Origin: a virus
Virus record (IMG/VR): IMGVR_UViG_3300025759_010702
Span: 1-24,844 of that record
DNA: 24,844 bases
Reading direction: 5' to 3' (one strand)
The notes beneath the pieces were generated by a model. It made no database searches and was not told the origin of the DNA. It saw only the letters and a list, made by a program, of their open reading frames with translations. A program made the translations under genes and the position numbers. This document shows positions 1 to 24,844 of this stretch, in pieces. Each line of letters starts with the position of its first letter. The first letter of the stretch is position 1.

Positions 1-186
1 TAAACCAGCCGCATCAATACCAAGATCTAAACCTGTTGTGGCGCCGTAATCACCTGCTGCAGTTTCTGCAATATCAATAGAAAATTCTCCAGAAAGTGTT
101 GGCCCTGCAGTGGCCGTTGTGTCTTCAGCAAATGCAGCACCGGCAAAGATTGCTGCAATTCCTGTCGTGATGAGTAGATTACGCAT
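1..186 (-). CDS. Exported protein, N-terminal part only (runs off the window)
   Basis: The reading frame is open from ATG at 186 to the window edge (62 codons). It begins MRNLLITTGIAAIFAGAAFA, a typical Sec signal peptide with a probable cleavage site after AFA. A stretch rich in T, A, G and D follows (SGEFSIDIAETAAGDYGATT), which resembles the start of outer-membrane porins of alphaproteobacteria. An AAGGAAA ribosome site lies just upstream. The C-terminal part is missing, so the barrel cannot be confirmed. A secreted or outer-membrane role is inferred from the signal peptide and composition alone. It is the last gene of the minus-strand series seen here, 26 nt downstream of the small membrane protein gene. 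Confidence 0.7.
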   Translation of the reverse strand, partial: MRNLLITTGIAAIFAGAAFAEDTTATAGPTLSGEFSIDIAETAAGDYGATTGLDLGIDAAGL

Positions 187-212
187 TCTATTTTTTTCCT
201 TATTTTAAATTA

Positions 213-443
213 TTATCGTTTTTGCCAAATGGTATAAAGAACCCAGATTGCTACCAAGCCAACTAGACCTTGAGCACCAAGAGTCGCCAGGATTCCGGAA
301 ACGTTGCCAACAACGCTTGTTTCTGGAAAGAATGGAATTGCGCCTAATCCTAGTACTTCTACTACAATCATAAGAGCTGCCAAGGAAACACCTAGATTTG
401 CTAGTGCTCCTGCCCATTCTTGAACTTTCTTAATGATTTCCAT
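213..443 (-). CDS. Small two-helix membrane protein (76 aa)
   Basis: The product has an amphipathic N-terminus (MEIIKKVQEW), then two hydrophobic segments at roughly residues 11-37 and 45-72, separated by a short polar stretch containing PETSVVGN, and ends with WQKR. The ribosome site AAGGAT stands just upstream of the ATG. I do not recognise the family. Size and topology would fit a holin or another small phage inner-membrane protein, but no lysis gene is nearby, so no function is assigned. It lies directly downstream of the tmRNA coding segment and may share its transcript; no separate promoter is visible. Confidence 0.65.
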   Translation of the reverse strand: MEIIKKVQEWAGALANLGVSLAALMIVVEVLGLGAIPFFPETSVVGNVSGILATLGAQGLVGLVAIWVLYTIWQKR

Positions 444-479
444 TTAGTTTATCCTTTTTTTTATTTTAGCGCCACTTTT

Positions 480-638
480 CTGTTGCTAGGTAAGTGACCA
501 ACCCCCTTAATTATGCTGCTAGAGCAAAACCAGAAGGTGCAAAATTATCATTTGCATTTGTAGTTTTTGGCTGAATAACGTAGGCCAACACGGTGAACTC
601 CACTCAACTATTCCGTCCGTCGATCCTAATTCGCCCCC
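480..638 (-). ncRNA. ssrA: Permuted tmRNA, coding (5') piece
   Basis: On the minus strand the piece starts GGGGGCGAATTAGGATCGAC, the conserved tmRNA 5' end with the D-analogue GGATCGAC. Its first seven bases, GGGGGCG (638-632), pair with CGCCTCC next to the ACCA end of the acceptor piece at 788-850, giving a full 7-bp acceptor stem across two separate segments. A hairpin TTGGC/GCCAA precedes the tag frame (511-555). The 3' end is uncertain; a weak GTTG/CAAC hairpin lies 20-50 nt after the tag stop. The acceptor segment is encoded upstream, so this is the circularly permuted arrangement known in alphaproteobacteria and some cyanobacteria. Its role is rescue of stalled ribosomes and tagging of unfinished proteins with SmpB. 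Confidence 0.88.
511..555 (-). other. tmRNA proteolysis-tag reading frame
   Basis: From the GCA resume codon at 555 the frame reads ANDNFAPSGFALAA followed by TAA. The beginning ANDNFA and the end ALAA match the alphaproteobacterial tag pattern; the terminal LAA is the ClpX recognition signal. The central PSG replaces the EE found in many alphaproteobacterial tags. This is the strongest single clue to host lineage in the window. Confidence 0.88.
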
Positions 639-769
639 ATCATAAACACACGAATAAGTAATGGTCCAAATCTATAACTTTTATATGGATTGCCACTATT
701 AAATCTAAATTCACCCCATTGAAAAGGTGTTCCTTTAAACCAACTTATCCAGTGCCAATCCCAATTCAT
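626..769 (-). CDS. Possible 47-aa aromatic-rich protein inside the tmRNA intervening segment
   Basis: An ATG frame starts in the segment between the two tmRNA pieces and stops at TAG (628-626), a few bases into the coding piece. It begins MNWDWHWISWFKGTPFQW and contains five Trp, six Phe and two Tyr, with the later part FGPLLIRVFMMGAN. The composition looks protein-like rather than like random AT-rich sequence. No convincing ribosome site precedes it, and the intervening segment should be cut out when the tmRNA matures. It could be a real small phage protein, or a spacer that happens to be open. I do not recognise a family. Confidence 0.4.
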   Translation of the reverse strand: MNWDWHWISWFKGTPFQWGEFRFNSGNPYKSYRFGPLLIRVFMMGAN

Positions 770-787
770 ATTTGATCCATGTGTTTA

Positions 788-850
788 TGGTGGAGGCGTC
801 GGGAATCGCACCCGAGTCCGATCCGTCTTTATTTTGTTTCAACGTCCACT
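788..850 (-). ncRNA. ssrA: Permuted tmRNA, acceptor (3') piece
   Basis: The minus strand ends in a canonical tRNA-like 3' half: the T arm CTCGGGTGCGATTCCCGA, then CGCCTCC, discriminator A and an encoded CCA (790-788). The 3' strand pairs with GGGGGCG at 638-632. The piece lies upstream of the coding piece in transcription order, separated by about 149 nt, the hallmark of permuted two-piece tmRNA. The preceding AAAGACGGATCGGAC resembles the region before the T arm in bacterial tmRNAs. The 5' end near 850 is inferred from the promoter. Maturation would require host RNase P and RNase E-like cuts. Confidence 0.88.
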
Positions 851-855
851 TTTTA

Positions 856-884
856 TATATAATACATATTAATAAAAATGGCAA
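856..884 (-). promoter_or_regulatory. Sigma-70 promoter for the tmRNA
   Basis: TTGCCA (884-879), a 17-nt spacer and TATATA (861-856) precede the acceptor piece by a few bases. Five of six positions match the -35 consensus. It places the transcript start near 850 and lets the tmRNA be made independently of kdsB. Confidence 0.6.
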
Positions 885-902
885 TACAAAATAAAATATA
901 GT

Positions 903-1610
903 TTACAGTGTTGCATTTTTGTATCTATTAAGATTCCACGCAATTGCATCTTCTGGAGAGTTAATTTCTAATCCATTAAAATTTACTTTTAAGCATCCAA
1001 CGTCCCAACCAGCTTTTAACCAACGTAACTGCTCTAACTTTTCAACTTGTTCTTCTATTTCAATTTTATATGTTGGATAACAATGTAATGCATTACGACG
1101 ATATCCGTAAATTCCTAAATGCCAATCACCATACCCTGTCATTCCGCGACCAAACCAAAGTGCCTTATCACCGCTTCTTACCATTTTTACAGAGTTTTGA
1201 TCTTCTTGCATTTCTTTAGGCATATCAGTAAACAAAGTTACTACATTATAATTTTTAAGATGCCATTCAACTTTTTCTATCATTTCAACAGTTACGTCTG
1301 GCATATCGCCTTGAACATTTATAAATTTATCATAAGACTTAAATAAACTACATAAATTATCGTTAATAGCACCAGCGCATCTTTCGGTTCCATTCTCATA
1401 AGGAACACTTTGGTCAATCCAACAAGTCTCCCAAGTGAATAACCTAGCGACTCGCATATCGTCTGTAAGTACGTAGGTGTCAAGTCCTGATTTTTTACAT
1501 CTTTCATAGACTCTCTCAATCATAGTTTTACCGCCTAAATCACAAAGAGGCTTGCCAGGAAATCTTGTTGATTTATATCGTGCTGGTATAAGGATTGCAG
1601 TATTAGACAT
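903..1610 (-). CDS. kdsB: CMP-KDO synthetase (3-deoxy-manno-octulosonate cytidylyltransferase)
   Basis: KdsB joins KDO to CTP to give CMP-KDO (EC 2.7.7.38), the cytosolic activated sugar used for lipopolysaccharide inner core and some capsules. The 235-aa product has the family motifs in order: ILIPARYKSTRFPGKPL (about 6-22, nucleotide binding), NGTERCAGA (73-81), NVQGD (98-102; the usual NVQGDEP is NVQGDMP here), HLGIYGYRR (164-172) and EKLEQLRWLKAGWDV near 190-204. The ATG at 1610 is chosen because KdsB proteins start MS-x-x-x-IPARY; a TTG at 1619 would add three residues. Length is close to bacterial KdsB (about 245-250). It follows kdsA with only a tiny possible ORF between, so the two consecutive steps are encoded together. 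The Glu-to-Met change after GD may affect activity. Confidence 0.93.
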   Translation of the reverse strand: MSNTAILIPARYKSTRFPGKPLCDLGGKTMIERVYERCKKSGLDTYVLTDDMRVARLFTWETCWIDQSVPYENGTERCAGAINDNLCSLFKSYDKFINVQGDMPDVTVEMIEKVEWHLKNYNVVTLFTDMPKEMQEDQNSVKMVRSGDKALWFGRGMTGYGDWHLGIYGYRRNALHCYPTYKIEIEEQVEKLEQLRWLKAGWDVGCLKVNFNGLEINSPEDAIAWNLNRYKNATL

Positions 1611-1707
1611 AATTATCAATATAGTGTTGCATTAGTTTATAAGGAAAAGTGCATATGTATATGTATATAGACCAAAATATTATATTATATACTATAATTT
1701 CTATCAT
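1603..1707 (-). CDS. Possible 34-aa coupling ORF between kdsA and kdsB
   Basis: Its ATG overlaps the kdsA stop as TAATG (1709-1705) and its TAA lies 8 nt inside kdsB, so translation could pass from kdsA to kdsB without a strong ribosome site in front of kdsB. The product begins MIEIIVYNIIFWSIYIYI, hydrophobic, and partly derives from a TATA-rich repeat. It may be a membrane peptide or merely a coupling frame; similarity to a known family is not apparent. Confidence 0.3.
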   Translation of the reverse strand: MIEIIVYNIIFWSIYIYICTFPYKLMQHYIDNYV

Positions 1708-2528
1708 TATGAAAAACCTTTGAAATTTCTATCTATAGGCGTTGTTTCTTTTTCGGCGTATCTATAATCAACAATATCACGCACGACATTTTTAAAATCT
1801 TTGAGATATAACATATTAGGACCGTCGCTTGGAGCACTGTCTGGATTTGGATGTACTTCTAAGAAAAAGCTAGAAATCCCGAGAGCAGAGCCAGCACGAG
1901 CAAGATGAGGCACATACTCACGATTTCCACCAGACGAGGTTCCTTTAGCTCCTGGTAATTGCGCTGAGTGCGTAACATCATAAACAAATCTTCCACCAAG
2001 ATTAGAAACGAGATCCCACATGCCAGTGAAATCATTAATAAGACGTCCGTACCCAAAACTTGTTCCTCTTTCTGTAATCCAAACTTCTACTGCACCTTTT
2101 GTTTTTGATAGTATACCAGTTACATCCCAAGGAGATAAGAACTGACCTTTTTTTATATTTACAATTTTGTTTGTTTGGCACGCAGCTTTAATTAAATCGG
2201 TTTGTCTACAAAGAAAAGCTGGTATTTGTATTACATCTACGGCATCATTATATAAATTTGAAATTGATTTTACTTGCATAACATCATGCACATCAGTGAG
2301 TGTTTTGATATTATATTGTCCCTTTAAAGCTCGGAAATCTTGCAGTGTTGCATCCATACCTACACCGCGTTCTCCATTTATATTTGTACGATTTGCTTTA
2401 TCATAACTTGCTTTAAATATATATTCTATTCCGTATTGTTCGCATATATTTTTGCATTCTTTAGCAATTTCAGCACTTTGTCCTAAACTTTCATGCTGAC
2501 AAGGACCAGCAATAATTCTTAGTTTCAT
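1707..2528 (-). CDS. kdsA: KDO-8-phosphate synthase, metal-dependent type
   Basis: KdsA condenses phosphoenolpyruvate with arabinose 5-phosphate to KDO-8-phosphate (EC 2.5.1.55). The 273-aa TIM-barrel protein shows IIAGPCQHES (5-14), FKASYDKANR (38-47), ITERGTSFGYG (151-161), YDVTHS (183-188), LEVHPNPDSAPSDGPN (223-238). Cys10, His187, Glu224 and Asp235 have the same relative spacing as the metal ligands of the Aquifex enzyme, which puts it in the metallo class rather than the E. coli metal-free class, where Asn replaces the Cys. It starts on the TAATG overlap with the cupin gene and is followed by kdsB. The KDO-8-P phosphatase and arabinose-5-P isomerase are not in the window and would come from the host. 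Confidence 0.95.
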   Translation of the reverse strand: MKLRIIAGPCQHESLGQSAEIAKECKNICEQYGIEYIFKASYDKANRTNINGERGVGMDATLQDFRALKGQYNIKTLTDVHDVMQVKSISNLYNDAVDVIQIPAFLCRQTDLIKAACQTNKIVNIKKGQFLSPWDVTGILSKTKGAVEVWITERGTSFGYGRLINDFTGMWDLVSNLGGRFVYDVTHSAQLPGAKGTSSGGNREYVPHLARAGSALGISSFFLEVHPNPDSAPSDGPNMLYLKDFKNVVRDIVDYRYAEKETTPIDRNFKGFS

Positions 2529-2884
2529 TATATTTGTGTACCTATTGTTCTACGTATAATATCATCGTGATTAAATTCTGCCCAATATAATTCAAACGCT
2601 ACGCCGTCTTCAAGACCTTCAAATTGATGAATTTTGCCAGGTTTAACTTGTGTGAAATCACCTGCAGTTAAAATAGTTTCGTCTACTAAACCTTCTTGGT
2701 CTTCATCTTGCCAAACTCTTACTAGCATGGTACCGCTTTCCACATAAAACCCGTTCCATTTGAAACGATGCTCATGCTCGCTACATTTAAATCCTTTATG
2801 AAATTCAATACGATGAAATTCTAAAACGCCGTTTGCATGAATTAATTCTGTATTTCCCCAGATTTTGCCTGCCTTTATACCCAT
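2528..2884 (-). CDS. Single-domain cupin protein, likely sugar-linked
   Basis: The 118-aa product has the two cupin motifs: HRIEFHKGFKCSEHEHRFKW with a spaced His cluster (about residues 24-43) and, near the end, AGDFTQVKPGKIHQFEGLEDG (about 74-94). His/Glu residues suitable for a metal centre are present. It resembles the stand-alone cupins found next to acid-sugar synthases and the cupin half of mannose-6-P isomerases. Overlap of its stop with the kdsA start (TAATG) argues for joint work with KDO synthesis, but no reaction can be assigned. The start follows an AAAAAGGTAAAT ribosome site. Confidence 0.8.
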   Translation of the reverse strand: MGIKAGKIWGNTELIHANGVLEFHRIEFHKGFKCSEHEHRFKWNGFYVESGTMLVRVWQDEDQEGLVDETILTAGDFTQVKPGKIHQFEGLEDGVAFELYWAEFNHDDIIRRTIGTQI

Positions 2885-2916
2885 AATTTATTTACCTTTT
2901 TCTTATCATTGTAAAT

Positions 2917-2938
2917 GAAGCACTAACCGTGGTGCTTC
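2917..2938 (-). terminator. Hairpin between glycine-zipper gene and cupin gene (weak terminator or attenuator)
   Basis: A perfect 7-bp stem GAAGCAC/GTGCTTC encloses an 8-nt loop. On the minus strand the sequence after it is ATTTACAATG, a poor U tract, so full termination is doubtful. It could reduce readthrough from the strong upstream promoter into the KDO genes or stabilise an mRNA 3' end. Confidence 0.45.
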
Positions 2939-2966
2939 GCGAGTTTATTACGCAACTAACCGTTCT

Positions 2967-3470
2967 TTAATCTAATGAAACTTTTACTCGTACTCTTTCA
3001 CCAACTTTATATTTAAAAGCTGAATCATCTGAATAAATGTTTCCATTAAAATTATACTTAACAATATAATATGAAATAACCGGTCTATTTACAGATTTTT
3101 TAACATCTTCACAGCGTTCTTCATATCTATATCCTGTAATTACTTTTTTATCATTATTTTTATTTTCTGCGGCAATCACGCCACCGACGACCGCACCAGC
3201 TGCAGCGCCTTGATCTTTACCAGTTACAGTACCACCTAATAGACCACCAATAATCATACCTGTTAAAACGTCAGCGCCTGATGCTCCGCCACCTTGGACT
3301 CGCCCATACACGGGTACTTCAACGTCGTAACATTCTTTTGCATATTCCGTTACATAGCGATCAATGTATACCGGTTTTACTGACGCAATTGTTGCGTATT
3401 CGTTGCTTTGTGCAACAGTCGCAAAAGGTAATGCAGCAATCATACTAGCAGCAAAAAGAACTTTCTTCAT
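2967..3470 (-). CDS. Exported glycine-zipper protein
   Basis: The 167-aa product starts with a signal peptide (MKKVLFAASMIAALPFATVA, cleavage probably before QSNEY). The mature part has an acidic segment with two Cys flanking positions, then a glycine-zipper double helix (ADVLTGMIIGGLLGGTVTG, about 65-83, and GAAAGAVVGGVIAAE, about 88-102), like 17-kDa antigen/YMGG-type envelope proteins. The C-terminal third (RPVISYYIVKYNFNGNIYS...) is predicted beta-rich. There is no lipobox Cys. Such proteins sit in the periplasm or outer membrane and may alter the envelope during infection. It has its own perfect-consensus promoter and a TAAGGAGA ribosome site, suggesting strong early expression. Confidence 0.8.
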   Translation of the reverse strand: MKKVLFAASMIAALPFATVAQSNEYATIASVKPVYIDRYVTEYAKECYDVEVPVYGRVQGGGASGADVLTGMIIGGLLGGTVTGKDQGAAAGAVVGGVIAAENKNNDKKVITGYRYEERCEDVKKSVNRPVISYYIVKYNFNGNIYSDDSAFKYKVGERVRVKVSLD

Positions 3471-3496
3471 TTTGTTTCTCCTTAATTATCCTTTAT

Positions 3497-3525
3497 ATTA
3501 TAATAGGATCTGGCCCGAATGTCAA
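3497..3525 (-). promoter_or_regulatory. Perfect sigma-70 promoter for the glycine-zipper gene
   Basis: TTGACA (3525-3520), exactly 17 nt, TATAAT (3502-3497). All twelve positions match consensus. The -35 box overlaps the TGA stop (3524-3522) of the upstream sulfotransferase gene. Confidence 0.85.
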
Positions 3526-4160
3526 CAAAAATATTTTCCCCAAACTTCATAATCTTCTTTATACATTTCTTTTATCATTTTCAATTCCTTTTTCTTATTT
3601 TCAAAAACAGGTTTTTCTTGAGTCTTACGAACGGTTGCTTTTCTTATTGCAAGCGGAATATCAGAGCGCCTGCTTACTTTTGATATAATTGGAAGTAATA
3701 TATCGTCTATATTATTTGAATTAATCACTTTTGTGTATATACTTGGATTGGATCCTATTTGACTGCATTGTGTATCTGTATGAATTTTAATATTTTCATC
3801 TTCTCTTGCATAGTCAATATTGTAAATAAATTTGGAGAAGGTGTCTAGTGTATCTCTTAAATCACCGTTATTTCTAAATTGAACTCTGTCTTTGTATGCA
3901 CTAAACAATCTATCTACAGGATCTCTTACAATTGCAATTCTTATAGGATATTGTTTTAATATATTTTCTGTAAGATCTTCTACATTATATTCTTTCCACA
4001 AACCTTCTTCTAAAAGGTTTTTTCTTGCCGAGCGTTTATTAAATTTTCCTATATATGGATAACCTAAATACTGTATTATTGTTGTTGAACCGCATTTAAG
4101 ACTTGGCGCAACCATAATTTTACTATTACTTGTATATGTAACACATTGTATATTATTCAT
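3522..4160 (-). CDS. Sulfotransferase (Sulfotransfer_2-like, PAPS-dependent)
   Basis: Enzymes of this kind move sulfate from PAPS to a hydroxyl of a glycan or other acceptor. The 212-aa product shows the 5'-phosphosulfate loop APSLKCGSTTIIQYL (about 18-32) and the 3'-phosphate motif IVRDPVDRLFSAYKDR (about 77-92, the RDPxxRxxSxY signature), then HTDTQCSQIG (127-136), matching the H-x-x-x-Q segment of the family. Start: ATG at 4160 gives an ATGA overlap with the preceding gene; a GTG at 4166 is possible. The acceptor is unknown. The phage's other sugar genes suggest sulfation of a surface polysaccharide, which is inference. Confidence 0.85.
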   Translation of the reverse strand: MNNIQCVTYTSNSKIMVAPSLKCGSTTIIQYLGYPYIGKFNKRSARKNLLEEGLWKEYNVEDLTENILKQYPIRIAIVRDPVDRLFSAYKDRVQFRNNGDLRDTLDTFSKFIYNIDYAREDENIKIHTDTQCSQIGSNPSIYTKVINSNNIDDILLPIISKVSRRSDIPLAIRKATVRKTQEKPVFENKKKELKMIKEMYKEDYEVWGKYFC

Positions 4161-4390
4161 TTCCACGATCTTTCAACGTAATAAGCACCTTCAGGCTTTT
4201 TCATCGCTGCCATTAATTCAAAATACATGTGCGAGCTCATCACTATAAGATCGTGCACTTGTTGTTTTTCATTCCATTGACGAATGTATACTTCGGAGTC
4301 ATCTATAAAAACTTGAATATCTTCATAACGACCTTCGTCGTCAAGAATTGTAGTAACAGTTTCGTCCCAATCAAATTCATTAGTGAACAT
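4157..4390 (-). CDS. Conserved-looking small acidic protein (77 aa), unknown
   Basis: The product begins MFTNEFDWDETVTTILDDE and includes VFIDDSEVYIRQWNE and LIVMSSHMYFELMAAMK, a pattern of short beta strands and one helix. I recall similar small proteins in T4-like cyanophages but cannot name a function. It overlaps the next gene by an ATGA and the previous gene by 11 nt, so it belongs to a tight operon between dps and the sulfotransferase gene. Confidence 0.75.
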   Translation of the reverse strand: MFTNEFDWDETVTTILDDEGRYEDIQVFIDDSEVYIRQWNEKQQVHDLIVMSSHMYFELMAAMKKPEGAYYVERSWK

Positions 4391-4643
4391 TGACGCCGAT
4401 CTTTTTTAACATTTCCTGAGCCATTGATAAATCCGTGTTTAAAAGGATATCAGATTCTTCATTTATAATAACTGAATTATATAAATCATCGTTATCTGAC
4501 ATAAAGTGATAAACAAAGTCGTTATAATCTTCTTGTGTCCAAGATCCTGAGACTTCAGTAATATCCCATCCTTTACTATCACCACAAAATTCTTGAAGAA
4601 TTTTTGCTAATTTTTTCCATTCATCGTCTTCATCATCAATCAT
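4380..4643 (-). CDS. Small acidic protein (87 aa), unknown
   Basis: It begins MIDDEDDEWKKLAKILQEFC and is strongly acidic throughout, with no membrane segment or recognisable motif. A GAGGG ribosome site precedes the ATG. It is packed between dps (15 nt upstream) and the next small gene (11-nt overlap). No function can be proposed from sequence. Confidence 0.7.
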   Translation of the reverse strand: MIDDEDDEWKKLAKILQEFCGDSKGWDITEVSGSWTQEDYNDFVYHFMSDNDDLYNSVIINEESDILLNTDLSMAQEMLKKIGVNVH

Positions 4644-4658
4644 TATAAACCCTCATTT

Positions 4659-5099
4659 TTATTCAGTATGAGATGTAATCTGCCATTGCATTTTCTCATG
4701 AAAATCAATACGATCTTCAAGAAAACTTGCAACTCCAATTTGATTTAATTCATCAGCCATACGATGTGCTTCTCTTAATTCAGTAAGAAATCTATCATTA
4801 TCTTGTCCTAGGCGCACGAACATAAAGTTTGAACTTGGAATAGAAAGCTCGTCTGAAATAACAGTCATTTCAGAAAATCTTTTTAAAGATCCTGGTGCAA
4901 ATGCGTTAAGGGCACGAATATGTTCTGCATAATCATCGATAGACTCAAATACACTTTCATAAAATTCAGAAAAGAAATCGTGATATTGTTTAAAGTTTGG
5001 GCCGGTTACGTTCCAATGATAATTATGAGATTTTAAATATAAAGAAAAAGCGGAAGAAAGTATAACTTTCATTTTTTCTATTAAAATTTCGTTTTCCAT
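4659..5099 (-). CDS. dps: Dps/ferritin-like protein
   Basis: Dps proteins form 12-mers that oxidise and store iron, shield DNA and remove peroxide. The 146-aa product has the family's core: YLKSHNYHWNVTGPNFKQYH (21-40) followed by FESIDDYAEHIRALN (51-65). The ferroxidase ligands at the subunit interface are all present with the E. coli spacing: His28, His40 (+12), Asp55 (+15), Glu59 (+4). The long basic N-terminal tail of E. coli Dps is absent, so direct DNA wrapping is less likely. A TATAAATA late-promoter box and TAGGAGTT ribosome site precede it, just after a terminator, which points to late expression, perhaps to protect or condense DNA or to manage iron. Confidence 0.93.
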   Translation of the reverse strand: MENEILIEKMKVILSSAFSLYLKSHNYHWNVTGPNFKQYHDFFSEFYESVFESIDDYAEHIRALNAFAPGSLKRFSEMTVISDELSIPSSNFMFVRLGQDNDRFLTELREAHRMADELNQIGVASFLEDRIDFHEKMQWQITSHTE

Positions 5100-5126
5100 A
5101 TTATTAACTCCTATAATTCAAATATG

Positions 5127-5134
5127 TATTTATA
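5127..5134 (-). promoter_or_regulatory. T4-type late promoter box before dps
   Basis: TATAAATA lies on the minus strand 28 nt upstream of the dps start and immediately after the terminator at 5137-5164. It is a perfect match to the T4 late -10 box used by gp55-type sigma, and gp55 is encoded in this window. Confidence 0.7.
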
Positions 5135-5136
5135 TC

Positions 5137-5164
5137 AAAAGGGAGGCCTTCCTAGGTGCCTCCC
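5137..5164 (-). terminator. Rho-independent terminator of the tRNA/ncRNA transcript
   Basis: On the minus strand GGGAGGC and GCCTCCC (7 bp, GC-rich) enclose a 10-nt loop and are followed by TTTT. It closes the structured RNA and tRNA unit that starts near 5800 and separates it from dps. Confidence 0.8.
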
Positions 5165-5271
5165 TCTCTATCTGTTTGTTTCGATGTACAGCACCCGGCT
5201 AGCTTTCCATTCGGTACTAGCGACTCACCGACCATCCAAAAGCTGCAGACTAATGAATGGATTTTTCTATG
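5165..5271 (-). ncRNA. Structured 3' domain of the tRNA/ncRNA transcript, with H-type pseudoknot
   Basis: No gene is present. On the minus strand CCATTC (5260-5255) pairs with GAATGG (5212-5207), and AGCTTT (5244-5239) pairs with AAAGCT (5206-5201). The order a-b-a'-b' with a' and b' directly adjacent is that of an H-type pseudoknot with coaxial stems. A 4-bp CGGT/ACCG hairpin may sit between. The domain ends at the terminator. Whether it is a separate RNA or the 3' part of the element starting near 5800 cannot be decided here. Confidence 0.5.
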
Positions 5272-5345
5272 TCTCGGTGAAGAGATTCGAACTCCTGACC
5301 CTTTGGTCCCAAACCAAATGCGCTACCAGACTGCGCTACACCGAG
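5272..5345 (-). tRNA. tRNA-Pro (TGG)
   Basis: Clover-leaf with acceptor CTCGGTG/CACCGAG, discriminator A, D arm GCGCAGTCTGGTAGCGC, anticodon loop TTTGGGA (anticodon TGG) and T arm with TTCGAAT. CCA is not encoded. It reads CCA/CCT and other Pro codons by wobble. Confidence 0.95.
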
Positions 5346-5349
5346 TAGA

Positions 5350-5426
5350 TGGTGCCCTCAGAGAGACTCGAACTCCCGACCCCGAGATTACAAATCACGT
5401 GCTCTACCAATCTGAGCTATAAGGGC
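5350..5426 (-). tRNA. tRNA-Thr (TGT)
   Basis: Acceptor GCCCTTA/TGAGGGC, discriminator A and an encoded CCA (5352-5350). D arm AGCTCAGATTGGTAGAGC, anticodon loop TTTGTAA (anticodon TGT), T loop TTCGAGT. The anticodon stem has one T-T mismatch. It lies 4 nt from the 22-bp stem of the neighbouring RNA element. Confidence 0.94.
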
Positions 5427-5430
5427 GCAA

Positions 5431-5545
5431 ACTCTGCTTTCAATAAGATAACCAAGGAATCGAACCTTGCTACCATCTGCAAATGGCCTTCGGATGTTGC
5501 AGCACCCTAAGTGAGGACCAATCGTTACCTTATTAAAAGCAGAGT
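5431..5545 (-). ncRNA. tRNA-like element: 22-bp stem, T arm and two hairpins with complementary loops
   Basis: The arms 5545-5524 and 5452-5431 pair for 22 continuous base pairs, two of them G-U. Inside, abutting the 3' strand, is a canonical T arm: CAAGG, loop TTCGATT, CCTTG (5469-5453), including the conserved G53-C61-type closing pair. Two further 5-bp hairpins, GGGTG/CATCC (5507-5492) and GCCAT/ATGGT (5487-5472), carry 6-nt loops CTGCAA and TTGCAG that are exact complements, so they can kiss. TTGG after the 5' strand could act like the D-loop GG. No anticodon arm is present. It is not a normal tRNA and not the tmRNA; I do not know its family. Confidence 0.7.
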
Positions 5546-5599
5546 CCATATATTCTTGCCCGACCTTGTTTACTAACGACGCGCAGGCTACGTCAAACG

Positions 5600-5795
5600 A
5601 TAAATCTCTTTAATCCATTTTTACCACTTTAGTGGTTGAGGGTTTGGAACCTCTCATTACCGTTCTGAATATCTGGTTTTCACGTCACCGGTATTTCACG
5701 GGCGGTATATTCACCAGATATAAAGGATTGAGGTTCGTTACCGTCATGCTTTTTTACCCGAAGGTGATAGCGCCTTGGCCAATTCACTCATTCCT
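5600..5795 (-). ncRNA. Structured RNA domain with nested helices at the 5' end of the tRNA transcript
   Basis: No ORF fits. Paired elements on the minus strand: ACC-UUCG-GGU tetraloop hairpin (5765-5756); GAACCTC/GAGGTTC (5736-5730 with 5653-5647), extended by GGT/ACC across a symmetric internal loop; inside it ATATCTGGT/ACCAGATAT (5721-5713 with 5677-5669, 9 bp); hairpin ACCAC-TAAA-GTGGT (5636-5623); and AATCC (5729-5725) complementary to GGATT (5616-5612), which would form a pseudoknot. It starts about 10 nt after a sigma-70 promoter and continues to the tRNA-like element and tRNAs. The boundary at 5600 is approximate; pairing of 5546-5600 is unclear. Confidence 0.6.
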
Positions 5796-5805
5796 TATAT
5801 TATTA

Positions 5806-5834
5806 TATATAACTGATTCCATATAGAATGTCAA
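5806..5834 (-). promoter_or_regulatory. Sigma-70 promoter of the structured RNA and tRNA unit
   Basis: TTGACA (5834-5829), 17 nt including GGAATCAG, then TATATATAAT (from 5811). The -35 overlaps the TGA stop (5833-5831) of the preceding small gene. Confidence 0.8.
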
Positions 5835-5992
5835 CTATTATTTATGCAAATTGCTTTTTCTTTTTGTGTGAATGCGGTTTCAAGAACAGCTGCATTAATA
5901 TTACATTGCATCTCTGTTTGATACAAATCATAGTAAGTCATTTTAACTTCGTCCGATCCAAACACGCCGTTTAGTATAACTAAGATCCACAT
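5831..5992 (-). CDS. Small protein of the MWIL...AICI family (53 aa)
   Basis: It begins MWILVILNGVFGSDEVK and ends KEKAICINNS. The protein at 6488-6676 has the same pattern (MWILVFIYIY ... QAICIYKE), so the two are probably paralogues. A short hydrophobic N-terminus followed by a polar domain with Cys residues suggests a small exported or membrane-anchored protein. Start: ATG one base after the stop of the upstream gene (TAATATG). Its TGA is embedded in the next promoter's -35 box. Function unknown. Confidence 0.65.
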   Translation of the reverse strand: MWILVILNGVFGSDEVKMTYYDLYQTEMQCNINAAVLETAFTQKEKAICINNS

Positions 5993-5993
5993 A

Positions 5994-6215
5994 TTACAAC
6001 ACCTTTTTCGCGTATTTGATTACTTGCTTATCAAGAGTTGTTAAATTTTTCATTGAACCAGTTTCAGCCATTTCTTCTCCTACGCGACTAAATGCGTTAA
6101 GAATTTCTAATGGAACATTCATATTCTCACCTGATTCAGAGAACCACATCATGCGGCGACCAAAGCTAGCGATAGCACGTTCCTGTGGAGTTTGTTCAAA
6201 AAATGTCAAGTTCAT
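5994..6215 (-). CDS. Small protein (73 aa), unknown
   Basis: It starts MNLTFFEQTPQERAIASFGRR and is mostly helical with balanced charge, without membrane segment or known motif. An AAGGAAT ribosome site and its own early promoter (6245-6273) precede it. It is the first gene of a two-gene unit with the MWIL-type protein, ahead of the structured RNA. Confidence 0.7.
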   Translation of the reverse strand: MNLTFFEQTPQERAIASFGRRMMWFSESGENMNVPLEILNAFSRVGEEMAETGSMKNLTTLDKQVIKYAKKVL

Positions 6216-6244
6216 GGTGATTCCTTTTTTCCATTGATATAATT

Positions 6245-6273
6245 ATACTATCTGATTCGCAAGAGAATGTCAA
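6245..6273 (-). promoter_or_regulatory. Early sigma-70 promoter
   Basis: TTGACA (6273-6268), 17 nt containing GCGAATCAGA, TAGTAT (6250-6245). It shares the GAATCAGATAG block with promoters at 8264-8292 and 13853-13881. Confidence 0.75.
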
Positions 6274-6276
6274 TAG

Positions 6277-6495
6277 TTATTTTTGTAATGAAAAGAATTT
6301 ATGCAAGAAATAAAACCAAAATCCATTTACTATTGGTTCAACTATTGCATCAACCGCGGCAAGCTCAATTGCAGCGCCAGTAATAAGATAATTACATGTA
6401 GCTGCAATAACAATATGTCCAACCGTATATACGATTGCTAAATAAAACGAACTGTTTCCAAGCGTGTTAAATATTCCTCTTTTAAACTCACTCAT
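6277..6495 (-). CDS. DUF2061-like small membrane protein
   Basis: The 72-aa product has an N-terminal basic segment (MSEFKRGIFNTLG), then two transmembrane helices around residues 17-40 and 45-65, and ends YFLHKFFSLQK. The order of features, with a T/C-rich first helix, YLITG turn, an acidic residue in the second helix (VEPIV) and a final YFLHKF, matches DUF2061 proteins, whose function is not known. It overlaps the downstream end of the gene at 6488-6676 by 8 nt. Confidence 0.65.
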   Translation of the reverse strand: MSEFKRGIFNTLGNSSFYLAIVYTVGHIVIAATCNYLITGAAIELAAVDAIVEPIVNGFWFYFLHKFFSLQK

Positions 6496-6676
6496 TTTTT
6501 GTTTCCTTATATATGCAAATTGCTTGTGAACCTTCTAAAAAATAGCCAGCATTTCCAGATAATTTTTTTCCTAAACTTTCTCTTGCAAAAAAACATTTAT
6601 GCATACTATTAAATGAACCGTATTTAATGACATACGGCTCATTTGCGTAAATGTATATAAAAACTAAAATCCACAT
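6488..6676 (-). CDS. Small protein of the MWIL...AICI family (62 aa), paralogue of 5831-5992
   Basis: It begins MWILVFIYIYANEPYVIKYG and ends EGSQAICIYKETKNE. Start and end match the protein at 5831-5992; the centre (FNSMHKCFFARESLGKKL) is different. The N-terminus may be a signal or anchor. It overlaps the DUF2061-like gene. Small proteins with this MW-hydrophobic-...-CI layout are common in T4-like marine phages as far as I recall, with no known role. Confidence 0.6.
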   Translation of the reverse strand: MWILVFIYIYANEPYVIKYGSFNSMHKCFFARESLGKKLSGNAGYFLEGSQAICIYKETKNE

Positions 6677-6692
6677 ATATAAGTATTAGGTA

Positions 6693-6810
6693 TTATCCTT
6701 GTCCTCTATATTTTTTATAGCTACGTTTTTTTTGATTTGTTCATAGAAGAAAATTTGATATTGCGGCGGCCAATTGACGTTTTCTTATTATTTCTTTTAC
6801 CTTTTAACAT
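6693..6810 (-). CDS. Small very basic protein interrupted at an A8 run (frameshift or sequence error)
   Basis: From ATG at 6810 the zero frame encodes 29 residues (MLKGKRNNKKTSIGRRNI...NKSKKT) and stops at TAG (6723-6721), directly after eight consecutive A (6733-6726 on the minus strand). If one A is skipped, the frame continues ...KKRSYKKYRGQG and stops at TAA (6695-6693), giving a 38-aa Lys/Arg-rich protein with a natural-looking tail. A GAGGAT ribosome site precedes the ATG. The coordinates span the full-length version; the short form is 6721-6810. Programmed slippage and a homopolymer sequencing error are both possible. Confidence 0.45.
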
Positions 6811-6818
6811 TATTATCC

Positions 6819-7307
6819 TCACATCTTACTAAAATTTTCAAGTAAAGGTTTTTCTACTTTTTTTCGATATTTGCAGCCGATAAATGATGATACAAAATAA
6901 CCTTCTGGAATTTTATATGCAATTTTTAACGGTTCACCTAATGAGTCTGATCTTTTATTTTCTCTTGCAGTGGCAAGAACAGTTTGATCGTTTTCCCAAA
7001 TAAAATTCCACCATTCTTCCGAGTCCTTCCATTCACGATTAAAGGCTTCTTCAACCCAATCATGTCTTTTATTAATATGAGCTCGTTCAACAGGGTTTTC
7101 ATCTTTGCGAGTTGGAATTCTTTCAAAGTTCACAGATTTAAAAGAATCAAGCGCGTCTTGTGTAATACCAATCACACGCCAATTCAATTCATTAAATGTT
7201 GCAGTTAAGCTTGAGAAAGCTCTATACAAATACTTCTTATCGGCATGCTTTGCCTTCTGCATGGCAAGAAATATTGCAAAGAACTCATCTCTTTTGACTT
7301 TATCCAT
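6819..7307 (-). CDS. Uncharacterised protein (162 aa)
   Basis: The ATG at 7307 (MDKVKRDEFFAIFLAMQKAK) is chosen because a longer open frame would run back into tRNA-Leu. The protein is rich in charged and aromatic residues; the middle holds HINKRHDWVEEAFNREW and SEEWWNFIWENDQTVLATA, and the C-terminus KIPEGYFVSSFIGCKYRKK. No family is recognised, and no membrane or signal segment is visible. Located 15 nt after tRNA-Leu, it probably shares the tRNA transcript. Its stop is followed at once by the ribosome site of the small basic protein gene. Confidence 0.75.
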   Translation of the reverse strand: MDKVKRDEFFAIFLAMQKAKHADKKYLYRAFSSLTATFNELNWRVIGITQDALDSFKSVNFERIPTRKDENPVERAHINKRHDWVEEAFNREWKDSEEWWNFIWENDQTVLATARENKRSDSLGEPLKIAYKIPEGYFVSSFIGCKYRKKVEKPLLENFSKM

Positions 7308-7322
7308 AATCGCCTTTTCTAA

Positions 7323-7409
7323 TGGTGCCCTCTGCCGGACTCGAACCGGCACGCTCATATGAGCAAGAGATTTTAAGTCTCTGGTGTCTACCTATTCCAC
7401 CAAGAGGGC
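7323..7409 (-). tRNA. tRNA-Leu (TAA)
   Basis: Class II tRNA: acceptor GCCCTCT/AGAGGGC, discriminator A, encoded CCA, anticodon loop CTTAAAA (TAA), long variable arm GCTCATATGAGC and T loop TTCGAGT. It reads UUA, a favoured Leu codon in this AT-rich genome. Confidence 0.96.
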
Positions 7410-7421
7410 ATTTATTTTTTT

Positions 7422-7498
7422 TGGCGACCCCTGAAGGATTCGAACCCTCGACCTAGTGCTTAGAAGGCACTTGCTCTATCCTGCTGAGCTAAGGAGTC
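7422..7498 (-). tRNA. tRNA-Arg (TCT)
   Basis: Acceptor GACTCCT/AGGGGTC with one T-G pair, discriminator G, encoded CCA, D arm AGCTCAGCAGGATAGAGC, anticodon loop CTTCTAA (TCT), T loop TTCGAAT. It reads AGA/AGG. Confidence 0.96.
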
Positions 7499-7508
7499 AT
7501 TTAAAATT

Positions 7509-7585
7509 TGGTGCTCCCACTTGGACTTGAACCAAGGACCAAAGCGTTATGAGCGCTCTGCTCTGACCAACTGAGCTACAGGAGC
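7509..7585 (-). tRNA. tRNA with CAT anticodon (Ile2 or elongator Met)
   Basis: Acceptor GCTCCTG/TGGGAGC with two wobble pairs at the inner end, discriminator A, encoded CCA, anticodon loop CTCATAA, T arm CTTGG-TTCAAGT-CCAAG. The 3' half resembles the AUA-reading tRNA-Ile2 (lysidine-modified CAU) more than elongator Met, and AUA is frequent in this genome, so Ile2 is the better guess. Confidence 0.93.
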
Positions 7586-7596
7586 ACACTTTTAAT

Positions 7597-7740
7597 TTAT
7601 AGCTTATTTTCGTAAGCAGATTTCCACGCTTTACTAGCATCTTTTGATCCGTGGTTGTATCCAATGATATAACCAATCATTCCACCACAGATTGCGATGA
7701 TAGTAATAGATAAGAGTTCTGGTGTAATAAATTCAAGCAT
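7597..7740 (-). CDS. Single-helix membrane protein (47 aa)
   Basis: ATG at 7740 follows an AAGGAT ribosome site. The product starts MLEFITPELLSITIIAICGG and has one transmembrane helix (about 10-28, with GGMIGYIIG) followed by a soluble tail with a KDASKAWKSAYENKL end. It lies between the tRNA-CAT and another tiny membrane-peptide gene, so the three proteins at 7597-8233 likely form an operon that runs into the tRNAs. Function unknown; small phage membrane proteins of this kind can be spanins, holins or host-modifying peptides, but nothing here selects one. Confidence 0.7.
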   Translation of the reverse strand: MLEFITPELLSITIIAICGGMIGYIIGYNHGSKDASKAWKSAYENKL

Positions 7741-7754
7741 ATTTTTTATCCTTA

Positions 7755-7847
7755 TTAAAACATTCCATTTACGCTAAGAAAGATCAAGCCAATAACCACC
7801 GCTGCCGACATAGATGCAGATACGAAATCTATTAGTAAGCTTTTCAT
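7755..7847 (-). CDS. Single-helix membrane peptide (30 aa)
   Basis: Its ATG overlaps the upstream stop as TAATG, and the AAGGAG ribosome site lies 8 nt upstream inside the end of that gene. The product MKSLLIDFVSASMSAAVVIG continues through LIFLSVNGMF; nearly all of it is one membrane helix. The arrangement supports it being real despite its size. Function unknown. Confidence 0.6.
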   Translation of the reverse strand: MKSLLIDFVSASMSAAVVIGLIFLSVNGMF

Positions 7848-8233
7848 TAGGCTGCTCCTTCCAAGTTCATTTCAACTTCTTCAAAACGACGATCTTTACG
7901 GTTTGTATAAGTATCAGTGTAGAACCATGCAGTACCATCAAAGATATAAAGATAATCTGCACCAGTGCTACGATCACCGCAGCGAAGAAATACATCTACA
8001 GAGTCATAAATCATTGCAGGATCATTATGAACAGCTTCTTGACGAGACTCAAGGTAGTCTTCTTTTAAACCGGAAATGTAACCACCTTTGGCAACCATTT
8101 CTGCATCATATTGGCTGTTATAGTTTTCTACTAACATACGACCGTTATAAGCAAGATAGCCATCGTAGTGGCAATAAGAAGCAGTAACCGAACCGTCTTT
8201 GTTCAGAATTCCGATCATTGATGATGTACCCAT
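7847..8233 (-). CDS. Uncharacterised soluble protein (128 aa), MGTSS type
   Basis: It starts MGTSSMIGILNKDGSVTASY and continues CHYDGYLAYNGRMLVENYN, a pattern of an N-terminal beta-hairpin with CxYDGY that I recall from small conserved proteins of many T4-like phages (MGT/MGTR starts). The C-terminal half, YLYIFDGTAWFYTDTYTNRK, is also beta-rich. No catalytic motif is evident. It is the first gene after an early promoter (8264-8292) and has an AAAGGAAC ribosome site, so it is probably early. Confidence 0.75.
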   Translation of the reverse strand: MGTSSMIGILNKDGSVTASYCHYDGYLAYNGRMLVENYNSQYDAEMVAKGGYISGLKEDYLESRQEAVHNDPAMIYDSVDVFLRCGDRSTGADYLYIFDGTAWFYTDTYTNRKDRRFEEVEMNLEGAA

Positions 8234-8263
8234 TGGTATGTTCCTTTTCCATTTGATATATAT

Positions 8264-8292
8264 AATCTATCTGATTCGCAGCCAAATGTCAA
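8264..8292 (-). promoter_or_regulatory. Early sigma-70 promoter
   Basis: TTGACA (8292-8287), 17 nt with GCGAATCAGA, TAGATT (8269-8264). It shares a block of about 12 bases with the promoters at 6245-6273 and 13853-13881. Confidence 0.75.
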
Positions 8293-8300
8293 TAGTTATT

Positions 8301-9005
8301 TTACCATTCTCCAGTCCAATGTGACATATTAAATTCTTTATATAGATCTTTTTTCATTTTTTCATGTCCTTCACTAATTCCATTCTGATATAATATTGTA
8401 TCATAAGGAGGATCTTCACGATATGTAACTAAAAATGGATTTTCTTTAACAATTTTACGAAAGCTATTAAAAAACTCAATACCAGGGTTTGTATCTGCTT
8501 GTTCACCAAATATTGATTTAGAAACGGCATGCATATATGTTTGTGGACCTAAGTAATAAACGTGGCGATAACCTTGTTTTCTTCTCCAAAGATTTAAACC
8601 TATTGCATCACTAAAAGTAGTATTGTTTGGAACGCTTAGCATGAAGTCTTGAGAAAAATCTGAGTCTTTATAAGTTGGTAGAACCCAACGTGTATCTTTT
8701 TCGATAATTGACGAAAGAGGTGTATTACAAAGACGATCTACATCAACATACAAACCGCCTTCGATATATATTTTTAATAATCTCCAAATATCGGATTTTG
8801 CAACAATATGATCATCCTTAACAAGATCATAATCTAATCCTAATTTTTCTTTAAGATATTGTTCTATATCATAATCATCATAAACTCGAACTTCCCAATC
8901 TGGATTTAGTTCAATTATTTTTTTAAGTCCGTTTTGAATAAGAATAGAATTACTATTAAGTATATCTTTAGTAGACCAAGTCGTATGAACGATCTTTGGT
9001 ATCAT
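8301..9005 (-). CDS. Glycosyltransferase with DXD motif (GT32 / Gly_transf_sug type)
   Basis: The 234-aa product starts MIPKIVHTTW, the family's usual IPKxIHxxW, and has AKSDIWRLLKIYIEGGLYVD (69-88) followed by DVD at 88-90, which binds the metal and nucleotide sugar. Tail residues near YLGPQTY and the final HWTGEW also fit this family. Such enzymes, related to Och1 and bacterial capsule transferases, move a sugar from a nucleotide-sugar donor to a glycan. Donor and acceptor are not readable; membrane segments are absent, so it is cytosolic or peripheral. A TAAGGAG ribosome site precedes the ATG. It follows the zinc-ribbon gene in the operon downstream of gp52. Confidence 0.88.
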   Translation of the reverse strand: MIPKIVHTTWSTKDILNSNSILIQNGLKKIIELNPDWEVRVYDDYDIEQYLKEKLGLDYDLVKDDHIVAKSDIWRLLKIYIEGGLYVDVDRLCNTPLSSIIEKDTRWVLPTYKDSDFSQDFMLSVPNNTTFSDAIGLNLWRRKQGYRHVYYLGPQTYMHAVSKSIFGEQADTNPGIEFFNSFRKIVKENPFLVTYREDPPYDTILYQNGISEGHEKMKKDLYKEFNMSHWTGEW

Positions 9006-9024
9006 AATTTAGCTCCTTACAAGT

Positions 9025-9189
9025 TCAAGTTAACTTGTCTTCTTTACCTAGTCCTTTTTTACCACAATGTGGACAGTGAAAAACGTATCTATCAATACAA
9101 ATATTTTGTTCCATTGTGGCATAAGTAAACCATCCATTACAAGCCGAACATGTTAAGTGCCAAATAATTTCTTTGTGTGCTCTAAACAT
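9025..9189 (-). CDS. Zinc-ribbon protein (54 aa)
   Basis: It starts MFRAHKEIIWHLTCSACNGW. Two CxxC pairs, Cys14/Cys17 and Cys39/Cys42, are separated by a beta-rich stretch, the layout of a zinc ribbon. The rest is basic (GKKGLGKEDK). Similar tiny zinc ribbons occur in T4-like phages and may bind nucleic acid or RNA polymerase, but no role is proven. It lies 8 nt after the metallopeptidase gene; there is no good ribosome site, and TATAAATA sits 6-13 nt upstream of the ATG (see rejected items). Confidence 0.7.
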   Translation of the reverse strand: MFRAHKEIIWHLTCSACNGWFTYATMEQNICIDRYVFHCPHCGKKGLGKEDKLT

Positions 9190-9197
9190 AAACGTAT

Positions 9198-9569
9198 TTA
9201 TATGACCTTTGTAAATTTTTCCAAAAGAGGAACAGCTTTTTCATAGGCTTCTTTTTCCCACCACCGATCTTTATAAGGCATATCTTTATGTTTATCTAAA
9301 AGGTATCCTAAGTCTTGAGTCATATATTGTTTTACGTGCACCATTTCGTGAGAAACTGTAGTGAATACTTTTTCAAGATCGCGGTTACAATCAATAAGTA
9401 TGACATAATTGCCTTCACTCTCATCTATACACATTCCATAGCTATCTTTAATATCATATTCTGTAATAAAAATTGAACGTGGAATAATACATAATTCTTT
9501 ACACAAAAATTTTACAAATTTTTCTATTAAGTAATTATATGTAGGATCAAGTGAAACTGTAATATTCAT
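9198..9569 (-). CDS. HExxH metallopeptidase-like protein, copy 2
   Basis: The 123-aa product has HEMVHVKQY at 74-82 and WWEKEAYE at 103-110, so two His and a downstream Glu are available to bind zinc, with Glu75 as catalytic base, as in gluzincin and SprT-like minimal proteases. It is a paralogue of 10056-10469. Its ATG follows directly on the stop of the gene between them. Substrates are unknown; possible targets are host or virion proteins. Activity is inferred only from the motif. Confidence 0.78.
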   Translation of the reverse strand: MNITVSLDPTYNYLIEKFVKFLCKELCIIPRSIFITEYDIKDSYGMCIDESEGNYVILIDCNRDLEKVFTTVSHEMVHVKQYMTQDLGYLLDKHKDMPYKDRWWEKEAYEKAVPLLEKFTKVI

Positions 9570-10055
9570 TTAATCTTCATATTCGTCATCATCATTATCA
9601 TAAAAAGAAATTTCTTCATATAAATTAAAGTGATCTTTTAAGTCTTCAGGTATACTATCTAACGTTTTAATATCGTTTGGATCATATTCATAGTATTCAT
9701 CTTCATTATCAATATACCATCCGATAAAACACATTCCTGGTTCAAAATATCTTAGTTCTACAATTAAGTCGGGATTTTCAATACTAAAAGTTTCAAAAAC
9801 TTGAATAGGTGGACCCCAAGCAGTATCTATGGTGCCAGAAATATATGCTTCATCTCCGTCTTCTTCTAATACTAAATTTTCTGGGCTTGCATCCCATTTT
9901 ACACCCCATTTATCAACTGCTGTATTATAATCCCAATCACCAATAGGAACCATCACTTCAAATAAACCATCAGACTTTTCTATTTTATTATATAATTCTT
10001 CAATTTTAGATGTAGGTCCTTTAATAAGAACGTCGTTCATACACCAATTTGGCAT
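9570..10055 (-). CDS. YubB/Api92-like ferredoxin-fold protein (DUF1281 type)
   Basis: The 161-aa protein begins MPNWCMNDVLIKG, the conserved opening (MPNWCxN) of the DUF1281/Api92-like ferredoxin-fold family found on plasmids and phages. DTAWGPPIQVFETFS near the middle and FEPGMCFIGWY further on fit its later conserved block. The end is very acidic (NDDDEYED). Function of the family is unknown. It is sandwiched without gaps between the two metallopeptidase paralogues, which suggests joint function, for example as inhibitor, substrate or adaptor; this is inference. Confidence 0.8.
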   Translation of the reverse strand: MPNWCMNDVLIKGPTSKIEELYNKIEKSDGLFEVMVPIGDWDYNTAVDKWGVKWDASPENLVLEEDGDEAYISGTIDTAWGPPIQVFETFSIENPDLIVELRYFEPGMCFIGWYIDNEDEYYEYDPNDIKTLDSIPEDLKDHFNLYEEISFYDNDDDEYED

Positions 10056-10469
10056 TTACATAAATCCTTCTTGTTTAAAAATATCAGACATAATTTTTTC
10101 GTATTCATATGCTTCAACCTCCCAAGGAGATTCGTAATATGATACGTTATATTTTTTTCCTTTCCACCTTGATGGTAATTTACCAATACCGCTTTTTAAT
10201 TCATTGTGTAAGTATTGTTTCACATGAACCATTTCATGAAAAAACGTTGTGATTATATCTTTCTTATTTAATGACGGATTGATATACATAAGTATTTCAT
10301 TATCATTTGGTTCATATTCAACATAACCACAGCAATCATTATTAAACTCACCATCAAAATATATTTCTAATTCGCCATCAATTTGAAGAAAGTCCGACGC
10401 AAATATAATCATTTTATCCATTAAAGAATTAGAAATCTTTTTTGGTTTATCATATGTAACGTAAAACAT
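10056..10469 (-). CDS. HExxH metallopeptidase-like protein, copy 1
   Basis: The 137-aa product has FFHEMVHVKQYLHNEL (77-92, HExxH) and ESPWEVEAYEYE near 113-124 supplying the third ligand. The HEMVHVKQY core is identical to that of copy 2. The N-terminal third differs and contains a CC pair in FNNDCCGYV. It starts in a TAATG overlap with the end of gp52, so it is translated with the topoisomerase subunit gene. Protease activity is plausible but unproven. Confidence 0.78.
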   Translation of the reverse strand: MFYVTYDKPKKISNSLMDKMIIFASDFLQIDGELEIYFDGEFNNDCCGYVEYEPNDNEILMYINPSLNKKDIITTFFHEMVHVKQYLHNELKSGIGKLPSRWKGKKYNVSYYESPWEVEAYEYEKIMSDIFKQEGFM

Positions 10470-11812
10470 TATTCACATACCGCATCAAGATCAAGAATAA
10501 ATTGTTCGTTTGCGGTTGTTTTTTCCCAATATTTAAAATCTTTAATAGCAGCTTTAATTTCTTTATCAAGCTCTTTTACCATTTCGTCTGTTAAGCTTAT
10601 GATATTAATACGCAACAAACGGTCTACGTCATCTTTAAGCGCATTCGTGTGTTCAAGAATTTGCTTTCCAACATCTGCTTTTTTACGATTCTTAAATATA
10701 ATCTTATCATCAAGTACTGCTTGAATAAATTCCATTTTAACTTGTAACCAACCAATTTCAGATTCAATCTCGGCTTTACGTTTTTCAATACGCTTAGATA
10801 AAATACCAATTCGATAATCACAAAAGTCTTTGATTAATAAACGCTCGTCTTTATAATCACGCAGTTTGCCTTCATGATTAATAACTGTTAAATTTTCAGT
10901 TAAAGGTTTTGATAACTTAAACTTACGAATAATGCGTTCGTCAGGCCATGCTGAACTTGTTTGTTGTTTGAGTTTGATCTCAAATCTAAAACCTGTTTTA
11001 TCACACATATCCTCATAAGATACAATATCACCTTTATCTTCAAGATCATCAAGGACTTTAACGTATGACTCACGATCATACCCATATGGTACCTCAGTAA
11101 TCTCAAGAACTGTTTTACTCTTCTTTTCAAAACAACCAAGAACTGTAAATTTATCTTCTTCAGCGTTATAGTTTACTGTACCTTTAAAATCCGGAAACGT
11201 CACTGGAAGCCTGTTAGCTATATTACCACTCAATATGTATTCACGACAGGCACTAGAAAGTGCGGCAGGCGATCGTGGAAGGATGTTTGTGGCAAAACCA
11301 GTAGCAATTCCTTTAGTTCCATTTGCGAGTACTAAAGGAATTACAGGAAGATAGAATGCAGGTGGCTCATGTTCAGGATCTTCATGTGCTGGTGACAAAT
11401 CAAGATCTTTAATATATTTATTAAAATTTTCATGAACTCGAGTATATACATAACGCGGAGCGCCGGCCTCCTGGACCAATCGAGTTCCAAAAGAACCTCG
11501 ACCTTCGACCAAACAAATGTTGTTATTCCAGGAGGCCGCCATCAGCTGACCTGCGCCTGCAGCGCTAGCCTCACCATGATTATATCCATAATCGGAAATA
11601 ATACCGGCGACTGCTGATACCTTTTTAAAATCTTTCTTTGAATTTAATAATGAAGAATATAGATAAAATCTTTGTACTGGTTTTAATCCATCAATCATAT
11701 TTGGAATAGCACGACTCTCAACAGTATACATAGCAAACGATAACCATTCATTTGCTGCAACCTTTGAAATTGGATATTCATTTTTTTCTTGAGTAAAATC
11801 AAGTACGTTCAT
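10469..11812 (-). CDS. 52: DNA topoisomerase II medium subunit (T4 gp52 homologue)
   Basis: This is the DNA-cleaving subunit, related to GyrA/ParC. The 447-aa product has DGLKPVQR (41-48), NHGEASAAGAGQLM (78-91) and GAPRYVYTRV (117-126), in which Tyr121 would form the covalent bond to DNA. It lacks the GyrA C-terminal wrapping domain, as T4 gp52 does (about 440 aa). A coiled-coil region follows near residues 330-420 (KRIEKRKAEIESEIGW). With the large subunit it relaxes supercoils and supports replication-fork start. Early promoter 11839-11867 and an AAAGGA ribosome site drive it; downstream are the metallopeptidase genes. Confidence 0.95.
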   Translation of the reverse strand: MNVLDFTQEKNEYPISKVAANEWLSFAMYTVESRAIPNMIDGLKPVQRFYLYSSLLNSKKDFKKVSAVAGIISDYGYNHGEASAAGAGQLMAASWNNNICLVEGRGSFGTRLVQEAGAPRYVYTRVHENFNKYIKDLDLSPAHEDPEHEPPAFYLPVIPLVLANGTKGIATGFATNILPRSPAALSSACREYILSGNIANRLPVTFPDFKGTVNYNAEEDKFTVLGCFEKKSKTVLEITEVPYGYDRESYVKVLDDLEDKGDIVSYEDMCDKTGFRFEIKLKQQTSSAWPDERIIRKFKLSKPLTENLTVINHEGKLRDYKDERLLIKDFCDYRIGILSKRIEKRKAEIESEIGWLQVKMEFIQAVLDDKIIFKNRKKADVGKQILEHTNALKDDVDRLLRINIISLTDEMVKELDKEIKAAIKDFKYWEKTTANEQFILDLDAVCE

Positions 11813-11838
11813 AGTGATTCCTTTTCGTTATTCTATAT

Positions 11839-11867
11839 ATACTATCACATTACTCTTGCATTGTCAA
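11839..11867 (-). promoter_or_regulatory. Early sigma-70 promoter of gp52, nested in the preceding small gene
   Basis: TTGACA (11867-11862), 17 nt, TAGTAT (11844-11839). The -35 box lies inside the last codons of the 50-aa membrane protein gene, and the spacer runs across its stop. Confidence 0.75.
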
Positions 11868-12002
11868 TCTTAACTTACAATATACAAGCCACATTTCATA
11901 AATAAAATACGATAGGATTAGTCCAATATATGGAATAAAAAATAAATTTAAAATAAAATAAGCAAATATAATTGAAGCAAATATATCATACCAAGTAATC
12001 AT
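11850..12002 (-). CDS. Hydrophobic membrane protein (50 aa)
   Basis: Its ATG overlaps the stop of the large topoisomerase gene as ATGA. The product starts MITWYDIFASIIFAYFILNL and continues with FFIPYIGLILSYFIYEMW, two closely spaced hydrophobic helices, then a basic end. Translational coupling and the shared reading space with the gp52 promoter support a real gene. No family is recognised. Confidence 0.6.
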   Translation of the reverse strand: MITWYDIFASIIFAYFILNLFFIPYIGLILSYFIYEMWLVYCKLRLTMQE

Positions 12003-13822
12003 GCAAACATATAATCCTTACGAAGTTGACTATCACGCCCAAACATCATTTGGAAAATACCTGCATCGTCAACAGTTACAGTATCATATTGTGGCTCGTT
12101 AATAATAGTATGATATTCGTCTTCTTGTAAAGAACCAAGACCTTTAATATATCGATGTTTCCAACCATCTTGAGCTGATTTAAATTCAGATGCTTCCTTA
12201 TATGTATAGAACCATTTAACATCTTTACCTTTAGTTGAAATCATAATTGGAGTACGAGTGATCTTAACTCGTTTTTCGTTTAAAAGTCGAGGCCAAAACT
12301 TATAAAAGAAAGCAATTAACAATGGACTAATATGTCCAATACCATCATGGTCAGCATCAGTTAAAGTAGCAATGTTTTCATATGTCATATCGTCAACTGA
12401 ATTTGGATTTGTAATATCAAGACCAAGAACTGAAATTAATTCTGATAGTTCTTTGTTTTTAAGAACATCGGCAGGTTTCATATCCCAAGTATTCATAATC
12501 ACACCACGAAGAGGATAAGCACCTACCTTATTTGGATCACGTACTTTGAGAAGGAAGCCCATTGCCGAGTCGCCCTCAACAATCTTTAATGTTGCATCTT
12601 GTGTATTAGCTGCAATATGTTTTGCTACTTTTACTTTACGAAGTTTTTTCTGTGCAAGTGTAGCGGCACGTTTATCCGCAGCAATTTTCTTTGCAAGTTG
12701 AGCTTCAATTATAGGATCAATGATAGATGGAGTATTAAGAATTTTACGAGCAAAATAGTCTACTTCACGAATTTCAGATGCGATTACGTGTTCTTTAACA
12801 TTACTCATAGGATTTGTTAAACGTTCTTTTGTTTGCGAATCAAATTTAGGATTTGTAAAATTACGTGCAAACATCACAAAAGTAAGACCATTCTTAATCG
12901 TTGAACGAACCACTTCAATTTTGTATTTACGCTTAATCATAACTGTAAGTTCGTCAACAATACCATTTATAATAAAATCAACATACGATCCGCCTTGACG
13001 TGTATTTACACCATTTATAAACGAATTCGTACGGAAACCGTCTTCAGAAGATGTAATCAAAAAAGAAAGATTATGTGTTTTTTCAATGATTGCTTCTTCA
13101 CCAAATAATTCTGAATATTTTTTCAGATTGTTTACTTTGATACGACGCTTATTAAATGAAAACGCAATTTCAGGAAATGCCATTTGTAAACTAATAAGAC
13201 GATCTTCAAGTAAAGCAACAGTGTCAAGATCATCAAGACTGTCAACTTCAAATAAACTAAAGTCAGGAATAAACCAAACCTCTGTACCGTTGCCTTCTTT
13301 TTTACTATAAGCTTCTTTAATTTCTTCTGCGCCGTTTTTACAAGTGACAGTAATTTGGTCGCCGTTGCTCCACGAACGTCCTGTAAATTTTGAAGACAAG
13401 AAGTTTGTTGCGGCTGAACCTACGCCGTTAGTACCAATCGTAACACGTTCATCATCAAAGCTTGTACCTGCATTAACTCTTGTCCAAGCAGCCGTCGCAC
13501 GGTTGATGTTTGTTTGAGTTGTTTCATCAAATACTTTTTCTTGTGGTATACCACGACCGTTATCAGTAACCGTCACTTTATTATTATCCACGGATACGTT
13601 TATACGATTTGCATACATAAAGTTTGTACGAATTGCTTCATCAATTGAATTGTCAAGTATTTCGTCAATCATTTTTGACAGAGCAGGAACATACTTGGCT
13701 GTTTTCCATTCTCCTAGAATGAAACGTTCAATGTCTTCTTTAGCACTTGATCCCATATACATACCAATTCGTTCTCGAACGTGTTGGCGTGCAGTTAAGA
13801 TTTTGAATTGTTCTACTGACAT
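11999..13822 (-). CDS. 39: DNA topoisomerase II large subunit (fused gp39-gp60)
   Basis: This is the ATPase subunit, homologous to GyrB/ParE. The 607-aa product has the GHKL ATP site: EILDNSIDEA (54-63), TDNGRGIP (86-93) and GTNGVGSAATN (130-140). The transducer domain follows, then the TOPRIM domain with VEGDSA (415-420) and DADHDG (489-494), which hold the metal for strand cleavage. In T4 this protein is split between genes 39 and 60; here it is one frame, as in many marine T4-like phages. The promoter at 13853-13881 and a GAGGAAT site precede it. The 3' end overlaps a small membrane protein gene. Confidence 0.95.
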   Translation of the reverse strand: MSVEQFKILTARQHVRERIGMYMGSSAKEDIERFILGEWKTAKYVPALSKMIDEILDNSIDEAIRTNFMYANRINVSVDNNKVTVTDNGRGIPQEKVFDETTQTNINRATAAWTRVNAGTSFDDERVTIGTNGVGSAATNFLSSKFTGRSWSNGDQITVTCKNGAEEIKEAYSKKEGNGTEVWFIPDFSLFEVDSLDDLDTVALLEDRLISLQMAFPEIAFSFNKRRIKVNNLKKYSELFGEEAIIEKTHNLSFLITSSEDGFRTNSFINGVNTRQGGSYVDFIINGIVDELTVMIKRKYKIEVVRSTIKNGLTFVMFARNFTNPKFDSQTKERLTNPMSNVKEHVIASEIREVDYFARKILNTPSIIDPIIEAQLAKKIAADKRAATLAQKKLRKVKVAKHIAANTQDATLKIVEGDSAMGFLLKVRDPNKVGAYPLRGVIMNTWDMKPADVLKNKELSELISVLGLDITNPNSVDDMTYENIATLTDADHDGIGHISPLLIAFFYKFWPRLLNEKRVKITRTPIMISTKGKDVKWFYTYKEASEFKSAQDGWKHRYIKGLGSLQEDEYHTIINEPQYDTVTVDDAGIFQMMFGRDSQLRKDYMFA

Positions 13823-13852
13823 ATAATATTCCTCAAAGTGTTCTCAATTACT

Positions 13853-13881
13853 AATCTATCTGATTCTTAAGTAAATGTCAA
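13853..13881 (-). promoter_or_regulatory. Early sigma-70 promoter of the topoisomerase gene
   Basis: TTGACA (13881-13876), 17 nt with AGAATCAGA, TAGATT (13858-13853). It starts just after the terminator at 13892-13914, making a clean unit boundary. Confidence 0.8.
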
Positions 13882-13891
13882 CTAAAAAATA

Positions 13892-13914
13892 AAGAAGGGC
13901 TAAAAACCCTTCTT
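13892..13914 (-). terminator. Rho-independent terminator after the EF-hand gene
   Basis: On the minus strand AAGAAGGG and CCCTTCTT (8 bp, perfect) with a 7-nt loop are followed by TTATTTTTTA. It ends the unit of the EF-hand protein. Confidence 0.85.
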
Positions 13915-13938
13915 AATAAATTTATATATTTTATATAA

Positions 13939-14307
13939 TTAGCCTTCTTTTGATGAACCATTTTTGCCTTTTGAGTAGGCATTTGCACCAAAGAATGCTG
14001 CGACCAAGCCGGCAATTGCAACAAAATAAGTTGGAGCAATATCACCAATTAAACCTGCAGCATCATCAACACCAAAGATGCTTGTGACAAGAATGAGAAC
14101 TGGATATAAAAGCATTCCCCAAAGAGCAAACCATGCCATCTGGCGAATTTGATCTTCTTTTGCATCTTCATTCTCTTGCATTTTCTTTTTATGTTCCCAT
14201 TCAGCAATTTCTTTTGCACGGGCCATTTCTTCGTCTGTAATAACACCATCGCCATCAGTATCTAAATGAGCATAGATTGAATCTGGTGTCAAACTTTTAG
14301 ATGCCAT
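13939..14307 (-). CDS. EF-hand membrane protein
   Basis: The 122-aa product has one canonical EF-hand calcium loop, DTDGDGVITDEE (residues 16-27, with D, D, D and E at the ligand positions), then a charged helix (MARAKEIAEWEHKKKMQE), and two transmembrane helices (about 56-74 and 88-110). Comparable EF-hand plus membrane proteins occur in T4-like cyanophages, role unknown. A TATAAATA late box lies 66 nt upstream and TAGGAGA is the ribosome site, so it may be made late and could be a membrane or virion protein. A terminator follows. Confidence 0.8.
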   Translation of the reverse strand: MASKSLTPDSIYAHLDTDGDGVITDEEMARAKEIAEWEHKKKMQENEDAKEDQIRQMAWFALWGMLLYPVLILVTSIFGVDDAAGLIGDIAPTYFVAIAGLVAAFFGANAYSKGKNGSSKEG

Positions 14308-14372
14308 GTTATTTTCTCCTATATTATAAATGGCATACTATATTCATAATACAGGAAAATCAAATCACCTTT

Positions 14373-14380
14373 TATTTATA
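14373..14380 (-). promoter_or_regulatory. T4-type late promoter box before the EF-hand gene
   Basis: TATAAATA on the minus strand, 7 nt after the stop of the preceding 50-aa ORF and 66 nt before the EF-hand start. A perfect late box in an intergenic position. Confidence 0.6.
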
Positions 14381-14387
14381 TGAAAAG

Positions 14388-14540
14388 TTATTCTTCTTCC
14401 TTTATAGCAATATGTACTTTTGCAATTGAACCTTTTCTTTTTTTTATATAAAAACTTAATCCATGATCGTTAAATATTTTTTTAAGTTCATTAATCGTTG
14501 GATCATTGTTTAGATCATTGTCTTTATTTTTCATTTCCAT
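14388..14540 (-). CDS. Small charged protein (50 aa), unknown
   Basis: The ATG at 14540 (a second one is at 14534) overlaps the end of the upstream gene in another frame by 17 nt. The product starts MEMKNKDNDLNNDPTINELK and ends KVHIAIKEEE. It reads as a short helix followed by beta strands. Its position in a tightly packed operon supports it; no family is seen. Confidence 0.55.
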   Translation of the reverse strand: MEMKNKDNDLNNDPTINELKKIFNDHGLSFYIKKRKGSIAKVHIAIKEEE

Positions 14541-14706
14541 TACACCAATGTCTCCTGGTATATGCGTTTTTTATAAGTTCGCTAAATCTATCAGCAATAC
14601 GTCTTAATTCTTGTCCAGATTCTGGGTCATGTTGTTGTAAAGAACTTGCATAATTATGCAATTTTATTAACATATCAGAATCTTCTGTCCACTTTTTATC
14701 ACTCAT
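14524..14706 (-). CDS. Small protein (60 aa), unknown
   Basis: It starts MSDKKWTEDSDMLIKLHNYA and is mostly helical (SSLQQHDPESGQELRRIADR). It overlaps the next upstream gene by 4 nt (ATGA) and the following one by 17 nt. No motif is recognised. Confidence 0.6.
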   Translation of the reverse strand: MSDKKWTEDSDMLIKLHNYASSLQQHDPESGQELRRIADRFSELIKNAYTRRHWCNGNEK

Positions 14707-14984
14707 GGTGCTGGTAATGGTTTTGTATTTTGTGTATCGTGATAATCACCGTCCTTGTAATAATCACGACTTGCTTCTTCTTTAATCATCATTCCGTTTC
14801 GCATACGATAAGTAATTATTTCACGCCTAATAACTCCTTCAGTGTCAGATTCAAATGCACTCTTAAATGGCCCTTCCGTTGTTTTGTTTGCGGTAACATT
14901 AATATCATATCTTTGGTATTCAGGCGGCACCTTACCATATCCAACTACATAGTCCCATTGTTTTTGCGTATATCCTTCATTCAT
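14703..14984 (-). CDS. Small protein (93 aa), unknown
   Basis: It starts MNEGYTQKQWDYVVGYGKVP, is beta-rich and polar, and ends with a Pro-rich tail KPLPAP. It overlaps the nucleotidyltransferase gene by 8 nt and the next gene by ATGA, so it is co-translated with the sugar genes. I see no known family. Confidence 0.65.
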   Translation of the reverse strand: MNEGYTQKQWDYVVGYGKVPPEYQRYDINVTANKTTEGPFKSAFESDTEGVIRREIITYRMRNGMMIKEEASRDYYKDGDYHDTQNTKPLPAP

Positions 14985-15384
14985 TGCATACTCTCTTTCT
15001 AAGATCGCTTGTACTAAATCTATGGTCTCTTTTATTAAAATATAATTCTATTCCTCTTGATCTACAAATATCTTTACCTGTGAAATCTTCTGTTTTATAT
15101 TCATCTCCTAATATTCTAATGTCAATATTATATAGCGTTAATATATCTTTTAAATCTTCTTCAGAACAATATGGAATGATTTCGTCAACATATCCTATTG
15201 CTTTAAGTTGAGTATATCTTTCAACAATAGTTTGAATTGGAGCATTTTTTTCTTTTCTTTCAATACTAGGATCCATCTGAAGCCCACATATCAAATAGTC
15301 GCATTGTTCTTTTGCTTCTCTTAACATTTGTACGTGTCCTGCATGAAGCAAATCAAACGCGGACGCAGTAAATCCTACAATCAT
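14977..15384 (-). CDS. Cytidylyltransferase-like protein (TagD / RfaE C-domain type)
   Basis: The 135-aa product begins MIVGFTASAFDLLHAGHVQM with the HxGH-type nucleotide motif (HAGH at 14-17), and ends with STSDLRKRV, the family's ISTS-like closing motif. It is a minimal nucleotidyltransferase domain that couples a phosphorylated sugar, sugar alcohol or similar compound to CTP or ATP. Glycerol-3-P cytidylyltransferase and the ADP-heptose-forming domain of HldE are the nearest groups; the exact substrate cannot be told. It overlaps the phosphomannomutase gene by ATGA, which suggests a shared sugar pathway. Confidence 0.85.
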   Translation of the reverse strand: MIVGFTASAFDLLHAGHVQMLREAKEQCDYLICGLQMDPSIERKEKNAPIQTIVERYTQLKAIGYVDEIIPYCSEEDLKDILTLYNIDIRILGDEYKTEDFTGKDICRSRGIELYFNKRDHRFSTSDLRKRVCNE

Positions 15385-16085
15385 TCACCAGAAATCCTTT
15401 TTAATTTTTCCCACGTATCTTTCCAATCTTTAACTTGATAAACTTGGTTTGGAAATTTTAATTTTCTTGCTAAAGGATAGTCATTACCACCTTGTTCAGT
15501 TTTATCACCAAAAAAATAAATAATATCACTGTCTGAAAAGTAATTAAGAATTTGAGATTTATCACACCCTGTTGGTGCAATGTCTATTCCAGTTTCACCA
15601 CCTATAGTTGCTGTTATATTATCAAATTCACTATTAATTATATGTGCTATTGTTTCACGCTCACGATTATTAGTATCATATTTTATATATAATTTACGAT
15701 CTTCGTAACTTGCATTACGTCCTACTATACTAAAGTTTACACAACCAGGGCGTTCTTCAATATGATTTCCTGTACGTAGTTCAAATTTACTTGATTGTAA
15801 CCATCCGTCAAAAAATTCTAATAATTCTTTAGACGGTTTCCATTCGTTTCTATAAATATTTTTGCTTTGTTGCCATATATCATTTCCAGAACAATTATAC
15901 ACACACATAGCAAGACTGTAAAGAGGTAAACCAATTTGCTCAATTGTTTTATCTCGATCTGAACCAGTTACAAAGTAAACTGCATTGTGTGTTGCAAAAT
16001 GCTCAAACCAAGTTTTAAAATCCTGTGACATTGGTTGTCTTGACGGAGTAAGAGTACCATCAATATCAAAAATATATTTTATCAT
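15381..16085 (-). CDS. Phosphomannomutase, eukaryotic-type HAD enzyme
   Basis: The product (234 aa, close to the 240-260 of this family) interconverts mannose-6-P and mannose-1-P (EC 5.4.2.8), the step before GDP-mannose. It shows FDIDGTLTPSRQ (6-17) with the nucleophile Asp7 and acid/base Asp9, FVTGSDRDK (38-46), HIEERPGCVNFSIVGRNASY (108-127), GGETGIDIAPTGCDK (162-176) and IYFFGDKTEQGGND (189-202). These match human PMM2-like proteins, not the larger bacterial ManB/AlgC type. It is followed by the nucleotidyltransferase gene (ATGA overlap). The GDP-mannose pyrophosphorylase needed next is not in the window. Confidence 0.9.
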   Translation of the reverse strand: MIKYIFDIDGTLTPSRQPMSQDFKTWFEHFATHNAVYFVTGSDRDKTIEQIGLPLYSLAMCVYNCSGNDIWQQSKNIYRNEWKPSKELLEFFDGWLQSSKFELRTGNHIEERPGCVNFSIVGRNASYEDRKLYIKYDTNNRERETIAHIINSEFDNITATIGGETGIDIAPTGCDKSQILNYFSDSDIIYFFGDKTEQGGNDYPLARKLKFPNQVYQVKDWKDTWEKLKRISGE

Positions 16086-16086
16086 A

Positions 16087-16212
16087 TTATTTTTTCTCTT
16101 TATTCAACAAGTTCCCTAACCAAGAAGTTACGTCATCACAAGGGTCATCAATTATCGGTTTTTGAGTTTCTTCATTATTATTTTCTTTTGATTTTCGTCC
16201 ATCCAAAACCAT
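16087..16212 (-). CDS. Small protein (41 aa) overlapping the DUF1289 gene
   Basis: An AAGGAG ribosome site 8 nt before the ATG at 16212 lies inside the DUF1289 gene, and the frame runs 61 nt out of phase with its 3' end. It starts MVLDGRKSKENNNEETQKP and ends VTSWLGNLLNKEKK. The stop (TAA) is one base from the phosphomannomutase ATG (TAATATG), a spacing also found at 5992. The strong ribosome site and coupling make it likely to be translated. Function unknown. Confidence 0.5.
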   Translation of the reverse strand: MVLDGRKSKENNNEETQKPIIDDPCDDVTSWLGNLLNKEKK

Positions 16213-16331
16213 TCAGAAATCTCCTTCTGAGTTCTTTTGCAACCTATACAAACATTTGTAAAAGGATCAATTTTACAAATGTTTATACATGGATTGATGA
16301 GTTGCGGTGGTTTCTTGTTTTTTCTCCTCAT
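16152..16331 (-). CDS. DUF1289-family small cysteine-rich protein
   Basis: The 59-aa product has Cys15, Cys19, Cys28 and Cys31 in the pattern C-x3-C-x8-C-x2-C (NPCINICKIDP, VCIGCKRT), then EISEWFWMDENQKKIIMKKL, which is the DUF1289 signature (PCxxxCxxD...CxGCxRTxxEIxxW). The cysteines may bind a metal. DUF1289 proteins are widespread in proteobacteria; their role is unknown. ATG at 16331 is the only in-frame start. With the -10 box ending at 16341 the 5' leader would be about 3 nt, so translation may be leaderless. Confidence 0.8.
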   Translation of the reverse strand: MRRKNKKPPQLINPCINICKIDPFTNVCIGCKRTQKEISEWFWMDENQKKIIMKKLKNR

Positions 16332-16340
16332 CGTATATTT

Positions 16341-16369
16341 ATTCTATACCACGAGGAAAAAAATGTCAA
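16341..16369 (-). promoter_or_regulatory. Early sigma-70 promoter of the DUF1289 / phosphomannomutase unit
   Basis: TTGACA (16369-16364), 17 nt, TAGAAT (16346-16341). The expected start lies only about 3 nt before the DUF1289 ATG. Confidence 0.8.
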
Positions 16370-16374
16370 TTAAA

Positions 16375-16701
16375 TTATCCTTGTTTTGACATTATATTAT
16401 CATACCAATTAGGATTTTTATTTTTTAAAATCATAAGAGGAGAACCATTGATACCGTCTTGTTGGCGTGCTTCAACATATTCTTCAACAGTAAATGATTT
16501 GCAAAGCTCTTTTACGAATTTTGCTTTTGTAAATGGTCCTTTATATTTAAATCGAGCGATAAACAGTTCTTTTGGCATACCTACTCGAGATGGGTGGCAA
16601 TTAGGTGCAACTTGATCCCATGTAGGTTGACCTTCGTATGTACCTGTGTACTCAAGATATCCACCGTGATATGTGAATTTTGATTTGTCGAACTGAGTCA
16701 T
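16375..16701 (-). CDS. Conserved-looking phage protein (108 aa), unknown
   Basis: It starts MTQFDKSKFTYHGGYLEYTG, contains KELFIARFKYKGPFTKAKFV and KSFTVEEYVEARQQDG, and ends NWYDNIMSKQG. The pattern is alpha/beta and soluble; I have the impression of a small protein family shared by T4-like phages, but cannot name a function. It has an AAAAGGAAT ribosome site and an early promoter (16735-16763), and stands first in the minus-strand direction next to the divergent structural gene. Confidence 0.7.
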   Translation of the reverse strand: MTQFDKSKFTYHGGYLEYTGTYEGQPTWDQVAPNCHPSRVGMPKELFIARFKYKGPFTKAKFVKELCKSFTVEEYVEARQQDGINGSPLMILKNKNPNWYDNIMSKQG

Positions 16702-16724
16702 GACTGATTCCTTTTTTCATTCCT

Positions 16725-16732
16725 TATAAATA
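16725..16732 (+). promoter_or_regulatory. T4-type late promoter box before the structural gene
   Basis: TATAAATA on the plus strand, 45 nt upstream of the virion protein gene at 16777. It lies immediately next to the -10 box of the opposing early promoter (16740-16735). Confidence 0.75.
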
Positions 16733-16734
16733 TA

Positions 16735-16763
16735 TACATATCATATTTAGAAAGAAATGTCAA
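16735..16763 (-). promoter_or_regulatory. Early sigma-70 promoter, minus strand
   Basis: TTGACA (16763-16758), 17 nt, TATGTA (16740-16735). It drives the 108-aa protein gene and overlaps the territory of the plus-strand late promoter. Confidence 0.7.
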
Positions 16764-16776
16764 TAGGAAAGATGTT

Positions 16777-17262
16777 ATGATAACAAATTTTATGTCGCCA
16801 TTAGAGTTTGTAGTTACAGTTAGCAGATTGCCAAATGTACAATTTTTTACACAAAACGTTGTCATACCGTCTCTTAACTTGCAGTTGGTCGACCAACCCA
16901 CTCCATTTAAGTTAATTCCTGTTCCAGGAGATAGAGTATCATATGGTGATTTACCTCTATCATTTATTATTGACGAATCAATGAACAATTATATTGAAGT
17001 TTTTAACTGGATAAAAGCTTTAGGTTTCCCAGAAAACTTTACACAATACGACACTTTAAAAGATAGTAATGATGGATTACTAACAGACATATCTATAATA
17101 ATTATGAACAGCCATAAAAATCCTAATATTCAAATGGATTTTGTTGATTGTTTCCCCTCGAATTTGTCCGATGTTCAGCTTGATACTACACAAACGGATG
17201 TTGTGTATCCTCAAGCAACTGTGAATTTTATATTTAGGGATTTAAAAATAACACAGTTATAA
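16777..17262 (+). CDS. Virion structural protein, probably tail-tube or baseplate related
   Basis: The 161-aa product begins MITNFMSPLEFVVTVSRLPN and continues VQFFTQNVVIPSLNLQLVDQ, then PTPFKLIPVPGDRVSYGDLP and MNNYIEVFNWIKALGFPENF. This matches, from memory, small structural proteins of T4-like marine phages with a tail-tube-like (gp19-like) beta fold: residues VSRLPN, the IP-x-L segment and NWIKALGFP are typical. Exact T4 counterpart is uncertain (tail tube, tube-associated or baseplate). A late box and AGGAAAG ribosome site (5 nt from the ATG) precede it, as expected for a virion protein. The nuclease gene follows with coupled translation. Confidence 0.7.
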   Translation: MITNFMSPLEFVVTVSRLPNVQFFTQNVVIPSLNLQLVDQPTPFKLIPVPGDRVSYGDLPLSFIIDESMNNYIEVFNWIKALGFPENFTQYDTLKDSNDGLLTDISIIIMNSHKNPNIQMDFVDCFPSNLSDVQLDTTQTDVVYPQATVNFIFRDLKITQL

Positions 17263-17274
17263 GGAATTAAAAAA

Positions 17275-17763
17275 TTGGCAAACTCAAATCAAAACGAGTA
17301 CGATGTACACGTAGTTAAAGTAGTTGACGGTGATACTGTTGACGTAGACATTGATCTAGGATTTAAAATTCAGCTAAAAGATGAAAGAGTACGTATCATG
17401 GGTATTGATACTCCTGAGTCAAGAACATCAGACAGAGTAGAAAAATTGTTTGGTGTTGCAGCTAAAAATAGACTTTATTCTTTGTTAGAAAAAGATGCTA
17501 AACTTATCACAACCGAAGACAAAGACGGTGAAGATATGAAAGGTAAGTTTGGTCGTATTCTTGGCGATTTCCGCGCGGCAGATGGTCGTTTGGTTACAGA
17601 GATTATGATTGAAGAAGGACATTGTGTTCCTTACTTTGGTGGTTCAAAAGAGGAAGTTCAAGCGGCACATATGAAAAACCGCGAACGTCTTTTAAACGAA
17701 GGTGTTGTTGACCGTGCCGAGTACGAAGCAATGGTACTTGCTGAGGCCAATGAAAAGAAATAA
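17275..17763 (+). CDS. Staphylococcal-nuclease-like (thermonuclease) protein
   Basis: The 162-aa product has an OB-fold nuclease domain: VVKVVDGDTVDVDIDLGF (13-30), VRIMGIDTPES (39-49) and KFGRILGDFR (91-100). Asp20, Arg40, Asp45, Glu48 and Arg94 fit the catalytic and calcium-binding residues of SNase. No signal peptide is present, so it acts inside the cell on DNA or RNA. The start is TTG at 17275, nine nt after AAGGAA that overlaps the previous stop; the next ATG would cut off the conserved core. Its stop touches the -35 box of the uvsY promoter. It may help degrade host DNA or act in recombination. Confidence 0.85.
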   Translation: MANSNQNEYDVHVVKVVDGDTVDVDIDLGFKIQLKDERVRIMGIDTPESRTSDRVEKLFGVAAKNRLYSLLEKDAKLITTEDKDGEDMKGKFGRILGDFRAADGRLVTEIMIEEGHCVPYFGGSKEEVQAAHMKNRERLLNEGVVDRAEYEAMVLAEANEKK

Positions 17764-17792
17764 TTGACATTTCTCTATTTCTGTGATAAAAT
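17764..17792 (+). promoter_or_regulatory. Early sigma-70 promoter of uvsY
   Basis: TTGACA (17764-17769), 17 nt ending TGTGA, TAAAAT (17787-17792). It begins directly after the TAA of the nuclease gene. Confidence 0.82.
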
Positions 17793-17825
17793 AGTAAAAA
17801 ATGCTATACAATGGAGAAGTGCATA

Positions 17826-18260
17826 ATGGATATAGACGAAATCAACAAGTTGTGGGCTCAGGATTGCAAAATTGATGAAACAAATCTTTCAAGAGAATCA
17901 AGCCGCATTCCTGAATTACACAATAAGTATTATAATCTATACTACCGCGAAGCATTAAAAATACGAAAACTAAAATCCGATCTAACAGAACTTGAAAAAG
18001 TAAAAACCGAATATTATAATGGGTCTATGGATGAGCTTGAACTACGAGATCGTGGTTGGAAACCTTTTGCGCTTAAAGTATTACGTAATGATTTAGATAG
18101 ATATATTCAAAGCGATAAAGATATTATAGAACTAAGTCTCAAAATATCATTACATGAAGAACGCGGGAAATATTTAGAAAATATTGTCAGGCAGATAAAT
18201 AATAGAAATTTTATTATTAAAAATATGATTGACTGGGTCAAGTTTCAAGCAGGAGGCTAA
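17826..18260 (+). CDS. uvsY: UvsY recombination mediator
   Basis: UvsY loads the UvsX recombinase onto gp32-covered single-stranded DNA. The 144-aa product (T4 UvsY is 137) starts MDIDEINKLWAQDCKIDETN and has IPELHNKYYNLYYREALKIR, EYYNGSMDELELRDRGWKPF and IIELSLKISLHEERGKYLEN; these blocks match marine T4-like UvsY proteins closely. The ATG at 17826 is preferred to the one at 17811 because GGAGAAG (17813-17819) is then an ideal ribosome site. It is first in an early operon with a small unknown gene and uvsW. Confidence 0.9.
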   Translation: MDIDEINKLWAQDCKIDETNLSRESSRIPELHNKYYNLYYREALKIRKLKSDLTELEKVKTEYYNGSMDELELRDRGWKPFALKVLRNDLDRYIQSDKDIIELSLKISLHEERGKYLENIVRQINNRNFIIKNMIDWVKFQAGG

Positions 18261-18261
18261 A

Positions 18262-18552
18262 ATGAAAGTACCATCAACAGGTATGCCATTTGATGTACAT
18301 CAAACCATCAAAGCATCACAGTACGGACATCCTAATGTATATGCAAATAGCGAACACATTACACCGCCAATTGAAAAGGATAGAGTCAGGGTGGTAGAGG
18401 CGGCGTCTCGTACCGAAGTTAAATTAAAACAATGGAAAGAAATTGAAGAACGAGCAAAAGAGATAAATATGTTAAGGAAACAATCCGATATACGTTACGA
18501 TAAAGATATTCCTGCATATACACAAGGTGAATTTATAGATATAAAAGTATGA
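18262..18552 (+). CDS. Small protein between uvsY and uvsW (96 aa), unknown
   Basis: It starts MKVPSTGMPFDVHQTIKASQ after a strong AGGAGG ribosome site that lies in the 3' end of uvsY; a longer frame from 18229 ignores that site. The middle is a charged helix (KLKQWKEIEERAKEINMLRK). The last codons overlap uvsW by ATGA. Being fixed between two recombination genes suggests a role there, but no family is recognised. Confidence 0.75.
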   Translation: MKVPSTGMPFDVHQTIKASQYGHPNVYANSEHITPPIEKDRVRVVEAASRTEVKLKQWKEIEERAKEINMLRKQSDIRYDKDIPAYTQGEFIDIKV

Positions 18553-20045
18553 ATGACATAGTGAACGTTGAACCAATAAACTCGGTTCATATGAAAGTTA
18601 CTGCTGACCCTGGTGTTCGTCAAGAAATAATGAATTATTTTTCTTTTCGTCCACCTGGTTACCAATTTTCTCCAAAATTTAAATCAAGAGTATGGGATGG
18701 TTATATTCGCATGTATCAACCTATACGCCCAACGCTGTATGTTGGTCTTATGAGTTATTTACAAAAATTTTGCGAAGATCGTCAGTATACTTTAAACGTC
18801 CCAGAAGAAATGTTAAAGAAAGAAAATGTGCCTGATAATTACGGCTATGAAATTGCAGAAGAAATAGGTTGCAAATTTACTCCTCGTGATTATCAAAACG
18901 ATTATATTGTAAACGCAATTCGTAATGATCGTTCTTTATCTTTATCACCAACGTCTTCTGGTAAATCACTCATCATATATTTGCTACAGCAACACTATTA
19001 TCAGGCCTTCGGTCATAGAACTCTTATTATTGTACCGACTATATCACTAGTCCATCAAATGGCTGGTGATTTTGTTGATTATGGTTGTGACGAAAGTTTA
19101 ATTTATAAAATACAAGGTGGTATAGATAAAAATACTTCAGCACCTATTGTTATATCAACGTGGCAATCTTTAATTAAACAGCCAAAAAGTTGGTTCGATC
19201 AATTCCGTGTTGTATTAGGCGATGAAGCACACTTGTTTCAAGCAAAATCTCTTACAACAATTATGGAAAAATTAGTCAATTGCGAATATAGACATGGGTT
19301 TACAGGTACTCTTAAATCAGAAGAAAGTAAAACACATCAACTTGTTCTCGAAGGCTGTTTTGGAAAAGTTAAGAAATACGTAAGTACAAAAGACCTTATT
19401 GATGAAGGTACTGTCGCTAATTTTCAAGTCAAAGCATTAGTACTTACTCATCCTGTTGATAAGAAAAAACAATTTCGTAAAGCAATGAATTCAATAGAAG
19501 TAAAGCAGAAAAAATATCCTGCTGAACGAGAATATATTATTAATCATGAAAAAAGAAATCTTTTCATTCGAAATCTATTATGGTCTTTAAAAGATCAAAA
19601 TAATTTAGTATTATTTGACTTGGTTGAAAAACACGGGAAAGTATTAGAACCACTCCTTCGGAGAGACGATCGTGTCTTACACTTTGTATATGGTGGAGTG
19701 AAAGGAACTGATCGTGAAGAAATTAGACACTTAGTTGAAAACGATCCAATAAAACGTCATGATATACTCGCATCATATGGTGTATTCTCAACTGGTGTTA
19801 ATATTAAAAGACTTGATAACGTAATCTTTGCTTCAGGTTCTAAATCTGAAATTAAAGTATTACAATCAATTGGAAGATCTTTACGTAAAGGTTCTGATTC
19901 TGATCGTGCAACTCTTTATGATATTGCTGATGATTTGTCCATAGGATCATTTACAAATTATACTTTAAATCATTTTAAACGTCGTATTGAAATATATTCT
20001 GAAGAATCATTTCCGTTTAAAATATATACAATACCTTTAGAATAA
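18549..20045 (+). CDS. uvsW: UvsW RNA-DNA and DNA helicase
   Basis: UvsW is a superfamily 2 helicase that unwinds R-loops and branched DNA and helps switch from origin- to recombination-dependent replication. The 498-aa product (T4: 502) has an N-terminal domain with FKSRVWDGYIRMY, Walker A PTSSGKS (134-140), DEAH (225-228), GFTGTL (motif III, near 252) and QSIGRSLRKG (motif VI, about 447-456). It overlaps the preceding gene by ATGA. In T4 it is late; here it follows uvsY in an early operon. A possible antisense promoter points into its 3' end. Confidence 0.96.
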   Translation: MNDIVNVEPINSVHMKVTADPGVRQEIMNYFSFRPPGYQFSPKFKSRVWDGYIRMYQPIRPTLYVGLMSYLQKFCEDRQYTLNVPEEMLKKENVPDNYGYEIAEEIGCKFTPRDYQNDYIVNAIRNDRSLSLSPTSSGKSLIIYLLQQHYYQAFGHRTLIIVPTISLVHQMAGDFVDYGCDESLIYKIQGGIDKNTSAPIVISTWQSLIKQPKSWFDQFRVVLGDEAHLFQAKSLTTIMEKLVNCEYRHGFTGTLKSEESKTHQLVLEGCFGKVKKYVSTKDLIDEGTVANFQVKALVLTHPVDKKKQFRKAMNSIEVKQKKYPAEREYIINHEKRNLFIRNLLWSLKDQNNLVLFDLVEKHGKVLEPLLRRDDRVLHFVYGGVKGTDREEIRHLVENDPIKRHDILASYGVFSTGVNIKRLDNVIFASGSKSEIKVLQSIGRSLRKGSDSDRATLYDIADDLSIGSFTNYTLNHFKRRIEIYSEESFPFKIYTIPLE

Positions 20046-20064
20046 ACTATATATCCATAACTCC

Positions 20065-20080
20065 CAGAATATTAATTCTG
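20065..20080. repeat. Inverted repeat after uvsW
   Basis: CAGAAT-ATTA-ATTCTG, a perfect 6-bp hairpin. It lacks a U run on either strand, so it is a weak terminator at best; on the minus strand it would be at the very 5' end of a transcript from the promoter at 20081-20108. Confidence 0.5.
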
Positions 20081-20108
20081 ATTATAACACATCTAGAGGA
20101 TATGTCAA
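20081..20108 (-). promoter_or_regulatory. Antisense sigma-70 promoter between uvsW and gp55
   Basis: On the minus strand TTGACA (20108-20103), 16 nt, TATAAT (20086-20081). Both boxes are perfect. No gene longer than three codons follows before the antisense strand of uvsW, so it would produce antisense RNA. Confidence 0.6.
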
Positions 20109-20152
20109 CAAAAAAATGAACAAAAAATAAAAAAAGTTTTTCTATTATATTG

Positions 20153-20181
20153 TTGACATTTATGATATTTAGTATTAGAAT
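20153..20181 (+). promoter_or_regulatory. Early sigma-70 promoter of gp55
   Basis: TTGACA (20153-20158), 17 nt, TAGAAT (20176-20181), 33 nt before the gp55 ATG, which has a GAGGAGAG ribosome site. Confidence 0.82.
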
Positions 20182-20213
20182 AAAATCAATAAGCAAATAA
20201 TGAGGAGAGTAGT

Positions 20214-20711
20214 ATGGCTCGAAGAGCAAAACGTAACTACGTCAATAATCCTGATCTTTTAGCGGCTCTTATAGAGTATAAAAAACAAGTACGAGATGCA
20301 GAAGATCAAGGAGATGAACCGCCAAAAGTTCCTGACTATATTGGAGAATGTATATATCAAATATCGAATCGTTTGGCAACAAAACCAAATTTCTCAGGTT
20401 ACACTTATAAAGACGATATGATTATGGACGGTATTGAAAACTGTCTTCTTTATATCAACAATTTTGATCCAAACAAATCATCAAATCCGTTTGCATATTT
20501 TACACAAATTATTTGGTATGCTTTTCTTAGACGTATTGCAAAAGAAAAGAAACAAATGTACATTAGATTTAAATCATCTCATAATATGGTTGCTCAAGGA
20601 GCTACATACGAATCAAATGAAGTGCAATTGCATCTAAATACAAACGCTGATTATATTAATAGCTTTATTGAAGATTTTGAAGAAAAATTAAATAAGAATA
20701 AAGATAAATGA
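20214..20711 (+). CDS. 55: Late-transcription sigma factor gp55
   Basis: Gp55 replaces sigma-70 on host RNA polymerase and directs it to TATAAATA late promoters, with the sliding clamp as activator. The 165-aa product (T4: 185) begins MARRAKRNYVNNPDLLAALI and has DDMIMDGIENCLLYINNFDP and NPFAYFTQIIWYAFLRRIAK, the sigma region 2 core that contacts polymerase and melts the -10 box. It is followed by gp47 with a 4-nt overlap (ATGA). Late boxes are present in this window (5127, 14373, 16725), so the sigma and its targets can be paired. Confidence 0.93.
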   Translation: MARRAKRNYVNNPDLLAALIEYKKQVRDAEDQGDEPPKVPDYIGECIYQISNRLATKPNFSGYTYKDDMIMDGIENCLLYINNFDPNKSSNPFAYFTQIIWYAFLRRIAKEKKQMYIRFKSSHNMVAQGATYESNEVQLHLNTNADYINSFIEDFEEKLNKNKDK

Positions 20712-21772
20712 AAATAGCAATTATTACAGATATGCACCTTGGTGTTCGAGGTGATTCAAAAGTATTTCTTGATCACCAGGAAAAGTTTTTTAACGAAATC
20801 TTTTTTCCATATATTGACGAACACAATATTAAAATTGTGCTTGATCTTGGTGATACTTTTGATAGAAGAAAATTCGTTAATTACGTAACTCTTGATAGGG
20901 CAAAGAAAATGTTCTTTGACCAACTTGCAAAACGTAATATTGAATACCATGCAATTGTTGGTAATCATTCCGTGTATTACACAAATACCAACGAAGTCAA
21001 TTCAATGAATCTTTTGCTTCAAGAATATTCAAATTTCCATATATATTGTGATGAAGCAAAAGAATTGACATTTGGGTCAACTAATATTATAATGGTACCA
21101 TGGATTACAAAAAATAATTCAGATAACATTATGAAATCTATAGCAGAGTCAAAAGCTGATATATGTATGGGACACTTTGCTATCCAGGGTTTTGAAATGT
21201 TAAAAGGCGCCATTAATGATCATGGTTTAACAAAAGATATATTTTCTCATTATGAACAAGTTTACTCAGGGCATTTTCATCATCCGTCGTCTTATAATAA
21301 TATAACATATTTAGGTGCACCATATGAAATGACTTGGTCGGATTATCAAGGTAAGCGTGGATTTAGAATACTTGAAACCGAAACTCGTGAATTGGAATGG
21401 ATACTTAATCCGTTTGCAGTTTATCACAAAATAGATTACGACGACGCTGATATGTCAATTGAAGATATTGCGCATTTAGATTTAACTAACATTAATAATT
21501 CATATATTAAAGTTATAGTAAAAAATAGAACGAACGCATATATTTATGATATGTTTATGAATAAGCTCACCGATGCTGGTGCTGTTGATGTAAAGGCTAT
21601 TGAAGATTCTCTTAATCTTGAAGATGCTGGTGTTGATGAAATTCTTGACGAAACAAAAGACACAAAGGACATATTGCATCAATATATTGAGTCAATAGAT
21701 ACCAAAGTAAATAAAGTAAGTATTCAAAATTTAATAGATGAATTATATATTGAGGCCCAACAACTAGGATGA
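20708..21772 (+). CDS. 47: Recombination nuclease subunit gp47 (SbcD/Mre11-like)
   Basis: This is the nuclease half of the gp46-gp47 complex that resects DNA ends and degrades host DNA. The 354-aa product shows the calcineurin-type phosphodiesterase motifs: ITDMHLGVRG (6-15), DLGDTFDRR (46-54), AIVGNHSVYY (about 80-89), MGHFAIQG (motif with His) and YSGHFHHPS (about 189-197), which coordinate two metals. Its stop overlaps the gp46 start (ATGA). A perfect promoter sequence lies inside the gene (21065-21093). Confidence 0.95.
   Translation: MKIAIITDMHLGVRGDSKVFLDHQEKFFNEIFFPYIDEHNIKIVLDLGDTFDRRKFVNYVTLDRAKKMFFDQLAKRNIEYHAIVGNHSVYYTNTNEVNSMNLLLQEYSNFHIYCDEAKELTFGSTNIIMVPWITKNNSDNIMKSIAESKADICMGHFAIQGFEMLKGAINDHGLTKDIFSHYEQVYSGHFHHPSSYNNITYLGAPYEMTWSDYQGKRGFRILETETRELEWILNPFAVYHKIDYDDADMSIEDIAHLDLTNINNSYIKVIVKNRTNAYIYDMFMNKLTDAGAVDVKAIEDSLNLEDAGVDEILDETKDTKDILHQYIESIDTKVNKVSIQNLIDELYIEAQQLG
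21065..21093 (+). promoter_or_regulatory. Possible internal promoter inside gp47
   Basis: TTGACA (21065-21070), 17 nt, TATAAT (21088-21093): twelve of twelve consensus bases, in coding sequence. It could raise gp46 expression relative to gp47. Confidence 0.5.
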
Positions 21773-23481
21773 AAATACAATTTAAAGAAGTACGTTATAA
21801 AAATTTATTATCATCAGGTAACGCATGGACAACCATATCTTTAAATGATAATAGAACTACACTTATAAGTGGTACAAACGGTAGCGGTAAATCAACTCTT
21901 CTTGACGCTATCGTTTTTGGTTTATATGGTAAAGCGTTTCGTAAAGTTAACAAAAACCAATTAATTAACAGCATTAACGGTCGTGAAACAGTCGTTGAAA
22001 TACGGTTTCAAGTTGGTTTAAATAACTATATGATACGTCGTGGTATTAAACCGACAATATTTGAGATTTGGAAAAATAATGAACTTGTGAACCAAGATGC
22101 TGCAGCAAGAGATTATCAAACGTATCTTGAGCAAAACATCTTGAACTTAAATTACAAATCTTTTAATCAGATCGTTGTGTTAGGCAGCGCAACATATGTT
22201 CCATTTATGGAATTGCCTGCACATACTCGTCGTGACATTATTGAAGACCTTCTTGATATTCAAGTCTTTAGCACTATGAACTTATTACTTAAAGATAGAA
22301 TAAGTGATAATAAAGACCAAATTACAGAAAATGGTTATCAAATTGATTTAACAAAATCAAAATTGGAAAGCGCAAAAGAACACAACGCATCAATAAGAAA
22401 AATTCGCGAAGATGAGGTTATTAAAATTCGTGAAAAAATGACTAAACACATTGAAAAAATAGAAAAAGAAAAAGAAGAAATTGAATTGATACAAACTCAA
22501 ATTGAAGAGTTGATTCAAACCATTTCAGATAAGCAATCTGTAAAAGGAAAAATTGATAAAGCAAACAAGTTAAAAAGAGATTTAGAAATTGCCTTATCAA
22601 ATCATAATAAAGAATTGAGTTTTTACCATGACAATGATAATTGCCCTACTTGTAAGCAAGGTATTGAACATACGTTCAAAGAAAATATTGTTACCGAAAA
22701 GAGTAAAAAGGTCGAAGAATTAACTAATGGAATAGCCGAATTATCGGATAAGATAAATGAATATGAAAATAGAATGAATGAAATCTCATCTGTTGAGGAT
22801 GAGTTAGCAAATCACAATTTAATTATTGGTGATCACCGTGCTACTATTAAAATGTCAATGAATGCGCTTAATTCTTATAAGAAAGAGCTTGTGCAAGCCG
22901 AAGAAGAAGTAGAGGCAGTTGATACATCAAAGCTTGAAGAATATACAAATAATCTCGAAGAATCTAAAAATCTTCAACAACAACTTTTTGAAGATAAAGA
23001 AGTATTGAATGTGGTACAAACTATGCTACGTGATGGCGGTATCAAAACTCGTATTATTCGCCAGTATATTCCTGTTATGAATAAACTTATTAATAAGTAC
23101 CTTGGTGCGTTTGATCTATTTGTTGACTTTCAACTTGATGAGAATTTTAATGAAATTATTAAATCAAGGTTTCGAGATACTTTTTCATACGCATCATTTT
23201 CCGAAGGAGAGAAACTTCGTATTACGTTATCAATTATGTTAGCATGGCGGTCTGTTGCAAAACTCCGTAATTCTGTATCAACAAACTTGCTTTTACTTGA
23301 TGAAACGTTAGACGGAGCCCTGGATTCTGTTGGAATTGAAAATCTTATTGATACTCTACACAACCTCAACTCTGATGATAACATTTTCGTGATTTCACAT
23401 CGTGGGCATCAATTTGGAGATAAATTTGATAATCACATTCGTTTTCAAAAAATAAAGAACTTCAGCGAAATATCTGCATAA
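21769..23481 (+). CDS. 46: Recombination nuclease subunit gp46 (SbcC/Rad50-like)
   Basis: This is the ATPase and DNA-tethering half of gp46-gp47. The 570-aa product (T4: 560) has Walker A GTNGSGKS (35-42), a coiled-coil arm (about 175-285), the zinc hook NCPTCKQG with Cys292 and Cys295, the return coil (about 305-400), the ABC signature FSEGEKLR near 480 and Walker B LLLLDETLDGALD near 505-517, then VISHRGH. It shares an ATGA with gp47. In T4 the clamp and loader genes 45, 44 and 62 follow; here gp43 follows at once. Confidence 0.95.
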   Translation: MKIQFKEVRYKNLLSSGNAWTTISLNDNRTTLISGTNGSGKSTLLDAIVFGLYGKAFRKVNKNQLINSINGRETVVEIRFQVGLNNYMIRRGIKPTIFEIWKNNELVNQDAAARDYQTYLEQNILNLNYKSFNQIVVLGSATYVPFMELPAHTRRDIIEDLLDIQVFSTMNLLLKDRISDNKDQITENGYQIDLTKSKLESAKEHNASIRKIREDEVIKIREKMTKHIEKIEKEKEEIELIQTQIEELIQTISDKQSVKGKIDKANKLKRDLEIALSNHNKELSFYHDNDNCPTCKQGIEHTFKENIVTEKSKKVEELTNGIAELSDKINEYENRMNEISSVEDELANHNLIIGDHRATIKMSMNALNSYKKELVQAEEEVEAVDTSKLEEYTNNLEESKNLQQQLFEDKEVLNVVQTMLRDGGIKTRIIRQYIPVMNKLINKYLGAFDLFVDFQLDENFNEIIKSRFRDTFSYASFSEGEKLRITLSIMLAWRSVAKLRNSVSTNLLLLDETLDGALDSVGIENLIDTLHNLNSDDNIFVISHRGHQFGDKFDNHIRFQKIKNFSEISA

Positions 23482-23484
23482 TGG

Positions 23485-23513
23485 TTGACATTAATAATGA
23501 CCTATTATATAAT
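23485..23513 (+). promoter_or_regulatory. Perfect sigma-70 promoter of DNA polymerase
   Basis: TTGACA (23485-23490), exactly 17 nt, TATAAT (23508-23513). All twelve bases match consensus. It starts 4 nt after the gp46 stop. Confidence 0.88.
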
Positions 23514-23542
23514 AGTCTTATCATATAACACAAAGGATACAC

Positions 23543-24844
23543 ATGTCTAATTTTTATACATCGGTTGAGCGCTTTGGCAACACAATCCTTTGGCGCGGTT
23601 ATGAAGATGGAATTAAATTTGAAAGAAAGATTAAGTTTCAACCTACCCTCTTTATCACAACGCAAAAAGATTCAGATTATCAATCTCTTTTTACTAAAAA
23701 ACCATTGGCACCAAAACCTTTTGACAGCATGAAAGACGCAAAAGAATTCGTTGACCAATATAAAGATGTACACGGTCTTGAGGTTTGTGGTAATACAAAC
23801 TATGTATCGCAATTTATACAAGAACAGTATCCTGATGAAATCAAATTTGATTCGTCAATGATTAATATTGTTTCGTTTGATATTGAGGTTGACGTTGCGG
23901 ACGGGTATCCTGATATGGATCTTGCCGATAAAGAAATTACTTCTATTGCATTCAAATCATCAAAGTCAAGTACTTATCATCTGCTCGGTCGTAAAGATTA
24001 TGATAAAACAAAGACATTGACTGATATACCACAAGAAGATATTCAATTTATGAAATTTGATACCGAAGAGGCATTGCTTCGTCGGTTCTTACAATTGTGG
24101 ACGAATAACTATCCTGATATTGTCACAGGTTGGAATGTCGAGTTCTTTGATATTCAATACATCATTACTCGTATGAAAAACCTGTTAGGTGAAGAACGTA
24201 TCAAAGAGTTGTCTCCTTGGCGTTCTGTTCGTCCATACTCTCGAGAGTTTTTCGGTAAAGAACAGGGTTCGTATCGTATCGGCGGTATCACCGTAATTGA
24301 CTATATGGATGCCTTTAAAAAGTTTGGATACAAGTACGGTCCTCAAGAGTCTTGGAAACTTGATCATATTGCATATGTTGTCCTTGGCGAAAAGAAAATG
24401 GATTATTCTGAGTACGGTAACCTTACAAACTTATATGAACAAAATCCACAATTGTATCTTGACTATAATCTTAAGGATACGTGGTTGATACAAAGGTTTG
24501 AAGATGAAACTTCATTACTTGAATTGGTAATGACTGTTGCATACGGAGGTGGCGTTAATTATGGTGATGCGTTTGGTACAGTTGGAATTTGGGAAACAAC
24601 TCTATATCGTAAATTGATTAAAGAAAAACGAGTACCTCCAGTAAAAGGCGGCCCTGGTCAAAGGGCTGGTGAATTGGTTGGCGGTTATGTTAAAGATCCT
24701 AAGGTCGGTATGCATCCATGGATCGTATCGTTTGATTTGAATTCCCTGTATCCGCACTTGATGCTACAATATAATATGTCTCCTGAAACTTACTTACCTA
24801 ATGAACGTGATTATGTATCACAAGATATGGTTTTAAATGGTAAA
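23543..24844 (+). CDS. 43: DNA polymerase gp43, N-terminal 434 codons (runs off the window)
   Basis: This is the replicative family B polymerase with proofreading. The frame is open from ATG at 23543, after an AAGGAT ribosome site, to the window edge. It starts MSNFYTSVERFGNTILWRGY. Exonuclease motifs: SFDIEVDV (about 111-118, Exo I), NVEFFDIQYI (about 197, Exo II) and YNLKDTW (about 307-313, Exo III). The start of the polymerase domain is seen: SFDLNSLYPHLM (motif A, about 396-407). In T4 the full protein is about 900 aa; the fingers, motif C (DTD) and thumb lie beyond the window. Confidence 0.96.
   Translation, partial: MSNFYTSVERFGNTILWRGYEDGIKFERKIKFQPTLFITTQKDSDYQSLFTKKPLAPKPFDSMKDAKEFVDQYKDVHGLEVCGNTNYVSQFIQEQYPDEIKFDSSMINIVSFDIEVDVADGYPDMDLADKEITSIAFKSSKSSTYHLLGRKDYDKTKTLTDIPQEDIQFMKFDTEEALLRRFLQLWTNNYPDIVTGWNVEFFDIQYIITRMKNLLGEERIKELSPWRSVRPYSREFFGKEQGSYRIGGITVIDYMDAFKKFGYKYGPQESWKLDHIAYVVLGEKKMDYSEYGNLTNLYEQNPQLYLDYNLKDTWLIQRFEDETSLLELVMTVAYGGGVNYGDAFGTVGIWETTLYRKLIKEKRVPPVKGGPGQRAGELVGGYVKDPKVGMHPWIVSFDLNSLYPHLMLQYNMSPETYLPNERDYVSQDMVLNGK

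Follow-up and report, generated by a model that had tools for sequence, protein, structure and literature searches.

Why would a marine T4-like phage place what appear to be an early promoter and a late promoter, pointing in opposite directions, on the same few base pairs? The question is raised by the strand switch of a 24.8-kb virus stretch from IMG/VR (the window, by which we mean the whole stretch analyzed). Longer open reading frames (ORFs) to the left of about 16.7 kb lie mostly on the minus strand and those to the right on the plus strand, and the sign of the GC skew flips near 16.5 kb, at the strand switch, with divergent ORFs on both sides. Both promoters lie in the space between the first genes of the two blocks (Table 1). 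We think it probable, going by sequence features, that the site is a bidirectional promoter with its left face read by a sigma-70-type polymerase and its right face by the gp55-polymerase.

Table 1. Features of the junction and of the flanking gene blocks (window positions)
Feature	Position	Strand	Remark
Left-block genes		-	topoisomerase II subunits, cytidylyltransferase, HAD/PMM-like gene, orf108
orf108	16375..16701	-	first of leftward block; phrog_22119, 3.7e-5
Late promoter box TATAAATA	16725..16732	+	T4-type; -13 to -6 of rightward late start
Segment predicted to be melted by both open complexes	16726..16739	both
-10 TATGTA of leftward early promoter	16735..16740	-	TGA before it (extended -10)
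-35 TTGACA of leftward early promoter	16758..16763	-	directly upstream of the tail gene's ribosome site
Tail-tube/gp3-like gene	16777..17262	+	first of rightward block; phrog_45, 3.9e-32; cyanophage homologues annotated as gp3
Separate early promoter before uvsY	17764..17792	+	TTGACA-17-TAAAAT
gp55 late sigma factor gene	20214..20711	+	phrog_234, 4.1e-61
Right-block genes		+	tail-tube/gp3-like, SNase-like nuclease, uvsY, uvsW, gp55, gp47, gp46, DNA polymerase

Promoter elements of the junction

The rightward promoter consists of the late box TATAAATA, 44 nt upstream of the tail-tube/gp3-like gene, where an earlier note on this DNA had placed it. It has no -35 element, the plus-strand hexamer GACTGA at 16702-16707 matching TTGACA at one position of six. 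We rejected the number of boxes in the window as evidence, since 5 were found and 5.01 expected. The 218-kb relative G001 contains 38 copies, with 11 in the reversed control; 28 of the 38 sit 5 to 120 nt before an ORF on the same strand, as delimited by a crude ORF caller, and all 17 copies left of the junction are on the minus strand and 18 of the 21 on its right on the plus strand. Upstream of the tail gene, the box persists down to lineages with about 30% tail protein identity. Its ATAAATA core precedes this gene in 71 of 80 distinct upstream regions; of the remaining 9, 8 had a start picked inside the gene and show the box further up, which leaves a single upstream region (L123) of the 80 without an ATAAATA box before the tail gene. 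Judged by its sequence, the late box is real. Another copy, at window positions 5127-5134 on the minus strand, lies 27 nt before a gene for a ferritin-like/Dps-like DNA-binding protein (4659-5099, minus strand; PF00210, 4.1e-19) and may be a late promoter internal to the left block.

The same note had seen a minus-strand -10 element beside the late box, and this -10 does have a TTGACA 17 nt away. This -35 is ideal, as is the spacer. The -10 itself, TATGTA, matches TATAAT at three of six positions; the A at -11 is present and the T at -7, a conserved position in T4-like early promoters (PMC1524935, as excerpted), is absent, and no TANNNT occurs 15 to 19 nt from this -35. The early half of the window's own site therefore looks weakened in sequence. 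Promoters of the form TTGACA-16..18-TANNNT are a real class in the window, with 12 sites found and 1.82 expected, several of them just before gene starts (e.g., those of uvsY, gp55, and DNA polymerase). Because of its TATGTA, the minus site of the junction is excluded from these 12, and a simple promoter scan misses it since the rule requires the -10 to end in T. The combination of late box and minus promoter was found once, and 0.02 times per Markov-shuffled window. As uvsY has an early promoter of its own, the rightward replication genes could be expressed independently of the late box. A perfect sigma-70-type promoter (TTGACA-16-TATAAT with TG) is located in the gap between uvsW and gp55 at 20108-20081 on the minus strand; it points antisense into uvsW, and an early promoter on the plus strand is found nearby at 20153-20181.

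Conservation and variation of the junction

Relatives were collected in several ways. Retrieval with the tail protein gave 19 loci and, in a second listing, 80 of 288 relatives, and retrieval with the orf108 protein gave 73 loci. Twenty-five representatives were chosen from protein-retrieved loci only, with a tail identity of at least 42.5%. The minus -35, at a match of at least 5/6, is present in 18 of the 25, and 16 of these 18 have TANNNT at spacer 17, a number reached in none of 5,000 permutations. This -10 is missing from two of the 18, namely the window's own sequence and L148, whose minus -35 seems to match by chance. Viral contigs were also scanned for the box followed by TGTMAAYAGGA, with the -10 left free; at least 120 stretches matched, and 92 distinct sites are among the matches listed. 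Among these listed matches, TANNNT stands at spacer 17 in 28 of 32 with a tail gene downstream and in about 18% of the 60 without one. When the upstream regions of 28 divergent tail genes were selected for the box and the minus -35, with the -10 disregarded, 25 had TANNNT at a spacer of exactly 17 nt; shuffling the interval with box and -35 fixed gave an expectation of 2.15, and 0 of 5,000 shuffles reached 25.

The set of 80 distinct upstream regions includes loci found with the pattern, which held the -35 and the ribosome site, so that in this set the -10 alone is unselected. A strict interlock test is passed by 47 of the 80. The gap from -10 to box in these 47 is -3 (22 cases), +1 (15), +2 (4), +3 (2), -4 (2), -1 (1), or +11 (1); 46 of them thus have a gap in the range of -4 to +3 nt, and in the -3 class the box and the -10 have three base pairs in common. 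The spacer is 17 nt in 44 of the 47. Comparison of these sequences supports the view that the interlocked geometry is conserved across divergent relatives. Interlocked composites also occur before a second late gene, that for the gp2-like DNA end protector (phrog_429, 1.9e-57), in L217, L249, and L284. In G001 there is one composite at the tail junction and two elsewhere, which are at chance level (three in reversed controls) and were rejected as evidence.

Could the overlap reflect compact packing without regulation? In that case the two promoters would happen to share a short space in an inherited order, and early transcription would be ended globally. We regard this as possible, at well below even chance. 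The intergenic space of the window is only 75 bp. The -35 is not recognizable in 7 of the 25 representatives, and by sequence some relatives have lost the early half. Other, nonoverlapping orders exist at the same junction among more distant phages, which retain both an early and a late promoter there; in lineages such as L025, L031, and L064 the early and late elements stand back to back. No divergent junction is present in S-PM2, DLP6, S-CAM7, and Pelagibacter phage Mosig, in which the tail gene follows the capsid gene in tandem, with one gene in between in S-PM2 and DLP6. However, the overlap is retained where the minus side has more room, as in L015, L100, and L212, and it is retained across relatives in which nearly all of the spacer between the elements has diverged in sequence. 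Six of 40 hand-listed loci have a further late box on the minus strand, a short way downstream, with which their minus-strand genes could continue to be expressed late. Such a second TATAAATA on the minus strand, making divergent late boxes, is seen near the composite of G001 (76088-76109; locus L011) and near those of L015, L100, and L212.

Another explanation, to which we give the same limited credit, concerns the window virus in particular: its early half may be decaying, a one-nucleotide change with respect to its relatives having broken the -10, with orf108 weakly expressed or expressed from elsewhere. Consistent with this, TATGTA lacks the T at -7, TANNNT is present in all 12 of the window's other TTGACA promoters, and the near relative L007 has TATATT at this position. 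Relatives of the L100/L212 type have TATAAT. On the other hand, five other contigs carry exactly the same intergenic sequence, and the -35, the spacer, the extended TGN, and the orf108 ORF are all intact. A tblastn search of the named phages with orf108 gave no match.

It is also conceivable that the early promoter acts as a directional lock, keeping host polymerase facing left and so blocking premature use of the late box by sigma-70. TATAAATA resembles TATAAT and lies inside the footprint of the early promoter. We consider this improbable: with no -35 on the plus strand, leakage from the late box should be low anyway, and other late boxes in the relatives have no such partner. That the elements are chance resemblances with no promoter function, as the chance-level frequency of TATAAATA in the window and the poor -10 might suggest, is very improbable given the rarity of the composite in shuffled windows, and is refuted for the group by the conservation among relatives.

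A predicted shared melted segment and its possible role in the early-to-late change

In excerpts of the T4 literature, the late box occupies positions -13 to -6 (PMC1524935) and the bubble of gp55-polymerase spans -12 to +2 (PMC7892883). On this basis the rightward late start is predicted at about 16738 and the gp55 bubble at 16726-16739. The bubble of sigma-70 polymerase spans -11 to +2. The leftward early start, placed on the assumption of 7 bp between the -10 and the start, is predicted at about 16728, with the bubble at 16739-16727. The predicted starts are thus 10 bp apart, and the two bubbles nearly coincide. Start spacings of about 10, 18, or 23 bp are common in bidirectional promoters of E. 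coli, according to the available part of the account (PMC12825309), and the predicted spacing here matches their 10-bp class.

The geometry suggests the following sequence of events. Early in infection, the sigma-70-type polymerase of the host would use the minus-strand -35 and -10 and transcribe orf108 and then further leftward. In the late phase, gp55-polymerase would read TATAAATA and transcribe rightward into the tail gene, presumably assisted by a gp33/gp45-like clamp system. Both polymerase forms are predicted to open nearly the same 13 to 14 bp, so only one could be present at a time and occupancy should be mutually exclusive; a strong late complex would then repress the early direction by occupancy. 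The interlocking described in the earlier note holds, and its reading as a built-in switch is partly supported: the two promoter classes overlap, the predicted bubbles nearly coincide, the geometry is conserved, and gp55 is encoded in the window. The window's own -10 is degraded. The Pfam profile of the sliding clamp gp45 (PF02916) has no match in the 24.8-kb fragment and none in the relatives G002 and G005, and in G001 it has a weak match under the cut-off. A search of four records for the MotA domain (PF09114) gave no match and is uninformative because the controls were equally silent.

In bidirectional promoters of E. coli, turning on one direction strongly can be enough to repress the other through competition for RNA polymerase alone; the five promoters tested had a basal activity too low for competition (PMC12825309, available part). 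The activated case is the one that a clamp-activated late promoter would resemble. The elements, their conserved spacing in relatives, and the gp55 gene are seen in the sequences; we infer the start sites, the competition, and the role in the early-to-late change. A function as an early-to-late switch is plausible. The stronger proposal is that selection keeps a melted segment common to two opposed sigma factors as a self-acting commitment switch, in which the arrival of gp55-polymerase would, at one and the same site, start the virion genes and silence the early operon. We give this proposal well under even odds, in view of the weak -10, the lost -35 elements, the extra minus-strand boxes, and the back-to-back and tandem layouts; simple packing or inheritance is possible. 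T4-like phages have other ways of ending early transcription.

Temporal control in T4-like phages is usually ascribed to phage proteins that alter the host polymerase. If early and late promoters do compete for the same melted bases, this would add a positional, DNA-encoded element to that control. The parts are known, namely, T4-type late boxes, early promoters, and bidirectional promoters; what appears to be new is the interlocked two-sigma form. Like the bidirectional promoters of E. coli, the phage site has overlapping elements on opposite strands and divergent starts, at a spacing that is common there, and the exclusive polymerase binding and the repression upon activation of one side described for them are the same as those proposed here. 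They are, however, pseudo-symmetrical with a shared -10 (PMC12825309, available part), whereas the phage site sets a sigma-70-type -35/-10 against a gp55-type box. Its two faces, being of different sigma type, would be active at different times, and such a site, if it works as proposed, would extend bacterial bidirectional promoters to two different sigma factors. T4 likewise has late boxes at -13 to -6 before late genes, sigma-70-type early promoters, and gp55, but the excerpted accounts (PMC1524935, PMC2988020, PMC7892883) contain no early/late interlock on opposite strands. The A2c/A2b-A3 region of phi29 also brings early promoters and a late promoter together and serves early-to-late switching; there, in the portion of the account consulted, the proteins p4 and p6 activate and repress simultaneously (PMC3100819), whereas the agent proposed here is the late form of the polymerase itself. 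No description of an interlocked sigma-70/gp55 promoter was found in the available parts of the open-licence literature. Relatives with gaps of -3, +1, and +2, and with and without the -35, offer natural variants for comparison.

Minus-strand cargo and other features of the record

What does the leftward promoter serve in other phages? Among the 40 hand-listed loci, the first minus-strand ORF is identifiable in 39, and these make up 11 protein clusters. With 16 members, the largest is the early-type gene for topoisomerase II gp39, and orf108 occupies the first place in the window and L007 only. The composite is thus constant, and what varies is the cargo on the minus strand. A tree of 38 tail proteins, from which 8 of the 39 listed loci are absent (merged with identical upstreams) and to which 7 noninterlocked ones were added, requires 13 label changes for 8 groups, the minimum possible being 7.

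In many lineages the first minus-strand ORF encodes 15 to 42 residues with the motif DDPCDDCTHWIG, and several gp39 genes in such lineages have an early promoter of their own. Homologues of this micro-ORF lie near the composite in 28 of the 47 interlocked upstream regions, usually as an early ORF served by the early promoter; the copy in the window (16152-16331, minus strand) has no PHROG match. The tiny DDPCDDCTHWIG protein might itself be active in the early program. Weak look-alikes (E 3-5) occur in or near gaps between annotated genes in Roseobacter phages CRP-4 and CRP-6, and another weak one at the start of a CRP-2 gene. A metal-binding role is doubtful because the cysteines of CxxC are replaced in these roseophage look-alikes.

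At the left end of the window lies a permuted two-piece tmRNA (468-888, minus strand; Rfam alpha_tmRNA, 108 bits; tmRNA_permuted, 122 bits), for which ARAGORN gives the tag peptide ANDNFAPSGFALAA. Its permuted alpha type suggests an alphaproteobacterial host. The minus strand further carries five tRNA genes (Pro, Thr, Leu, Arg, and Met; 5271-7585) and a sulfotransferase-family gene (3522-4166; PF03567, 2.1e-10).
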